From assembly GCF_016735495.2 (NCBI RefSeq), contig NZ_JAERQY020000002.1:806001-870000 (forward strand): a stretch of 64,000 nucleotides of DNA, given 5' to 3'. This DNA comes from Lysobacter sp. MMG2. Lineage in GTDB: Bacteria; Pseudomonadota; Gammaproteobacteria; Xanthomonadales; Xanthomonadaceae. Under the pieces are notes generated by a model. The model saw nothing but the letters and a program-made list of their open reading frames with translations. It was not told the origin of the DNA and did not search any database. Within the stretch, counting starts at the first letter, position 1. The number at the start of each line of letters is the position of its first letter. The position numbers and the translations under genes were made by a program. Shown piece by piece: positions 1 through 64,000 of the stretch.

Positions 1-759
1 GCCACGCGCCTTGGCGTCGGCCATGATCTTCTTCGCGGTATCGATGAGATCCATCTCGACCAGCGATTTGCCGACGCTGTGACCCATCGCGGCGATGAAG
101 GTGTTGGCGATGCCGCCACCGACGATCAGCTGATCGACCTTGGACACCAGCGACGACAACAGCTCCAGCTTGGTGGAGACCTTCGAGCCGGCAACGATGG
201 CCAGCAGCGGACGCGCCGGGTTGTCCAGCGCCTTGGCGAGGGCGTCGAGTTCGGCCATCAGCAGCGGGCCGCCCGCAGCCACTTTCGCGAACTTGATGGC
301 GCCGTGCGTGGAAGCCTGCGCGCGGTGCGCGGTGCCGAAGGCGTCCATGACGTACACGTCGCACAGCGCGGCGTACTTCTTCGACAGCGCTTCGTCGTCC
401 TTGCCCTCGCCGACGTTCATGCGGCAGTTCTCCAGCAGCACGAGCTGGCCCGGCTTCACCTCGACGCCGTCGACCCAGTCCTTCACCAGCGGCACGTCGA
501 TGCCGAGCAGCTCCGAAAGACGCTTCGCCACCGGCGCCAGCGAGTCCTCCTGCGTCCAGGTGCCCTCCTTCGGGCGGCCCAGGTGCGAGGTGACCATCAC
601 CGCGGCGCCCATCGAAAGCGCCAGCTTCATCGTCGGCAGCGCGGCGGTGATGCGCTGTTCGGACGTGATGCGGCCGTCGTCGATGGGCACGTTGAGATCC
701 TCGCGGATCAGCACGCGCTTGCCTTGGAGGTCGAGGTCGGACATGCGGAGGATGGACAT
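1..759 (-). CDS. pgk: Phosphoglycerate kinase, 3' end outside window
   Basis: Cytosolic glycolytic enzyme that transfers phosphate from 1,3-bisphosphoglycerate to ADP. The minus strand reads 253 codons without a stop and runs off the left edge, so roughly the N-terminal two thirds is present. Recognisable family segments are LIREDLNVP near the N terminus, the substrate-binding [28 protein letters not shown] and [10 protein letters not shown] take the ATG at 759 ([11 protein letters not shown]) because relatives in Xanthomonadaceae begin this way as I recall; an in-frame ATG lies at 744. No strong ribosome-binding site decides between them. It diverges from the nrd operon across a 145-nt gap before the nrd control sites. 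Confidence 0.96.
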
Positions 760-904
760 GGGCGGTCGCCTTTGGGCCCTCTCGTCGAGGGGAAATGGGA
801 GGGTGGTCGATCGCACGGGCGCACGTCGGTGCGCCGCGCGTGGGGCGGCATTGTCCCCCGCGTGGACGCGCCGCGGCAAATCGGCGCGCCCGCATGTTCC
901 ACGG

Positions 905-958
905 TTATCCACAACATTTAGCGTTGACGTATCACCGAACCCCCACTATGTTGTGGCC
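905..958. promoter_or_regulatory. DnaA box overlapping NrdR-box-like sites at the nrd promoter
   Basis: TTATCCACA at 905-913 is a perfect consensus DnaA box. It overlaps CCACAACATTTAGCGT at 909-924, which by my count matches the NrdR-box consensus ACACWATATWTWGWGT at 13 of 16 positions. A weaker partner at 943-958 (10 of 16) covers the -10 region. NrdR normally binds tandem boxes about three helical turns apart; here the starts are 34 bp apart, slightly long. DnaA control of nrdAB is known in E. coli. The individual assignments are inference, but the location fits nrd repression. Confidence 0.5.
924..952 (+). promoter_or_regulatory. Sigma-70-like promoter of the nrd operon
   Basis: TTGACG at 924-929 and TATGTT at 947-952 are separated by exactly 17 bp. 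Transcription would start near 958-960, which is the first base of the cobalamin riboswitch P1 stem. That agreement supports both calls. Confidence 0.65.
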
Positions 959-959
959 C

Positions 960-1141
960 GTCGGTGCCGACCTCGCGGTCGGCTTAAAAGGGAAGCCCGG
1001 TGCGGACGAACGTCCAAGGCCGGCACTGCCCCGCAGCGGTAAGGGAAACGAACGAGCCATGCCACTGGGCAAACGCCCGGGAAGAGGCTCCGTAGGAAGA
1101 GGCGATACCGCCTCGCGTCCCGAGTCCGAAGACCTGCCGAC
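960..1141 (+). promoter_or_regulatory. Cobalamin (AdoCbl-class) riboswitch aptamer
   Basis: The conserved core elements appear in the right order: CTTAAAAGGGAAGCC (from about 983), GGCACTGCCCCGCAGCGGTAA (around 1022-1042), GCCACTGGGC with GGGAAGAGGC (about 1060-1087), and the B12 box AGTCCGAAGACCTGCC at 1123-1138. GTCGG at 960-964 can pair with CCGAC at 1137-1141 to close P1. Cobalamin riboswitches repress their downstream gene when B12 is present. Here the downstream gene is nrdA, a B12-independent reductase, so the operon would be turned down when B12 is available. Confidence 0.92.
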
Positions 1142-1347
1142 AACCGCGCGTTGCACACCGCGCGGTGCCGGCCAGGGAGTCTTCGGAGGGAAGACGGTCG
1201 GTGTCGCATCGATGACGGCGTTCTGCCGCCATCGCGCCCGCCGTCTCGGGCTGCGCGACACCCCGTCCACATCATCCAGGCTCCCGCGCCCGCGTCGTCC
1301 TTCGAGGGAAAGGACGGCCAGACGTGCGCCCACGCACTGGAGTCGCC
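1142..1347 (+). promoter_or_regulatory. Structured leader / likely expression platform before nrdA
   Basis: This 206-nt stretch has no convincing gene but several hairpins. They are CACCGCGCGGTG (1156-1167), GTCTTC-GGAGG-GAAGAC (1179-1195, an SD-like loop), CGTCCTT/AAGGACG (1296-1316), and CCA-GAC-GTGCG-CCCA-CGCAC-TGG (1318-1340). The last one pairs the first two bases of the nrdA Shine-Dalgarno GGAG (1339-1342). That suggests control at translation initiation; no U-tract terminator is visible. The role as expression platform is inference. Confidence 0.5.
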
Positions 1348-3831
1348 ATGACCATCACCACGCAAGCGCCCGCCGTCGCCTCGCCGACCGACGCCGCACC
1401 GCAGCGCGCGCCCGCCGACCACGCGCCCGCCGGCTTCGCCCTGACCCCGCCCGCGGCCAACCTCACCATGACGGTGACCAAGCGCAGCGGCCGCCGCGAG
1501 CCGGTCGATCTCAACAAGATCGTGCGCGCGGTGACGCGCAACGGCGAAGGACTGTTCTCCGTCGATCCGATGCGCGTGGCCACACGCACCATCTCCGGCC
1601 TGTACGACGGCGCCAGCACGCGCGAGCTGGATGAACTGTCGATCCGCACCGCCGCCCTGCTCACCGCCGAAGAGCCCGAATACGGTCGCCTGGCCGCGCG
1701 CCTGCTCGCGGGCGTGATCGAGAAGGAAGTCGCCGGGCTGGAGATCCACGCGTTCTCGCAATCGGTGCAGCGCGGGCACGAGCTGGGCCTGATCAACGAC
1801 CGCCTGCTGACCTTCGTGCAGGCCAACGCGCGCAAGCTCAACGACGCGATCGACCAGTCGCTCAACGCGCGCTTCGACTACTTCGGCCTGCGCACGCTGT
1901 ACGACCGCTACCTGCTGCGCCACCCGACCGCGCGCACGGTGATCGAGACGCCGCAGCAGTTCTTCCTGCGCATCGCCTGTGCGCTGAGCGAGGACGTGAG
2001 CGAGGCGCTGTCGCTGTATCGGCGTATGGCGCAGCTGGACTACATCCCGTCCTCGCCGACGCTGTTCAACTCCGGCACCACGCATGAGCAGCTGTCGAGC
2101 TGCTTCCTGCTGGACTCGCCCGACGACTCGCTGGAAGGCATCTACAAGCGCTACATGGACGTGGCCAAGCTCTCCAAGTTCAGCGGCGGCATCGGCCTGT
2201 CGTACACGCGCATCCGTTCGCGCGGCTCGCTGATCCGTTCCACCAACGGCCTGAGCAACGGCATCGTGCCGTGGCTGAAGACGCTGGACGCGTCCGTCGC
2301 GGCGGTGAACCAGGGCGGCAAGCGCAAGGGCGCGGCCTGCGTGTACCTGGAGCCGTGGCACGCGGACGTGGAGGAATTCCTCGAGCTGCGCGACAACACC
2401 GGCGACGAGGCGCGCCGCACGCACAACCTCAACCTGTCGAACTGGATTCCCGACGAGTTCATGCGCCGCGTCGAGAGCGACGGCGAGTGGTCGCTGTTCG
2501 ATCCGGCGAAGGTTCCGCAGTTGACCGACCTGTGGGGCGACGCATTCGAGCGCGCCTACCACGCCGCCGAAGCGGCGGGCCTGGCGACGAAGAAGGTGAA
2601 GGCGCGCGACCTGTACGCGCGGATGATGCGCACGCTCGCGCAGACCGGCAACGGCTGGATGAACTTCAAGGACAAGTCCAACCGCGCGTGCAACCAGACA
2701 CTGCGCGAGGGCAACGTCGTGCACCTGTCGAACCTGTGCACGGAGATCCTGGAGGTCACCTCGCAGGACGAGACGGCGGTGTGCAACCTGGGCTCGATCA
2801 ACCTCTCGCACCACGTCGAACTCTTCGAGGAAGGCCCGGTTCACGGCGAATCCGGCCGCTTCGATTTCGACAAGCTCGCCGAGACCGTGCGACTGGCCGT
2901 GCGTCAGCTCGACCGCGTCATCGACCTCAACTTCTATCCGATCGAAACCGCGCGCCGCGCGAACCTGAAGTGGCGCCCGGTGGGCCTGGGCGTGATGGGC
3001 CTGCAGGACGTGTTCTTCAAGCTGCGACTGCCGTTCGACTCCGAACCGGCGCGTGCGCTGTCGAGGAAGATCGCCGAGAACATCTATTTCCACGCGCTGT
3101 GTGCATCCAACGAACTGGCGATGGAACGCGGACGCCACCCAAGCTTCGCCGACACGCGCGCGGCACAGGGCGAACTTCAGTTCCAGGCCTGGGGCGTGGA
3201 GCCCGAGGACATGGAGCGCTGGGACGGCCTGCGTTCGCGCATCGCCGAGCACGGGCTGCGCAACTCGCTGTTGATCGCCATCGCGCCGACGGCGACGATC
3301 GCGTCGATCGCCGGCTGCTACGAGTGCATCGAGCCGCAGGTGTCCAACCTGTTCAAGCGCGAGACGCTGTCGGGTGATTTCCTCGTCGTGAACCGTTACC
3401 TCGTCGATGAGCTCAAGACGCTGGGCCTGTGGACGCCGGAACTGCGCGACCGCATCAAGATGTCGGAAGGCTCGATCCAGGGCGTCGAAGCGATCCCCGA
3501 ATCGCTGCGTGCGGTGTACCGCACCGCGTGGGAGCTGCCGATGCGTTCGCTGATCGACATGGCCGCCGATCGCGGCGCCTTCATCGATCAGAGCCAGTCG
3601 CTCAACCTCTTCATCGAGAGCCCCAACATCGGCCAGCTGTCGTCGATGTACATGTACGCCTGGAAGAAGGGCCTGAAGACGACGTATTACCTGCGTTCGC
3701 GCCCAGCCACCAAGATCGCCAAGGCGACGGTGAGCGGCGCGGCCGCGCAGTCGCCTGCGCCGGCATATACGCCGACGGAGGCTGTCGCCTGTTCGCTCGA
3801 GAATCCCGAGGCCTGTGAGGCCTGCCAATAA
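1348..3831 (+). CDS. nrdA: Ribonucleoside-diphosphate reductase class Ia, alpha subunit
   Basis: Large catalytic and allosteric subunit that reduces NDPs to dNDPs together with NrdB. Start chosen at ATG 1348 because GGAG at 1339-1342 precedes it by five bases; an upstream in-frame GTG at 1324 lacks a site. The protein has 827 residues. An ATP-cone-like segment (VTKRSGRREPVDLNKIVRAV) follows an Ala/Pro-rich N terminus of about 40 residues. Redox and thiyl cysteines sit at C252 (SSCFLL), C464 (NLCTE, with E466) and C479 (AVCNLGS). The radical-relay Tyr pair lies in TTYYLR, and a C-terminal CEACQ (C823, C826) fits the thioredoxin-reactive tail. It is preceded by a cobalamin riboswitch and followed by a small gene and nrdB. 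Confidence 0.97.
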   Translation: MTITTQAPAVASPTDAAPQRAPADHAPAGFALTPPAANLTMTVTKRSGRREPVDLNKIVRAVTRNGEGLFSVDPMRVATRTISGLYDGASTRELDELSIRTAALLTAEEPEYGRLAARLLAGVIEKEVAGLEIHAFSQSVQRGHELGLINDRLLTFVQANARKLNDAIDQSLNARFDYFGLRTLYDRYLLRHPTARTVIETPQQFFLRIACALSEDVSEALSLYRRMAQLDYIPSSPTLFNSGTTHEQLSSCFLLDSPDDSLEGIYKRYMDVAKLSKFSGGIGLSYTRIRSRGSLIRSTNGLSNGIVPWLKTLDASVAAVNQGGKRKGAACVYLEPWHADVEEFLELRDNTGDEARRTHNLNLSNWIPDEFMRRVESDGEWSLFDPAKVPQLTDLWGDAFERAYHAAEAAGLATKKVKARDLYARMMRTLAQTGNGWMNFKDKSNRACNQTLREGNVVHLSNLCTEILEVTSQDETAVCNLGSINLSHHVELFEEGPVHGESGRFDFDKLAETVRLAVRQLDRVIDLNFYPIETARRANLKWRPVGLGVMGLQDVFFKLRLPFDSEPARALSRKIAENIYFHALCASNELAMERGRHPSFADTRAAQGELQFQAWGVEPEDMERWDGLRSRIAEHGLRNSLLIAIAPTATIASIAGCYECIEPQVSNLFKRETLSGDFLVVNRYLVDELKTLGLWTPELRDRIKMSEGSIQGVEAIPESLRAVYRTAWELPMRSLIDMAADRGAFIDQSQSLNLFIESPNIGQLSSMYMYAWKKGLKTTYYLRSRPATKIAKATVSGAAAQSPAPAYTPTEAVACSLENPEACEACQ

Positions 3832-3858
3832 TTCGTCCCCCAGCAACAGGAGTGTGAA

Positions 3859-4065
3859 ATGGCAAAGAAGCCCGAAAACCACGGCAAGGCCTGGACTCCG
3901 AAGCAAGAGTCGGAACTGAAGAGTCTCGCAGGCGGAAACACCCCCACGCGCGTAATGGGTCTGAAGTTGGGTCGAACGGAAGACTCCGTTCGCGGGAAGG
4001 CAGCTGACTTGGGGGTTTCGCTGAAACCTACGAATCAGGCGCCTTACAACCGCCGCAAAACCTGA
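3859..4065 (+). CDS. Small SANT/Myb-like HTH protein inside the nrd operon
   Basis: A 68-residue basic protein starting at ATG 3859, with AGGAG at 3848-3852 six bases upstream, so it is very probably translated. The pattern WTPKQESELKSLA, then GNTPTRVMGLKLGRTEDSVR, looks like the three-helix SANT/Myb or GcrA-like helix-turn-helix fold, followed by a polar tail ending NRRKT. I recall similar small proteins as uncharacterised conserved genes in proteobacteria. By my count 120 of 207 bases (58%) are G or C, clearly below the flanking nrd genes, hinting at a different history or looser codon constraint. Position 27 bp after nrdA and 127 bp before nrdB implies co-transcription. DNA binding is inferred; the target is unknown. 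Confidence 0.8.
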   Translation: MAKKPENHGKAWTPKQESELKSLAGGNTPTRVMGLKLGRTEDSVRGKAADLGVSLKPTNQAPYNRRKT

Positions 4066-4097
4066 TTCGAACAATCTTAAGTTCTTCCTCACTTGTT

Positions 4098-4169
4098 CCT
4101 CCAGCCGCTCGGCGCCAAAGACCTGCACTCCCTCCCCTGATGGAGGTCGTGGCGTCCCGCGGCTGGAGG
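4098..4169 (+). other. Long imperfect hairpin between the small HTH gene and nrdB
   Basis: CCTCCAGCCGC (4098-4108) is a perfect 11-bp inverted repeat of GCGGCTGGAGG (4159-4169). Inside it GGCGCC (4111-4116) can pair with GGCGTC (4151-4156, one G-U), and GACCT (4120-4124) with AGGTC (4144-4148), leaving a 19-nt loop. The result is one continuous hairpin with two small symmetrical internal loops ending 23 nt before the nrdB start. There is no U-tract, so it is not a classic terminator. It may be a regulatory RNA, an mRNA processing or stability element, or the scar of a small palindromic element. Confidence 0.7.
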
Positions 4170-4192
4170 ACAAGGTTCAAGCCGAGAGCGCC

Positions 4193-5206
4193 ATGACCGA
4201 ACGCAACCGCCTGCTCGACCCGGGCTTCGACCTCACCCTGCGGCCGATGCGCTACCCGCAGTTCTACGAGATGTACCGCGACGCGATCCGCAACACGTGG
4301 ACGGTCGAGGAGGTCGATTTCTCGCTGGACGTCAACGACCTCAAGCACAAGCTCGGCCCCGCCGAGCGCCACCTGATCGAGCGACTGGTCGCGTTCTTCG
4401 CCACCGGCGATTCGATCGTCGCCAACAACCTGGTGCTGAACCTCTACCAGCACATCAACGCGCCCGAAGCGCGCATGTACCTCTCGCGTCAGCTGTACGA
4501 GGAAGCGCTTCACGTGCAGTTCTACCTCACCCTGCTCGACACGTATCTGCCCGATCCGGTCGCGCGCGCGAAGGCGTTCGCGGCGGTGGAGAACATTCCG
4601 TCCATCCGCGCCAAGGCGGAGTTCTGCTTCAAGTGGATCGATTCGATCCAGGACCTGCAGCGCATCGAGACGACCGCGCAGCGCCGCCAGTTCCTGCTGA
4701 ACCTGATCTGCTTCGCCTGCTGCATCGAGGGCTTGTTCTTCTTCGCGGCCTTCGCCTACGTCTATTACCTGCGTTCGCGCGGCCTGATGCATGGGCTCGC
4801 GTCGGGCACGAACTGGGTGTTTCGCGACGAGAGCTGCCACATGGCGTTCGCGTTCGAAGTGATCGACACCGCGCGCGCGGAGGAGCCGGAGCTGTTCGAC
4901 GACGAGCTGAAGGCGCAGGTCGTGCGGATGCTGGAAGAAGCCGTGGAGTGCGAGATGCAGTTCGCACAGGACGTGCTCTCCGGCGGCGTCGCCGGGCTCT
5001 CGCCCAAGGACATGCGCCAGTACCTGCAGTACTGCGCCGACCAACGCCTGGCGCAACTGGGCCTGCCCAAGCATTTCGGCGCGACCAACCCGTTCGCGTT
5101 CATGGATCTGCAGGACGTGCAGGAAGTGACCAACTTCTTCGAGCGGCGCGTCTCGGCCTACCAGGTCGGCGTCGAAGGCGAAGTGGCGTTCGACGCGGCG
5201 TTCTGA
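4193..5206 (+). CDS. nrdB: Ribonucleoside-diphosphate reductase class Ia, beta subunit
   Basis: Radical-generating subunit with a carboxylate-bridged metal site. The 337-residue protein keeps the full ligand set: D73 (TGDSIV), E104 and H107 (EEALH), E179 (CCIEG), E213 and H216 (DESCH). The radical tyrosine is Y111, seven residues after E104, exactly as Y122 relates to E115 in the E. coli enzyme, so this is a tyrosyl-radical type and not a Mn/Fe class Ic variant. Start ATG 4193 has a modest GAGAG site upstream. It works with NrdA (1348-3831), but unusually a small HTH gene and a long hairpin separate the two. Confidence 0.96.
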   Translation: MTERNRLLDPGFDLTLRPMRYPQFYEMYRDAIRNTWTVEEVDFSLDVNDLKHKLGPAERHLIERLVAFFATGDSIVANNLVLNLYQHINAPEARMYLSRQLYEEALHVQFYLTLLDTYLPDPVARAKAFAAVENIPSIRAKAEFCFKWIDSIQDLQRIETTAQRRQFLLNLICFACCIEGLFFFAAFAYVYYLRSRGLMHGLASGTNWVFRDESCHMAFAFEVIDTARAEEPELFDDELKAQVVRMLEEAVECEMQFAQDVLSGGVAGLSPKDMRQYLQYCADQRLAQLGLPKHFGATNPFAFMDLQDVQEVTNFFERRVSAYQVGVEGEVAFDAAF

Positions 5207-5274
5207 CCGCGTCACGACCGGCTTCACGGCCGGCGGTGGATACTCCGCGCGCCCGTCACGCCGGAGTAGCCGCC

Positions 5275-5748
5275 ATGCATCCGCTCAAGCAAGCCCTCTT
5301 CGCCACCGCGCTGGCGGGCATCGCATTCGCGGTGGCATCGCAACCGGCGCCGCAGCGCGCGGCGCCGGCCGCATCCCGCGCACCGGCGACCGACATCGGC
5401 CCGTCGAATGTCGTGCAGGCCGCGACCGAGGTGGCGCAACTGATCGACGGCGGGCGCATTGCCGAAGTGTGGGACGGCTCTTCGCCGGTCAGCCAGCGCG
5501 CGATCACGCGTGACAAGTTCGTCGCCGAGGTCAACGCGCAGCGCAAGCCGCTCGGTGCGCCGACCTCGCGCCACTGGATCGCGGTGACGCGCAACGCGGT
5601 GCAGGGCGACAAGACGGTACCAAGCGGCATGTACGTGAGCGCACGCTTCGAAACGCACTTCGCGGGCAACCGGATCGCGGAAGAGCTGTTCTCGTTCCGC
5701 TACGACGAAGACAGCACCTGGCGACTGAGCGGCTACTGGATCAAGTAA
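5275..5748 (+). CDS. DUF4019-family secreted protein
   Basis: 157 residues from ATG 5275, with GGAG at 5263-5266. The N terminus (MHPLKQALFATALAGIAFAVA) is a signal peptide, followed by an Ala/Pro-rich linker. The rest resembles the DUF4019 family: VAQLIDGGRIAEVWD, KFVAEVNAQRKPLGAP, SRHWIAVTRN, SGMYVSARFET and an ending WRLSGYWIK. These proteins are small, probably periplasmic and of unknown function. It lies 68 bp after nrdB on the same strand and converges with the DUF3999 gene 18 bp away. No terminator is visible in that gap. Confidence 0.8.
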   Translation: MHPLKQALFATALAGIAFAVASQPAPQRAAPAASRAPATDIGPSNVVQAATEVAQLIDGGRIAEVWDGSSPVSQRAITRDKFVAEVNAQRKPLGAPTSRHWIAVTRNAVQGDKTVPSGMYVSARFETHFAGNRIAEELFSFRYDEDSTWRLSGYWIK

Positions 5749-5766
5749 CCGCTCCCGCCCGCGACC

Positions 5767-7125
5767 TCAGGCCGCGGGTTTCTCGCGCAACAGGCTGATC
5801 GCGAAGCCGGCGACCAGCAGCGCGCCCGCCACCAGCAGCGCCCACAGCAGCCACGTTTTCCAATCGCGCGGGGCCGGCGCGGGCGTGAGCGCGGACGGAC
5901 CTGCGAGTGCGGCCGATGCACCCAGCGTCGCCGTGGCCGGCTGCCATTGCGCACCGCGCTGCGCGCGCATGGCCTCGATGGTGGTGGCAAGCGGCGCATC
6001 GGCGCGCGCGGCGCGTGCACTGCCGGCGACGAGAACGAAGGGTTCCGTGCCCTGCGCGACGAAGACCAGCGCTTCGGGCCGATATCCCAGTCGCAGCCGC
6101 GGCGCGTCGCCCTGGCTCGCGCCACTCATCGGCGTCAGGCGCCAGAGACGGTCGCGATGCACGGCGTGCAGCGGTTGCGGCGGCGAAGCATCCGATCCCA
6201 GGCGGTACGCCGTCCACGGCTGCGCTACATCGCGCCACGGTGCCGTGGCGTCGTCGCGCGCCTGCAAGCGCCAGGCACCGGTGCTGTTGCCGGGCAGCGA
6301 TAGGTCGGCCTGCGCCACCGGGAAGCGTCCGTCGAGCGCGAACTCGTAGTGCACGCGCTTGTCGGCGTCCTCAACGCGCTGTCCGGTGAGTACGCGCCAC
6401 TGCCATTGCGGCGTCGGCGCCACGGTCTGGAGTTCGGCGGTGATGCCGCTCAACTGCAACGCCTTGGCATCCCTGTCGGTTGGCAGTACGCGCAGATAGC
6501 GCGCTTTCACCGGCTGGATTTCGATGCGATCGCGCACGATGCGTTGTCCGGCGTTGGCCAGCTCGACCAGATGCGCGTCCTCGGCGACCGTGCGCCACTC
6601 ACGCAGATCGTCCGATGCGTCCACGCGCACGGACAGATCGAACAGTGTCTGTGTGTCCGTCCAGCGGATGCGCAGCGCCTGGATCGGCGCGTCCACGCGG
6701 CTGGCGTCCAGCACGAAGCCGTTTCCCACAACGGTGCCGCCGTTGCCGCTTCGCCATTCGACGCGGCGAAGGCTGCCATCGGTGGCGATCTCGCTGATCG
6801 AGGCGATGTCCGGTGCGCCACGACGCTGCGCGGGCAGCGGGAACCAGGGAAGCTCGACGGTGCGTGTACGCGGTGTTTCCGGCGACGAAGGATCGAGCAG
6901 CGCCGCGGGCACGGCCCGGGCTTGTGCATCGAGCACATCAAGGTCGGCAAGCATGGGCGACTGCAACTGCCGGTACACCGATTCGTCCAGCACGACGCGA
7001 TAGGCGCCTGCATCCGGCGAATCCAGGCGCAACGGCCATTGCCGCGCGTACTGGGCACCCGCGTTCGCCGCCAACGGCATCAGCAGGAGCGCAAGCAGTG
7101 CCTTCATGCGAGGTGCCTTCTTCAT
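5767..7125 (-). CDS. DUF3999-family periplasmic/membrane protein
   Basis: 452 residues with an N-terminal signal (MKALLALLLMPLAANAGAQ) and one transmembrane helix near the C terminus (LLWALLVAGALLVAGFAISLL) followed by a short charged tail. The body is beta-rich and resembles DUF3999: YRVVLDESVYRQL, VELPWFPLP, the repeated VDAPIQALRIRW and YLRVLP. The start codon overlaps the stop of the DUF2339 gene by 4 bp (ATGA), so the two are translationally coupled. The function is unknown; the pair is commonly adjacent in proteobacteria. An alternative start is the Met at residue 7. Confidence 0.82.
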   Translation of the reverse strand: MKKAPRMKALLALLLMPLAANAGAQYARQWPLRLDSPDAGAYRVVLDESVYRQLQSPMLADLDVLDAQARAVPAALLDPSSPETPRTRTVELPWFPLPAQRRGAPDIASISEIATDGSLRRVEWRSGNGGTVVGNGFVLDASRVDAPIQALRIRWTDTQTLFDLSVRVDASDDLREWRTVAEDAHLVELANAGQRIVRDRIEIQPVKARYLRVLPTDRDAKALQLSGITAELQTVAPTPQWQWRVLTGQRVEDADKRVHYEFALDGRFPVAQADLSLPGNSTGAWRLQARDDATAPWRDVAQPWTAYRLGSDASPPQPLHAVHRDRLWRLTPMSGASQGDAPRLRLGYRPEALVFVAQGTEPFVLVAGSARAARADAPLATTIEAMRAQRGAQWQPATATLGASAALAGPSALTPAPAPRDWKTWLLWALLVAGALLVAGFAISLLREKPAA

Positions 7126-9773
7126 GCGGGTTCGCCCTGTGCGGAAGCGGTGTCGTCGTCATGCCTCGGGGGCACCGGCGCGATGTAGCCCACCACGGTG
7201 CACAACAGGCCGTATGCGATGAACGATGCGATGCCCAGCACGTTGCCCAGATTGCTGCGATCCACCAGCAGCAGCTTGGCCAGCACCACGCCCATCAGCA
7301 CCGCGCCCGCGAGCCACAGGCCGCGCTGGCCGCGACGCGAGCCGAGCACCCAGCCGATCACGCCGAGCACGCTCCACGTCACGCTCAGGCTGGTCTGCGC
7401 GAGGCTGGTCGACAACAGATGGCCGTCCCATGCGACACCGCCCCAGTGGTGCACGGTGCGCAGCACGCTCAGGGTGATCAGCAGGAAGCCGGCCAACGAC
7501 AGGCCCAGCGGTCGCCGGCTGCGTAGTGCATCCGGCGCCTCGTCGGACCACAACCAGCGCGCCAGCAGCACGAGCACCGCCAGTTGCGCCAGTTCGAGCG
7601 GATTGAGCAGCGGGATCCACGGCAGCGGCGCACCGCCGTCGGCCATGAACAGCGCGATCACCCAGCCCAGGGCCAACACGGCGAAGTAGCTGGATTGCAG
7701 CGCCTGGCGATACGCGTCGAAGCGTTCTCCCAGCGGCACCGACAGCCACGACCAGCGGAACAGGCTCAGCGCCGCAAGCACGCACCACGGCAATGCCAAC
7801 CCCAGCGCACGCCATCCGCCTGCAAGCCCGAAGCGCTCGCTCACCCACTCCAGCAACAGCGACAGCGACAGTGGCCACACCAGCCACCAGACGAACTGCG
7901 CCCATGCGGCCAGCGTGTGTTCGCTATGGCGCAGGCAGACCAGACTGCGCACGCCGAGCACCGCATACATGAGCCAGGCGGCCGCGCCGTAACCTGCGAA
8001 CGGATGCCCGTGGACATTCGTCTGTTCGATCGCGACGGGCACCGCGCAGGCGATGGCAGCCAGCGTCGTCAACGCGAGCGCCGCCCAGGCATGGCGACGC
8101 TGCACTTCCGCCGCAATCCAGCCGGTGGCGGCGATCACCACGAAGACGACATCGACGCGGTGTTCGTGCAACACGAAACGCGAAACCTCGTGCACCGCAT
8201 TGCCCATCCACCAGGCCAGGCCCCACGCGTAGAACGCGAGCGCCATCGGCGAGCCGCTCGAATGCCTGCGATAACTCCACGCGCTCGCGAAACCCGCCAG
8301 TGCGATGAGCAGCGCGCTCATGAACGCAGGGTTGGCGATGGCCGTGACATCCAGCGACACGCCCTGGGTGAACGCCACCGCCGCCAGCACCTGCAACGCA
8401 GCACCGCCGACCTGCGGGAAGCGGCGCTGCTGGCGCAGGCCGAGCCACACCAGCGCGGCACCTTCGAGCGCGAATACGGACGCCGTCGCGCGCGCCGACA
8501 AGGCCAGCGGCACCGCCAGCGTCGCGAATCCGACCGCCAGCAGCGCGTACATCGGCACCAGTGCGGCATAGCCCGCACGCCGCCGCAGCCATGCCGCCAG
8601 CAGCGCGTAGATCGCCGCCAGCCCCAGCGCGTTGAACGCGAGCGGCAGGCGGTCGCCCGCCAACAACGCGGCCTGCATCGAGAACGCCACCAGCGGCATG
8701 CCGAAGACGAGACAACCTTCGACCAATCCGCGGCGGCTTTCCGGCTGCCGGCGTGCGTGCAGCAACGGGATCGCCAGGTACAGCGCGAAGAACAGCAGCA
8801 GGAAGGGTTCGGTGGTCGTGAATTTCTCAGGCCGGTAGTCGAACACGCCCCACATCGCGCCGATGCCGAAAGTGAAGACGAAACCAAGCAGGTTGAGCAC
8901 GCGCCACGATTTCCACCAGGCGACGCCGACGATGGCGAGATTGAGCACGGCGTAGTACGAGAACAGCGCGACGTGGTTGCCGCTGCCCGTCGACAGCCAG
9001 ATCGGCGCGAGGAAACCCGCGAGCAGCGCGAACACGGCCAGCGCCTTGGCGTCCTGCAACACGGCGAGCGCTCCGGCGCCGGCCACCAGCAGCATGCTCA
9101 GCGCGAACGCGGGCCCCACGTCGAGCAAACCGTAGAGTTTGAACGCCGCGAACACCGTCAACAGCAGGATGCCGATCGCGCCGCCCTGCAGGCTCAGCGC
9201 GAAGCTGCGGTTGTGTTCGCGCTTGCGCCATGCGAACACGAGCGCGGCGAGCGCGGCGGCCGCGATCCCGGCCAGGCGCAGCTCGATGGGCATGCGCATC
9301 CAGCCCTGGTCGCTGGCGTACTTCAGCAGCGATGCGACACCGGCGAAGAGCACGAGGATGCCGATCTTGACGGGCACATTGCCCGTCATGAACCAGCGTT
9401 TCACCGCACGCAGGCCCAACGTGATGGGATCCGGGCGCGGTGGCGCGGCCGCGGGGCGTGGAGGCATGCGCGGGCGTTCGACCTGCGGCATCGCAGGCGT
9501 TTCCATCCCCGACGCGGCCGTGATGGGCGGCGCCTCGCGGCGCGGCGGTGGCGGCGCAGCGGCGCGCACGGGTTCGGCGACGCGCGGCGGCGAGTCGGGC
9601 GCAGGAGCGTGGACGGGAGCGCGAGGCGGAGTGCTCGTGCGACGCAATGCATCAAGCTGGTGTTCGAGATCGGCGACGCGCGCCTTCAATCCACTCAGCG
9701 ACACCAGCGCCACGATCACCAGTACCGGCAGCGCCAGCACCGCGAGCACCAACAGGACCAACAGTCCTTCCAT
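7122..9773 (-). CDS. DUF2339-family polytopic membrane protein
   Basis: 883 residues. An N-terminal transmembrane helix (residues about 3-28) is followed by a short coiled coil (GLKARVADLEHQLDALRR), a long Pro/Ala/Arg-rich cytoplasmic or periplasmic linker to about residue 125, and then more than twenty hydrophobic helices through the rest of the chain. This architecture matches DUF2339 (YccA-like predicted membrane proteins). The ATG at 9773 has AGGGG upstream. It is the first gene of a two-gene unit with the DUF3999 protein. A role in envelope assembly or transport is plausible, but nothing in the sequence proves it. Confidence 0.85.
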   Translation of the reverse strand: MEGLLVLLVLAVLALPVLVIVALVSLSGLKARVADLEHQLDALRRTSTPPRAPVHAPAPDSPPRVAEPVRAAAPPPPRREAPPITAASGMETPAMPQVERPRMPPRPAAAPPRPDPITLGLRAVKRWFMTGNVPVKIGILVLFAGVASLLKYASDQGWMRMPIELRLAGIAAAALAALVFAWRKREHNRSFALSLQGGAIGILLLTVFAAFKLYGLLDVGPAFALSMLLVAGAGALAVLQDAKALAVFALLAGFLAPIWLSTGSGNHVALFSYYAVLNLAIVGVAWWKSWRVLNLLGFVFTFGIGAMWGVFDYRPEKFTTTEPFLLLFFALYLAIPLLHARRQPESRRGLVEGCLVFGMPLVAFSMQAALLAGDRLPLAFNALGLAAIYALLAAWLRRRAGYAALVPMYALLAVGFATLAVPLALSARATASVFALEGAALVWLGLRQQRRFPQVGGAALQVLAAVAFTQGVSLDVTAIANPAFMSALLIALAGFASAWSYRRHSSGSPMALAFYAWGLAWWMGNAVHEVSRFVLHEHRVDVVFVVIAATGWIAAEVQRRHAWAALALTTLAAIACAVPVAIEQTNVHGHPFAGYGAAAWLMYAVLGVRSLVCLRHSEHTLAAWAQFVWWLVWPLSLSLLLEWVSERFGLAGGWRALGLALPWCVLAALSLFRWSWLSVPLGERFDAYRQALQSSYFAVLALGWVIALFMADGGAPLPWIPLLNPLELAQLAVLVLLARWLWSDEAPDALRSRRPLGLSLAGFLLITLSVLRTVHHWGGVAWDGHLLSTSLAQTSLSVTWSVLGVIGWVLGSRRGQRGLWLAGAVLMGVVLAKLLLVDRSNLGNVLGIASFIAYGLLCTVVGYIAPVPPRHDDDTASAQGEPA

Positions 9774-9945
9774 GCGGTTTCCCCTGGCCGGTCACCGCCG
9801 GGCGGCGGTCTCATGATCCGGCCCCATCCGGATCGCAGCCTCGACGAAACCCACACGCATTGCAACCAGCCCGGTGCTGGAAAAAGCCCTGTGGACTTAC
9901 GGCGCGGCTATCGCCTCGATGCCGCCCACGGACCGTCCCGACCGA

Positions 9946-10374
9946 TCAGACCGTCGGCAGACCGAGCGGCAAGGTGCCCTTCTTCTCCAGCAGGCCCAGG
10001 CCGTAGCGCAGGCTGTAGCCGATCTTCTCGGCGTAGGCGCACACGCGCTCGACCTGCTCGGGCGGCAGCACCTCGCGCGCGGTGGAACGCCACAGCGAGA
10101 GCCAGCGGTCGAAGTGTTCCAGGCGGATGGGATGCGGACGATGCGCGGCCATCGGATTGCCGCGATAACTGCGCGTGCCCAGCGCGACCGACGACCAGAA
10201 CTCCGTCAGCATGCGCTTGTGTTCGGGCCAGTCGTCGATGGCGGCGTTGAAGACGGGGCCGAGTTCGGGATCGGCGCGGACCTGCTCGTAGAAGCGATCG
10301 ACCAGCGTCGCAAGGTGCTGCGGGGTGAGTCCGTCGACGGCTTCGCCGGTGTCGGGTTCGGGCGTGTCGTTCAT
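9946..10374 (-). CDS. Group III truncated haemoglobin
   Basis: 142 residues, the size of a 2/2 globin. The group III pattern is visible: LVDRFYEQVRADPELGPVF, then DWPEHKRMLTEFWSS, then GNPMAAHRPHPI, which holds the proximal histidine, and HFDRWLSLWR. It binds haem and probably handles oxygen or NO chemistry in the cytoplasm. An upstream in-frame ATG at 10398 would add eight residues, but that codon sits directly against the T-tract of the gapA terminator, so I prefer ATG 10374. It lies 78 bp downstream of gapA on the same strand. Confidence 0.9.
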   Translation of the reverse strand: MNDTPEPDTGEAVDGLTPQHLATLVDRFYEQVRADPELGPVFNAAIDDWPEHKRMLTEFWSSVALGTRSYRGNPMAAHRPHPIRLEHFDRWLSLWRSTAREVLPPEQVERVCAYAEKIGYSLRYGLGLLEKKGTLPLGLPTV

Positions 10375-10399
10375 GGCTGGGTTGTGGGGCCGGAGCATG

Positions 10400-10429
10400 A
10401 AAAAACAAGGGCCGGCATGTGCCGGCCCT
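10400..10429 (-). terminator. Rho-independent terminator of gapA
   Basis: On the minus strand a perfect 9-bp stem, AGGGCCGGC-ACAT-GCCGGCCCT (10408-10429), is followed by TTG and then six T residues (10400-10405). It lies 23 bp after the gapA stop. Confidence 0.85.
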
Positions 10430-10452
10430 CGTCGTTGATCATGCGTCGCGGA

Positions 10453-11541
<1,089 letters not shown>

Positions 11542-11585
11542 GCGAGGCATCGGGCCGGCCGCAGGGACCCGTTCCGAGAGCTGAA

Positions 11586-11599
11586 TTGATCATGATCAA
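11586..11599. promoter_or_regulatory. FNR/Anr-type binding site upstream of ompW
   Basis: TTGATCATGATCAA is a perfect palindrome and an exact match to the FNR/Anr consensus TTGAT-N4-ATCAA. It lies 66 bp before the ompW start. TTGTAA at 11626-11631 could serve as -10, giving a roughly class II spacing. OmpW is FNR-controlled in E. coli, so oxygen control is a reasonable inference. The divergent gapA promoter is 45 bp away. Confidence 0.7.
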
Positions 11600-11665
11600 A
11601 CGCCCGTTTGGTGCCGCGCGGAGACTTGTAAGCGTTCCCACACCGAGCCCATACGAGGCACTTCC

Positions 11666-12289
11666 ATGCAAAAGCCCCTCCTCGCCTGCGCCGTCGCCCT
11701 GGTCCTGGGCGCCGCCGTTTCGCCCGCCTTCGCCCAGTCCCAGGGCGATTGGACGCTGGGCGTCGGCATCCACGCGGTCGACCCGAAATCCGATAACGGC
11801 CGCCTGGCCGACGGCGCGCTCAAGGTGGACGTCGACACCGACGTCAAGCCGACCCTCACCTTCGAATACTTCGTGCGCGACAACCTGGGCATCGAGGTGA
11901 TCGCCGCATGGCCGTTCGAGCACGACATCGCGATCGCGGGCCTGGGCAACGTGGGCAGCACCAAGCAGCTGCCGCCGACGGTGTCGCTGCAGTACCACTT
12001 CAACAGCAAGGGCAAAGTCTCGCCGTTCCTGGGCGCGGGCATCAACTACACGACCTTCTTCAGCGAAGACACGCGCGGCGCACTTGAAGGCGCCCGCATC
12101 AAGCTGGACGACTCGTGGGGCCTGGCCGCTCACGCGGGCCTGGATTTCGCCGTCGGCGAGCGCAGCGCGATCCGCGTCGACGCACGCTGGATCGACATCG
12201 ACACCGACGTGAAGCTCAACGGCGCGGGCATCGGCACGGTCAACATCGACCCGATCGTGTACGGCGCGGCGTATGTCATGAAGTTCTGA
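11666..12289 (+). CDS. ompW: OmpW-family outer membrane protein
   Basis: 207 residues with a clear signal peptide (MQKPLLACAVALVLGAAVSPAFA) and a mature part that reads as an eight-stranded OmpW barrel. The family signatures are VDTDVKPTLTFEYFVRDNLGIEV, LPPTVSLQYHF, SPFLGAGINYT, WGLAAHAGLDF, RVDARWIDIDTDVK and a terminal aromatic (AAYVMKF) for Bam-dependent insertion. OmpW proteins form narrow hydrophobic channels for small molecules. Start ATG 11666 has GAGG nearby. The upstream FNR-type palindrome suggests induction at low oxygen. Confidence 0.93.
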   Translation: MQKPLLACAVALVLGAAVSPAFAQSQGDWTLGVGIHAVDPKSDNGRLADGALKVDVDTDVKPTLTFEYFVRDNLGIEVIAAWPFEHDIAIAGLGNVGSTKQLPPTVSLQYHFNSKGKVSPFLGAGINYTTFFSEDTRGALEGARIKLDDSWGLAAHAGLDFAVGERSAIRVDARWIDIDTDVKLNGAGIGTVNIDPIVYGAAYVMKF

Positions 12290-12371
12290 TCCACGCCGAA
12301 GCGCAGGCCGACGCGCGAAAGCGCTCGGCCGGCAATCCGGGGAACGGGCTGTGTCGGCTAAAGTGGCCGGC

Positions 12372-13172
12372 ATGGCCCGACTTCTTTTCGCCCTTGCCCT
12401 CGCCTCCTTCCTCGTCCCGCATGAGGCCTTCGCCTGGGGCCGCCTCGGCCATCGCCTGGTCGCCGCCCTCGCCTGGGACGACCTGACGCCGCAGGCGCGC
12501 GCGCAAATCACCTCGCTGCTGGAAGGCGAAGCCGATCCCACCCTGCCCGGCATCGCCAGCTGGGCCGACGAACTGCGCGACAACGACCCGCAACTGGGCA
12601 AGAAGACCAGCCGCTGGCATTACGTGAACATCGCCGAGGACGACTGCCACTACGACGCGGCGAAGCACTGCGCGAACGGCGACTGCGTGGTCGAAGCGAT
12701 CCGCGCGCAGACGGCGATCCTCGCCGACACGAAGCGACCGAAGGCCGAGCGCCTGCAGGCACTGAAGTTCGTGGTGCATTTCGTCGGCGACGTCCATCAG
12801 CCGCTGCACGCCGGGTTCGGGCGCGACAAGGGCGGCAACGATTTCCAGCTCAATCTCGACAGCCGCGGCACCAACCTGCATTCGCTGTGGGACAGCGGCA
12901 TGCTCAAGGACGCCGGCCTGGAAGAGGCAGCCTGGCTGCAGCGCCTGCGCTCGCTGCCGCTGGCGGTGAAACTGCCGAGCCCGCCGCTGCGGCCGCCGGC
13001 GACGCAGTGGGCGGAAGCCTCGTGCCGGATCGTCCTGCGTCCGGGCTTCTATCCGGCGAAGGCGTCGATCGGCCCGGACTACGCGCAGACCTGGCTGCCG
13101 CTGGCCGAAGAGCAACTGCGACGCGGCGGCACCCAACTGGCGGTCATGCTCAACGCCGCGCTGGCGCGCTGA
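12372..13172 (+). CDS. S1/P1-type zinc nuclease, secreted
   Basis: Trinuclear-zinc phosphodiesterase of the S1/P1 family, expected in the periplasm or outside the cell. From ATG 12372 the signal peptide MARLLFALALASFLVPHEAFA is followed by WGRLGH. The new N-terminal Trp is itself a zinc ligand in this family, which strongly supports both the start and the cleavage site. Other ligands are in SWADE, RWHYVN, HFVGDVHQPLH and the GNDF segment. The mature protein of about 245 residues is slightly short but complete. A GTG seven codons earlier is rejected because it would spoil the signal peptide. Confidence 0.93.
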   Translation: MARLLFALALASFLVPHEAFAWGRLGHRLVAALAWDDLTPQARAQITSLLEGEADPTLPGIASWADELRDNDPQLGKKTSRWHYVNIAEDDCHYDAAKHCANGDCVVEAIRAQTAILADTKRPKAERLQALKFVVHFVGDVHQPLHAGFGRDKGGNDFQLNLDSRGTNLHSLWDSGMLKDAGLEEAAWLQRLRSLPLAVKLPSPPLRPPATQWAEASCRIVLRPGFYPAKASIGPDYAQTWLPLAEEQLRRGGTQLAVMLNAALAR

Positions 13173-13258
13173 GCCTTCACGCGCGGCGATCACTTCGGCC
13201 GCACCGATCGGCTAGATTTGGCGCGACGGGCCCTCCGGCCCGGATGCGGAGGCCTTCG

Positions 13259-14125
13259 ATGATCCCCGACGTCCATCCGTTCTTCCACGCCGACAGCAAC
13301 ACCTGGACCTACCTCGTCCGCGATCCGTCGGGCCCCGCCGCCGCGATCATCGATCCGGTGCTCGACTTCGACGCCAAGGCCGCGCGCACGTCCACGCAGT
13401 CGGCGCAGCAACTGGTCGACGTCGTCCGCGGGAACGGCCTGCACGTGCAGTGGATCATCGAGAGCCACGCGCACGCCGATCACCTGAGCGCGGCGCAGTG
13501 GCTCAAGGCGCAGTGGCCCGGCGCGAAAGTCGCCATCGGCGAAGGCATCCGCGAGGTGCAGAAGGCGTTCGCGCCGGTGTTCAACCTCGACGACGGATTC
13601 ACTGCGGATGGCTCGCAGTTCGATCGCCTGTTCCGCGACGGCGACAGCTTCCGCATCGGCGCGATCGAAGCGCGCGTGATCGCCGTGCCCGGCCACACCA
13701 GCGACAGCTGCGCTTACCTGATCGGCGATGCGCTGTTCACCGGCGACTCGTTGTTCATGCCCGACGGCGGCACTGCGCGCTGCGATTTCCCGGGTGGCGA
13801 CGCGCGTGTGCTGTTCCGCTCGATCCGGCGCCTGTTCGACATGCTGCCCGACGACACGCGCGTCTTCGTCTGCCACGACTACGGCCCCGGCGGGCGCGAG
13901 GTCGCGTGCGAAACGACCATCGGCGCGCAGCGGCGCGAGAACATCCACGTGCGCGACGGCACCGGCGAGGACGACTACGTCGCGCTGCGCACCGCGCGCG
14001 ATGCGACGCTGGCGATGCCGGCGCTGATCCTGCCCGCCGTGCAGACCAACATCCGCGCCGGTGCGTTGCCTTCGCCGGAGTCCAACGGCGTGCGCTACCT
14101 CAAGATTCCGATCGACCGCCTCTGA
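13259..14125 (+). CDS. Blh/ETHE1-like MBL-fold persulfide dioxygenase
   Basis: 288 residues with the metallo-beta-lactamase iron/zinc site ESHAHADH (H70, H72, D74, H75), then VPGHTSDS, FTGDSLF and VCHDYGPGG. The pattern matches ETHE1-type persulfide dioxygenases and Blh proteins, which oxidise glutathione persulfide to sulfite. GCGGAGG sits six bases before ATG 13259, an excellent site. Seven bases downstream begin two YeeE/YedE-type genes, the same arrangement as the sulfide-detoxification operons known from Xylella and Agrobacterium. The BigR repressor that usually heads those operons is not visible here. Confidence 0.88.
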   Translation: MIPDVHPFFHADSNTWTYLVRDPSGPAAAIIDPVLDFDAKAARTSTQSAQQLVDVVRGNGLHVQWIIESHAHADHLSAAQWLKAQWPGAKVAIGEGIREVQKAFAPVFNLDDGFTADGSQFDRLFRDGDSFRIGAIEARVIAVPGHTSDSCAYLIGDALFTGDSLFMPDGGTARCDFPGGDARVLFRSIRRLFDMLPDDTRVFVCHDYGPGGREVACETTIGAQRRENIHVRDGTGEDDYVALRTARDATLAMPALILPAVQTNIRAGALPSPESNGVRYLKIPIDRL

Positions 14126-14132
14126 CTCACTC

Positions 14133-14558
14133 ATGCCGACCTCATTCACTCCGGTTTCCGCACTGATCGGCGGCGCGCTGATCGGACTGGCTGCCACGTA
14201 TCTCCTCGCCACGCTGGGCCGCATCGCGGGCATCAGCGGCATCGTCAACGCGGCGGTCGACCGGCGCGAGGAACGCGGCTGGCGGCTCGCCTTCCTCGTC
14301 GGAATGGTGGCGGCGGCGGGGGCGTGGTTCGCATGGTCGGGCGCCGTGCCGCGCACGGACTTCCCGTGGGCATGGCTGGTGATCGCCGGGCTGCTGGTCG
14401 GCTTCGGTACGCGGCTGGGCAACGGCTGCACCAGCGGCCACGGCATCTGCGGGCTGGCGCGGTTCTCGAAGCGTTCGCTGTGGGCGGTAGCGGTGTTCAT
14501 GGGCAGCGCGTTCGTGACCGTGTATCTGGTGCGACACGTCGCGGGAGCATCGCCGTGA
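14133..14558 (+). CDS. YeeE/YedE-family sulfur transporter, first half
   Basis: 141 residues with four hydrophobic segments. The conserved GNGCTSGHGICG loop of YeeE/YedE (DUF395) proteins carries the cysteines thought to relay thiosulfate or other sulfane sulfur across the membrane. Full-length YeeE has about twice this size; here the fold is split between this gene and the next one. It starts seven bases after the Blh-like gene and overlaps the next gene by 4 bp (GTGA), so the three are one transcription unit. Confidence 0.85.
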   Translation: MPTSFTPVSALIGGALIGLAATYLLATLGRIAGISGIVNAAVDRREERGWRLAFLVGMVAAAGAWFAWSGAVPRTDFPWAWLVIAGLLVGFGTRLGNGCTSGHGICGLARFSKRSLWAVAVFMGSAFVTVYLVRHVAGASP

Positions 14559-14974
14559 GGCGCATCCTCCATGCGCTCGTGGCCGGTGCGGTGTTCGGCC
14601 TCGGGCTCGCCGTGTCGCAGATGACCAGCCCGGACAAGGTGCTCAACTTCCTCGACCTCACCGGTCAGTGGGATCCATCCCTGGCGCTGGTGATGGGCGG
14701 TGCACTCGCCGTGGCGATGCCCGGATTCGCCTGGTTGCGCTCGCGCGGATGCACGCTCGACGGCGGCTCCCTGCCCGCGCCGCCCGCCGCGCGCATCGAC
14801 CGCCGTTTGCTGATCGGCAGCGCGCTGTTCGGCATCGGCTGGGGACTGGCGGGCTACTGCCCGGGGCCTGCGCTGGCCAACCTGGCGCACGGCAGCGCCG
14901 ATGCGATTGTGTTCGTCGTCGCGATGCTGGCAGGCTCGCAACTTGCACGACTTCTTCCGGAACTCCGCCCATGA
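14555..14974 (+). CDS. YeeE/YedE-family sulfur transporter, second half
   Basis: 139 residues from GTG 14555, which overlaps the previous stop by 4 bp. The family loop FGIGWGLAGYCPGPAL contains the conserved cysteine of the C-terminal YeeE repeat. About four membrane helices are present. Together with 14133-14558 it should assemble a complete sulfur-compound channel serving the neighbouring persulfide dioxygenase. Its own stop overlaps the start of a tiny reading frame (ATGA). Confidence 0.85.
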   Translation: MRRILHALVAGAVFGLGLAVSQMTSPDKVLNFLDLTGQWDPSLALVMGGALAVAMPGFAWLRSRGCTLDGGSLPAPPAARIDRRLLIGSALFGIGWGLAGYCPGPALANLAHGSADAIVFVVAMLAGSQLARLLPELRP

Positions 14975-15063
14975 CGCGTTCCTTCTCCGTGATGCTGGCT
15001 CTGCTGGCCTTCACCGCGCCCGTCGCGATCCGCATCGACGACGATGCGGCGAAATCGCCGTGA
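14971..15063 (+). CDS. Possible 30-residue peptide coupled to the YeeE gene
   Basis: The ATG at 14971 overlaps the previous stop (ATGA), the arrangement seen throughout this operon, and is followed by 30 codons. The peptide (MTRSFSVMLALLAFTAPVAI, then a short DDD-containing tail) looks like a signal or membrane-anchor segment. It may be a real micro-protein, the remnant of a longer exported protein, or chance. No family is recognised. Confidence 0.35.
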   Translation: MTRSFSVMLALLAFTAPVAIRIDDDAAKSP

Positions 15064-15095
15064 CCGATCGCCATCGCCCTCGCTAAGCTCTCGCC

Positions 15096-17030
15096 ATGGA
15101 ACCGCGCCCCGCTCCCCTTCAGTTCGATTCGCTCGATGCCGCCGTCGAGTTTCTGTTCACGCGCATCGAGGGGCCGCTGCATATCGGCGCCCCGCTGGGG
15201 CTGGGCAAGCCGCACCGGCTGCTCAATGCGCTTTACGCGCGCGCCGAAGGCGATGCCTCGCGACCGCTGCACCTGTACACCGCGCTCTCGCTCGATCCGC
15301 CGAGTGGCGGCAAGGGGCTGGAAGCGCGTTTCCTCAAGCCGTTCGTCGAGCGCCATTTCGGCGCCGACTTTCCGCGCCTGGCCTACGTGCAGGCGCTCAA
15401 GCGCAATGCGCTGCCGGCGCACATCGAGATCGAGGAGTTCTACCTCCAGGGCGGCGCGCTGCTGAATTCGGTGCCGGTGCAGCGCCGCTACGCAAGCCTG
15501 AACTACACGCATGTCGCGCGTGCCCTCGCCGACCGCAAGCTCAATGCGATCGTGCAGAAAGTCGCGCGTTCGCCCGATGGCGCCCGGCTGTCGCTGTCGT
15601 GCAATACCGACCTCACCTTCGACGCGCTGGACGCCATCGCCGAACGCGGCCTGCCGCGTCCGGTGCTGATCGCCGAGATCGACCCGCGCCTGCCCTGGCT
15701 GGGCGGCAGCGCGACGGTGGCGCCGGAGTTCTTCGATGCCATCGTGATGCCGCCGGGGCCGTATCCGAAGCTGTTCGGCCTGCCGCGCCAGCCGGTGAAC
15801 GACGCCGACTACGCCATCGGCTTCCATGCCAGCACGCGGGTGCTGGATGGCGGGACGCTGCAGATCGGCATCGGCGCGCTGGCCGATGCGCTGTGCCATG
15901 CCCTGGTGCTGCGCCACGTCGACAACGACGCCTATCGCGGCGTGCTGCGCGCCCTGAATTGCCCGAACGCGGACGACGCGGCGCTGGCCCCGTTCGAGCG
16001 CGGCCTGTACGGCTGCAGCGAGATGATCAACGAGGGCTTCCGCAAGCTGGTGGAAGTCGGAGTGATCAAGCGCCGCGTGGTGGACGACCTGGCGGCGATG
16101 CAGCGCATCGAACGCGGCGGACCCAGTGCGCACGACCTCGCGCTGCTGGAGGAGAAAGGCGAGTTCCTGCACGGCGCGTTCTACCTCGGCTCGCCGGAGT
16201 TCTACGGCTGGCTGCGCGACCTGCCGCCCGACGTGCGCCGCTGCATCGGCATGAAGCGCGTGGGCGAAGTGAACGACCTGATCGGCGACATCGCCCTGGA
16301 ACGCCTGCAACGCCGCGACGCGCGCTTCTTCAATACCTGCATGATGGCCACCGCACTCGGCGCGGCGGTGTCCGATGCACTGGAAGACGGCCGCGTCGTC
16401 TCCGGCGTCGGCGGGCAATACAACTTCGTGGCGATGTCGCATGCGCTGCCGGACTCGCGCTCGGTGCTGATGCTGCGCGCTACCCGCGAGGCTCGCGGAG
16501 AGGTCACGTCGAACGTGGTCTGGAACTACGGCCACACGACCATCCCGCGCCACCTTCGCGACACGTACATCAGCGAGTACGGCATCGCCGACGTGCGGGG
16601 TCGCGCCGACGAGGACTGCGTGACGGCGATGGCGGCCATCACCGATTCGCGATTCCAGGCGGCACTGCTCGACACAGCCAAGCAAAACGGCAAGTTGCGC
16701 GCGGATTTCACGCCGCCGGCCAACGCGACGCGCAACACGCCCGAGCGCCTCGGCGCGGCGCTACGACCGTTCCGCAAGAACGGCGCGTTGCCCGACTACC
16801 CGCTCGGCAGCGATTTCACGCCGGTGGAGCAGCGATTGGTGAAGGCGCTGGCGTGGCTGAAGGCGAACACCGCCACGCGCGGCGCAAAGCTGCGCACGGT
16901 ATGGCGGGCGTTGTCGGCACGCGCGGAGGATTCCGAGGCCCTGCAGCGCATGCAGCTGGACTCGCCAAACAGTTTCGGCGAGCGTCTGGAAGCAAAGCTG
17001 GTCAGCCTGGCGCTCGCGGCGACGCGCTGA
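15096..17030 (+). CDS. Acetyl-CoA hydrolase/transferase family protein
   Basis: 644 residues, larger than the usual 420-500. The C-terminal half carries the family signatures TLQIGIGALADAL, GVGGQYNFVAM, ARGEVTSNVVWNYGHTT and YGIADVRGRADEDC, typical of CoA-transferase family I members such as 4-hydroxybutyrate or acetate CoA-transferases. The N-terminal half includes HIGAPLGLGKPHRLLNALY, which is also seen in the long proteobacterial subgroup. The substrate is unknown; cytosolic CoA-ester exchange or hydrolysis is likely. No clear ribosome-binding site precedes ATG 15096. Its 3' end overlaps the convergent gene by 29 bp. Confidence 0.82.
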   Translation: MEPRPAPLQFDSLDAAVEFLFTRIEGPLHIGAPLGLGKPHRLLNALYARAEGDASRPLHLYTALSLDPPSGGKGLEARFLKPFVERHFGADFPRLAYVQALKRNALPAHIEIEEFYLQGGALLNSVPVQRRYASLNYTHVARALADRKLNAIVQKVARSPDGARLSLSCNTDLTFDALDAIAERGLPRPVLIAEIDPRLPWLGGSATVAPEFFDAIVMPPGPYPKLFGLPRQPVNDADYAIGFHASTRVLDGGTLQIGIGALADALCHALVLRHVDNDAYRGVLRALNCPNADDAALAPFERGLYGCSEMINEGFRKLVEVGVIKRRVVDDLAAMQRIERGGPSAHDLALLEEKGEFLHGAFYLGSPEFYGWLRDLPPDVRRCIGMKRVGEVNDLIGDIALERLQRRDARFFNTCMMATALGAAVSDALEDGRVVSGVGGQYNFVAMSHALPDSRSVLMLRATREARGEVTSNVVWNYGHTTIPRHLRDTYISEYGIADVRGRADEDCVTAMAAITDSRFQAALLDTAKQNGKLRADFTPPANATRNTPERLGAALRPFRKNGALPDYPLGSDFTPVEQRLVKALAWLKANTATRGAKLRTVWRALSARAEDSEALQRMQLDSPNSFGERLEAKLVSLALAATR

Positions 17031-17721
17031 CCGTTTCGGCGCGCGGCGCCGTGGTGTCGCGCTGGCCGAGGTAGCGCGTGATCGCATCGCCGCTGAGCGC
17101 GATGCCCGCCATCGCCATGACCCAAAGCCCGGCCTCGCGCGCGCCCGCCTGGAGGCGCACGCGCCAGTGCGCGAAGCGTCCCTGCAGATGCCGTCCGAAC
17201 GCCAGGTTCAGGCCGACGAGCAACAGCGGCGGCGCGACGAAAATAAGGTTGTAGACGAGCAGCAACGGCAGCCATCGTGTTGCCGCGATCCCCTCGGCGG
17301 TCATCAGCGCGACGGCGGCGAAGTACGGCAGCGCGGTCGTCAGCTCTTCCAGCGTGACCGTCGCACCCAGCAGCGCCATGCCAAGCAGTCCACCGACGCG
17401 CGGTTCGCGTTGCGTATCCGCGGCGACCGAGACATTGGGCGCAAGCACGGCGTAGGCGAACAGCGACAGACCGATCGCCAGTTGCACCGCCAACACCACC
17501 GGATGGTCCAGCGCATCGCCGAACCGGCGCACCACCGCGCCCGCGCCGAGCATCAGCGCGATGCCCATCGACAGGTACGCGACGAAGATGCCGGCGATGT
17601 ACGCCAGCAGGCGCGAGGTCGCACCGGGTCGCGCCAGCCACCACAGCGCCACCGCGAGCGCGGACGGGTTGATGGAATCGATGACCGCCAGACCAAGCAC
17701 GGGGATGGCGAGGCTTTCCAT
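17002..17721 (-). CDS. GAP/LysE-like six-helix membrane protein
   Basis: 239 residues with about six hydrophobic helices. The opening PVLGLAVIDSINPSALAVALWWL and the middle LGATVTLEELTTALPYFAAVAL resemble the GAP (Sap, sulfolipid-addressing) branch of the LysE/CcdA-like superfamily. A small-molecule exporter or thiol-redox carrier is possible; the substrate cannot be read from sequence. The C-terminal tail (about ten residues) is encoded in DNA that is also the 3' end of the CoA-transferase gene on the other strand. Confidence 0.65.
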   Translation of the reverse strand: MESLAIPVLGLAVIDSINPSALAVALWWLARPGATSRLLAYIAGIFVAYLSMGIALMLGAGAVVRRFGDALDHPVVLAVQLAIGLSLFAYAVLAPNVSVAADTQREPRVGGLLGMALLGATVTLEELTTALPYFAAVALMTAEGIAATRWLPLLLVYNLIFVAPPLLLVGLNLAFGRHLQGRFAHWRVRLQAGAREAGLWVMAMAGIALSGDAITRYLGQRDTTAPRAETVSASPRAPG

Positions 17722-17831
17722 GTCTGCGCCCTGCGAGTGAGGTTTGGCGGCAGTCTAGTGATACCGCACGCCACGGTGTCCGTGCCGGAAGTTACTTTCT
17801 TTCGACGACCCGCGGCTCCCGGGCCCCAAAC

Positions 17832-17859
17832 GAAAGAAGCGGCCGAAGCCGCTTCTTTC
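17832..17859 (-). terminator. Terminator hairpin after tkt
   Basis: GAAAGAAGCGGC (17832-17843) and GCCGCTTCTTTC (17848-17859) form a perfect 12-bp stem with a TTCG tetraloop on the minus strand. It lies 24 bp after the tkt stop. The A/U-rich outer stem gives partial U-tracts on both sides, so it may also stop transcription from the other direction. Confidence 0.75.
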
Positions 17860-17883
17860 GCAATCGTCGATGGCGGGCGCCGT

Positions 17884-19869
17884 TTACAGCGCCTTCGCCG
17901 CCTCGACCACCTTCTCCACCGTGAAGCCGAAGTACGGGAACAGCTTCTCCGCCGGCGCCGAAGCACCGAACTCGTCGATGCCGATCACCGCACCGTCCAG
18001 ACCCACGTACTTGCGCCAGAAACCGGTGACGCCGGCCTCGATCGCCACGCGCTTGCGGCAGGCGTTGGGCAGCACGGATTCGCGGTAGGCCGCGTCCTGG
18101 CGGTCGAATACGTTGGTCGACGGCATCGACACCACACGCACCTTGTCGCCGAGCTGCTTGGCCGCGTCCATCGCCAGGCCGACTTCCGAGCCCGTCGCGA
18201 TCAGGATGATTTCCGGTGCGCCCACCGAATCCTTCAGCACGTAACCGCCGCGTTCGATGTTGGCGATCTGCTGCGCGTCGCGCGTCTGGTGCGGCAGGTT
18301 CTGGCGCGAGAAGACGAGGCAGCTCGGGCCGTCGTGGCGCACGATCGCGGCCTTCCAGCACGCGGCCGATTCCACCGCGTCGCACGGACGCCACAAGTCG
18401 TTGTGCGGGATGTAGCGCAGCGAGGCGAGGTGTTCGATCGGCTGGTGCGTCGGGCCGTCCTCGCCCAGGCCGATGGAGTCGTGCGTGTAGACGTGGATGG
18501 CATGCGCACCCATCAGCGCGCTCATGCGCACGGCGTTGCGCGCGTAGTCGCTGAACACCAGGAAGGTCGCATCGAACGGGATGAAGCACTCGTGCAGGCC
18601 CAGGCCGTTGCTGATCGCGGTCATCGCGAATTCGCGCACGCCGTAATAGACGTAGTTGGCGTTGGGGTCGTCGGTGGCGACGGACTTGCTGGCCTTCCAC
18701 AGCGTGAGGTTGGAATGCGCCAGGTCGGCCGAACCGCCGATCAGTTCCGGCAGCAGCGGCGCGAAGGTCTCGATGGCCATCTGCGAGGCCTTGCGCGAGG
18801 CGATCGTCTGGCCATCGGCCTGCACCTTGGCGATGTACTCGTCGGCGGCCTTGATGAAGCCGTCCGGCAGCTTGCCGCGCGAACGGCGCGTGAGTTCGGC
18901 GGCCGGTTCCGGGAACTGCTTGGCGTAGGCGTCGAACAGCTGGTTCCAGGCCTTTTCTTCCGCGGCGTGGTCGCGCTTGCGCCAGCCGTCGTAGATGGCC
19001 TGCGGAATCTCGAACTCGCCGTAGTTCCAGCCCAGCGCGGCGCGCGTGGCGGCCGCTTCGTCCTTGCCCAGCGGCGCGCCGTGCGAGGACTCCTTGCCGG
19101 CCTTGTTCGGCGAACCGAAACCGATCGTGGTGCGGCAGCAGATCAGCGTGGGCTTGTCGGTGGACTTCAGCGCCTGCTCGATGGCGGCCTTGATCTTCTC
19201 GCCGTCATGACCGTCGACGCCGCGGATCACGTTCCAGCCGTAGGCTTCGAAACGCTTGGGCGTGTCGTCGGTGAACCAGCCGTCGGTGTTGCCGTCGATG
19301 GAGATGTGGTTGTCGTCCCAGAAGGCGACCAGCTTGTGCAGGCCCCAGGTGCCGGCCAGCGACGCGGCTTCGTGCGAGATGCCTTCCATCAGGCAGCCAT
19401 CGCCCATGAACACCCACGTGCGGCTGTCGACGACCGGGAAGCCTTCACGGTTGAAGCGCTGCGCGAGCAGCTTCTCCGCCAGCGCCATGCCGACCGAATT
19501 GGCGAAGCCCTGGCCGAGCGGACCGGTGGTGGTCTCGATGCCGGGCGTCATGAAGTTTTCCGGATGGCCCGGCGTCTTGGAATGCAGCTGGCGGAAGTTC
19601 TTCAGCTCGTCGATCGACAGGTCGTAACCCGACAGGTGCAGCAGCGCGTACTGCAGCATCGAGCCGTGGCCGTTGGACAGCACGAAGTGGTCGCGATTGA
19701 ACCAGTCCGGATTGGCCGGGTTGTGGCGCAGGTAGTCGTTCCACAGCACTTCGGCGATGTCCGCCATGCCCATCGGCATGCCGGGGTGGCCGGAGTTGGC
19801 GGCCTGCACCGCGTCGATGGCGAGGAATCGGATGGCGTTGGCGAGGTCGCGGCGGCTGGGCGTCGTCAT
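17884..19869 (-). CDS. tkt: Transketolase
   Basis: TPP-dependent two-carbon transfer between sugar phosphates in the pentose phosphate pathway. The 661-residue protein has [18 protein letters not shown] near the start, [18 protein letters not shown], the TPP motif [18 protein letters not shown] ending in [17 protein letters not shown], and the transketolase-type [16 protein letters not shown]. An upstream in-frame start at 19947 is rejected because the first 26 residues are Pro/Arg-rich and unlike the family; ATG 19869 gives [13 protein letters not shown] strong hairpin terminator follows. Confidence 0.97.
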
Positions 19870-20008
19870 GGGCGTCGGGCGGTCTTCGGCTGCGGGGAAG
19901 GGGCCGCGCGGTGGCCCGGGCATGCGCCGGGCCGGGCGGCCGCCCATTCTCCCACCCCTCAGCCTGGATGTCGCCCCGTGGCTGCGCCGGACAAGCCGGA
20001 GGCGGCGA

Positions 20009-21331
20009 TCAGGCCTCGGTGGCGGGCGGCAACTCGGACGGTGCGTCGGCTTCGCCCTTCGAAACGACGGTCGCCAGCATCAGGTCGCCGGTCACGTTGA
20101 GCGTGGTGCGGCACATGTCGAGGAAGCGGTCCACGCCCAGGATCAGGCCGATGCCCTCCGGCGGAACGCCCACCATGCCGCAGATCAGCGCGACCACCGG
20201 CAGCGAGCCCGCCGGCACGCCGGCCGTGCCGATGCCGCCGAGGATGCACACGAACATCACCGTGAACTGCTGCGCCAGGGTCAGCTCCACGCCGAAGAAC
20301 TGCGCCAGGAACAGCACCGTCACGCCTTCGAACAGCGCCGTGCCGTTCTGGTTCGCGGTGGCGCCCACCGTCAGCACGAAGCGCGAGACGCGGTTGGGCA
20401 GGTGCAGCTTCTCGTCGGCCACGCGCAGCGACGTCGGCAGCGTCGCGTTCGACGATGCCGTGGAGAACGCCATCACCATCGCTTCCTGGATGCCCTTGAA
20501 GAAGGCAATGGGCGAGTAGCCGCCGGCGAACTTCAGCACCAGCGAATAGACCACGAACTGGTGCAGCGCCAGTGCCAGCACCACCACGCCGACGTACGCG
20601 CCCAGGCTGCGCAGCAGCTCCCAGCCGAACAGCGCCGCCAGGTTGAACATGAAGCAGAACACCGCATACGGCGCGAGGCGGATCACCAGGCCGATCAGCG
20701 TCATCGACACCTGGAAGAGCCCTTCGATGCCGCGCTGCAGGGTTTCGGTCGCCTTGGTGCGCGTGAGCACCAGGCCGATGCCGAGCATCAGCGCGAAGAA
20801 CATCACCGCCAGGATGGTGTTGTCGGCGGCGGCCTTCACCACATTGTCGGGGACGATCGAGATCAGCATGTCCAGCCCCTTGGGCTGGTTGCCGGCACTG
20901 CCGACGATGGCGCTGGCGCGTTCGGCACCTTCGTTGAGCAACAGCTGCGCGCGCGCCGGGTCGATGCCCGCGCCCGGCTGCAGCCAGTTCACCAGCAGCA
21001 GGCCGAGCAGGACCGCGATGCCCGACACGACGATCGTATAGGCCAGCGTCCGCCAGCCGATGCGTCCGAGCGAACGCACATCGCCCATCTCCGCCACGCC
21101 CATGACGAGCGCCGAGAACAGCAGCGGGATGACGAGCATGAAGATCAGACGCAGGAACAGCGTGCCGGCCGGCTGCGTGACGTAGGTCGTGAGCCACTCC
21201 ACCCAGCCGGCGTGGGCGCCGGAGGTGTAATGCGCGACGAGGCCCAGCACCAGGCCCGTGGCGAAGCCGATCGCCATCTTCCAGTGCAGCGGCATCTTGG
21301 ACTTGCCGGCGCCGGTCTTCGTATCGGTCAT
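20009..21331 (-). CDS. Dicarboxylate/amino acid:cation symporter (DAACS family)
   Basis: 440 residues with eight to nine membrane helices. The signatures of the sodium:dicarboxylate symporter family are present: [26 protein letters not shown], the serine-rich hairpin region [28 protein letters not shown] (the NMDGT-like motif, here NQNGT), and [15 protein letters not shown]. It imports acidic amino acids or C4-dicarboxylates with H+ or Na+. A GGGGAA site precedes ATG 21331. It is probably monocistronic. Confidence 0.93.
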
Positions 21332-21378
21332 TCGCGGGTTCCCCAGGGCGTGATGCGGAAAAACCCGGCGAGCTTAGC

Positions 21379-21396
21379 AAAAAGCCCTTTCCGGGC
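21379..21396 (-). terminator. Weak terminator after the bat operon
   Basis: The minus strand has a short GCCC-GGAAA-GGGC stem followed immediately by TTTTT, about 20 bp after the batD stop. The 4-bp stem is marginal. Confidence 0.35.
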
Positions 21397-21417
21397 CGTG
21401 TGCCGTGGACGGCCGGA

Positions 21418-23136
21418 TCAGCCTCGCCCGCGTTCAGGCGGATACAACGGCGCCAGCGGGGAGGGCTCGGTCGCGGCCTGCGCATGCCACTTCGGCCCCT
21501 GCGCGAACGCTTGGCGCAGATGTTCGCGCGCGGTCACCGCGCTGCCGCCGCCCCAGCGCGCGTGCTGCAGGACATCGAGGGCTTCGCGCTGGCGCGGATC
21601 GGCCAGGCGTGCGCGCACGGTGTCGAGGTCGCGCGCCGGTGGGCGCGCGAGCGCGCACAACGCGTCGGCCACGTCGCCCAGGTCGCCGCGGTCGATCAGG
21701 CGCTTGAGGTCGATGTGCTGGCCCGGCGACGGAGGTTCGTCGGCACGCGGCACCGCCGCGACCTTCGCCGCATCGCTGCGATGCAGGCCCCACACCAGCG
21801 TGAACAGCCACAACGCCGCGAACAGCAGTGCGGCGAGCACCCAGATGCGATTGGCGCCGCCCAGGTCCGCGAACGACGACACCGGCGCGCGAGCGGCGAT
21901 GTCGACGCCGGACGACGGTGCGGCGTTCGGCGCGGGCGTGCCGTTCGTCGATGCCGTCGACGTACCGGGCAACACGGTCCATGACAGCGGCGGCAGCGCC
22001 GTGGTCTGCGCGCTGCCGTCGCGCACGTTCCACCAGCGCATCTGCATGCCGGCCAGTTGCACGTTGCCTTCGCGGGCGGGCACGAGCGAGAAACGGCGCG
22101 TGAGCTTCACGCGCGGACGTCCATCGACGAAACGCTCGTCGGCCTGCACGGGCTCGGCGAACACCTGCACGCCGTCGATCGGCGGCAGCTGGAGTTCGGG
22201 CATCTGCGCCGCCATCGCGCCATCGGCGAGCGCTTCGACGGTGACCGTGGCCGCGCTGCCCACGCGCAGTTCCTGCGGATTGGACTGGTAACGCAGCGTG
22301 AGGTTCTGCAACGGCAGCCACGGCTGCGGTGCGTTGGCCGGCGCCGCTTGCACGTCGAGCTTGCGCGGCGTGCCCTGCGCTTCCAGTGCGCCGCCACGGC
22401 CGCCGAGCAGATCGTCGAAGAAGCCGCCCGCGCCGCGCCCTTCGAAACGCGCGGGCGGAATCGTCAGCACGCCGCTGCGCTCGGGCACCAGCAGGAAGCG
22501 GCGTTCGACGATGTGGTAACGGCGCCCGCCGATGTCGCGCTGGTACTGCGCATCGTCGCCGACACGCTGCAGCGAGGCGCCTTCCGGCGCGTCCTGATCG
22601 AGCTGCCCGGAGATCAGCGGCGTCGCCGAATACAGCCGCACCACCCAGCCCACCGATTGCTGCACGTAGGGATCGGGATCGTCCGCTTCGCTTTCGATGA
22701 ACACGTCCTCCGTGCGCGTGGCCGACGGTGCGGCGGCAGGCGCGACGGTGATCGGGATCGGCTGCGTGCGCAGGCTGCCGACGTTGAGCGCGGGGATCGT
22801 GATCACGCCATCGCGGCGCGGACGCAGCGCTACCGCGTACAGCGTGCGGATCGTGCTGCGGCCGTTGTTCATCAGGAATTCGCGACGGCTCGTGCGACCG
22901 CTGACGAAGAAATCGGTGAGCAGCGGCGCGTAGTCGGGTTCACTTGCGGTGGTCGCCGCGGTGCTCTCGATGTTGAGCGTGACCGTTTCGCCCATCGCGA
23001 TGCGATCGCGGTCCAGCCACGCGCGCACCTGCGCGGAGGCGTCCAGACTGATCATCGCCAGCAATATCAGCAGTGCGACGCGCGGGAGCAGACGTGCAAT
23101 GGCGCGGCGCGCGGTGTCGGGAATCGCGGTGTTCAT
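21418..23136 (-). CDS. batD: BatD-family (aerotolerance) membrane protein
   Basis: 572 residues: an N-terminal signal (VALLILLAMISLDASA), a long beta-rich periplasmic part and a membrane helix near residue 430 (IWVLAALLFAALWLFTLVWGL), then a cytoplasmic helical tail. BatD signatures are VRAWLDRDRIAMGETVTLNIE, FFVSGRTSRREFLMNNG, GVITIPALNVG and ERSGVLTIPPARFEG. It belongs to the Bat complex thought to support envelope homeostasis. The ATG overlaps the BatB/C stop by 4 bp. It is the last gene of the moxR-led operon. Confidence 0.88.
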   Translation of the reverse strand: MNTAIPDTARRAIARLLPRVALLILLAMISLDASAQVRAWLDRDRIAMGETVTLNIESTAATTASEPDYAPLLTDFFVSGRTSRREFLMNNGRSTIRTLYAVALRPRRDGVITIPALNVGSLRTQPIPITVAPAAAPSATRTEDVFIESEADDPDPYVQQSVGWVVRLYSATPLISGQLDQDAPEGASLQRVGDDAQYQRDIGGRRYHIVERRFLLVPERSGVLTIPPARFEGRGAGGFFDDLLGGRGGALEAQGTPRKLDVQAAPANAPQPWLPLQNLTLRYQSNPQELRVGSAATVTVEALADGAMAAQMPELQLPPIDGVQVFAEPVQADERFVDGRPRVKLTRRFSLVPAREGNVQLAGMQMRWWNVRDGSAQTTALPPLSWTVLPGTSTASTNGTPAPNAAPSSGVDIAARAPVSSFADLGGANRIWVLAALLFAALWLFTLVWGLHRSDAAKVAAVPRADEPPSPGQHIDLKRLIDRGDLGDVADALCALARPPARDLDTVRARLADPRQREALDVLQHARWGGGSAVTAREHLRQAFAQGPKWHAQAATEPSPLAPLYPPERGRG

Positions 23137-24863
23137 TCGTTGCCCTCGCCCGTGGAACGGCGACGTTCGTGCTCGATGCGGAACTTCTCGCGCAGCAGGC
23201 CGCCCGGGTCGTCCGGCACGCGGCGCAGCCAGGCTTCGTTCGCCAGGCGCTGCTCGCGTTGCTGCGGTGTCTCGTTGCGTACTTCGCCGGGCTCGCGCGG
23301 TTGGCCGGTGGCGCCGCGCTGCTGCTCCAGTGCACGCTGCATGCGTTCGCGCTGGGCGGCGTCGGCCTGGCGTTGTGCGTCGGCGTCGGCCGGCGCGCCT
23401 TCGGGATTCGGCTCGGGCGGTTGCTGGCCGCTCTGCGGATTGGGCTGTTGCGCCTGTTTCTGCTGCGGCTCTTGCGGCTGTTGTTGCTGGTCGGACGGGC
23501 TCTGTCCGGACTTGGGCTGATTGTCCTTGGACTGCGAAGATTTATCGCCCGCGCCGCCGGACGGTGGCTTCTTCTTCATCGCCGCTTGCACCGCGCGCTT
23601 GTTGGCGAGTGCATCGGGCATGTCCGGCTGGCGCTTGAGCGCTTCATCGTAGGCCGCGATCGCCTGCGGAAGCTGGCCCGACTTCGCCAGCGCGTTGCCG
23701 CGGTTGTAGTGCGCGTCGGCGCTGTCGGCGCGTTGGTACTCCTGTGCCGCCGCCGCGAAGTCGCCGCGACGGTAGGCGGCATTGCCTTCGTCGACGCGTG
23801 CGTGTTCCACCTGGTCGGCACGCCGCCACCAGTCGGCGGCTTTCGCCGGCGTCCACAACACGCACATCGCGATGACGGCCAGAGCAGCACGACGTCGGAA
23901 TGCGAGCAGCGCCAGCAGCATCAACGGCGGCAGCAGCCAGTAGCCTTCGTCCCGCCATGCGTTGCCACGCGCGCCGTCAACGCGGGTCGCGTCGTCGACG
24001 GTGCCGGGATCGAGCACGCCCAGCGCGCGCAGGTCGCCATCGTCCGCGGCGATGTCCGCGTAGCGCCCCCCGCCGGCGGAGGCAAGCCCGCGCAGCGAGC
24101 CGCCATCGAGGCGCGCCGTCGCAAACGTGCCGTCGCCGCGACGGAACGGCGCACCCGCCTGGCTGCCAAGACCGAGCACGTCCACGCGATACCCCTGTCG
24201 TGCCGCGCTCGCGGCCGCGTTGTTTGCGGCATCGTCGGCGTGGTCGCTCATCACCAGGATGCGGCCGCGATCGAAACCTGACTGCTTCAGCAACTGCGCC
24301 GACCACGCGATCGCCCGATCCACGCGCTGGCCGTCGACAGGCATCACTTCCGGCGACAGCGCGTCGAGGAACAAGGCGACGTTGGCCGCGTCTTCCGTGA
24401 GAGGCGCGACGGTGAAGGCGTCGTCGGCGAATGCGACCAGCGCGACCTGCCCACCCTCGCGTTCGCGCAGCAGCGTGGAGAGCTTGGCGCGCGCCTGCGC
24501 GAGGCGTGACGGCGGCAGGTCGGCCGCAAGCGCGGCGCTGGAGAGATCGACCGCGACCACCAACGGCGTGCGGCTTTGCCAGAGCGGCTGCGGGGTCTGG
24601 CGCCAGCTCGGCCCCGCAAGCGCCAGCACCGCCAGCACGTACGCAACCATCGCAATCGACACGCCCCAGCGCACTCGCGCATTGCCGCGCTCGACCAGCA
24701 GGTGCGGCAGCAGGTGCGCATCGACGTTCTCGCGCCACACGCTGCTGCGACGACGACGCACCCGCCACAACCCGACCAGCACCGGCAGCGCAAGCAATGC
24801 CCACAGCCACTGCGGGCGAAGCAGGTGCAGTGACGCGAGCGAGAAGTCGGCCAGCGCGTTCAT
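23133..24863 (-). CDS. BatB-BatC fusion: VWA domain plus TPR and Gln-rich tail
   Basis: 576 residues. The N terminus has a membrane helix (LLRPQWLWALLALPVLVGLW), a second near residue 60, then a von Willebrand A domain. Its MIDAS site reads DLSSA (D106-A110), with Ala in place of the usual last Ser, while TEDAANVALFLDAL and ILVMSDHADDA keep the rest of the fold. A membrane helix around residue 310 leads to a periplasmic TPR (YRRGDFAAAAQEYQRA, YNRGNALAKSGQ) and a Gln/Pro-rich tail. BatB and BatC are separate genes in some bacteria and fused here. Much of the frame upstream of 24863 is open but is antisense-like noise within batA; ATG 24863 overlaps the batA stop (ATGA). Confidence 0.88.
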   Translation of the reverse strand: MNALADFSLASLHLLRPQWLWALLALPVLVGLWRVRRRRSSVWRENVDAHLLPHLLVERGNARVRWGVSIAMVAYVLAVLALAGPSWRQTPQPLWQSRTPLVVAVDLSSAALAADLPPSRLAQARAKLSTLLREREGGQVALVAFADDAFTVAPLTEDAANVALFLDALSPEVMPVDGQRVDRAIAWSAQLLKQSGFDRGRILVMSDHADDAANNAAASAARQGYRVDVLGLGSQAGAPFRRGDGTFATARLDGGSLRGLASAGGGRYADIAADDGDLRALGVLDPGTVDDATRVDGARGNAWRDEGYWLLPPLMLLALLAFRRRAALAVIAMCVLWTPAKAADWWRRADQVEHARVDEGNAAYRRGDFAAAAQEYQRADSADAHYNRGNALAKSGQLPQAIAAYDEALKRQPDMPDALANKRAVQAAMKKKPPSGGAGDKSSQSKDNQPKSGQSPSDQQQQPQEPQQKQAQQPNPQSGQQPPEPNPEGAPADADAQRQADAAQRERMQRALEQQRGATGQPREPGEVRNETPQQREQRLANEAWLRRVPDDPGGLLREKFRIEHERRRSTGEGNE

Positions 24864-25879
24864 GCCTTCCTCCGCGACGGCCAGGCGAACGCCAGCAACG
24901 CGAAGGCGAATGCGGCGCCGAGCGGCCACGGATAGCGCTCGATGCGCGGACGCACCGCCTGCCCCGGGCGCTCGATCGGTTCGAGCCGGTCGATTTCCGC
25001 GTAAATACCGGCCAGTTGCGAGGTGTCGCGGGCGCGGAAGAAGTGGCCGCCGGTGCTGCGCGCGATCTCGCGCAGCGTGGCTTCGTCGATCTCGTCGCCG
25101 CCGCCCGGCATCGGCACGGGCAGGCCGAACAGCGACATCGTGCCTTCGCCGCCGAAGGCGATGGTGTGGATGCGCACGCCCTCGGCCTTCGCGATCTCGG
25201 CCGCCTTCTTCGGTTCGAGCAAGCCTGCGGTGTTGACGCCGTCGGTGAGCAGCACCAGCACGCGCTGCTCCGTCGGCTGCCCGCGCAGGCGCTTGACCGC
25301 CAGCGCGATGGTGTCGCCGATGGCGGTCTCCTGCCCGGCCAGGCCGATCACGCTGTCTTCCAGTTGCTGGCGCACCGAGGCCAGGTCGAGCGTGAGCGGC
25401 GTGAGCGCGTACGCGCGGCGCCCGAATACGATCAATCCGACGCGATCGCCGCGTCGGCGATCGAGGAAATCCGCGAGCACCGCCTTCGCGGCGGTGAGGC
25501 GATCGACGGTGCGTCCGCCCAGTTCCATGTCGGGTTCGCGCATGCTGCCGGACAGGTCGAGCGCCAGCATCAGGTCGCGGCCCACTTGCGGCGGCTGCAC
25601 CGCGTCCCCCAGTTGCTGCGGTCTTGCGGCGGCGATGCAGAGCAGTATCCAGCCCAACCAGACGAGCCAACCCGCGCGCGAACCGAACGCGGTGCGACCG
25701 CCTGCATGCGCGACGCGATCGAGGCGATCGCCGAACGGCACGCGCAGCGCGGCCGATGACGGCTGCTTCGCCGCAGGCAGCAGCCAGCGCGCGAACAACG
25801 GCAGCGGCAGCGCCAGCAGCATCCACGGCCACGCGAAGGCGTCGTGCAACTCGAGGAACGGAGCCAGGAACGCGTCCAT
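24860..25879 (-). CDS. batA: BatA-family VWA-domain membrane protein
   Basis: 339 residues from ATG 25879, which overlaps the previous stop as TGATG. Two N-terminal membrane helices are followed by a von Willebrand A domain with an intact MIDAS motif DLSGS (D108-S112), a Thr in AGQETAIGD and DGVNT. A last membrane helix (PLGAAFAFALLAFAW) ends the protein, so the VWA domain faces the periplasm. Six extra residues could be added from ATG 25897, but that start has no ribosome-binding site. It acts with BatB/C and the MoxR ATPase. Confidence 0.9.
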   Translation of the reverse strand: MDAFLAPFLELHDAFAWPWMLLALPLPLFARWLLPAAKQPSSAALRVPFGDRLDRVAHAGGRTAFGSRAGWLVWLGWILLCIAAARPQQLGDAVQPPQVGRDLMLALDLSGSMREPDMELGGRTVDRLTAAKAVLADFLDRRRGDRVGLIVFGRRAYALTPLTLDLASVRQQLEDSVIGLAGQETAIGDTIALAVKRLRGQPTEQRVLVLLTDGVNTAGLLEPKKAAEIAKAEGVRIHTIAFGGEGTMSLFGLPVPMPGGGDEIDEATLREIARSTGGHFFRARDTSQLAGIYAEIDRLEPIERPGQAVRPRIERYPWPLGAAFAFALLAFAWPSRRKA

Positions 25880-26355
25880 CAGGTCGCGTCCATCCATTGA
25901 AGGAAGCGCTCGCGCGCCAGCGCACGCAGTGCGTCGACCTCAGCGGGATCGACATCGCGCCGGAAGCCGCCATCGAGCAGCAGCCGTCCCGGCCCCTGCG
26001 AGAAATCCGTGCGCATCGGCGCCTTGCGCGGGCGCTTCGTGGCGGCGTCCAGATGCAGCAGCCAGGCCTCGCCCTGCAAGGTGTCCGCCGCTGCGTCGCG
26101 ACGACGTGCTGCGCGGCGCAGCAGCTCGGAGATGGCCGCGACCTGCTGCGGCGGTGTCGGCGCCGCTTCGACCTGGTGGTCGAACAAGCGCACGATCGCC
26201 ACGCGCCGTCGGCGAGCGCGTGCGCGCCACCACGCAAGCAACACGATGGCCGCGATCGCCACGCCCGCCAGCACCCACCAACCCGGTGCCGGCGGCCACC
26301 ACGACGGCGCCGCGGCGGCATGGATGTCGCGCAGCACGAGTCCGCCGCCCGCCAT
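25879..26355 (-). CDS. DUF4381-family membrane protein
   Basis: 158 residues with one membrane helix (WWVLAGVAIAAIVLLAWW) after a short periplasmic N terminus, then a basic and helical cytoplasmic region ending LRALARERFLQWMDAT. This is the DUF4381 protein normally found between DUF58 and batA in MoxR operons. Start ATG 26355 overlaps the DUF58 stop (TGATG), and its own stop overlaps batA in the same way. Confidence 0.83.
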   Translation of the reverse strand: MAGGGLVLRDIHAAAAPSWWPPAPGWWVLAGVAIAAIVLLAWWRARARRRRVAIVRLFDHQVEAAPTPPQQVAAISELLRRAARRRDAAADTLQGEAWLLHLDAATKRPRKAPMRTDFSQGPGRLLLDGGFRRDVDPAEVDALRALARERFLQWMDAT

Positions 26356-27284
26356 CACGCCACCAACGGCGGGTTGCGGCCGAGCAGCGGCAGCCACGCC
26401 CCGCTTTCGGCTTCGGTGGACAAGGCCTGCACGCGCACGCCGCGCGCAGGCAGTTGCGCGAGCGCGGCGTCGAGCGGCCGCACGAATTCGTTGCGCCAGG
26501 CTTGGCGTTGTGCGGCGACGGACAGGTCGACGTCGACGCGGTGCGATTCGTCCTCGAACGGCAGGGATGCCTTCGGCGGTGCGGTTTCCAGCGGATCGGT
26601 GAGCAGCAGCACGATCACCTCGTGGTGATGCGCCAGCGCCGGCCAACGTTGTGCGGGCAGTGCCGCCACGCTCTGCGGATCGGCCAGCACGACCAGGCGC
26701 GAACCGGGTCGCAGCAGGCGCTGTGCATGATCGAGCGCGACGCCGAGCCCGGCATCATCGTCCGGCGCATGCGCGTACCAGCGCGTCAGCGCATCGAGCA
26801 CGCGCAATGCACCGCGCGGTCCGGCGGCCGGTGCGATCGGCGCTTCGCGGCGGCTGCCGCGCAATGCGGCGATGCGATCGCCATCGCGCACCGCCGCCCA
26901 CGCGGCCACCGCGCCCGCGCGCGCCGCCTGCACCGACTTGAAGCGCACGCGAGTGCCGAAGTACAGGGTCGGCGCGGTGTCGGCGACGATCAGGCTCAGG
27001 CGTTCGCGTTCGGCCTGGAACAGCTTGGTGTGCGCGCGACCGGTGCGTGCAGTGAGGCGCCAGTCGATGTGGCGTGCGTCGTCGCCGGCGACGTACTCGC
27101 GCGATTCGGCGTACTCCATGCCGCGCCCGCGCAGCGGCGAGAGCGCGTGCCCGCTGACGCCGAAGCGGCCGCGCATGGCGGGACGACGTCCCGCGACAGC
27201 CTGCCGCAAGGCGACCAGCTCCGGCAGCGTCGGCACGACGCCGTTGCCGGGTCCTTCGTCGCGAGGATGCGCTTCGTCAGCCAT
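26355..27284 (-). CDS. DUF58-family protein of the MoxR/Bat operon
   Basis: 309 residues from ATG 27284. The DUF58 core is GMEYAESREYVAGDDARHIDWRLTARTG followed by HTKLFQAERERLSLIVAD. The fold is a VWA-like domain without MIDAS conservation. These cytosolic proteins are encoded next to MoxR ATPases and are thought to pass substrates or signals between the ATPase and the membrane VWA proteins. A longer version from 27353 is possible but adds residues unlike the family. 168 bp separate it from moxR; nothing is seen in that gap. Confidence 0.88.
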   Translation of the reverse strand: MADEAHPRDEGPGNGVVPTLPELVALRQAVAGRRPAMRGRFGVSGHALSPLRGRGMEYAESREYVAGDDARHIDWRLTARTGRAHTKLFQAERERLSLIVADTAPTLYFGTRVRFKSVQAARAGAVAAWAAVRDGDRIAALRGSRREAPIAPAAGPRGALRVLDALTRWYAHAPDDDAGLGVALDHAQRLLRPGSRLVVLADPQSVAALPAQRWPALAHHHEVIVLLLTDPLETAPPKASLPFEDESHRVDVDLSVAAQRQAWRNEFVRPLDAALAQLPARGVRVQALSTEAESGAWLPLLGRNPPLVA

Positions 27285-27452
27285 GGATCGAAAGAGAAAG
27301 CGTGCAGGTGGATGCGGTATCGCGGGCCGGAAATGGAATGCGAACGGATGCACGCATCGCGGTGTGTCGCCGATCGAAGTGCGTCGCGCTGTTCGTGTTC
27401 ATCCGCGTGCCGTTCCCGCTGCTGGTTCTGTTGACCCGTCCGGTCGCGCCGC

Positions 27453-28445
<993 letters not shown>

Positions 28446-28535
28446 GGCGGTCTCGGTGGGGGATCGGGGCCAGTTTGACCGAAGTCGGCGGTGGAGGTTC
28501 ACGGCCCGGGCAGTCCATTCAGCCACGAAAAGCGA

Positions 28536-28556
28536 AAGGGCCCCGGAGGGGCCCTT
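28536..28556 (-). terminator. Hairpin terminator downstream of the pil operon and its repeats
   Basis: AAGGGCCCC (28536-28544) pairs with GGGGCCCTT (28548-28556) across a 3-nt loop. On the minus strand the stem is followed by TCGCTTTTCG, an imperfect T-tract. It lies between the 118-bp repeats and moxR, so pilQ transcripts that end here would carry the repeats in their 3' UTR. Confidence 0.5.
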
Positions 28557-28625
28557 GGGGTACTGCTTGCGCCCGTGTCATGGGGCAGGTCGCGCCAGTG
28601 TCGTTGTCGGTGCCGGTACCGCGCG

Positions 28626-28979
28626 GCACCGGCTTCGACAACCTCGTGGCTGCCATCCATGGCGAAGCGTTACGGGCTTCGGATCGCCCGGCCCGACCCT
28701 CCGTGGTCGGTCGTTCGGCAGGCCACGCGGCAGTGCCGCGTTAGCACCGGCTTCGACAACCTCGTGGCTGCCATCCATGGCGAATCGTTGCGGGCTTCGG
28801 ATCGCCCGGCCCGACCCTCCGTGGTCGGTCGTTCGGCAGGCCACGCGGCAGTGCCGCGTTAGCACCGGCTTCGACAACCTCGTGGCTGCCATCCATGGCG
28901 AAGCGTTGCGGGCTTCGGATCGCCCGGCCCGACCCTCCGTGGTCGGTCGTTCGGCAGGCCACGCGGCAGTGCCGCGTTA
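28626..28979. repeat. Three tandem copies of a 118-bp structured repeat
   Basis: Copies begin at 28626, 28744 and 28862 with GCACCGGCTTCGAC and end with GCCGCGTTA; the period is exactly 118 bp. I see only one difference each for copies 1 and 2 against copy 3, so they are recent or homogenised. Each unit contains GCGGCA-G-TGCCGC, CCGACC-CTCCGT-GGTCGG, and (copies 1 and 3) CGAAGC-7 nt-GCTTCG, giving three hairpins. The unit length is not a multiple of three, and each unit carries TTAG stops in shifting frames, so it is unlikely to code. The array starts 10 bp after the pilQ stop. Apart from the terminator at 28536-28556, the rest of the gap to moxR holds nothing I recognise. Confidence 0.95.
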
Positions 28980-28989
28980 GCGGCCTGCC

Positions 28990-30924
28990 TCACCCCCGCT
29001 GTTCGACCTTCATCACCTTCGGGGTGACCATGATCAGCAGTTCAGCCTTGTCCTTGCTGCGACCCTTCTTCTTGAACAAAGTGCCCAGGAAGGGGATGTC
29101 GCCCAGGAACGGCACCTTCGAGATGTCGCTGCGATCACGGAACTCGTACACGCCGCCGATGACCACGGTCTGCCCGTCCTCGACCAGCACGGCGGTGTTG
29201 ACCTCGCGCTTGGCGATGGTCGGCACCTGGCCGATGGAGGTGTCGACGAACCCTTCGACCTCGTCCTTCTTGACGTTCATGTTCAGGAACACGCGGCCGT
29301 CGTGGGTGATGGTCGGGGTGACCTTCAGCTCCAGCAGCACGTCCTTGAACTGCACGTTCGGGATCGGAATCGTGGTGCTGCCCTGCGACGGCGAGATCGT
29401 CACGTAGCCCACTTCCTGGCCCTGGCGGATCACCGCCTCGCGCTGGTTGCTGGTGACGATGCGCGGGTTGGAGATCACTTCGCCGCGGCCTTCTTCCTGC
29501 ATCGCCGACAGCTCGACGTCCAGCGCGTAGCCGGCATTGAGGATCTGCAACGCCACCGAACCGGCCGGGTTCAGCACGCCCAGGTTGCTCATCGGCCCCT
29601 TGAACAGCGTCGGGATGTCACCCGACTGGCTGGCCTCGGCGAGCGAGCCACGCGTGGCGTCGTTGTTCTCGATGGTGTCGTTGAAGAAGTACTTGCCGTC
29701 CTTCGTGCCGGCGATGCCGAAGCGCGCACCGAGCTCGCGGGCGAAGGTGTCCTGCGCGATGACGACGCGGCCTTCGATCAGCACCTGGTCGACCGGGCGG
29801 TCGATCACGTGGATCAGCTGCTTCATCTCCGCGACCTTCTTCGGGATGTCGCTGATCATCAGCGTGTTGGTGCGTTCGTCGGCGACCAGGCGACCACGCG
29901 GCGAGAGGAAGCCGCTGTCGGTGCTGCTCGAACCGCTGTTCTGGCCGCCGCCGGTGTTGCCGCCGATGCCCTTGGCCTCGGTCAGCGCCTTATAGATCTG
30001 CGCGGCGTTGTGGTAGTTGATCTGGATGTACTCGGTGGACAGGTCGACGCGGTTGTCCAGCGCGATGCGCGCGTCTTCCTTGTCCTGCTCGTACTTGGCA
30101 ATCTCGGCCTGCGGGGCGACCCACACGACGTTGCCGCTGCGGCGCTTGTCCAGGCCCTTGGCCTGCAGGACGATGTCCAGCGCCTGGTCCCACGGCACAT
30201 TGGTCAGGCGCAGCGTGACGTTGCCGCTGACGGTGTCGGCGGCGACCACGTTCAGGCCCGATTCCTCGGCGATCAGCTGCAGGACGGTGCGCACTGGCAC
30301 GTCCTGGAAGTTGAACGTCACCGGGCGGCCGGCGTAGTTGCGCACGCCGCCTGCGGCGGCGGTCGTCTTGCCGGTGGTCGACTGGCCGACGGCGCGGCCG
30401 TTGGCGGCGCCGGTGCGCGGCACGATCTCGACGATGTATTCGCGACCGGTCTGGTACGCCATCGACTCGAAGTTGCCGCTCATGTCGAGCACGAGCTGCG
30501 TCCCCGCGCCGGAGTTGCGCGCGTCGATGCGCTGCACCGGCGTGGCAAAGTCGACCACGTTGAGCGGCTTGCGCAGCGAGTCGGGCAACTTGGCGTTGCC
30601 GACGTTGACGACGACGCTCTGGCCCTGATTGCGCAGGTCCGGAGAGGCGCCGTCGCCGCTGAACTTCACGACCAGGCGGCCGGAGCCGTCACTGCCGCGC
30701 TTGAAGTCGATGTTGGACACCTCGACGGTGCCCGGCAGCTGCTTGGCCGGGTCCAGGCTTGCCGGCGGCGCGACGACCGCCGGAGCGGCGGCCGGTGCGG
30801 GCGTGGCGGCGTGGACGGCGCTGACGGCGGCGATGGCGCCGATCAGCAGGCCGATCGACCCACTGCGCAGCAGGGGGCGACGGTCAGCGCGTGCGCTTAG
30901 GCTACCCGGTTCAAAAACGGTCAT
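28990..30924 (-). CDS. pilQ: Type IV pilus secretin PilQ
   Basis: Outer-membrane secretin through which the pilus passes. 644 residues from ATG 30924, with GGGGGA upstream. A signal region (GSIGLLIGAIAAVSAVHA) and Ala/Pro-rich linker precede an AMIN domain (VEVSNIDFKRG to EYIVEIVPR), an STN/N0 domain (VTFNFQDVPVRTVLQLIAEESGLN), an N1 domain ending in DERTNTLMISD, and the C-terminal secretin barrel with EVISNPRIVTSNQ, VPTIAKREVNTAVLVEDGQTVVIGG and VPFLGDIPFLGTLFK. It is the last gene of pilMNOPQ. Confidence 0.97.
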   Translation of the reverse strand: MTVFEPGSLSARADRRPLLRSGSIGLLIGAIAAVSAVHAATPAPAAAPAVVAPPASLDPAKQLPGTVEVSNIDFKRGSDGSGRLVVKFSGDGASPDLRNQGQSVVVNVGNAKLPDSLRKPLNVVDFATPVQRIDARNSGAGTQLVLDMSGNFESMAYQTGREYIVEIVPRTGAANGRAVGQSTTGKTTAAAGGVRNYAGRPVTFNFQDVPVRTVLQLIAEESGLNVVAADTVSGNVTLRLTNVPWDQALDIVLQAKGLDKRRSGNVVWVAPQAEIAKYEQDKEDARIALDNRVDLSTEYIQINYHNAAQIYKALTEAKGIGGNTGGGQNSGSSSTDSGFLSPRGRLVADERTNTLMISDIPKKVAEMKQLIHVIDRPVDQVLIEGRVVIAQDTFARELGARFGIAGTKDGKYFFNDTIENNDATRGSLAEASQSGDIPTLFKGPMSNLGVLNPAGSVALQILNAGYALDVELSAMQEEGRGEVISNPRIVTSNQREAVIRQGQEVGYVTISPSQGSTTIPIPNVQFKDVLLELKVTPTITHDGRVFLNMNVKKDEVEGFVDTSIGQVPTIAKREVNTAVLVEDGQTVVIGGVYEFRDRSDISKVPFLGDIPFLGTLFKKKGRSKDKAELLIMVTPKVMKVEQRG

Positions 30925-30943
30925 CGTGCATTCCCCCAGAATC

Positions 30944-31498
30944 TTATTGATCTTCCAACGCGACCGTGGCCGGACGCTCCAACCATCCACCCGCGCCATC
31001 CGGTACCAGTTCCACCAGCTCGATGCGGTCTTCGAACACGCCGGTCACGCGACCGTCGCTTTGCCCCAGATAATTCCCCGCGGTCACGCGGTAGGTCACC
31101 TTGTCCGGTGCCATCACCAGCGCGATCACGCCATTCCCCTTGCCCAGCGTGCCGACCATGTCGAGGCTGTCGAGCGGAAACTGCTCCAGCGTCTGCTTGC
31201 GGCGACCGGCGTCCGGACGCGGACCGTTGCCGCCGCCGTCGTCGGTGAAGGCCGTGCTGAACGGATCACGCAGCGCGTAGGCGTTGTATTCGAACGTCTC
31301 GAACTGCTGCATTACCGGCAGCGGATCCAGCGGCGGCGCAGGACGCGCCTTGACCTCGGCGATCCACTTTTCCAGGTTGGGCGCCTCGCCCGGCGTGCTG
31401 GTGATGCCGCGCGAGCACGCGGCCAGACCGAGCGCCAGCGCGATCGCCGTCATGGCGCGCACAGGCGATGCGCCTTCACGGTTAAGGATTGCGCGCAT
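30944..31498 (-). CDS. pilP: Type IV pilus assembly lipoprotein PilP
   Basis: 184 residues with a lipoprotein signal ending LAAC (C28). The following NLEKWIAEVKARPAPPLDPLP and YNAYALRDPFS match PilP. A small beta-domain (LDSLDMVGTLGKGN, KVTYRVTAGNYLG) binds the PilNO complex and PilQ, tethering the inner-membrane alignment complex to the secretin. It begins one base after the pilO stop and ends 19 bp before pilQ. Confidence 0.94.
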   Translation of the reverse strand: MRAILNREGASPVRAMTAIALALGLAACSRGITSTPGEAPNLEKWIAEVKARPAPPLDPLPVMQQFETFEYNAYALRDPFSTAFTDDGGGNGPRPDAGRRKQTLEQFPLDSLDMVGTLGKGNGVIALVMAPDKVTYRVTAGNYLGQSDGRVTGVFEDRIELVELVPDGAGGWLERPATVALEDQ

Positions 31499-31499
31499 C

Positions 31500-32174
31500 T
31501 CAGGCCCCTCCCTTCTTGCCGTCCGAGGCAGCCGCGGCCTCTTCCTGCTTCTGGACTTCTTCCTCGTCGAGGTAGCGGTAGGTCTTCACCGTGCCGGCCA
31601 GCTCGAGCGGGCTGTTGGGCGTGATCGCCTCGCCTTCCTTGCCGCGCGGCTTCAGCGAGATGTCGTGCATGGTCATGATGACCACGCGCGGCAGCGATGC
31701 CACGCCGCTGACGAAACCGCCGAACTGGTGGTAGCTGCCGATCATGCGCAGCGCGATCGGCTTCTCGGCGTAGAACTCCTTGGGTTCTTCGGCGCCGGGC
31801 TGGAACAGTTCGTTGGTGATGCCGGTGGCCAGCGCCGTCTGCGAGATGTCGACGATCAGGTCGGGCATTTCGGTCTTGCTGGGCAGCTGGCGCAGCATCT
31901 GCTGGAGCTGCTGTTCCATCTGGGCCAGCTGCTGGCGCAGCGGTTCCAGGTTGGCGGCCTTGCCCTGTTCCTTCTCGTACTCGGCGCGCAGCGTGGCTTC
32001 CTGCGCTTCGAGCCCTTCCAGTTCGCTGCGCTTGTCGCTGACGAACAGGTACCAGGCCAGGCCCACGATCACCACGACGATCACCGCGCACAGGCCGATC
32101 TTGGCCTGCTGCGGCCAGCCGCCGATGTTGTTGAAGTCCAGCTCGTTGAGCTTGATCGATTTCTTCTTGCTCAT
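31500..32174 (-). CDS. pilO: Type IV pilus inner-membrane protein PilO
   Basis: 224 residues: a short cytoplasmic N terminus, one membrane helix (IGLCAVIVVVIVGLAWYLFV), a coiled coil (about residues 48-100) and a ferredoxin-like periplasmic domain with the PilO pattern FQPGAEEPKEFYAEKPIALRMIGSYHQ. It forms heterodimers with PilN. The start overlaps the pilN stop by 4 bp. A charged Lys/Glu/Ala tail follows YRYLDEEE. Confidence 0.95.
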   Translation of the reverse strand: MSKKKSIKLNELDFNNIGGWPQQAKIGLCAVIVVVIVGLAWYLFVSDKRSELEGLEAQEATLRAEYEKEQGKAANLEPLRQQLAQMEQQLQQMLRQLPSKTEMPDLIVDISQTALATGITNELFQPGAEEPKEFYAEKPIALRMIGSYHQFGGFVSGVASLPRVVIMTMHDISLKPRGKEGEAITPNSPLELAGTVKTYRYLDEEEVQKQEEAAAASDGKKGGA

Positions 32175-32952
32175 GACGCCGCTCCCTTGGCCGGCGTGGC
32201 ATTCGGCGCCGGAGGCGCAGTGGCGGGCGTTGCGGCCGGGGTCGCGGCCGGCGCCGGCGCGGCAGCGCCGGACGGCGTGACGGGCGTGGTCACCGGCGTG
32301 CCGGCAGCCGGTGCGGCACCTGCGGTGGCGGCTTCGCCCGACTGGGCGATCTGCGCTGCCGGTGCGACCGGCGCGTCAGGCACGCCGTCGCCGTCCTCGT
32401 CCTTCGGTGCGTTCGGATTGGCCAGCTTGACCTGCAACTTGAACTGGTACGGCAGGCCCTTGTCGCCACCCTTGGCTTCGATGATCGACAGGTCCGGATT
32501 GGTCATCCAGCCCGAGCCTTCGAGGTTGCGCATGTAGGTACTGACGCGGGCGTTGGACTGCGCGCGGCCTTCCAGCGTGAGCGTCTCGTTGTCCTGCTTG
32601 ATCGAGGTCAGCACCGCGCCGTCGGGGATCGTGCGCACCAGCGAATCGAACAAGTGCACCATCTGCGAGCGGTTCGCCTGCAGCTTCTCGATCACTTCCT
32701 TGCGCGCCAGCAGCTTGGCCTTCTTCTCTTCGAGCTGCTTGATCTCCTCGTTCTTCTTCTTGACCTCGGCGATCTGGTCCTGGAGGAACGTGTTGCGCTC
32801 GTTCTGGCCGTCGATCTGGCCGTTGTAGTAGCTGACGATGATGAACGACAGCAGGAGCGCGCCGATGGCCGCCGCGCCGAGCATCAGCCCGGTTTCCTTC
32901 TGCCGCTGCTTGCGGCGCTCTTCGCGCCACGGGAGGAGGTTGATGCGTGCCA

Positions 32953-32953
<1 letters not shown>
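32171..32953 (-). CDS. pilN: Type IV pilus inner-membrane protein PilN
   Basis: 260 residues. The invariant PilN N terminus MARINLLPWREERRK, which docks into cytosolic PilM, fixes the start at ATG 32953, overlapping the pilM stop as TGATG. One membrane helix (LMLGAAAIGALLLSFIIVSYY), a coiled coil (about residues 45-85) and a ferredoxin-like domain follow. The last 70 or so residues are an Ala/Pro/Thr-rich low-complexity tail, longer than in typical PilN and probably disordered in the periplasm. Confidence 0.95.
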
Positions 32954-34026
<1,073 letters not shown>

Positions 34027-34216
34027 TCACAGGCGCTTACATGCGCTTCGTGTGACCCCGCTTTAAATAACCAAGTTTGCACAGGCTGGCAACCTTTTCA
34101 TTCGGAATTGCCTTACTGCGTCACTTTCCAACCTGCCGCGGCGCCCCTCGGGTGGGTCGATCCGTCCCCCGGATCCCCGGTGTGCCACCGCTAAAATTCC
34201 CTATCCCCGGCTCCTC

Positions 34217-34222
34217 TATACT
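34217..34222 (+). promoter_or_regulatory. Candidate -10 element of mrcA
   Basis: TATACT lies 36 bp before the mrcA start in the 246-bp divergent region with pilM. No convincing -35 is seen at 17 bp. On the pilM side GTCACA (34026-34031) and TGTGAC (34051-34056) form an outward-facing inverted repeat of unknown meaning. Confidence 0.4.
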
Positions 34223-34257
34223 CCACGCCCACTACACCCGCAATCGGAATCTGCTTG

Positions 34258-36750
34258 ATGCCCCGTTTACGCCGCCTGCTGCGCTGGGCGCTGTTCGCGC
34301 TGGCCGGCCTGGCCCTGCTTGGCGCCATTGCGCTGGGCACTTTGTACTACCTGGTCGCCCCCAAGCTGCCTGACGTGGAGACCCTTCGCGCGGTCGAAAT
34401 GCAGGAGCCGATGTACGTCTACGCCAAGGACGGTCGCCTGATGGCGCTGTTCGGCGAGACCCGCCGCTACCCCGTTTCCATCCAGGACGTCCCCGAGCGC
34501 CTGAAGCAGGCTTTCCTCGCCATCGAGGACGCGCGCTTCTACAAGCACCACGGCGTGGACTTCAAGGGCGTGGCGCGTGCGGTGTGGCTGATCGCCACCA
34601 CCGATGCCAAGCGCGTGCCGGGCGGCTCGACGATCACCCAGCAGGTCGCGCGCCAGTTCTTCCTCAGCAACGAATACAGCTACACGCGCAAGCTGGCCGA
34701 GATGCTCACGGCGATGCGCATGGAGCGTGAGCTGAGCAAGGACGAGATCTTCGAGCTGTACTTGAACAAGAGCTTCTTCGGCAACCGCGCCTACGGCGTC
34801 GGCGCGGCGGCGGAGTTCTATTACGGCAAGAAGCTGGGCGAGCTTTCGCTGGACGAAATGGCGTCGCTTGCCGGCATTCCGAAGTTCCCGTCCAGCGGCA
34901 ATCCGCTGAGCAATCCCGAACGCGCGAAAGTGCGTCGCGACTACATCCTCGATCGCATGGTGGAGCTGAAGTACATCAGCCCCGACGAAGCGGCGCAGGC
35001 CAAGGCCGTGCCGATGCACGCCACGCCGCACGAGCGGCCGGTTGAGGTCTACGCGCCGTACGTGGCGGAGATGGTGCGCCAGGAGATGGTCGCCCGCTTC
35101 GGCAACGAAGCCCTGACCAAGGGCTACCACGTCACCACCACCATCGATCCGGTGCTGCAGACCGCGGCCGACAAGGCGGTGCGCGACGGCCTGGCGGTGT
35201 ACGACCGTCGCCACGGCTGGCACGGCGTCGAACAGCATTTCGACCTCGCCCCGAACGAGGACGCTGCCACCGTGCGCGCGCGCCTGCGCAACGTTCCGGC
35301 GCAGGCCGCCCTGCAGCCGGCGATCGTGCTGGGCGTGAGCGGCAGCCAGGTGCAGTTGGTGCTGGCCGACGGCACGCCGGTCGAGCTGGGCGGCGATCAG
35401 GGTTGGGGCGGCCGCGCGCCGGCCAGCCTGGTCAAGCGCGGCGATCTGGTGCGCGTGAGCCGCATCGAACCGGCCAATCCGCCCAAGCCGGGCGAGGTTC
35501 CGCCGCCGGCGCGCTACCGCCTGGACCAGGTGCCGCAGGCACAGGCCGCGCTGGTTTCGCTGGAACCGTCCAACGGTGCGCTGCGCGCCCTGTCCGGCGG
35601 TTACAGCTACGCCGGCGCCAAGTTCAACCGCGCCACGCAGGCACGCCGCCAGCCGGGCTCGAGCTTCAAGCCGTTCGTCTACGCGGCCTCGTTCGAACGC
35701 GGCTTCAACCCGGCTTCGGTGGTGCTGGATGCGCCGGTAGTGTTCAAGGACCGTCGCGGCCACATCTGGCGCCCGCAGAACGACACCGGCAACTTCGCCG
35801 GCCCCATGCGCCTGCGCGAGGCGATGGTGCAGTCGCGCAACCTGGTCTCGGTGCGCCTGCTCGACGCCATCGGCGTGGACTACGCGCGCAAGTACATCAG
35901 CCACTTCGGTTTCGACGAAGCCGAGCTGCCGCCGAACCTGTCGATGTCGCTGGGCACCGCCTCGCTCACGCCGCTGTCGGTGGCGCGCGGTTTCGCCGCG
36001 TTCGCCAATGGCGGCTTCCGCATCACGCCGTGGTTCATCGACGAAGTGAAGGACCGCGAGGGCGCGGTGGTGTTCAAGGAAAAGCCGGCCGTGGCCTGCC
36101 CGGAATGCGGCACGGCCGGCGGCGTCAGCCGCGCGGTGCAGAACACCGCCGTGGTCGACGGCTTCAACCTTGGCCCGACCGCATCGGGCACGCCGGAACA
36201 GAAGCCGGAAGCACCGAAGGACGAGCCGAAGAAGCCGGCCATCGACACCAGCAACATGGTGCTCGCGCCGCGCGCGATCGACGGCCGCATCGCCTACCAG
36301 ATCGTCTCGATGCTGCGCGACGTGGTGAAGCGCGGTACGGGCACGCCGGCGAAGGTGCTCGAACGCGACGACATCGGCGGCAAGACCGGTTCGACCAACG
36401 ACCACCGCGACGCGTGGTTTTCCGGTGTGGGCGGCCCGTACGTCACCACGGTCTGGGTGGGCCGCGACAACTACAAGTCGCTGGGCTACCGCGAATACGG
36501 CGGCAAGGCCGCGCTGCCGATCTGGATCGACTACATGCGCGTGGCACTGAAGGACCAGCCGCTGGCGGCGAACGATCCGCCGGAGGGCATGATCAAGGTC
36601 TCGGTGTCGGGCAACGGCGCGCTGATCCCGGGGGGCGAAGGTGGCATCGTCGAGTGGGTCAAGGCCGAGGACCTGGACCGCATGCAGACCTATGTCGACT
36701 ACGGCCCGCAGGAAGCCGCGCCGGCCGAAGAAGCCTTCGACATCTTCTGA
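34258..36750 (+). CDS. mrcA: Penicillin-binding protein 1A (bifunctional)
   Basis: Peptidoglycan glycosyltransferase and transpeptidase anchored in the inner membrane. 830 residues: a basic start and one membrane helix ([22 protein letters not shown]); a GT51 domain with catalytic E90 ([14 protein letters not shown]) and [15 protein letters not shown]; then a transpeptidase domain with SSFK (S468), SRN (QSRNLVS) and KTG (K709-G711). A CPEC pair (C614, C617) sits in an insertion before the last third of the transpeptidase domain, followed by a Pro/Lys/Glu-rich linker. The ATG at 34258 is used in preference to the adjacent TTG. A strong terminator follows. Confidence 0.96.
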
Positions 36751-36775
36751 CGCTTTCGCGCCATCCGCGACACAC

Positions 36776-36805
36776 GAAAACGCCGGGCCCTGCCCGGCGT
36801 TTTTC
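36776..36805 (+). terminator. Rho-independent terminator of mrcA
   Basis: ACGCCGGGC (36780-36788) and GCCCGGCGT (36792-36800) form a perfect 9-bp stem with loop CCT, flanked by AAAA and TTTTT. It lies 25 bp after the mrcA stop and could work in both directions. Confidence 0.9.
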
Positions 36806-36972
36806 GTATGCCGGGGGCCGGATGGCCGGCGTTCATGCAGCAGGCGCCGCATCCACGTTTCCGACACGCCACGCGGCGTAACGTCCGGGCCCAAAGAAAC
36901 ATGCTAGTTTCGCCGTGCCGGTGATACCGGCCGCGGCGAAATCCCGCCGTCGTGCCAGCCGCGGAGGTTCTC

Positions 36973-37641
36973 ATGCCCCACGACCGACAGCACGCTCATC
37001 AGCATGCACTCACGCGTACCCGCGAACGCCGGCACCGTCTCGCCAACGAAGCCGCCCGCCTGATGGCCGAAGGTGGCATTCGCGATTACCACCAGGCCAA
37101 GCTCAAGGCCGCCGAGCGACTGGGCATCTTCGACGACGCATCGCTGCCGCGTAACCGCGAGATCGAAGATGCGTTGCGCGAGTACCAGCGCCTGTTCCAG
37201 CGCGAGAACGTGCCCGCGCTGCGCCACCGGCGCGAGGCCGCGCTGCGCGCGATGGAGTTCTTCCGGCAGTTCCAGCCGCGCCTGGTCGGCACAGTGCTCG
37301 ATGGCACCGCCGACACGCGAAGCCCGGTCGCGTTGCACCTTTTCAGCGACGACCCGGATGCGGCGCCACGCTATCTCGAACAGCACGGCATTCCGGCCGA
37401 GGCGCGCAGCCGCCGCCTGCGGCTGGATCGGGAGCGCGTGGCCGAAGTGCCGGTCTGGGTATTCACCGCCGAGGATCTGGCCTTCGACCTCACCATCCTG
37501 CCGCTGGATGGCCTGCGCCAGGCACCGCTGTCGAACACCGACGAGAAGCCGATGAAGCGCGCCAGCGCTGCGCAACTGCGGGAGCTGCTCGCGCAGGAAG
37601 AAATCCTGGGCTACGAGGCCGGAAACGACGCGTCGCGCTGA
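36973..37641 (+). CDS. Conserved hypothetical protein, possible degenerate nucleotidyltransferase fold
   Basis: 222 residues from ATG 36973, where GGAGG five bases upstream makes the start secure. The first half is strongly helical and basic (HALTRTRERRHRLANEAARLMAEGG, then DYHQAKLKAAERLG and REIEDALREYQRLF). The second half is alpha/beta (RLVGTVLDGTADTRSPVALHLF, VPVWVFTAEDLAFDLTILP). The segment from VGTVLDGTA to ALHLF faintly recalls the G[ST]...D.D strand pair of nucleotidyltransferases, but the acidic pair is not convincing. There is no signal peptide. I do not recognise a function. A small hairpin (36917-36931) lies in the leader. Confidence 0.7.
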   Translation: MPHDRQHAHQHALTRTRERRHRLANEAARLMAEGGIRDYHQAKLKAAERLGIFDDASLPRNREIEDALREYQRLFQRENVPALRHRREAALRAMEFFRQFQPRLVGTVLDGTADTRSPVALHLFSDDPDAAPRYLEQHGIPAEARSRRLRLDRERVAEVPVWVFTAEDLAFDLTILPLDGLRQAPLSNTDEKPMKRASAAQLRELLAQEEILGYEAGNDASR

Positions 37642-37644
37642 AGG

Positions 37645-38256
37645 TCAGCGCGACGGTTCGATCGCGCGGGCCCGTCGCGCACGTCGGTCCGTATCGGCGC
37701 CGAAGACGTTGAGCTCGATCACCACGAAGGCAACCAGCCACAGCAACGCATCCCAGGTATCGAGCCACGCGGCACGCGGGTCGTCATCGCCGAAGCCCAT
37801 CACGGCCCAGGTCAGTAGGAATCCGACCAGCGCCAGGTACAGCGCCGCGGCGGCCATGCGGCGCAGCCGGTGCAGGCGCATGGCGTTCGGCGGCAGGCGG
37901 ACTTCCAGCTCCAGCAGCGCGACCACGCCGAGCCAGGTCATTTCATTGAAGAAGTCCAGCCACACGCGCTCCAGCGCGTAGCCGGCCACGGCGACGACGA
38001 CCGCCGCGCTCGCCAGCAGGCGGACGCCGTGCAGCGCCGGCACCCAGCGCGCGGGGAGCCGCCAGCCGCCGGTTTCCCATTCGAACAAGAGCAGCAGGAC
38101 CAGCCACGCGGCGGTGTCGATCAGCTCGGTGAGGCGGCCGTAGCGTGCGTACAGCGCGACGTCGAGGGCCAGCAGCGCGTAGATCGTCCATTTGAATACG
38201 ACGAAGCCGCGGCGGGGCCGCGGCTTCGAAGGTGTGTCGGCGCGGACGCCGGCCAC
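37645..38256 (-). CDS. Hypothetical polytopic membrane protein downstream of gltA
   Basis: 203 residues with about five hydrophobic helices, charged termini and no recognisable motif. It starts at GTG 38256; the GAGG that overlaps the gltA stop (TGAGG) is seven bases upstream, so it is translated from the gltA transcript nine bases after citrate synthase. Repeated WL.V..L(F/L)E(W/L)E patterns (LLLLFEWETGG, VVALLELEVRLP, VVIELNVFG) suggest an ion-channel-like or voltage-sensor-like helix bundle. That is only an impression. Confidence 0.7.
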   Translation of the reverse strand: MAGVRADTPSKPRPRRGFVVFKWTIYALLALDVALYARYGRLTELIDTAAWLVLLLLFEWETGGWRLPARWVPALHGVRLLASAAVVVAVAGYALERVWLDFFNEMTWLGVVALLELEVRLPPNAMRLHRLRRMAAAALYLALVGFLLTWAVMGFGDDDPRAAWLDTWDALLWLVAFVVIELNVFGADTDRRARRARAIEPSR

Positions 38257-38265
38257 GCGTAGACC

Positions 38266-39570
38266 TCAGCGCTTGCCGAAATCGACGTAGTCGCGCTGCG
38301 CCGAACCGGTGTAGATCTGGCGCGGGCGACCGATGCGGTTTTCCGGATCGTTCTGCTGTTCCAGCCAGTGCGAGACCCAGCCGGCGGTGCGGGCGATGGC
38401 GAACATCACGGTGAACATCTCCACCGGAATGCCCAGCGCCTTGTAGATGATGCCGGAGTAGAAGTCGACGTTCGGGTAGAGCTTGCGCTGCACGAAGTAC
38501 TCGTCCTTCAGCGCGGCCTCTTCCAGCTTCATCGCCACTTCGAGCAGCGGGTCGTTGATGCCCAGCTCGCCCAGCACCTTGTGGGTCATCTCGCGGATGA
38601 TCTTGGCGCGCGGGTCGAAGTTCTTGTAGACGCGGTGGCCGAAGCCCATCAGGCGGAAGCCCGATTCCTTGTCCTTCGCCTTGGCGATGGCGGAATTGAC
38701 GTTCTCCGGACGGCCGATCTCTTCCAGCATCTTCAGCACGGCTTCGTTGGCACCGCCGTGCGCCGGGCCCCACAGCGCGGCGACGCCGGCGGCGACGCTC
38801 ACGTACGGGTTGGCGCCGGTGGAACCGACCAGACGCACGGTCGAGGTCGAGGCGTTCTGCTCGTGATCGGCGTGCAGGATGAAGAGCAGGTCCATCGCCT
38901 TGGCGGCGACCGGACTCAGCTCCAGCGGCTCGCTCGGCACTTCCTTCAGCATGTGCAGGAAGCGCGTGGTGTATTCGAGGTTGTTGCGCGGGTAGCGGAT
39001 CGGCCAGCCGATGGAATAGCGGTAGCAGGCGGCGGCGATCGTCGGCACCTTGGCGATCAGGCGGATCGCGGCCAGACGGCGCTGTTCCGGATCCTCGAGG
39101 TCGAGATCGTTGTGGTAGAAGCTCGCCAGCGAACCGAGCATGCCGGTCAGCATCGCCATCGGGTGGGCGTCGTGGCGGAAGCCGTACAGGAAGGTGCGGA
39201 AGGCCTCGTGCATCATCGTGTGATGCGTGACCTCGTGCTCGAACGCGGAGAACTCGTCCTTGTTCGGCAGCTCACCGTTCATGAGCAGGTAGGCGACTTC
39301 GAGGAAGTTGGACTTCTCGGCCAGCTGCTCGATCGGGTAGCCGCGGTACAGCAGCACGCCGGCGTCGCCGTCGATGTAGGTGATCGCCGACTTGCAGCTG
39401 GCGGTGGCACCGAAACCGGGGTCGTAGGTGAAGCAGCCGGTTTCCTTGGTCAGCTTGGCGATGTCGATGCACGGCGTGCCGAGCGTCGGATACTGGACCG
39501 GAAGGGTGGCGCTCTTGTCGCCGGCGGTCAGGGTGACCTGGTCGAAGCCAGGTTTGGTCGAATCGGACAC
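38266..39570 (-). CDS. gltA: Citrate synthase
   Basis: Condenses acetyl-CoA and oxaloacetate at the head of the TCA cycle. 434 residues with the hexameric type II signature: [19 protein letters not shown] near the N terminus, catalytic His in [11 protein letters not shown] and [24 protein letters not shown], and the catalytic Asp in YPNVDFYSG. The start is GTG 39570, with AGGAG seven bases upstream, giving [12 protein letters not shown]. It heads a likely two-gene unit with the membrane protein at 37645-38256. Confidence 0.97.
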
Positions 39571-39656
39571 GAAACACTCCTCATGTCAGCATGCCGGCGG
39601 AGCGGGCCGCGGCAGGAGGCGGGGACGGGGTTCGCGGGCAGGGCCGCGAACCGTGA

Positions 39657-39665
39657 ATTATCGCA
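39657..39665 (-). promoter_or_regulatory. Extended -10 promoter of gltA
   Basis: The minus strand reads TGCGATAAT, an extended -10 with GATAAT (five of six). Transcription would begin near 39650, giving a leader of about 80 nt before the GTG start. Confidence 0.5.
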
Positions 39666-39805
39666 CAACGTCCCCGAGCGCTGACTCGGACTTTGGTGGC
39701 AGGCGCCTCGGGCGGCGGGCCGGACCATTCCACGAATGGAACCGCCAGAAACCGAAAAATCTGACCAGGCCGAGCGGGTCCGCGAGAGGACGCCCGGATA
39801 CGCCA

Positions 39806-39934
39806 ACGGCTGCCTTTCGGCAGCCGTCAGGGACTCTTCCGGGCAGGTATTACTCCGCGTCGCCGACATGCGCCCAGGCATGCCAACTTTCGCGAAAACA
39901 CCGGAAACGCCAACGGCCGCCTTTCGGCAGCCGT
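39806..39934. repeat. Duplicated hairpins between gltA and rpmE2
   Basis: ACGGCTGCC-TTTC-GGCAGCCGT (39806-39827, perfect) and ACGGCCGCC-TTTC-GGCAGCCGT (39913-39934, one mismatch) lie 107 bp apart and share flanks (CGCCA before, and on the minus strand TTGGCGT after). The second is 88 bp downstream of rpmE2 and on the minus strand runs into GGCGTTTCCGGTGTTTT, so it is a plausible rpmE2 terminator; the first may be a back-up. The remaining sequence from 39571 to 40021 holds the gltA leader and nothing else that I recognise. Confidence 0.65.
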
Positions 39935-40021
39935 CGGGGATCGCTTAGCGGCGCGAATCGCGTGATGCGATTGCGACGCGGCAGAAATCGGGAAGGACCG
40001 CGCCTGAGCGCGGACCGAACC

Positions 40022-40267
40022 TTACTTCTGCGCGTAGCGCTTGCGGAACTTGTCGACGCGACCGCTGGTGTCGACGATCTTGTGCTTGCCCGTGTAGAAC
40101 GGATGCGAAGCAGAGCTGATATCGACCTTGATCAGCGGGTACTCGTTACCGTCTTCCCACTTGATCGTCTCCTTGCTGCCAAGGGTCGAACGCGTCAGGA
40201 ACTGGAAGTCGGTGGTGACGTCCTGGAAAATGACGTCGCGGTAGTCGGGATGGATGCCGGCCTTCAT
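40022..40267 (-). CDS. rpmE2: 50S ribosomal protein L31 type B
   Basis: 81 residues: [20 protein letters not shown], then the conserved [24 protein letters not shown]. This is the zinc-free form, lacking the two CxxC pairs of the usual L31. Such paralogues replace the zinc-containing L31 when zinc is scarce in several bacteria. Here the promoter resembles a plain sigma-70 site and I see no obvious Zur palindrome, so it may be the only, constitutive L31. The frame is open far upstream but the ATG at 40267 matches the family start. Confidence 0.96.
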
Positions 40268-40300
40268 GGCACTCACCAAAGGATTCGGGGAAAGCGCGGA

Positions 40301-40329
40301 AGTATAGCGACGGTCCCCGCCTCGCGCAA
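40301..40329 (-). promoter_or_regulatory. Promoter of rpmE2
   Basis: The minus strand reads TTGCGC (40324-40329), 17 bp, TATACT (40301-40306). The -10 lies 34 bp before the rpmE2 start. Confidence 0.55.
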
Positions 40330-40338
40330 GCTCTCTGC

Positions 40339-41271
40339 TCACCGACCGGCCAATGCCGCGCGGATCAGTCCGTCCAGTCGGTCCTGGTCGTAGCGCATGA
40401 GGATCCTGAACCGGTCCGCCTGGCCGCTCTGCCGGTTCCAGTCGACCACGGTCATGCCACGCGCGTGGCCATGGCCGAGTTCCACGACCACCGGCCGATG
40501 CACGTCCTGCGTCACACCGTCGGGTTCCAGCGCGAAGGCCATCGCCAGTGCATCGGCGGAGTGCCAGTACTCGCCACGGCGATCGGCCGACCACTCGCGG
40601 GTCTTCTTCGAAATGCGTTCGTAGAAGCGCGCGCGCGGCGAATCCGCGGCCAGCCATTCCAGCACGCTGTCGTGCAGCAGGCCGTGCGCGATGGTGCCTT
40701 CCCAGTCGGCCAGATCGATCTGCGGGAACCCCTCGAACACGATGTGCGCCGCTTCCGGATCGAAGAACACGTTGAACTCCGCCGCCGGTGTGATGTTGCC
40801 GTGGCCCGTCACCGCACCGGCCATCACGACCAGCCGGGCGACACGCTCGGGCAATGTCGGATCCAGCTTCAGCGCGAGCGCGACGTTGGTCAGCGGCCCC
40901 AGTGCAACCAGCAGCAGCCTGCCGGCGTGCTCGTGCGACAGGCGCAGGATCGCCTGCGCGGCGTGTTCGGCTTGCGCGGTGCGTTGCGCCGGCTCGTAAC
41001 CGACATCGCCGAAACCGTCCTGCCCGTGCACGTAGCCGGCATCCGGCGCGGGGTGCAGCAGCGGGCCCGGGCAGCCGGCGAATACCGGCGCGTCCACTCC
41101 GGCCACTTCGCACAGCTTCAGTGCGTTGGCGACGGTGTGCCTGAGGCCGACGTTGCCGGCGGCGATGGTCAGTCCGACGACCTGATGGCGCGGGTCGTTG
41201 AAAGCCATCAGCAGGGCCAGCGCGTCGTCCACGCCGGGGTCGGTGTCGATCAGCAGGGGAATCTTGTCCAT
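40339..41271 (-). CDS. Inosine-uridine-type nucleoside hydrolase
   Basis: 310 residues. The calcium-binding N-terminal motif DTDPGVDDA (residues 9-17) is diagnostic for ribonucleoside hydrolases that split nucleosides into base and ribose. Further family segments are [53 protein letters not shown] and [12 protein letters not shown] near the end. It is cytosolic. It is the last gene of a four-gene minus-strand set (glk, glycosylasparaginase, cutC, this gene), 36 bp after cutC. Confidence 0.93.
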
Positions 41272-41307
41272 CGACCGATTATCTCCATGAACGGTTGCGT
41301 TCGCTTT

Positions 41308-42039
41308 TCAGTTTCCCAGCGCTTCGCGCAGCGCGCGCACGACGGCGGCATCGCTGCGCCAGTGTTCCGGCGCCAGGCCAGGCAGTTCGCGGTGCAGGCG
41401 CATGTGCGATGGGCGCAGCGCCTTCGCCGAGGCGTGTACGTCCTGCACGCCGGTGCGTCGCACCAGTTCGCCGACGTTGGCCGAGGTCACCCCTGCCCCG
41501 GCCATGACGCCGATGCGGCCTGCGGCCCGCTGCACGAGGCCGGCGATGGTGTCGACGCCGTCGATCGCGCTGGCGCTCGCGCCTGATGTGAGCACGCGCT
41601 CGCAGCCCAGCGCGATGGCGCTTTCCAGGGCTTCGCACGGATCGCGCGCGACGTCGAGCGCACGGTGGAACGTGACGCCGAGCGTTCCGGCCGCGGCTAT
41701 CAGTTCGCGGCACAGCGGGGCGTCGACCACACCGTCTGCATCCAGCGCACCGATGACGATGCCGTCGCAGCCCAGCCGCGCGCACATCTCGACGTCGCGC
41801 AGCATCGTCTCGCGCTCGAGCGTGTCGTAGAGGAAGTCGCCGGCGCGCGGCCGGATCAGCACGTACAGCGCAATGCGCAGTCGTTCGCGCGCCATTGCCA
41901 ACGTGCCGTAGGACGGTGTGCAGCCGCCTTCGCCGAGGTTCTCGCACAGTTCGATGCGGTCCGCGCCGCCTTCCTGCGCGGCCAGCGCCGAGGCCAGCGA
42001 GTTGGCCGCGATCTCCAGCCGCACGCGCGCCTGGCTCAC
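41308..42039 (-). CDS. cutC: CutC-family protein
   Basis: 243 residues, a TIM-barrel protein with the CutC signature LEIAANSLASALAAQEGGADRIELCENLGEGGCTPS, then VLIRPRAGDFLY, GVTFHRALDVARDP and VLTSGASASAIDGVD. It was once called a copper-homeostasis protein, but that role is doubtful. Its frequent neighbourhood with glycosylasparaginase and hexosaminidase genes suggests sugar metabolism. The start is GTG 42039, which overlaps the glycosylasparaginase stop by 4 bp (GTGA), so the two are translationally coupled. Confidence 0.92.
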   Translation of the reverse strand: MSQARVRLEIAANSLASALAAQEGGADRIELCENLGEGGCTPSYGTLAMARERLRIALYVLIRPRAGDFLYDTLERETMLRDVEMCARLGCDGIVIGALDADGVVDAPLCRELIAAAGTLGVTFHRALDVARDPCEALESAIALGCERVLTSGASASAIDGVDTIAGLVQRAAGRIGVMAGAGVTSANVGELVRRTGVQDVHASAKALRPSHMRLHRELPGLAPEHWRSDAAVVRALREALGN

Positions 42040-43040
42040 GTCTGTTCGGTCCGATACACCGAAGCCGCATCGTGCAGGCGATCGTGCGGGCCGGGCGTGC
42101 CGTCCTGCACCGCGTAGACGAAGCCGCGATGCAACGCGAACGCGCCGACTTCGCCGGCCTTGTTCATCGCGAGGAAGCACACCTGCAGACGCTTGCTCGC
42201 CTCCGGCCGCTTGCGCACCACGCGGTCGATCGCCTCGCGGCATGCATCCACCGGCGAACGCCCCTGACGCATCAGTTCCACGACCAGGAAGCTGGCGGCG
42301 TTGCGGATCATCTCCTCGCCCACGCCCGAGGCGGTGGCGGCGCCGACATCGTTGTCGACGTACAGCCCCGCGCCGACGATCGGGCTGTCGCCCACGCGGC
42401 CGTGCAGCTTCCACGCCATGCCGCTGGTCGTGCACGCGCCAGCAAGCCGACCCTGCGCGTCACGCGCGAGGATGCCCAGCGTGTCGTGGTTGCTCGAATC
42501 GCCCGGGCGCATGCGCCGTTCGGCGTTGATCTGCGGTTCGTACTTCGACGTCTTCAGCCATTCGCGCCAGGCAGCGCGGGCCTGCTCGGTGAGCAGCGGC
42601 GTCTTCTCGAAACCCTGCGCGATGGCGAACTGCTGCGCGCCCTCGCCCACCAGCATGACGTGCGGCGTCTTCTCCATCACCGCGCGCGCGACGGACACCG
42701 GATGCGCGATGTCCTGCAGCGCCGCGACCGCGCCGCAGCGGCCGTCGCCGTCCATGATGCTGGCGTCCAGCGTCAGCACGCCGTCGCGATCCGGATTGCC
42801 GCAACGGCCGACGGTGGGATTGCACAGGTCGGCTTCGGCCCAGCGCGCGCCGGCCTCCACCGCGTCCAGTGCGCTGCCGCCGCGTGCGAGCACAGGCCAC
42901 GCCACGGCATTGGCGCCTACGCCGAAGTCCCAGGTCGACACGACACGCGCGCCGACGGCAGGAGCGCTTTCGACGCGGGGAAGCGCGGCCGCGCCGGCCG
43001 CAAGCAACGATGCCTGGAGGAGCTGTCGGCGATTGCCCAT
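42036..43040 (-). CDS. N4-(beta-N-acetylglucosaminyl)-L-asparaginase, Tat-exported
   Basis: Ntn-hydrolase that cleaves the GlcNAc-Asn bond of N-glycopeptides. 334 residues from ATG 43040. The N terminus MGNRRQLLQASLLAAGAAALP is a twin-arginine-type signal, so the folded enzyme acts in the periplasm. After STWDFGVGANAVAWPVLARGGSALDAVEAG, the autocatalytic site is SSNHDTLG, with the nucleophile T187 at the start of the beta chain. GRVGDSPIVGAGLYVDNDVGAATASG follows. Upstream glk and downstream cutC fit use of the released amino sugar. Confidence 0.93.
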   Translation of the reverse strand: MGNRRQLLQASLLAAGAAALPRVESAPAVGARVVSTWDFGVGANAVAWPVLARGGSALDAVEAGARWAEADLCNPTVGRCGNPDRDGVLTLDASIMDGDGRCGAVAALQDIAHPVSVARAVMEKTPHVMLVGEGAQQFAIAQGFEKTPLLTEQARAAWREWLKTSKYEPQINAERRMRPGDSSNHDTLGILARDAQGRLAGACTTSGMAWKLHGRVGDSPIVGAGLYVDNDVGAATASGVGEEMIRNAASFLVVELMRQGRSPVDACREAIDRVVRKRPEASKRLQVCFLAMNKAGEVGAFALHRGFVYAVQDGTPGPHDRLHDAASVYRTEQT

Positions 43041-43062
43041 CAATGATGTCCGCGAAGTCGGG

Positions 43063-44094
43063 TCAGAAGCCGGAGTGACGCTCGTAATACCAGGCCGCCG
43101 CGCCCACCAGTCCGAGCTGCCCATGGTCCACCAGCCACACCGGCACGCGCGCCAGCACTTCGCCCAGCACGCCCTTGTTGCGGAAACGCTGCGCGAAGTC
43201 GCTTTCGAGCAGGAAGGGACGGATCTGCGCGGGAATGCCGCCGGCCAGATACACCGCGTCGGCGCCGAAGGTCAGCGCGAGGTCGCCTGCCAGGCTGCCC
43301 AGCAGGCCGCAGAACATGCGCAGCGCCTCCTGCGCGTGCCGATCGCCGCCGGCCTGGGCGGCCGTGACGATCGCTTCCGGCGTGTCCAGGCGCGGCGTGG
43401 CGCCGTCGATCTCGCACAACGCGGTGTAGGTGTTGACCAGTCCGGGTCCGGAGAGGACACGTTCGTTGTCGACGTGCGGCCAACGTTCGAGCAGGCGCGC
43501 GATCAGGGCGAGTTCGCGCGCGTTGCCGGCGGCGAGCGAGGCATGCCCGGCCTCGCTGGCGAGCACGCGCAGCGGAACGCCCTGCTGCAACGTGCGGGGC
43601 AGGCACAGCGATGCACCGAAACCGGTGCCCGGGCCCAGCACCAGCGCCGGCCCCTCGCCCGCCTGCAGCGGGCCGCAGACGCGCGTCATGGCGGCCACGT
43701 CGATGTAAGGCATGGCGCAGGCCACGGCCTCGAAATCGTTCAGCAGCGCGAGGTAGGCGATCCGTGCCTCGCGGCGCGTGCGCTCCACCGACACCGGCCA
43801 CTGCAGGTTGCTGTTGATCAGCGTGTCGCCTTCCAGCCGACCGGCGATGGCGACCACGGCGTGGGTCCTGTCAGCGCCGTGGGCGGTAACGAAGTCGTCG
43901 ATGATCGCCGCGAGCGAGGGGAATTCGCCGCAGGCATAGCGATGGTAGGCAAGCACGTCGACTTTGCCGCCGGGCCGGACCTGGACGAGACCCAGGCGGG
44001 CGTGCGTACCGCCGACATCGGCGGCGATGAAGGGTTGGGCATCGTGCCGCCCGACGGGATGTTCGGTTGGAGCGGGAATCACGATCGGCGGCAT
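43063..44094 (-). CDS. glk: Glucokinase-family sugar kinase
   Basis: 343 residues of the bacterial glucokinase (Glk) family: FIAADVGGTHARLGLV (phosphate 1), LLNDFEAVACAMP, LVLGPGTGFGASLCL, LASEAGHASL (with the catalytic region) and VYLAGGIPAQIRPFL. It phosphorylates glucose or a related hexose with ATP. The first 20 residues are probably non-conserved; no strong ribosome-binding site marks ATG 44094. It is the first gene of the glk, glycosylasparaginase, cutC, nucleoside hydrolase unit, with a 22-bp gap to the second gene. Confidence 0.92.
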   Translation of the reverse strand: MPPIVIPAPTEHPVGRHDAQPFIAADVGGTHARLGLVQVRPGGKVDVLAYHRYACGEFPSLAAIIDDFVTAHGADRTHAVVAIAGRLEGDTLINSNLQWPVSVERTRREARIAYLALLNDFEAVACAMPYIDVAAMTRVCGPLQAGEGPALVLGPGTGFGASLCLPRTLQQGVPLRVLASEAGHASLAAGNARELALIARLLERWPHVDNERVLSGPGLVNTYTALCEIDGATPRLDTPEAIVTAAQAGGDRHAQEALRMFCGLLGSLAGDLALTFGADAVYLAGGIPAQIRPFLLESDFAQRFRNKGVLGEVLARVPVWLVDHGQLGLVGAAAWYYERHSGF

Positions 44095-44218
44095 CGGAAC
44101 GGACGGAGGGCGTTCATGATGCCCAATTCGGCGAGGGGGCGTCAGTCCGGGCCTTCACACGACGGGCGAGGAGAGGCCCGATTCTCGGCCCGGCTGCCTC
44201 CAAACAGCGCAGCGCGCC

Positions 44219-46354
44219 TTACGCCGAGGCGAAGCGGACCGCGCCGCCGACCCAGCGCGCGACGATGCGCTCGGCCAGTTCCGGCGATTCGCGCAGCAGC
44301 CGCTCGCCCAGCTCATGCACCTGCGGAAGCAGGTCCGCATCGCGCGCCAGGTCCGCCACGCGGAATTGCGCCAGGCCGGTCTGGCGCGTGCCGAGCAGTT
44401 CGCCGGGGCCGCGCAGTTCCAGGTCCTTCTCGGCGATGACGAAGCCGTCGTTGGTCTCCCGCATCGTCTCCAGACGCTGCCGCGCCATCTGCGACAGCGG
44501 CGCCTGGTAGAGCATCACGCAGCTCGACGCCGCGCTGCCGCGGCCGACGCGCCCGCGCAACTGGTGCAGCTGCGCCAGGCCCAGGCGCTCGGCGTTCTCG
44601 ATGATCATCAGCGAGGCATTGGGCACGTCGACGCCGACTTCGATGACGGTCGTCGCCACGAGCAGGCCGATCTCCCCGTCCTTGAACGCGCGCATGGTCG
44701 CCTGCTTCTCGGCGGCTTTCATGCGGCCGTGGACGAGGCCGACGCGCAGCTCGGGCAGGCGCTTGGACAGATCCTCGAAGGTGGACTGCGCGGCCTGCGC
44801 GACGACTTCGTCGCTGTCGTCGATCAACGTGCAGACCCAGTACGCCTGGCGGCCCTCGGCGCAGGCCTTGCGGATGCGTTCGACCAGTTCCGGCCGGCGC
44901 TCGGCGCTCAGCGCCACCGTCTGCACCGGCGTGCGGCCGGGCGGGAGTTCGTCGATGGCCGAAACGTCCAGGTCCGCATACGCGGCCATCGCCAGCGTTC
45001 GCGGGATCGGCGTGGCGGTCATCACCAGCTGGTGCGGAACGATGGCGTCGCCGTTGCCGCCGCCCCCGGTGCCCTTGTCGCGCAGCGCCAGGCGCTGGTG
45101 CACGCCGAAGCGGTGCTGTTCGTCGACGATGGCGAGGGCAAGATCGCGGAACGCCACGCCTTCCTGCATCAGCGCGTGCGTGCCCACGACGACCTGCGCC
45201 TCACCGGAAGCCACTTCCTCCAACACCTTCGCGCGCGCCTTGCCGGTGACCTTGCCGGCCAGCCACGCCACACGCACGCCCAGCGGTTCCAGCCATCCGC
45301 GCAGGTTGTTGAGGTGCTGCTCGGCGAGCAGTTCGGTGGGCGCCATCAGCGCGGCCTGCTTGCCGGCGTCCACGGCGTTCATCGCGGCCAGCGCGGCGAC
45401 GACGGTCTTGCCGCTGCCCACGTCGCCCTGCACGAGGCGCAGCATCGGATGCGGCTGGGTGAGATCGGCCTGAATCTGCGCGAACACGCGCTCCTGCGCG
45501 CCGGTCAGCGCGAACGGAAGGCGCTCGCGCAGCTTGCCGGCCAGTACGACGTCGCGAAGCACGGGCGCGGCGTGCGCCTGTTGTGCGATGCGCTGGCGAC
45601 GCAGGCTCAGGTGGTGGGCGAGCAGTTCTTCCAGCGCCAGCCGGCGCTGTGCGGGATGACGTCCGGCCAGCAGCGCGGCGACATCGGCGTCCTGCGGCGG
45701 GCGATGCACGGTCAGCAGCGCTTCTCGCAGCGACGGCACGCGTCCGCCGCCGGGCAGGCGGAAGGCGTCGCGCAGTTCGCGCGGCAACAATTCCAGCGCA
45801 TCCTCGTCGGGCAGGCGGTCGAGTGCCTGGCCGATCAGTCGCCGCAGCGACACCGGACCGAGCCCTTCGATCGCCGGATACACCGGGTCCAGGCTGCTCC
45901 CGAGCGCATCGTCGCCGGCGTCGTCGAGCAGGCGATAGCTGGGATGCACGATCTCCAGCCCGTGCTGGCCCGGCCGCGGCGTGCCGTAGCAGCGCACGCG
46001 CGCACCGACCTGGAATTGCGCCACCTGCGCCGCGCGGAAGTGGAAGAAGCGCAGGACGAGCGTGCCGTGCGAGTCGTCGCCGATCGCCACGCGCAGCATC
46101 GGCCGGTAGCGGAAGCCACGCTCGACCGCCTCCACGCGACCTTCCACCTGCGCCGCTACACCGGGCTGCAGCAGGCTGACCGGCGTGATCGCCGTGCGGT
46201 CCTCGTACTGGCGGGGAAGCTGCAGCCACAGGTCCTGCAGCGTGGCCAGCCCGCGTGCGGCGAGCTTCTCGGCCACGCGCGGCCCGACGCCCTTCAGGGC
46301 GCTGATCGGCTGCTGCTGGAGATCGACGGACAGCCCGCCCTTGCGAATCGGCAT
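44219..46354 (-). CDS. recG: ATP-dependent DNA helicase RecG
   Basis: Remodels stalled forks and Holliday junctions. 711 residues. The N-terminal wedge domain has ISALKGVGPRVAEKLAARGL, LPRQYEDRT and an OB fold (LVLRFFHFRAAQ). The helicase part has LTGAQERVFAQIQADL, Walker A GDVGSGKTVVA, DEQHRFG, MTATPIPRTLAM, LVHGRMKAAEKQ and QLRGRVGRG. The C-terminal ELRGPGELLGTRQTGLAQF is typical. Length and motif order are complete. Confidence 0.97.
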   Translation of the reverse strand: MPIRKGGLSVDLQQQPISALKGVGPRVAEKLAARGLATLQDLWLQLPRQYEDRTAITPVSLLQPGVAAQVEGRVEAVERGFRYRPMLRVAIGDDSHGTLVLRFFHFRAAQVAQFQVGARVRCYGTPRPGQHGLEIVHPSYRLLDDAGDDALGSSLDPVYPAIEGLGPVSLRRLIGQALDRLPDEDALELLPRELRDAFRLPGGGRVPSLREALLTVHRPPQDADVAALLAGRHPAQRRLALEELLAHHLSLRRQRIAQQAHAAPVLRDVVLAGKLRERLPFALTGAQERVFAQIQADLTQPHPMLRLVQGDVGSGKTVVAALAAMNAVDAGKQAALMAPTELLAEQHLNNLRGWLEPLGVRVAWLAGKVTGKARAKVLEEVASGEAQVVVGTHALMQEGVAFRDLALAIVDEQHRFGVHQRLALRDKGTGGGGNGDAIVPHQLVMTATPIPRTLAMAAYADLDVSAIDELPPGRTPVQTVALSAERRPELVERIRKACAEGRQAYWVCTLIDDSDEVVAQAAQSTFEDLSKRLPELRVGLVHGRMKAAEKQATMRAFKDGEIGLLVATTVIEVGVDVPNASLMIIENAERLGLAQLHQLRGRVGRGSAASSCVMLYQAPLSQMARQRLETMRETNDGFVIAEKDLELRGPGELLGTRQTGLAQFRVADLARDADLLPQVHELGERLLRESPELAERIVARWVGGAVRFASA

Positions 46355-46419
46355 CGCGAAAGGATGCCGTGAAAGGCGCGGTTCGACAAAGAGGGGAATG
46401 GCGCGGTGGGGTGTCGGTT

Positions 46420-46540
46420 ACTCCCTCCCCTGCGTGCAGGGGAGGGTTGGGGAGGAGTGCGAAGCCGCATCGCGGCGAGCTCGGCGCTGTCGCGCCTTAC
46501 TGCCCCCTCCCGACCTCCCCCTGCAAGCAGGGGGAGGAGC
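46420..46540. repeat. Inverted pair of REP-like palindromes (BIME-like)
   Basis: Unit one has CCCTCCCCTGC-GT-GCAGGGGAGGG (46423-46446) followed by TTGGGGAGGAG. Unit two, in reverse orientation, has CCTCCCCCTGC-AA-GCAGGGGGAGG (46514-46537) preceded by CCCCCTCCCGA. Reverse-complementing the second reproduces the order of the first (stem, then T(T/C)GGG(G/A)GG). Such head-to-head doublets are dispersed intergenic repeats in this family, typically mobilised by RAYT transposases. It lies between the TonB receptor stop and recG and may act as a 3' mRNA-stabilising structure. Confidence 0.8.
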
Positions 46541-46551
46541 CAAACACCCGA

Positions 46552-48963
46552 TCAGAAGTTCGCCGAGAACTCCACGCCGTACGTGCGCGGCTGCGTCAGG
46601 CGCGCGCCGACGGCGCCCAGCACGGTCATGCCGTAGGTGCCGAAGGAATTCACGTACTGGTTGTCGAGCAGGTTGTTCCCGTACACCGCGAAGCCCCAGT
46701 GGCCGTTCGCCGAGGTCCAGCCGATGCGCGCATCGAGGATCTCCTGCGCCTCGCCCGCCTCGGCCTGGCCGAAGCGGCCGCAACCCAGCACCGACACCGA
46801 CTCATCGTTGCTGCGGCACTTGCCCACGTACGAGTAGCGCATCGCCGCACGCACGTCGCCCGCATCCGCCAGACGCCAGACGTAGTTCGCACCGGCCGCG
46901 AACGACCACTCCGGCGCGCCCGTCGGCTGGTCGCCCAGGTCCACGCCCTGCGGGTTCACGTAGGTCTTGTACGTGGAATCCAGGTACTCGGCGTTGAAGT
47001 CGAAACCCAGACCGTCGGTGGCCTGCCAGCGCAGGTCGAAGTCGACGCCGTAGGCTTCCTGGTCGGACGTGTTCACGACGAAGCGCGGAATCTCCGTCGT
47101 CATGTCCAGCGTGACGGCCTGGCGGTTGTCGTAGACGTAGTAGAACGCGGAGACGTTGTACGCCAGTCGGTAATCCGGCAGCGCATGCTTGATGCCGGTC
47201 TCGAAGTTCCACACGTCCTCGTTCTCGAACTCGCTGCCGATCTGCAGCGCGTTGAAGCCGCCGGCCTTGTAGCCCTTGGCGAGCGAGGCGAAGCCCATCA
47301 GGTCGTCGTTGAAGTGGTAGTCCAGGACGAAGCGCGGGCTCCAGTCGTCCCACGACTTGCTGGAACGGTTGAGCACGCCCTTGTTCGCCACCGCCGGCGG
47401 ATCGATGAAAGCGATGTCGAACACCAGCGCTTCCAGCGGGATGCCGGCGGCATCGAGGAATCCGATGCGGTCCAGCAGCGCCAGCTGCGCGTCCAGCTGC
47501 GGTGCGCTGCGCAGGTCGTTGAACCAGGTGAAGTCCTTCTCGTCACGCGTATAGCGCAGGCCGACGGTGAGGTTGAGCTTGTCGTTGACATGCCAGATCA
47601 CGTCGCCGAACGCCGCGTACGCCTTCGTGTCCAGCGAGTTCACGAACTTCTCGTTCCACGGCAGGCCGGTCAGGTCCACCGGAATGCCGAACATGTTCGC
47701 CGCCATCGTCAGCGGGCCGTACAGGCCGCCCGGCGCCAGGCCGAGGTTGTTGGCGATGGTGTCCACCGAATCGGTGAGCGCGTTGACCTCGCTCGTCTGG
47801 TCGGCGTCTTCCTGGAAGTAGCTCAGGCCGGCGACCCAGTCGATGCGGTCGCTGGAACCGGCGAACTTGAACTCCTGGTAGAAGTTCTCGTTGCTCTCGG
47901 TGTTGGTCGAATCGACGTAGAGGTAGCTGAGGTTGGTGCCATCTTCCTCCACGCGGTTGAGCGAGTCGTACTGGTGCCACGCGGTCGTGGAAGTCAGGCT
48001 GAAGCCGCCGAAGTTGTGGTCGACGATGAGCGTGGCGCCGTCGAAGGTGCGCGTCTCCGCGTCGGGCGCGTCGGTCATGTACGGCTGGTTTTCCGGATCC
48101 AGGAACGAATCCGGATCGGCCGGCGCCGTCGGCAGCGCGGGCAGGCGCGGGATCGGCACGATGCCGGTGGTGGCCTGGCCGCGCTGGTCGAGGCTCTCGT
48201 GGTCCCACGTAATCCACACCCGCGTGTTGTCGCCGAAGCGCGTCTGGAACGCGGCACGCGTGGCCCAGTTGTCTTCCGGCGCCAGGTCCTCGCCGGTGAC
48301 CGCATCGCGCACCCAGCCGTCGGAACTGTTGAAGATGCCGTTGAAGCGGAAGGCCGAGTCATCGCTCACCGCGATGTTCGCCATGCCTTCGAAGTAGGTC
48401 TTGTTGTCGTTGCCCAGGCGCAGCTTGCCGCGCGCATGGTTGCCGTCGGTGTCGGGCCGGTGCGTGATGATCGAGATCGCGCCCGCCGCGGTGTTGCGGC
48501 CGAACAGCGTGCCCTGCGGGCCCTTCAGCACTTCGATGCGCTGCACGTCGGTGAACGGCAGCAGCACGCCGCCGCCGCGTCCGGCGTAGACGCCGTCCAC
48601 GTACACGCCCACGGCCGGATCGGTGCCGATGCCGAAGTCGTCGGTCTCGATGCCGCGCAGCTGGAAACTCGGCTGCGTCGGCTGCAGGCTGTTGATGCGC
48701 AGGCCGGGCACGAAGCTGTCGATGTCGCCCAGGTCCTCGGCGGCGACGTCGTCGATCAATTGCTGCGTGACCACCTGCAGCGCGATCGGCACGTCGAGCA
48801 GTTCCTGCTCGCGGCTCTGCGCGGTGACGGTGATCGTGTCCAGCTGCGTGGCGTCCGGCGTGGCGGTGGCCTGCGCGAACGTAAGCGGCGCGGCCGCGAC
48901 GGCGAAACATCCAAACAGCGCGCGACCCAGACCGAGCGCGAGCCTGCTCTTGCGTGGCGACAT
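46552..48963 (-). CDS. TonB-dependent outer membrane receptor
   Basis: 803 residues. ATG 48963 is preceded by GGGAGGGGAG. The signal peptide (ALGLGRALFGCFAVAAAPLTFA) is followed by a TonB-box-like TQLDTITVTAQ, a plug domain (LLDVPIALQVVTQQLIDD, SFQLRGIETDDFG, VQRIEVLKGPQGTLFGRNTAAGAI), and a barrel ending YGVEFSANF with a terminal Phe. It belongs to the IroN/FecA-like or FyuA-like class without an STN signalling domain. The ligand is unknown. It is third in the operon after a beta-helix lipoprotein and a diheme cytochrome, 73 bp downstream. Confidence 0.94.
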   Translation of the reverse strand: MSPRKSRLALGLGRALFGCFAVAAAPLTFAQATATPDATQLDTITVTAQSREQELLDVPIALQVVTQQLIDDVAAEDLGDIDSFVPGLRINSLQPTQPSFQLRGIETDDFGIGTDPAVGVYVDGVYAGRGGGVLLPFTDVQRIEVLKGPQGTLFGRNTAAGAISIITHRPDTDGNHARGKLRLGNDNKTYFEGMANIAVSDDSAFRFNGIFNSSDGWVRDAVTGEDLAPEDNWATRAAFQTRFGDNTRVWITWDHESLDQRGQATTGIVPIPRLPALPTAPADPDSFLDPENQPYMTDAPDAETRTFDGATLIVDHNFGGFSLTSTTAWHQYDSLNRVEEDGTNLSYLYVDSTNTESNENFYQEFKFAGSSDRIDWVAGLSYFQEDADQTSEVNALTDSVDTIANNLGLAPGGLYGPLTMAANMFGIPVDLTGLPWNEKFVNSLDTKAYAAFGDVIWHVNDKLNLTVGLRYTRDEKDFTWFNDLRSAPQLDAQLALLDRIGFLDAAGIPLEALVFDIAFIDPPAVANKGVLNRSSKSWDDWSPRFVLDYHFNDDLMGFASLAKGYKAGGFNALQIGSEFENEDVWNFETGIKHALPDYRLAYNVSAFYYVYDNRQAVTLDMTTEIPRFVVNTSDQEAYGVDFDLRWQATDGLGFDFNAEYLDSTYKTYVNPQGVDLGDQPTGAPEWSFAAGANYVWRLADAGDVRAAMRYSYVGKCRSNDESVSVLGCGRFGQAEAGEAQEILDARIGWTSANGHWGFAVYGNNLLDNQYVNSFGTYGMTVLGAVGARLTQPRTYGVEFSANF

Positions 48964-49036
48964 CGGAACTCCCCTCCCAATGACTTTCTTGTTGTATTGA
49001 CGTCGCGCGGCCCTGTCCGCGCGACGCATGTCGGTG

Positions 49037-50185
49037 TTACTTCAGTGCAACGTGCGTGCCATCGCTGCTGCAGCTGCCCAGCCACGCGGAGATCCAGTCG
49101 CGGACCAGCGCGACGCCCTCCTCGTGCACGGTGCTGCGCCCCACTTCCGGCATCATCGCGCCCGGATCCAGGCTGTTCATGCGATACACCAGGATCGAAT
49201 CCTGAGGCCGGCCCGGCACGATGTCGAACATGTGGTCGCCCGTGCCCTGCCCCGCCGCGACCGGCGGCTTGCACAGGCCGAGCCGCCGCGCGTCGTGAGT
49301 ACCGGCGTCGAGCCACAGGCCCGAGGTGTCGGCCGCGCCGACCTGGCTGTGGCAGTGGCCGCAATTGACGTCGAGATAGGCTCGCGCACGCGCTTCCAGC
49401 GGCGCGGCGGGATCATCGAAACGCGCGTTGTGCGGAACGCCTTCGCCCGGCAGTCCCTGCAAGCGGTTCGTCGCGACCATGCGCGCCAGCTGGTTCTGGC
49501 CGGGATGCCATGGATCGTCGCGGTTGAGGTGGCGCGCCTTCGGACCGATCGGGTGCAGCTCGCGCGTGGTGTTGTTGGTGGCGTGGCAGCCGGCGCACTG
49601 GTTCTCGTCTGGGACCATGTAGGCGAAGGACGTCTTTGCGCTGCCGTCGGGCCTGTGCATGGTCAGCGGCACGGTGTCGCCGGCGCGCGCCAGCGTGGCC
49701 TGCGTCTGTTCCTCGTTCCACACGTAGGGCAGCGCCACCCAGCCGGTCTGGCGACGCACGAGCAGGCGCGTCTCGATCATCCGCACTTTCGTCAGATCCA
49801 GGCCGTCGCGGGTTTCGCCGGCCTGCTCGGCCACGCGCAGGACCGCGCCGTCGCCGGCGCGCGGGTAGTAGAACGTCTTGCTGATGATCGTGCCGACCGG
49901 GAAGTCGAACGCCGCGTCGGCCTGGTACGTCGCCTTCGTGCCGGGCGGCATCCAGATCGTGCGCAGCTTGTGCGCGTAGTCGCTGAACAACGCGGTATTG
50001 AGCGCGTACGGCTCCACGCCCGCGTTGAGGCGCAGGCGCTTGCCGTCGGCGGCGAGCACATGCCATTCGCTCAACGTCGCCGGCTGGCCCTGGGCATGGA
50101 ACTGCACCGGCGCTTCGCTGTGCTTGCAACCGATGAGGGACATCGCGGCCACCAGCACGGCCGCCTGGATCACGAACCGCTTCAT
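49037..50185 (-). CDS. SO2930/HNE_0200-type diheme c-type cytochrome lipoprotein
   Basis: 382 residues. The signal ends in a lipobox (MSLIGC, C20), so the protein is probably a lipoprotein in the periplasm or outer membrane. Two haem-binding CxxCH motifs lie at CAGCH (197-201) and CGHCH (275-279). The N-terminal 190 residues (LSDYAHKLRTIWMPPG-like region, FPVGTIISKTFYYPR, VWNEEQTQATL) are a conserved beta-rich domain specific to this family. The family is known to occur as a two-gene pair with a beta-helix protein and has no assigned function. ATG 50185 overlaps the stop of that partner by 4 bp. Confidence 0.88.
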   Translation of the reverse strand: MKRFVIQAAVLVAAMSLIGCKHSEAPVQFHAQGQPATLSEWHVLAADGKRLRLNAGVEPYALNTALFSDYAHKLRTIWMPPGTKATYQADAAFDFPVGTIISKTFYYPRAGDGAVLRVAEQAGETRDGLDLTKVRMIETRLLVRRQTGWVALPYVWNEEQTQATLARAGDTVPLTMHRPDGSAKTSFAYMVPDENQCAGCHATNNTTRELHPIGPKARHLNRDDPWHPGQNQLARMVATNRLQGLPGEGVPHNARFDDPAAPLEARARAYLDVNCGHCHSQVGAADTSGLWLDAGTHDARRLGLCKPPVAAGQGTGDHMFDIVPGRPQDSILVYRMNSLDPGAMMPEVGRSTVHEEGVALVRDWISAWLGSCSSDGTHVALK

Positions 50186-51447
50186 GCCGACGGTGCTGCC
50201 TTCGCGGCGGTCGCCGCGGCTTCGCCCGGAAGGGTCACCACCGGCAGCGGCGGCAGCGTGCAGCGCACCTTGTCGGTGACGACGCTCGGGTTCTTGTACT
50301 TGTTGGGACCGTCGGCGTTGAGCGTCTGCGCGGCGCCGTTGTCGATGCACACCTGCGCGCCGCCCGGGCGCTGCGCGTTGACGTAGCCGTCCCACAGCAC
50401 GTCGGGCAGGCGGCCGTTGAGACCGAACATCGCCACCTTCAACGCCTTCAGGTCCAGGCCGTCGGGCTTGTCGCCGCCGCCCTTGAAGCGGTTGCCGTGG
50501 ATGGCGATTTCCTCCGGGTACGGATCGAACAGCTTCGACACGCCCTTGTCGGTCATGTAGCCGGTGGAGAAGTAGCTGGACACGATCACGTTCGCCGTCT
50601 GGTTGTCGGCGATGTCGTTGTCGAAGATCTCGACCTTGTCGTTGGAGTTGATGACGATGCCCGATCCGGCCGGCACGCTCGCCACCGCCGCGCCCTTGGC
50701 GGCGAAGTTGTCGGTGTTGTTGGCGATCACCTTGTTGCGATACACGCGCGTGGTGTGCCCCGGCTGCGGCAGGTTGGGCATGTTGAACACCAGGATGCCG
50801 CCGGTGTTGTCGGTGGCGGTGTTCTCGTAGACGTCGGCGCCGATGGTGTTCTCGATCTCGATGCCGGCCACGTTGCGTTCGGCGCGATTGCGGCGCACGA
50901 CGACGTTCTTCGACTGGCCCACGTAAATGCCGGCATCGGAGGCACCGATCGCGACCGAGTCCTCGATCAGCACGTTGGACGTCTGCACCGGATAGATGCC
51001 GTACGCGCCGTTGCTGGTCTTCGGGCCGCCCGTCCATTCCACGCGCACGCCGCGGATGGTGATGTTGGCGCCTTCGTTGATCTTCAGGCCGTCGCCCTTG
51101 GTGTCCTCGATGGCGAGGTTCTCCAGGGTGAAGTCGCCGGCGTTGACCAGCAGGCCTTCGGCACCGGCCTTCTGGTCCTTGAAACTGAGGATGGTCTTGT
51201 CCATGCCGGCGCCGCGGATCGTCACGCCGTTCACGCGCAGCGTGAGGCTGCGGTCGAAGGCGTGGCGGCCGGCGGGGATCTCGATGACGTCGCCGGGCTT
51301 GGCGTCCAGCAGGCGCTCGATCAGCACCTTCTGGAACTCGCTGTTCAGAGGCCCGGGACTGGCCGCAGGCGCGGCCGGTTGCTGCTGACAGGCGGCCAAA
51401 GCCACCAGCCCCACGGTGACTGCCACGCCAAGCACGATCCGCTTCAT
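50182..51447 (-). CDS. Parallel beta-helix lipoprotein
   Basis: 421 residues. A lipoprotein signal ends LAAC (C20); GGGAG precedes ATG 51447. After FQKVLIERLLDAKPGDVIEIPAGRHAF the chain is a series of right-handed beta-helix turns (VTIRGAG, FTLENLAIEDTKGDGLKI, VLIEDSVAIGASDAGIYVG, VVVRRNRAERNVAGIEIENT, VYENTATDNTGGILVF, VEIFDNDIADNQT). This resembles the TIGR03805-type partner of the diheme cytochrome next door. No polysaccharide-lyase catalytic residues can be picked out with confidence. It is the first gene of the operon and faces the AraC regulator. Confidence 0.87.
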   Translation of the reverse strand: MKRIVLGVAVTVGLVALAACQQQPAAPAASPGPLNSEFQKVLIERLLDAKPGDVIEIPAGRHAFDRSLTLRVNGVTIRGAGMDKTILSFKDQKAGAEGLLVNAGDFTLENLAIEDTKGDGLKINEGANITIRGVRVEWTGGPKTSNGAYGIYPVQTSNVLIEDSVAIGASDAGIYVGQSKNVVVRRNRAERNVAGIEIENTIGADVYENTATDNTGGILVFNMPNLPQPGHTTRVYRNKVIANNTDNFAAKGAAVASVPAGSGIVINSNDKVEIFDNDIADNQTANVIVSSYFSTGYMTDKGVSKLFDPYPEEIAIHGNRFKGGGDKPDGLDLKALKVAMFGLNGRLPDVLWDGYVNAQRPGGAQVCIDNGAAQTLNADGPNKYKNPSVVTDKVRCTLPPLPVVTLPGEAAATAAKAAPSA

Positions 51448-51492
51448 CCGACTCCCGTCCTCTTCGCGCGGCGCTGGCCGCGACCTGTCCGT

Positions 51493-51553
51493 GCGGCGCT
51501 GCGCCGCGAATGCCCCCTCCGGACAAGGGACCACGCCGGACCCTGCGGCGTGG
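51493..51553. promoter_or_regulatory. Two palindromes in the divergent region of the beta-helix and AraC genes
   Basis: GCGGCGC-T-GCGCCGC (51493-51507) is a perfect 15-nt palindrome, and CCACGCC (51531-51537) with GGCGTGG (51547-51553) is a 7-bp inverted repeat with a 9-nt spacer. They lie 46 to 106 bp before the beta-helix gene. Operator sites for the divergent AraC-type protein or leader hairpins are both possible. No promoter elements stand out. Confidence 0.4.
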
Positions 51554-51657
51554 CCCGCCCCCCGGACCCGTTCGGGAGTCTGTGACGATCCGGCAATCCC
51601 GGTGGAGGGCAAAGCCGGCATACTCAGGGGGGGAAACCGGACAAGCTACGCCAGCGT

Positions 51658-52710
51658 ATGCCGAGCCAGCACATCAACGACGACGCCCGACTCAACACCG
51701 CCACCATCAAGAGCGGCATCGTCGCCGGCCTCGTTGCGATGGCGCGGGAGCACGGCGTCGCCAGCGAACCCTGGTTCTCCGGGCTGCGCCTGGGGCCGGC
51801 GGCGTTCGATGGCGAAACGCCTGTCTATCTCTCGTACCGCCAGGCGGGCCAGATCATCCGCCGCGCCGTGCGCAGCCTGCCCGTGCGCGGCCCCGGGCTG
51901 GTGCTGGGCGAACGCCAGACCATCGGCCACTTCGGTCTTCTCGGCCTGGCGATGCTGACCGCGCCGCGCTTCGCCCAGGCGCTGCAACTGGCGATCAAGT
52001 ACGCACCGATCACCGGAGCGATGGTGGAACTGGAACTGGACGAGTACGACGACGGCGCGATGGGCGTGATCGCGCGCATGCACAGTGTCGACGCGGAGCT
52101 GGAGCCGTTCCTTTGCGAGGAACTGTTCGCCAGTTCGCTGATGCTGTGCCGCGGACTGCTCGGCGCGGAGTTCCGGCCGCGCTTGCTCGAACTGGCCTAC
52201 GCCGCACCGTCGTACGCCAGCGACTACACGCACCTGTTCGCCTGCGAAGTGCGCTTCGATGCACCGCGCAACCGCGTCGTCATCGACCCGCGCTGGCTGC
52301 AGGCCACGATGCCCGCCGGCAACACCGCCAGTGCGCAGCAGATCATCGCGCTGTGCGAGGAGCAGATGCCCGCCGGCCAGCCACGCAGCGAAATCGTGGC
52401 GGTGGTCGAACGCCTGCTGCGCCAGCGCTTGGCCGACAACCCGCGCGAGGTCGAAATCGCCGCCGAACTCCACCTCACCGAGCGCACGCTGCGTCGCCAG
52501 CTCCACGCCGCGCAAACGACGTTCAGCGAACTGCACGACCGCGTGCGCAGCGAGTCGGCGCGTGCGCTGCTGGCCGATTCGCGCGTGAGCATCGCGCACG
52601 TGGGTGCGGCGGTGGGCTTCAAGGATGCGCGCGAGTTCCGGCGAGCGTTCAAGCGCTGGACGGGCGTGGCGCCGCGGGAGATGCGCGCCGGGGAGAAATC
52701 CGGCGCGTAG
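51658..52710 (+). CDS. AraC-family regulator with Arabinose_bd-type sensor domain
   Basis: 350 residues. The N-terminal 200 residues resemble the Arabinose_bd/OruR-type ligand domain (LRLGPAAFDGETPVYLSYRQAGQIIRRAV, GERQTIGHFGLLGLAMLTAPRFAQALQLAIKY). The C-terminal double HTH is clear: EIAAELHLTERTLRRQLHAAQTTFSELHDRVRSESARALL and VGAAVGFKDAREFRRAFKRWTGVAPREMR. This class often senses fatty-acid-like, sterol-like or amino-acid-like ligands. It diverges from the beta-helix/cytochrome/TonB receptor operon and is the obvious candidate activator. Confidence 0.92.
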   Translation: MPSQHINDDARLNTATIKSGIVAGLVAMAREHGVASEPWFSGLRLGPAAFDGETPVYLSYRQAGQIIRRAVRSLPVRGPGLVLGERQTIGHFGLLGLAMLTAPRFAQALQLAIKYAPITGAMVELELDEYDDGAMGVIARMHSVDAELEPFLCEELFASSLMLCRGLLGAEFRPRLLELAYAAPSYASDYTHLFACEVRFDAPRNRVVIDPRWLQATMPAGNTASAQQIIALCEEQMPAGQPRSEIVAVVERLLRQRLADNPREVEIAAELHLTERTLRRQLHAAQTTFSELHDRVRSESARALLADSRVSIAHVGAAVGFKDAREFRRAFKRWTGVAPREMRAGEKSGA

Positions 52711-52778
52711 CCTGCGCTTGCGTCGCTTCGCGGGGCCGTGCATAAGGACGCATCGGCGCATCGCACCCGGGGACACGG

Positions 52779-53495
52779 ATGAACCGCTTCATCGAGATCG
52801 CACGCGCCCGCACGCGACTTGAGCGCTACGGCTGGCCTCGCCTGCAGATGTCCGTGATCGTGCTGGTCACCGGCGCGGCCGGGCTGCTCGCTTCGTTCCT
52901 GCTGCTGGCCGGCGGGTTGGAATCGATGCTGCTGCGCTATCCGCTGGCGGTGCTCATCGCCTACGGCGTGTTCCTCGTGCAGATGGCGGTGTGGACGCGC
53001 TGGGGAAGCGATGCCTCGGATGCCCTGGATCTGACGGACCTTCCGACCGGGCGCACCGGCGGCGGCGGCTGGTCAGGGAGCGGCGGCCACTCGGGCGGTG
53101 GCGGCGCGTCTGCATCGTGGGGGCCTTCGTCCGGATCGGGATCCTCGTCCAGCTCCAGCGGGGTGGATCTTCTTGATGGGGTGGACGGCGACGGCCTGCC
53201 GCTGCTGGTCCTGATCGCGCTCGTCGCCGTGGCCGTGGTGTGCGTGATCGCGGCGGGCTGGGTGGTGTGGACCGCGCCGGCACTGATGGCCGAGCTCATG
53301 GTCGACGCCGCCATCGCCGGCGGCCTGTACAAGCGCATGCGCGGCACGCAATCGGAAGGCTGGTGGTGGCTGTGCGTGCGGCACACGTTCTGGCCGCTGC
53401 TGGGAGTGCTGCTGTTCTTCGTCGCGCTCGGCGTGGCGGCGAAGGTTTACGCGCCGCAAGCGACGACGCTGATGCAGGCGCTGCAGGCGCTCTGA
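52779..53495 (+). CDS. Membrane protein with a Gly/Ser-rich linker
   Basis: 238 residues. Two N-terminal membrane helices (VIVLVTGAAGLLASFLLLAGG and YPLAVLIAYGVFLVQMAV) are followed by a 40-residue loop dominated by Gly and Ser, then three more hydrophobic segments (LLVLIALVAVAVVCVIAAGWVVW, ALMAELMVDAAIAGGLY, FWPLLGVLLFFVALGVAAKVY). No family is recognised; the overall look recalls TPM-phosphatase-associated or YgcG-like membrane proteins with Gly/Ser linkers. It follows the AraC gene by 68 bp but probably has its own promoter. Confidence 0.75.
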   Translation: MNRFIEIARARTRLERYGWPRLQMSVIVLVTGAAGLLASFLLLAGGLESMLLRYPLAVLIAYGVFLVQMAVWTRWGSDASDALDLTDLPTGRTGGGGWSGSGGHSGGGGASASWGPSSGSGSSSSSSGVDLLDGVDGDGLPLLVLIALVAVAVVCVIAAGWVVWTAPALMAELMVDAAIAGGLYKRMRGTQSEGWWWLCVRHTFWPLLGVLLFFVALGVAAKVYAPQATTLMQALQAL

Positions 53496-53547
53496 TCGGG
53501 ACTTGCATCGCGCGGACGGAAGCTCCGCCCACGCGATGCGCGCGGAA

Positions 53548-53931
53548 TCAGTCCAGCACCATCACCGCATCCACCTCGAAGCCGGCGCCGCGCGGCAGGC
53601 CGGAGACTTCGACGGTGGAGCGCGCCGGGTACGGCGCCTTGAAGAATTCGCCCATCACCGCGTTGACGGCGGCGAAGTTGCCCAGATCCGTCAGGTAGAG
53701 CCCCAGGCGCACGACATCGTTGAGCGAGCCGCCCGCGGCTTCGCACACGGCCTTGAGGTTCTCGAACGAACGGCGCGCCTGCGCGGCGATGTCGCCTTCC
53801 ACCAGCAGGCCGGTGCTCGGGTCCAGCGGAATCTGGCCGGAGAGGTACACGGTGTCGCCGGCACGCACGGCCTGCGAATACGGGCCGATCGCGGCCGGCG
53901 CCTTGTCGGTCTGGATGATCTGGCGGGACAT
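53548..53931 (-). CDS. ridA: RidA-family enamine/imine deaminase
   Basis: 127 residues, the usual length. It hydrolyses reactive 2-aminoacrylate-type enamines released by PLP enzymes. Family signatures are [29 protein letters not shown], the invariant Arg and Glu in [25 protein letters not shown], and [18 protein letters not shown]. It lies downstream of spoT on the same strand, separated by a palindromic intergenic repeat, the common arrangement in gammaproteobacteria. Confidence 0.95.
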
Positions 53932-53937
53932 GGGTGG

Positions 53938-54035
53938 TTTCGGGATTCGAGATTCGGGATTGGAGATTAGATCAAAAGCGAGGAGCGGGTGCTGCTGCGC
54001 TCTTGCGAATCCCTAATCCCGAATCCCCAATCCCG
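53938..54035. repeat. GGGATTCG-type imperfect palindromic repeat, copy 1
   Basis: A left arm of GGGATTCGAGATTCGGGATT and a right arm of GCGAATCCC, TAATCCCGAATCCCC and AATCCCGA are imperfect reverse complements around a central 35-nt segment. Each arm is itself an array of GGGATT(C/A/G)-like heptads. The same element recurs at 57549-57676. It would form a long hairpin in the spoT-ridA transcript. Confidence 0.8.
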
Positions 54036-54040
54036 AGGCC

Positions 54041-56239
54041 TCACATCCGCTGCACGCCCAGCACCACGTTGAGCCGGCGCACGCGTCGCATCACGTCGGC
54101 GAGGTGGCGGCGGTCGCTGACTTCGATGGCGAAGCGCATGACCGCGACGTTGGCGTCGCGTTCGATGTACTCCACGCGGTCGATGTTCGACTCCGCCTCG
54201 GCGATCGCGGCGGCGACCTGCGCCAGCGAGCCCGGGCGGTTGTCGACTTCGATGCGCAGCGCGGCGGCGAAATCGCCGGCGACCTGGCGGTCCCAGCCGA
54301 TCGGCACCCAGCGGTCGGGCGACTTGCGGTAATCGGCGACGTTCGGGCAATCCAGGCGGTGCACCACGATGCCCTTGCCGGCCGTGTGGTAGCCCATGAT
54401 CTCGTCGCCGGGAATCGGCAGACAGCAGTTGGCGAAGCTGATCACGCCGCGCTCGGCGCCTGTGATCAGGATCTTGTCCTGCGACATCGGCAGCATGCCG
54501 GCGGTCGGGTCGCGCAGCGGTTTGCCCGGCGCTTCGCGCGCGAGCGCCATCGCGACCTGCTGCGGCATGCGGTTGCCCAGCGCGATGTCCGCCAGCAACG
54601 CCTCCAGGCGCGGATAGCGGAACTCGCCCAGGTACGCATCCAGGCGTACCGGCGGCACGCGGTCGAGCGAGATGCCCAGCGCTTCCAGCGCGCGATCGAG
54701 CATGCGATGGCCCAGCTGCACCGCGTCCTCGTGTTCGAGCTGCTTGAGCTGCTGGCGGATCGAGGTGCGCGCCTTGCCGGAGACCACGAACTCCAGCCAC
54801 TGCGGCTTCGGCGAGGACGATTTGGCGGTGATGATCTCCACGCGCTGGCCGCTGGCCAGCTTGGTGCGCAGCGGCACCAGCTTGCCGTCCACACGCGCGG
54901 CGACGGCCTTGTTGCCCACGTCGGTATGCACGGCGTAGGCGAAATCCAGCGCGGTGGAGTTGCGCGGCAGCGACATGATGTCGCCCTTGGGCGTGAACAG
55001 GTAGACCTCGTCCGGGAACAGGTCGACCTTCACGTTCTCCAGGAATTCCAGCGACGAACCGGTGGCGCGCTGCGTCTCCACCAGGTTGGCGATCCAGCTG
55101 TGCGCGCGGCTCTGCGCGCTGTTGGGACCGTCGCCGCCGTGCTTGTAGGACCAGTGCGCGGCAATGCCGCGCTCGGCGATGAGGTCCATTTCCTCGGTGC
55201 GGATCTGCACTTCGATCGGCGAGCCGTAGGGGCCGAACAGCACCGTGTGCAGCGACTGGTAGCCGTTGGCCTTCGGGATCGCGATGAAGTCGCGGAAGCG
55301 CGAATCCAGCGGCTTGTACGCGGCGTGCACGACGCCCAGCGCGTGGTAACAATCCGGCACTGTGCGCACGACGATGCGGAAGCCGAACACGTCCATCACC
55401 TGCGCGAAGGTTTTGTGCTCGGCGCGCATCTTGGTGTAGATGCTCCACGGCGACTTCACTCGGCTGACGAGGCGGTGCATCAGCTTTTCCTTCGCCAGCC
55501 GCTGCGCGAGTTGCGCTTCGATCTGCACCAGCGACTCGCGCCGCACCACCGGCTGCGTGCGCAGGCGTTTCTCGATCACCGCATGGCGCCACGGATGCAG
55601 CGCGCGGAAACCCAGGTCCTGCAGTTCGGCCTTGATCAGGTTCATGCCCAGGCGCTGGGCGATGGGCGCGTAGATCTCCAGCGTCTCGCGCGCGATGCGG
55701 TGGCGCGCTTCCATGCTCTGCGCGCCGAGCGTGCGCATGTTGTGCAGTCGGTCGGCGAGCTTGATCAGGATGACGCGCAGGTCGCGCGACATCGCCAGCA
55801 GCATCTTGCGGAAGCTCTCGGCAGCCGCCTCCTGGCGATCGCGGAACTGGATCTTGTCCAGCTTGGTGACGCCGTCGACCAGCTCCGCCACGGTCTCGCC
55901 GAACTCGCTGGCCAGGCCCTCGCGCGTGAGCGGCGTGTCCTCGATGGTGTCGTGCAGGATCGCGGCGATCAGCGTTTCGACGTCCAGTCCCTGGTCGGCC
56001 AGCACCTTCGCCACCGCGACCGGGTGCGTGATGTACGGCTCGCCCGACTTGCGCGTCTGCCCCGCGTGCGCGGCCGCGCCGATCGCCCAGGCGCGGCGCA
56101 GCTGGGCGCGCTGCTCATCGGGCAGGTAGTCGGCGGACTGTTCCAGCTCGCGCACGTAGTCGGGCACATCCGCGTCGTCGTGGACGGGAGGTACCCGCAG
56201 CGTGGAGGCAGTAATCGGCGCGGGCTGGGCGGGGGTCAT
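54041..56239 (-). CDS. spoT: Bifunctional (p)ppGpp synthetase/hydrolase
   Basis: 732 residues. An HD hydrolase domain (ITHPVAVAKVLADQG, ILHDTIEDT with H96-D97, RVILIKLADRLHNMRTL) is intact, as is the synthetase domain (YTKMRAEHKTFAQVMDVFGFRIVV, FRDFIAIPKANGYQSLHTVLFGP, IEVQIRT). A TGS domain (VDLFPDEVYLFTPKGDIM), a helical and zinc-finger region (ISFANCCLPIPGDEIMGY) and a C-terminal ACT domain (LRIEVDNRPGSLAQVAAAIAEAE) follow. The intact HD site with RelA/SpoT regulatory domains identifies SpoT/Rel. It is the stringent-response alarmone enzyme. Confidence 0.96.
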   Translation of the reverse strand: MTPAQPAPITASTLRVPPVHDDADVPDYVRELEQSADYLPDEQRAQLRRAWAIGAAAHAGQTRKSGEPYITHPVAVAKVLADQGLDVETLIAAILHDTIEDTPLTREGLASEFGETVAELVDGVTKLDKIQFRDRQEAAAESFRKMLLAMSRDLRVILIKLADRLHNMRTLGAQSMEARHRIARETLEIYAPIAQRLGMNLIKAELQDLGFRALHPWRHAVIEKRLRTQPVVRRESLVQIEAQLAQRLAKEKLMHRLVSRVKSPWSIYTKMRAEHKTFAQVMDVFGFRIVVRTVPDCYHALGVVHAAYKPLDSRFRDFIAIPKANGYQSLHTVLFGPYGSPIEVQIRTEEMDLIAERGIAAHWSYKHGGDGPNSAQSRAHSWIANLVETQRATGSSLEFLENVKVDLFPDEVYLFTPKGDIMSLPRNSTALDFAYAVHTDVGNKAVAARVDGKLVPLRTKLASGQRVEIITAKSSSPKPQWLEFVVSGKARTSIRQQLKQLEHEDAVQLGHRMLDRALEALGISLDRVPPVRLDAYLGEFRYPRLEALLADIALGNRMPQQVAMALAREAPGKPLRDPTAGMLPMSQDKILITGAERGVISFANCCLPIPGDEIMGYHTAGKGIVVHRLDCPNVADYRKSPDRWVPIGWDRQVAGDFAAALRIEVDNRPGSLAQVAAAIAEAESNIDRVEYIERDANVAVMRFAIEVSDRRHLADVMRRVRRLNVVLGVQRM

Positions 56240-56420
56240 GGATGGAATCTAAGCGCGGGGCAATGTGCACGCAATGCGAGACGGCTCCATTGACTGAATG
56301 GGGTCCGGTGTTCGCCAGGCAAGGAGCAGGAACGGGCCGGCATGCCGGGATCCCCCGCTGGCGATCTCGCGGGATCGCGAAAGTGGAACCGGGGTCGCGC
56401 GCGCAGCGCCCCATACGCAA

Positions 56421-56444
56421 ACGGCCCCGCCGAAGCGGGGCCGT
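56421..56444 (-). terminator. Hairpin terminator after rpoZ
   Basis: ACGGCCCCGC (56421-56430) and GCGGGGCCGT (56435-56444) form a perfect 10-bp stem with a TTCG loop on the minus strand, followed by TTTGCGT. It lies 41 bp after rpoZ and 180 bp before spoT, so spoT may need its own promoter. The rest of 56240-56485 shows nothing I recognise. Confidence 0.65.
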
Positions 56445-56485
56445 CGAAGCTGCATGGCCGATGGAAAACCGGCTGCAGCGGGGTA

Positions 56486-56785
56486 TCAGTCGTCGCCCTT
56501 GGACAGGTCGTCGTCGGCCACCACTTCGGCCGCGGCCCATTCCAGCGCCTCGCGCTCCTTGCGCTCGCGCTCGGACTTCTCGACGGCGTCGATGTAGTCG
56601 GTGTCGATGCGGCGCGCGGCGATCTCACGCAGCGCCAGCACGGTCGGCTTGTCGTTGGCTTCGCTGTTGTCCAGCTGCGGATCCACGCCATTGGCCAGCT
56701 GACGGGCGCGCTTGGCGGCCATCATGACGAGTTCGAAGCGGTTGTTGACCACTTCCAGGCAATCTTCAACGGTGATGCGGGCCAT
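56486..56785 (-). CDS. rpoZ: RNA polymerase omega subunit
   Basis: 99 residues from ATG 56785, with AGGAG upstream: [50 protein letters not shown] and an acidic tail, all typical of omega. It stabilises the beta' subunit and takes part in ppGpp binding. It lies between gmk and spoT with its own well-formed promoter and a terminator hairpin downstream. Confidence 0.97.
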
Positions 56786-56836
56786 GGGGCTCCTGGCGGC
56801 CGGCGGGCCGTCCATACAGGCTTTAAGGGACCGCAG

Positions 56837-56865
56837 AGTGTAGCCGTGCGCCCTTGCGGTGGCAA
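56837..56865 (-). promoter_or_regulatory. Promoter of rpoZ
   Basis: The minus strand reads TTGCCA (56860-56865), 17 bp, TACACT (56837-56842), placed between the gmk stop and the rpoZ start. Confidence 0.6.
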
Positions 56866-56917
56866 GCGCGCCCTTTCGAATCAGTCGCTTACGGGCGAAT
56901 ACCGCCCGAATCGGGCC

Positions 56918-57544
56918 TCAGACGCCCGGATCGTCCGCCAGCAGGGCCGTGATCAGGCGCGAATGGCGGGCCACCTGCTGGTCGCGGCGGACCCGGCTGG
57001 CGATGAAGATCGAGCACATCTCGCCCACCGCGGTCTCGAAATCCTCGTTGACGATGACGAAGTCGAACTCGCCGTAGTGCGACATCTCTTCGCGCGCGGC
57101 GGCCAGGCGCTGGGCGATGACTTCTTCTGTGTCCTGGCCACGGTTGCGCATGCGCTGCTCCAGCGCCTGACGCGAAGGCGGCAGGATGAACACGCTGACC
57201 GCGTCGGGCACCTTGTCGCGCACCTGGCGCGCGCCCTGCCAGTCGATCTCCAGCAGCACGTCCTTGCCGGACGCCAGTTGGGGTTCGACCGACTGCCGCG
57301 CCGAACCCTTCCAGTCGCCGTGCACCAGCGCGTGCTCGAAGAAATCGCCGGCGGCGACCATGTCCTCGAACTCCTGCGCACTGACGAAGTGGTAATGCTC
57401 GGCATGCCGCTCGCCCGGACGCGGCTTGCGCGAGGTGAACGAGATCGACAGGCAGATGTTCGGATCGCGCGCCAGCACGGCGTTGACGATGCTGGACTTT
57501 CCGGCGCCCGAAGGGGCGGCGACGATGAAGAGGGTTCCGCGCAT
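56918..57544 (-). CDS. gmk: Guanylate kinase
   Basis: 208 residues. The P-loop [15 protein letters not shown], the GMP-binding [23 protein letters not shown], the [21 protein letters not shown] and the [12 protein letters not shown] segments identify guanylate kinase, which converts GMP to GDP. It follows yicC on the same strand with a GGGATTCG-type repeat between them and precedes rpoZ, a conserved order. Confidence 0.97.
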
Positions 57545-57548
57545 GGTT

Positions 57549-57676
57549 GGCCGGGGTTCGATATTCGGGATTCGGGATTCGCAAAAACGAAGCGCTTGCG
57601 TCGGTGATGCTGTCGTCGGGGTGGGTTCCCGGCCTCCGCTGTTGCGAATCCCGAATCCCCAATCCCGAATCCCGGC
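57549..57676. repeat. GGGATTCG-type imperfect palindromic repeat, copy 2
   Basis: The left arm GGTTCGATATTCGGGATTCG and right arm GCGAATCCCGAATCCCC plus AATCCCGAATCCCGG mirror each other across about 65 nt. The arms match those of the element at 53938-54035, but the central segments are unrelated in sequence and length. It separates yicC from gmk. Confidence 0.8.
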
Positions 57677-57677
57677 C

Positions 57678-58538
57678 TCACTCGATGTTCTGTATCTGCT
57701 CGCGCACCTGGTCGATCAGCACCTTCAGCTCGACGGCGACCGCCGAGCTGCGCGCGTCCACCGACTTGGAGCCCAGCGTGTTCGCTTCGCGGTTGAATTC
57801 CTGCAGCAGGAAGTCGAGGCGGCGGCCGACGGCTTCCTTCAGCTTGAGCACGCGGCGCGCTTCGGAGACGTGCGAGTCGAGGCGGTCGAGCTCCTCGTCC
57901 ACGTCCAGCTTCTGCAGCCACATCACCAGTTCCTGCTCCAGGCGGCCATTGTCGAGCGGCTGGGCGAGGTCGGCCAGGCGCGTCTCCAGCTTGGTGCGCT
58001 GGCCGGCGCGGATCTGCGGCATCAGCGTGCGCACTTCGGCGGCGAGCGAGGCGATGCCGTCGATGCGCTCGGAGATCACCGCAGCCAGCTTGGCGCCCTC
58101 GCGCTCGCGGGAACGCACGAATTCGTCCAGCACCTCGTCGAGCAACGCCAGCGCCTGCGCCTGCAGCGCGGCCGGATCGCCGGCGTGCGTCTGCAGCACG
58201 CCGGGGAACTGCAACAGTTCGGTCAGTTCGGTGCGCAGGCGCGGGAAGCGGGACTCCAGATCCATCGCCAGTTCGCTCAGCTCGCGCAGGCGCGCGTTAT
58301 TGAGCTGCAACGCACCCTCGCCTTCCGGCGCGCGCAGGCGCAGCGTCAGGTCGATCTTGCCGCGCGCCACGCGGCCAGCCACGCGCTCGCGCAGCGCCGG
58401 CTCGAGCGCGCGCAGTTCGTCGGGCAGGCGCAGGCCGAGCTCGAGGAAACGGTGGTTGACCGAGCGCAGCTCGCAACCGAGCGTGCCCCAGGGCGTGGAG
58501 CGTTCGCCGCTTGCGAAGGCGGTCATGCTGCGGATCAT
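57678..58538 (-). CDS. yicC: YicC-family endoribonuclease
   Basis: 286 residues from ATG 58538 ([12 protein letters not shown], the classical N terminus). The middle has [25 protein letters not shown] and [13 protein letters not shown]. The C terminus has [29 protein letters not shown] and [22 protein letters not shown], which includes the acidic metal-binding residues of this family. It is divergent from rph, its partner in RNA processing in many proteobacteria. A TTG start four codons earlier is unlikely. Confidence 0.93.
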
Positions 58539-58567
58539 CAGGAAATCCAAGGCCGACAGGGAGCGAA

Positions 58568-58576
58568 TGGTAAACT
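58568..58576 (+). promoter_or_regulatory. Extended -10 promoter of rph
   Basis: TGGTAAACT is an extended -10 (TGn plus TAAACT) 28 bp before the rph start in the 66-bp gap with divergent yicC. Confidence 0.45.
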
Positions 58577-58604
58577 CGCGCGCCCTCTAAACGGTAATTC
58601 GGTC

Positions 58605-59369
58605 ATGTCCGGCTCGCCTGTCGCCCCCTCCGCCGGCTCCCCGGCCACCGTCGCCCGCCCCAGCGGCCGCGCGCCCGCGCAGATGCGCGAGGTCCGCATC
58701 GAACGCGGCTTCACCCGCCACGCGGAGGGCTCGGTGCTGGTGTGCTTCGGCGAAACGCGCGTGCTGTGCACCGCCACCGTGGAGAACAAGGTGCCTCCGT
58801 TCCTGCGCGGCAAGGGCGAGGGCTGGGTCACGGCCGAGTACGGCATGCTGCCGCGCGCCACGCATTCGCGCTCCGACCGCGAGGCCGCGCGCGGCAAGCA
58901 GGGCGGGCGCACGCTGGAGATCCAGCGCCTGATCGGCCGCTCGCTGCGCGCCTGCATCGACCGCAAGCTGCTGGGCGAACGCACCATCACGCTGGACTGC
59001 GACGTCCTGCAGGCCGACGGCGGCACGCGCACGGCGGCCATCACCGGCGCCTACGTGGCGCTGGCCGATGCGGTGCGCTGGCTGATGGCGCGGCGCGAGA
59101 TCACGCGCGATCCGATCTTCGGCGCCGTCGCCGCGGTGTCGGTCGGCGTGTATCGCGGCGTGCCGGTGCTGGACCTGGACTACGCCGAGGACAGCGACTG
59201 CGACACCGACATGAACGTCGTCATGAACGACGGCGGCGGTTTCATCGAGTTGCAGGGCACGGCCGAAGGCCACGCCTTCCGTCGCGATGAACTCGACGCG
59301 CTGACCTCGCTGGCCGAAGCGGGCATCGCCGAACTGATCGTCAAGCAGCGCGAAGCGCTGGCAGGCTGA
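58605..59369 (+). CDS. rph: Ribonuclease PH
   Basis: Phosphorolytic 3'-5' exoribonuclease that trims tRNA 3' ends. 254 residues, with an N-terminal extension of about 17 Ala/Pro/Ser-rich residues before the usual [29 protein letters not shown]. Further signatures are [64 protein letters not shown] and [17 protein letters not shown], with the catalytic acids. It heads a plus-strand block with the VOC gene, rdgB and others. Confidence 0.96.
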
Positions 59370-59372
59370 GCC

Positions 59373-59762
59373 ATGAAGCGCTTCGTCGCCACCGTCACGC
59401 TCGTCGTGGACGACTACGACGAGGCCATCGCGTTCTACACCGGCGCGCTGCGCTTCGAACTGCTGGACGACATCGACCTGGGCGGCGGCAAGCGCTGGGT
59501 GCGTGTGGCGCCGAGCGGCGCCGAATCCGCGCTGCTGCTCGCGCAGGCCGATGGCGCGGAGCAGCGCGCGAGCGTCGGCAACCAGACCGGCGGCCGTGTC
59601 GGCTTCTTCCTGCACACCGACGATTTCGCGCGCGACCATGCGTCGATGCTCGAGCACGGCGTGCGTTTCCTCGAATCGCCGCGCCACGAGCCCTACGGCA
59701 CCGTGGCGGTGTTCGAAGACCTGTACGGCAACCGCTGGGACCTGCTGGAGCCCAAGGCGTGA
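59373..59762 (+). CDS. VOC/glyoxalase-fold protein
   Basis: 129 residues made of two beta-alpha-beta-beta-beta modules: VTLVVDDYDEAIAFYTGALRFELLDD and VGFFLHTDDFARDHASMLEHGVRFLE, then GTVAVFEDLYGNRWDLLEP. The pattern matches the vicinal-oxygen-chelate superfamily, of the small subgroup similar to glyoxalase/bleomycin-resistance proteins. The substrate is unknown. It starts three bases after rph and overlaps rdgB by 4 bp, so it is co-translated with nucleotide-pool and RNA-processing genes. Confidence 0.9.
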   Translation: MKRFVATVTLVVDDYDEAIAFYTGALRFELLDDIDLGGGKRWVRVAPSGAESALLLAQADGAEQRASVGNQTGGRVGFFLHTDDFARDHASMLEHGVRFLESPRHEPYGTVAVFEDLYGNRWDLLEPKA

Positions 59763-60370
59763 GCGCCGCATCCGAACGCTGGGTCATCGCCAGCAGCAAC
59801 CGCGGCAAGCTGGCGGAGATCCGCGAACTGCTGGACGACAGCGGCATCGAGATCGTCACGCAGGGCGAACTGGGCGTGAGCGACGCCGACGAGACCGGCC
59901 TGACCTTCGTCGAGAACGCGCTGCTGAAAGCGCGAAAAGCCGCACGCGAAACCGGCCTGCCCGCGCTGGGCGACGACTCCGGCATCTGCGTGGATGCGTT
60001 GGGCGGCGCGCCCGGCCTTTACTCGGCGCGCTATGCCGGCGAGCACGGCAACGCGGAGGCGAACATCGACAAACTGCTGCACGCGCTGCGCGACGTGCCC
60101 GATGCGCAGCGCACCGCGCACTTCTATGCGGTGATCGTGCTGCTGCGCCACGCCGAGGACCCGCAGCCGCTGATCGCCGAAGGCATCTGGCGCGGCCGCG
60201 TGCTGCGCGAACGGCGCGGTGCGGGCGGGTTCGGCTACGACCCGGTGTTTCTCGATCCGGAGCAGGGCTTGTCGGCGGCGGAACTGGATGCCGAACTGAA
60301 GAACCGCATCAGCCACCGCGGCCTCGCGCTGGCCGCGCTGCGACGCCAGCTGCTGGACGCGGCGCGGTAG
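59759..60370 (+). CDS. rdgB: Non-canonical purine NTP pyrophosphatase (RdgB/HAM1)
   Basis: 203 residues from GTG 59759, overlapping the previous stop (GTGA). Signatures are WVIASSNRGKLAEIRELL, ETGLTFVENALLKARKAARETGLPALGDDSGI, GLYSARYAG and GAGGFGYDPVF, then KNRISHRGLALA. It hydrolyses ITP, dITP and XTP to keep the nucleotide pool clean. Confidence 0.96.
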   Translation: MSAASERWVIASSNRGKLAEIRELLDDSGIEIVTQGELGVSDADETGLTFVENALLKARKAARETGLPALGDDSGICVDALGGAPGLYSARYAGEHGNAEANIDKLLHALRDVPDAQRTAHFYAVIVLLRHAEDPQPLIAEGIWRGRVLRERRGAGGFGYDPVFLDPEQGLSAAELDAELKNRISHRGLALAALRRQLLDAAR

Positions 60371-60376
60371 ACGGAC

Positions 60377-60670
60377 GTGCACGTCATCGTCTGGGAGTAC
60401 GAGGTTCGGCCCGGCTCGGAAGCCGCGTTCGAAGCGATGTACGGCGCCGACGGTGACTGGGTCGCGCTGTTCCGGACGTTTCCGGGCTACCTGGGCACCG
60501 AGCTGCTGCGCGGCGACGGCCGCTACCTCACGCTCGACCGCTGGCGCAGCGAGCAGGACTACACTGCCTTCCGCGCCCACCTGCCGTCGCGCTACGCCGA
60601 ACTGGACGCGCGCGGCGACGCCCTGACGCTCACCGAACGCCCGCTCGGCACGTTCCACGCCGACGACTGA
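60377..60670 (+). CDS. Antibiotic-biosynthesis-monooxygenase-fold (ABM) protein
   Basis: 97 residues from GTG 60377. A dimeric ferredoxin-like fold is suggested by HVIVWEYEVRPGSEAAFEAMYG, FRTFPGYLGTELLRG, YLTLDRWRSEQDYTAFR. This is the ABM superfamily of small haem-degrading, oxygenase and structural proteins. No metal ligands are conserved enough to assign a reaction. It lies between rdgB and hemW; a link to haem handling by HemW is speculative. Confidence 0.85.
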   Translation: MHVIVWEYEVRPGSEAAFEAMYGADGDWVALFRTFPGYLGTELLRGDGRYLTLDRWRSEQDYTAFRAHLPSRYAELDARGDALTLTERPLGTFHADD

Positions 60671-60694
60671 CCTTTCGCTCCACGCCACGCCCAC

Positions 60695-61897
60695 GTGCTT
60701 ACCACGCCGCCCCTCTCGCTCTACGTCCACCTGCCCTGGTGCGTGCGCAAGTGCCCGTACTGCGATTTCAATTCGCACGAAGGGCGCGGCGCGCTGCCGT
60801 TCGACACCTACGTCGATGCCCTGCTGGCCGACCTGGACTACGACCTGCCGCTGGTCTGGGGTCGCACCGTGCACTCGGTGTTCTTGGGCGGCGGCACGCC
60901 GAGCCTGTTCCCGCCCGAGCACATCGACCGCTTCCTGCAGGCCGCCAGCAGCCGCCTGCGCTTCGCGCCGGGTTGCGAGATCACGCTGGAAACCAACCCC
61001 GGCACCGCCGAGCACGGCCGCTTCGAGCTCTACCGCGCCGCCGGCGTGAACCGCCTGAGCTTCGGCATCCAGAGTTTCGACGACGACAGCCTCAAGCGCC
61101 TGGGCCGCATCCACGACAGCGCCGAGGCCGAGGCGGCGGTGAAGCTGGCGCAGGACGCCGGCTTCGACAACTTCAACCTGGACCTGATGTACGCCCTGCC
61201 CGGGCAGACGCTGGCGATGGCCGAGCACGACCTGGCGCGCGCCTTCGCCCTGCAGCCCACGCACGTCAGCCACTACCAGCTGACGCTGGAGCCGAACACC
61301 GTCTTCGCCGCGCGCCCGCCGCGCGACATCCCCGACGACGACGCCAGCTGGGACATGCAGGAGCACTGCCAGGCGATGCTCGCGCAGGCGGGCTACGCAC
61401 AGTACGAAGTCAGCGCCTACGCGCAGCCCGGCCGGCAGTGCCTGCACAACCTCAACTACTGGCAGTACGGCGACTACCTGGGCATCGGCGCGGGCGCGCA
61501 CGGCAAGATCACCCTGGGCGCCGAACAGGACATCCTGCGTCGCTGGAAGGTCAAGCACCCGACCCAGTACCTCGCCCGCGCCGGGCATGCCGAGGCGATC
61601 GGCGGCGACGACCGCATCGCCCCGGACCGGCGCGCGTTCGAATACATGCTCAATGCGCTGCGACTGGTGGACGGGTTCTCGCTCGACGCTTTCGATGCGC
61701 GCACCGGGCTGCCGCGTTCGACCATCTCCGCGCAACTCGATGCTGCAGTCGCGCAGGGGTGGCTGGCGATCGACGGCGATCGCGTGCGTCCGACCGAGCT
61801 CGGCCGGCGCTTCACCAACGACGTCATCGAGCTCTTCCTCGACGGCGGGACCGGGACCACGTCCGCGCACGAAGTGGCCGGCTACACGGTGGTCTGA
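60695..61897 (+). CDS. hemW: HemW-type radical SAM haem chaperone
   Basis: 400 residues from GTG 60695. LYVHLPWCVRKCPYCDFNSH holds the radical-SAM cluster cysteines C16, C20 and C23 and the following residues typical of HemW, not of HemN. VFLGGGTPSLFPPEHI, ETNPGTAEHGRFELYRAAGVNRLSFGIQSF and GIGAGAHGKI complete the signature. HemW inserts haem into respiratory enzymes; the protein is often mis-named coproporphyrinogen oxidase. Confidence 0.95.
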   Translation: MLTTPPLSLYVHLPWCVRKCPYCDFNSHEGRGALPFDTYVDALLADLDYDLPLVWGRTVHSVFLGGGTPSLFPPEHIDRFLQAASSRLRFAPGCEITLETNPGTAEHGRFELYRAAGVNRLSFGIQSFDDDSLKRLGRIHDSAEAEAAVKLAQDAGFDNFNLDLMYALPGQTLAMAEHDLARAFALQPTHVSHYQLTLEPNTVFAARPPRDIPDDDASWDMQEHCQAMLAQAGYAQYEVSAYAQPGRQCLHNLNYWQYGDYLGIGAGAHGKITLGAEQDILRRWKVKHPTQYLARAGHAEAIGGDDRIAPDRRAFEYMLNALRLVDGFSLDAFDARTGLPRSTISAQLDAAVAQGWLAIDGDRVRPTELGRRFTNDVIELFLDGGTGTTSAHEVAGYTVV

Positions 61898-61982
61898 TCG
61901 TCGCGGAAACACGGCATTCGCCGCGCATTCCTTCGAAAGTGGCGCTTCGCTCCCGCGCCGGCAGGGCGGTCGCGGCCGCTCG

Positions 61983-62001
61983 GATTGTCCAGTGGACAAT
62001 C
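61983..62001. promoter_or_regulatory. Perfect 19-nt palindrome between hemW and the DUF1631 gene
   Basis: GATTGTCCA-G-TGGACAATC reads identically on both strands apart from the central base. It lies in the 248-bp gap before the DUF1631 gene. It could be an operator, a transcript hairpin or a dispersed repeat. Apart from it, 61898-62145 holds nothing I recognise. Confidence 0.5.
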
Positions 62002-62145
62002 GCGTTCGCCGGGTCACGCTGGCCGCTGTTTATCTCTCGCGCCGTTTCATCGAGTGGTCGCCCCCTGAGGGACCGCCTGAGCGGCAAGGCTGGCGGGGCA
62101 CGATGGGCCGATGCATGATCGTCCCGATCGACACGGTGATCCCGC

Positions 62146-64000
62146 ATGTCCGCAACGTTCGAACCTCTTGGCAGTTCGATCCCTCGCCCTACCCTCGCCT
62201 CGGCCGCGCTGCCCAGGCGCGTGCGGCGAGTGCTCGAGCATCTCTACGCGCTGGTCTCGGACGAAATGTCCCGCCAGCTCGAGGCGATGCTCGGCGAGTT
62301 CGAGCAGCAACTTTTCAAGCACGCCGACCTGGCGCGCAATCCCGCGCAGCAGGCCAGCCACCTTGAAACCCTGCGCACCACGCGACTCAACCGCGCCGAC
62401 CTGGTACCGCGCTTCCTGGCGCTGGTCGAGAGCGAGCTGACGACGATCCGCGATCCGATCGCCGCGCCCGTGGAGGGCGACGGCGCCGTGCCGGCCTTCC
62501 GCGACCTGCGCCTGGTCGAGCACGGGGAGGTCGACGAGGCCAACCAACTGCACACCATCGCCGCGCGCCAGGAATCCCGCGCCGGCTTGCCGCTGCTGCT
62601 GCTCGGCCAGCGCTTCGGCGTGCTGGCGGGGCAGCCGGCCTTCGATGCGGAGCGGCTGCCGGTGGGGCCCTATGCGCTGGGGCGCATCCTGTCCGAGGCC
62701 GCGCACGCGCTGCAGATCAGCGCCGAAGCGCGACTGCATCTGTACAAGGTCTTCGATCACCAGGTCATGACCGGCTACGCCCAGCTGGTGGAGACGATGA
62801 ACGCCCTGCTCGCGCGCGAGAACGTGCTGCCGAGCCTGTCGTTCGTGCCGGTGCGTCCGCGCTCGCCGCAGCGGCAGGACGCCCCGCGACGCGGCGGCGA
62901 CCCGACCGATGCGGCCCCGGGCCGCCAGCGACCGATGACCGCCTGGCCCGGCCAGCCCGACGACGATCCGTCGAGCCCGGCGATGGAGGACGAGGCCTTC
63001 GCGCTGTTGCAGCAGTTGCTGTCCGCGCGACGCGACCTGGTGGGCAAGCTGCGCCCCGGCTCTGACAGCGGCGCGGCGCGGCCCACGCTGACCCGGGATG
63101 AATTGGTCAACGCGCTGGCCTCGTTGCAGGACCTGCCGCTGCACCAGAGCCCGCCGCGCAACCTCACCGACGTGCGCCAGACGCTGCTCGCGCAGGCGCG
63201 CCAGCAGCGTGGCGAGGCGGCATTCCTGTCGCGCGACGACAGCGATGCCTTCGAGCTGCTGGACCTGTTCTACAACGAGATCGGCCGCGAACTGCGCACC
63301 GACGCCGCAGTCTCCACCCTGCTCAACCGCCTGCAGGTGCCGCTGGTGCGGCTGGCGCTGCAGGATCGCGGCTTCTTCGTCCGCAACGAACATCCGGCAC
63401 GCCAGTTGCTCAACGCCGTCGCCGAGGCGGGCGCGCACTGGGTTCCCAAGGACGAAACCGACCCGCAGCTCAACGACCAGCTGCGCCGTGCGGTGGACCA
63501 CGTCGTGGAGAACTACGACGGCGACCCCGGCGTGTTCGAGAACGCCAACCGCCAGCTGCAGGACCACCTGCGTTCGATGGCGCGCAAGGCGGAAGTCGCC
63601 GAGCGCCGGCACGTCGAAGCCGCGCGCGGCAAGGAGAAGCTGGTGATGGCCAAGCGCCAGGCCAGCGAGGCGATCACCGGCATCATCAGCGACCAGAAAC
63701 TGCCGCGCTTCGTGCAGACGCTGCTGAGCCAGGCGTGGACGGACGTGCTCACCCTGACCCTGCTGCGCAGCGGCGAGGATTCGGAGGAATGGCAACGCCA
63801 GTTGGCCGCGACGCGCGAGATCGTCGCCGCCAATGTGGCGGGGCAACGCGGGCAGGTCACGCATGCACTGGGCGAGGACATCGAGGCCGCGCTGACGCAG
63901 GTCGGCTACCACGTCGAGGACGCCGGCGCGATCTCGCGCCAGCTCGTCACCGGCGCGGCGGCGGCCAATGACGACGACGCCGCCTCGCGCACCGAACTGG
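62146..64000 (+). CDS. DUF1631-family protein, 3' end outside window
   Basis: The frame stays open from ATG 62146 to the right edge, giving 618 codons. The segments RVLEHLYALVSDEMSRQLEAMLGEFEQQLFKHAD, FDAERLPVGPYALGRILSEA, LYKVFDHQVM, LLNRLQVPLVRLALQDRGFFVRNEHPARQLLNAVAEAG and the helix QTLLSQAWTDVLTLTLLRSGEDS match DUF1631, a large, mostly helical cytoplasmic family of unknown function. A disordered Pro/Arg/Asp-rich stretch lies around residues 245-290. No ribosome-binding site is obvious, so nearby starts cannot be excluded. Confidence 0.88.
   Translation, partial: MSATFEPLGSSIPRPTLASAALPRRVRRVLEHLYALVSDEMSRQLEAMLGEFEQQLFKHADLARNPAQQASHLETLRTTRLNRADLVPRFLALVESELTTIRDPIAAPVEGDGAVPAFRDLRLVEHGEVDEANQLHTIAARQESRAGLPLLLLGQRFGVLAGQPAFDAERLPVGPYALGRILSEAAHALQISAEARLHLYKVFDHQVMTGYAQLVETMNALLARENVLPSLSFVPVRPRSPQRQDAPRRGGDPTDAAPGRQRPMTAWPGQPDDDPSSPAMEDEAFALLQQLLSARRDLVGKLRPGSDSGAARPTLTRDELVNALASLQDLPLHQSPPRNLTDVRQTLLAQARQQRGEAAFLSRDDSDAFELLDLFYNEIGRELRTDAAVSTLLNRLQVPLVRLALQDRGFFVRNEHPARQLLNAVAEAGAHWVPKDETDPQLNDQLRRAVDHVVENYDGDPGVFENANRQLQDHLRSMARKAEVAERRHVEAARGKEKLVMAKRQASEAITGIISDQKLPRFVQTLLSQAWTDVLTLTLLRSGEDSEEWQRQLAATREIVAANVAGQRGQVTHALGEDIEAALTQVGYHVEDAGAISRQLVTGAAAANDDDAASRTEL

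Follow-up and report, generated by a model that had tools for sequence, protein, structure and literature searches.

Why would a gene for a ribonucleotide reductase that does not depend on vitamin B12 be preceded by an RNA element that senses it? The question is raised by the beginning of the 64,000-nucleotide stretch of Lysobacter sp. MMG2 DNA analysed here (hereafter the window), where a preliminary description had placed a cobalamin riboswitch, spanning 960–1347, in front of a class Ia nrdA gene, adding that such a switch makes sense only if the genome also encodes a B12-dependent class II reductase, NrdJ. A check with Infernal (cmscan) bore out the riboswitch: RF00174, the Rfam cobalamin model, gave the sole Rfam match at gathering threshold in the window, scoring 96.4 bits against a threshold of 31.5 bits (E 9e-23), with all model positions (1–189) matched at 945–1155 on the + strand. 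This segment is thus confirmed as a cobalamin riboswitch; its ligand is presumably adenosylcobalamin. The aptamer and the genes behind it are as follows.

945–1155, + strand: cobalamin riboswitch aptamer (Rfam match)
1026–1036, + strand: P5/L5, CUGCCCCGCAG, kissing-loop partner; L5 contains CCCC
1122–1138, + strand: B12 box with P3' and P1', GAGUCCGAAGACCUGCC, from the RF00174 alignment
1348–3831, + strand: nrdA, class I ribonucleotide reductase large subunit with ATP cone, 827 aa
3859–4065, + strand: small ORF of 68 aa between nrdA and nrdB, no Pfam match
4193–5206, + strand: nrdB, class I small subunit (PF00268, 281.1 bits)

The P1-closed core of the aptamer occupies approximately 960–1141, P1 being formed by 960–965 with 1136–1141. 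The start given in the preliminary description, 960, is therefore correct for P1; 1156–1347 is leader and expression platform. The claim that all core elements are there held: 40 of the 51 RF00174 model pairs form standard pairs in the window, and the alignment contains the whole conserved core, namely AAAAGGGAA, CCCCGCA of L5 and the B12 box. The L5 motif CCCCGCAGCGGT is found upstream of nrdA in 78 of 80 related loci, the same 78 that carry the B12-box motif, and the B12 box at 1122–1138 is nearly invariant across 44 aligned sequences (window included).

The riboswitch lies on the same strand as, and directly upstream of, the B12-independent reductase gene, 192 nt separating the end of the aptamer match from the start codon. 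That the next gene is nrdA was confirmed by both NCBIfam and Pfam (TIGR02506, 720.8 bits for a cut-off of 341; PF03477, PF00317 and PF02867 also matched), and the closest named relatives of the protein are from Lysobacteraceae. An in-frame GTG located 24 nt 5' of the ATG was considered as the start and rejected: judged by eye, it is out of frame in some relatives, so the ATG at 1348 was kept. NrdB displays the E-x2-H-x3-Y motif at residue 104; its best NCBIfam models score below their cut-offs.

The class II reductase called for by the preliminary description turned out to be encoded in the genome (4.17 Mb, completeness 100). PF02867 detects two reductase large chains, NrdA and NrdJ, and the latter is a split enzyme: NrdJa (722 aa; TIGR02504, 585.1 bits for a cut-off of 400) is followed downstream by NrdJb, a separate TSCPD protein of 264 aa. 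The interval separating nrdJa from nrdJb contains a coding stretch that is lysine/alanine-rich and histone-H1-like (L008, 5600–6558). RF00174 has three matches in the whole genome, and the other two each precede btuB, which encodes the TonB-dependent B12 receptor (TIGR01779 above cut-off). One of these riboswitch-led btuB genes is followed in tandem by two small membrane genes (L006, 2344–3563, − strand) whose products have no NCBIfam or Pfam match; the one compared with solved structures has 8c7p, a cobalamin transporter, as a match (E 2e-33) and is BtuM-like. The search for B12 uptake genes suggested in the preliminary description thus yielded two riboswitch-led btuB loci and a BtuM-like protein, to which a cobalamin adenosyltransferase can be added (PF01923, 210 bits). 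PF02570, the single corrin-ring marker searched, was not found in the genome, and on this one marker the host probably scavenges B12.

Three class I large-subunit lineages occur behind cobalamin riboswitches: A1, that of the window, A2 and A3. The survey covered 150 genomes of Xanthomonadales, drawn evenly from a larger group (completeness at least 95), among which TIGR02504 scored above cut-off in 125 and RF00174 was matched in 148. For 109 of the 150, the positions of RF00174 and PF02867 matches were both listed and then joined, a switch being counted if it lay on the same strand and at most 2.5 kb before the NrdA domain; G006, which has gene fragments, and G017, whose class I gene lies in two frames, were left out of this comparison. 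Where an A1 or A2 nrdA coexists with split nrdJ, the switch is found ahead of nrdA in 66 of 67 (26/27 in family f1, 36/36 in f11, 2/2 in f2, 1/1 in f3 and 1/1 in f5). By contrast, it precedes nrdA in none of the 22 genomes that lack nrdJ (13 from f1, 9 from f8). Eight of the 109 genomes encode NrdJ and lack a class I gene. A correction to the preliminary description is that NrdJ alone is insufficient, and the rule is limited, since all ten f8 genomes that combine nrdA with a different, single-chain NrdJ (frames of 846–877 aa) are without a switch before nrdA. The NrdA of f8 (for instance that of L109) belongs to a fourth lineage, 42% identical to that of the window, and stands beside the single-chain NrdJ in those 10 genomes.

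The joint occurrence was seen elsewhere too. A PF02867 search of the 41 genomes of families f7, f9 and f10 gave six A3-type nrdA genes, all in NrdJ-bearing genomes and all preceded by a switch (riboswitches in these families were checked at the six A3 loci and among the matches listed; G033 is too fragmentary to class). In a second, named set, drawn from 50 of the 80 related loci and made of 48 searched genomes (those of L015 and L049 lie outside it), NrdJ was found in 47 of the 47 genomes whose nrdA locus has the switch motifs; Coralloluteibacterium stylophorae, the sole remaining genome, has neither NrdJ nor the motifs. The two sets overlap in at least seven genomes, as judged by identical match coordinates. 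In family f1 taken alone, a Fisher test of switch against nrdJ gives p of about 1e-9, a value that overstates the case because relatives are not independent and all g3 losses fall in a single clade of the NrdA tree (support 0.92). Parsimony on that tree suggests about three independent joint losses (g3, g6 and Coralloluteibacterium). There is one exception to the rule: G081 has a complete NrdJa, interrupted by an intein, and NrdJb, yet its leader is without an aptamer. As this genome sits inside the nrdJ-less g3 clade of the NrdA tree, it possibly regained nrdJ after losing the switch. Within this NrdJ (L108, 2131–6312), the intein comprises a LAGLIDADG domain and a weak splicing-domain match. 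Similarly long NrdJ frames (1093–1394 aa) are found repeatedly in Xanthomonadales, and genomes with such frames scored below the TIGR02504 cut-off.

The preliminary description presented this logic as known from Streptomyces: nrdABS there is reportedly under a B12 riboswitch in an organism that also has the class II NrdJ, as Borovok et al. are said to have described in 2006. The two systems share a cobalamin riboswitch before a class Ia operon and a class II NrdJ in the same genome; they differ in that Lysobacter belongs to another phylum, probably scavenges its B12 (no PF02570 match), has a split NrdJ and places P13 and then a long spacer before nrdA. The same logic extends beyond Streptomyces, however, and concerns other B12-independent reductases as well, including NrdDG, the class III enzyme. 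For Propionibacterium acnes, the available part of PMC3848588 proposes a B12-dependent choice of reductase for nrdAB and nrdDG, locates a cobalamin riboswitch in the nrdAB leader and none at nrdRJ, and reports RNA-seq data suggesting termination before the first structural gene. The nrdAB leader with its cobalamin riboswitch is what this system has in common with Lysobacter; it differs in being from an actinobacterium, in having a switch in the nrdDG leader too and in expressing cobalamin biosynthetic genes (same excerpt of PMC3848588). In delta-proteobacteria, B12-elements precede nrdDG in NrdJ-bearing genomes and the same logic has been proposed (PMC545781, in the section available): the regulated enzyme is of class III there and of class I in Lysobacter, and B12 control of a B12-independent enzyme is common to both. 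Chlorobium provides a further parallel, with a cobalamin riboswitch before nrdD according to an extract of PMC8620254. The B12 response of nrd genes in Pseudomonas aeruginosa is said to be riboswitch-independent (PMC5962746, portion available), and one RF00174 element is given for Xanthomonas campestris in the accessible text of PMC7694677. Among the literature matches listed, whose scope did not extend to the early 2003 surveys (Rodionov, Vitreschak), none reports an nrdAB switch in relatives of Xanthomonas. The kind of regulation is thus already known in other phyla, having been described in Actinobacteria and proposed in further groups; the addition is its gammaproteobacterial instance and its evolutionary behaviour, which extend a cofactor-gated choice of two reductases to most sampled Xanthomonadales families carrying both.

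The explanation as a whole, which we consider very probable, is that a B12-sensing nrdA leader lowers nrdAB expression when the B12-dependent NrdJ can work. Scavenged B12 would enter via BtuB and BtuM, become adenosylated and bind the aptamer of the nrdA leader, the riboswitch acting as a sensor of (adenosyl)cobalamin; in the ligand-bound aptamer L5 would dock with L13 and fix the P13 hairpin, upon which nrdAB expression would be lowered. In the presence of B12, deoxyribonucleotides would be made by the B12-dependent, oxygen-independent NrdJ, and in its absence nrdAB would be expressed; both btuB uptake loci should likewise be turned down by this ligand. It is thus predicted that surrounding B12 decides between class I and class II deoxyribonucleotide synthesis in these bacteria. 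The covariance-model match, the nrdJ genes of the genome and the joint occurrence in relatives all support the switched class Ia reductase of the preliminary description, with repression as its likely sign. The leader elements on which this mechanism would operate are the following.

924–952, + strand: sigma-70-like promoter, TTGACG-N17-TATGTT (1 found, mean of 0.1 in shuffles)
1144–1165, + strand: hairpin H0, CCGCGCG-uugcacac-CGCGCGG, between aptamer and P13 (99.7% of cells paired)
1168–1201, + strand: P13 expression-platform hairpin with outer stem; inner stem 1179–1195, L13 loop GGAGG at 1185–1189
1294–1318, + strand: second conserved hairpin, loop CGAGGG, near the start codon (87.1% of cells paired)
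1324–1337, + strand: short hairpin GUGCG-ccca-CGCAC just 5' of the Shine-Dalgarno (98.6% of cells paired, no double changes)
1339–1342, + strand: Shine-Dalgarno GGAG of nrdA, conserved in the leader alignment

Leaders were compared in a set of 81 (the window plus the 80 loci), 79 of which have the L5 motif. In 79 of these 79, TTGAC-N14..20-TAnnnT occurs at most 190 nt 5' of L5, and the promoter at 924–952 would place the transcription start near 959–960, at P1. Two NrdR-box-like stretches, 911–926 and 942–957, lie 31 bp apart over this promoter, the second overlapping the −10 and being palindromic at 5 of 8 positions; the motif applied is what we take to be the NrdR box. A DnaA box, TTATCCACA, is found 5' of the promoter at 905–913; it was discarded as a leader element because it is present in merely 12 of the 79 leaders.

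In riboswitches of the E. coli btuB/env8HyCbl type, the kissing loop sits near the site under regulation, whereas P13 of the window ends about 147 nt before the nrdA start codon. Those riboswitches repress through an L5–L13 kissing loop (PMC10653944 and PMC9600662, in the parts available), and the Lysobacter leader resembles them in its complementary L5 and L13 and in P13 as the expression-platform hairpin. GGAGG of L13 is complementary to CCCC of L5, a predicted kissing-loop contact seen in the sequence alone, and similarly G-rich L13 loops (GGGG, GCGG, GGAGG and the like) occur in 74 of the 79 leaders, a count made with no shuffle control. Across 42 distinct sequences, H0 and P13 pair in 98.9% of cells and comprise 31 double-change cells, for 9.6 in shuffled controls, none of 500 reaching 31; counting the pairs that show a double change is less telling, as 81 of the 500 shuffles also reach four. 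The inner stem of P13 has double changes at 4 of its 6 pairs, with 97.6% of cells paired, so that covariation argues for P13 at 1168–1201. In H0, 6 of the 7 pairs never vary, which leaves no covariation to score there. The hairpins at 1294–1318 and 1324–1337 are kept in Lysobacter-like leaders, and covariation of the former is moderate: over 28 distinct sequences it shows double changes at 5 of 8 pairs, with one pair unpaired in 13 of 28, and contains 12 double-change cells, for 6.5 in shuffled controls, 37 of 500 of which reach that number.

How the fixed P13 would lower expression, and whether it does, has to be deduced, since no intrinsic terminator was found on the + strand of 820–1400 (the − strand has one terminator-like site, for 0.6 expected) and folding revealed no clear hiding of the Shine-Dalgarno. 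We infer repression because repressing corrinoid riboswitches are the rule (PMC10653944, available part), and because this sign fits the joint occurrence with nrdJ. The output step would be blocked initiation of translation, Rho-dependent termination or both. In energy modelling, carried out on 1338–1341 (UGGA), one base before GGAG, the Shine-Dalgarno was unpaired with a mean of 0.16 in the free leader, 0.40 when only the aptamer was enforced, 0.07 when P13 was enforced as well and 0.08 with an anti-aptamer pairing: the states are not cleanly separated, and aptamer folding energies are unreliable without tertiary contacts. A purely transcriptional output, in which Rho-dependent termination replaces the translation block and which competes with this step only, is a serious candidate to which we give somewhat less than an even chance: the 192 nt between aptamer and start codon and the folding results speak for it, as do RNA-seq data in which 10 of the 15 Gram-negative taxa that have cobalamin riboswitch loci show signs of transcriptional activity at one or more of them (PMC12121620, excerpt). 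The + strand is nevertheless devoid of an intrinsic terminator, and conservation of the Shine-Dalgarno and of the hairpins close to the start codon may indicate a translational element.

A different off/on competitor was suggested by a 9-bp pairing between the B12 box (1125–1133) and the 5' arm and loop of P13 (1179–1187), which is perfect in the window and appears in its unconstrained fold. As a general feature of these leaders it is improbable and we rejected it: one of its pairs is broken in 18 of the 42 sequences and another in 11 of 42, and its covariation is at shuffle level. Likewise rejected was a pairing of GGUGUCGC, 3' of P13, with the downstream GCGACACC, which is in the fold; judged by eye, its left arm varies with no matching change in the right arm.

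The aptamer could also be real and yet inert on nrdA, kept by descent or driving another transcript, as the long, variable leader and the unsettled output mechanism would allow. We regard this as very unlikely: P13 is kept with compensatory changes over the 42 distinct sequences, the aptamer motifs persist in nearly all related loci, and nrdJ-less relatives have no aptamer above threshold, which together argue for selection where NrdJ can replace NrdAB. That the switch instead activates nrdAB with B12, P13 being the on-state, is likewise very unlikely, even though the sign is not readable from the window sequence and one activating corrinoid riboswitch, that of A. halodurans cobT, is reported in the available part of PMC10653944, because that switch is presented there as the first known of its kind and because activation of a B12-independent enzyme by B12 would leave unexplained why the switch is retained with nrdJ and absent without it.

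Repression of nrdAB by B12 being the preferred reading, we turn to the enzymes found under the switch. The A2 protein of G116 (lineage A2 occurs in g2, g9 and g11) is 33.8% identical to NrdA of the window, and the A3 protein of G049 (lineage A3, f7/f9) 35.7%. As for the leaders, the A2 leaders of G116 and G096 share 77.7% and 78.4% identity with that of G001, an A1 leader, and the G116 leader shares 59.6% identity with a btuB riboswitch from the genome to which the window belongs. Five A2 leaders were placed in a tree of 93 riboswitches; they group among the A1 leaders, their smallest common clade comprising 19 leaders with a support of only 0.69, and the six A3 riboswitches form their own clade (support 0.96). 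By these comparisons, the A2 leaders belong to the A1 leader lineage. The flanking genes were compared among the rows listed: an AFG1-like ATPase upstream and a thioesterase downstream were both seen solely at A1 loci G001, G035 and G081 and A2 loci G096 and G121, in places several kb off with other genes between, while G109 has the upstream gene only, G129 the downstream gene only and G116 neither; the window's own neighbour genes are not shared with these loci. The simplest reading is that nrdAB was replaced in place under a kept promoter and riboswitch, which appears best supported in g2, by G001 compared with G096 and G121; leader recombination is an alternative.

Leaders in nrdJ-less genomes bear on the opposite fate, loss of the switch. 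A profile search recognised the promoter and the start of P1 in 13 of 13 first-copy f1 leaders and in Coralloluteibacterium (E <1e-6); JHOS43 (L049) scored 0.1 and the f8 leader L109 gave nothing. Infernal filters are stricter in genome-wide scans and can lose weak matches; the nrdJ-less leaders were rescanned to E 5, and those examined have no RF00174 aptamer above threshold. The sole sub-threshold match (L121/G056, 18.7 bits, E 1.1) is probably a decayed aptamer. Remnants of H0–P13 were recognised in 3 of the 13 f1 leaders, those of G051 and G129 (g6) and G139 (g3), with E 2e-9 to 4e-9, as well as in the G081 leader (E 1.4e-4); G149 is doubtful (E 0.11), and the profile search did not find H0–P13 in the nine other nrdJ-less f1 leaders, Coralloluteibacterium or L049. 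As a control, ten shuffles of each of 22 leaders gave a best E of 1.7 in either profile search. Note that survival of the promoter says less about a lost switch than survival of P13 does. Indeed, A1 and A2 nrdA occur together in nine of the ten nrdJ-less g3 genomes, and the four second (A2) copies examined (G071, G035, G112 and G141; L133–L136) share the promoter and P1 start, with no RF00174 match; moreover, the NrdR-like boxes alone could conserve the promoter.

We lean slightly towards a broader view in which the switch is the durable part of the Xanthomonadales nrdAB locus: the leader would have outlasted a swap of the reductase itself (about 34% identity, with the same flanks in g2), with A3 representing a separate switch lineage, and would be kept with split NrdJ and decay after NrdJ loss. 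If true, riboswitch fossils would record the loss of B12-dependent DNA-precursor synthesis. Joint presence and absence, aptamer-less leaders and the enzyme swap under a kept leader would together offer a natural experiment in the retention, transfer and loss of a riboswitch.

Among the related loci, one (L030), on a contig filed as the cyanobacterium Tolypothrix campylonemoides, has a Lysobacter-like NrdA (83% identity) together with the leader, and is probably a contamination.
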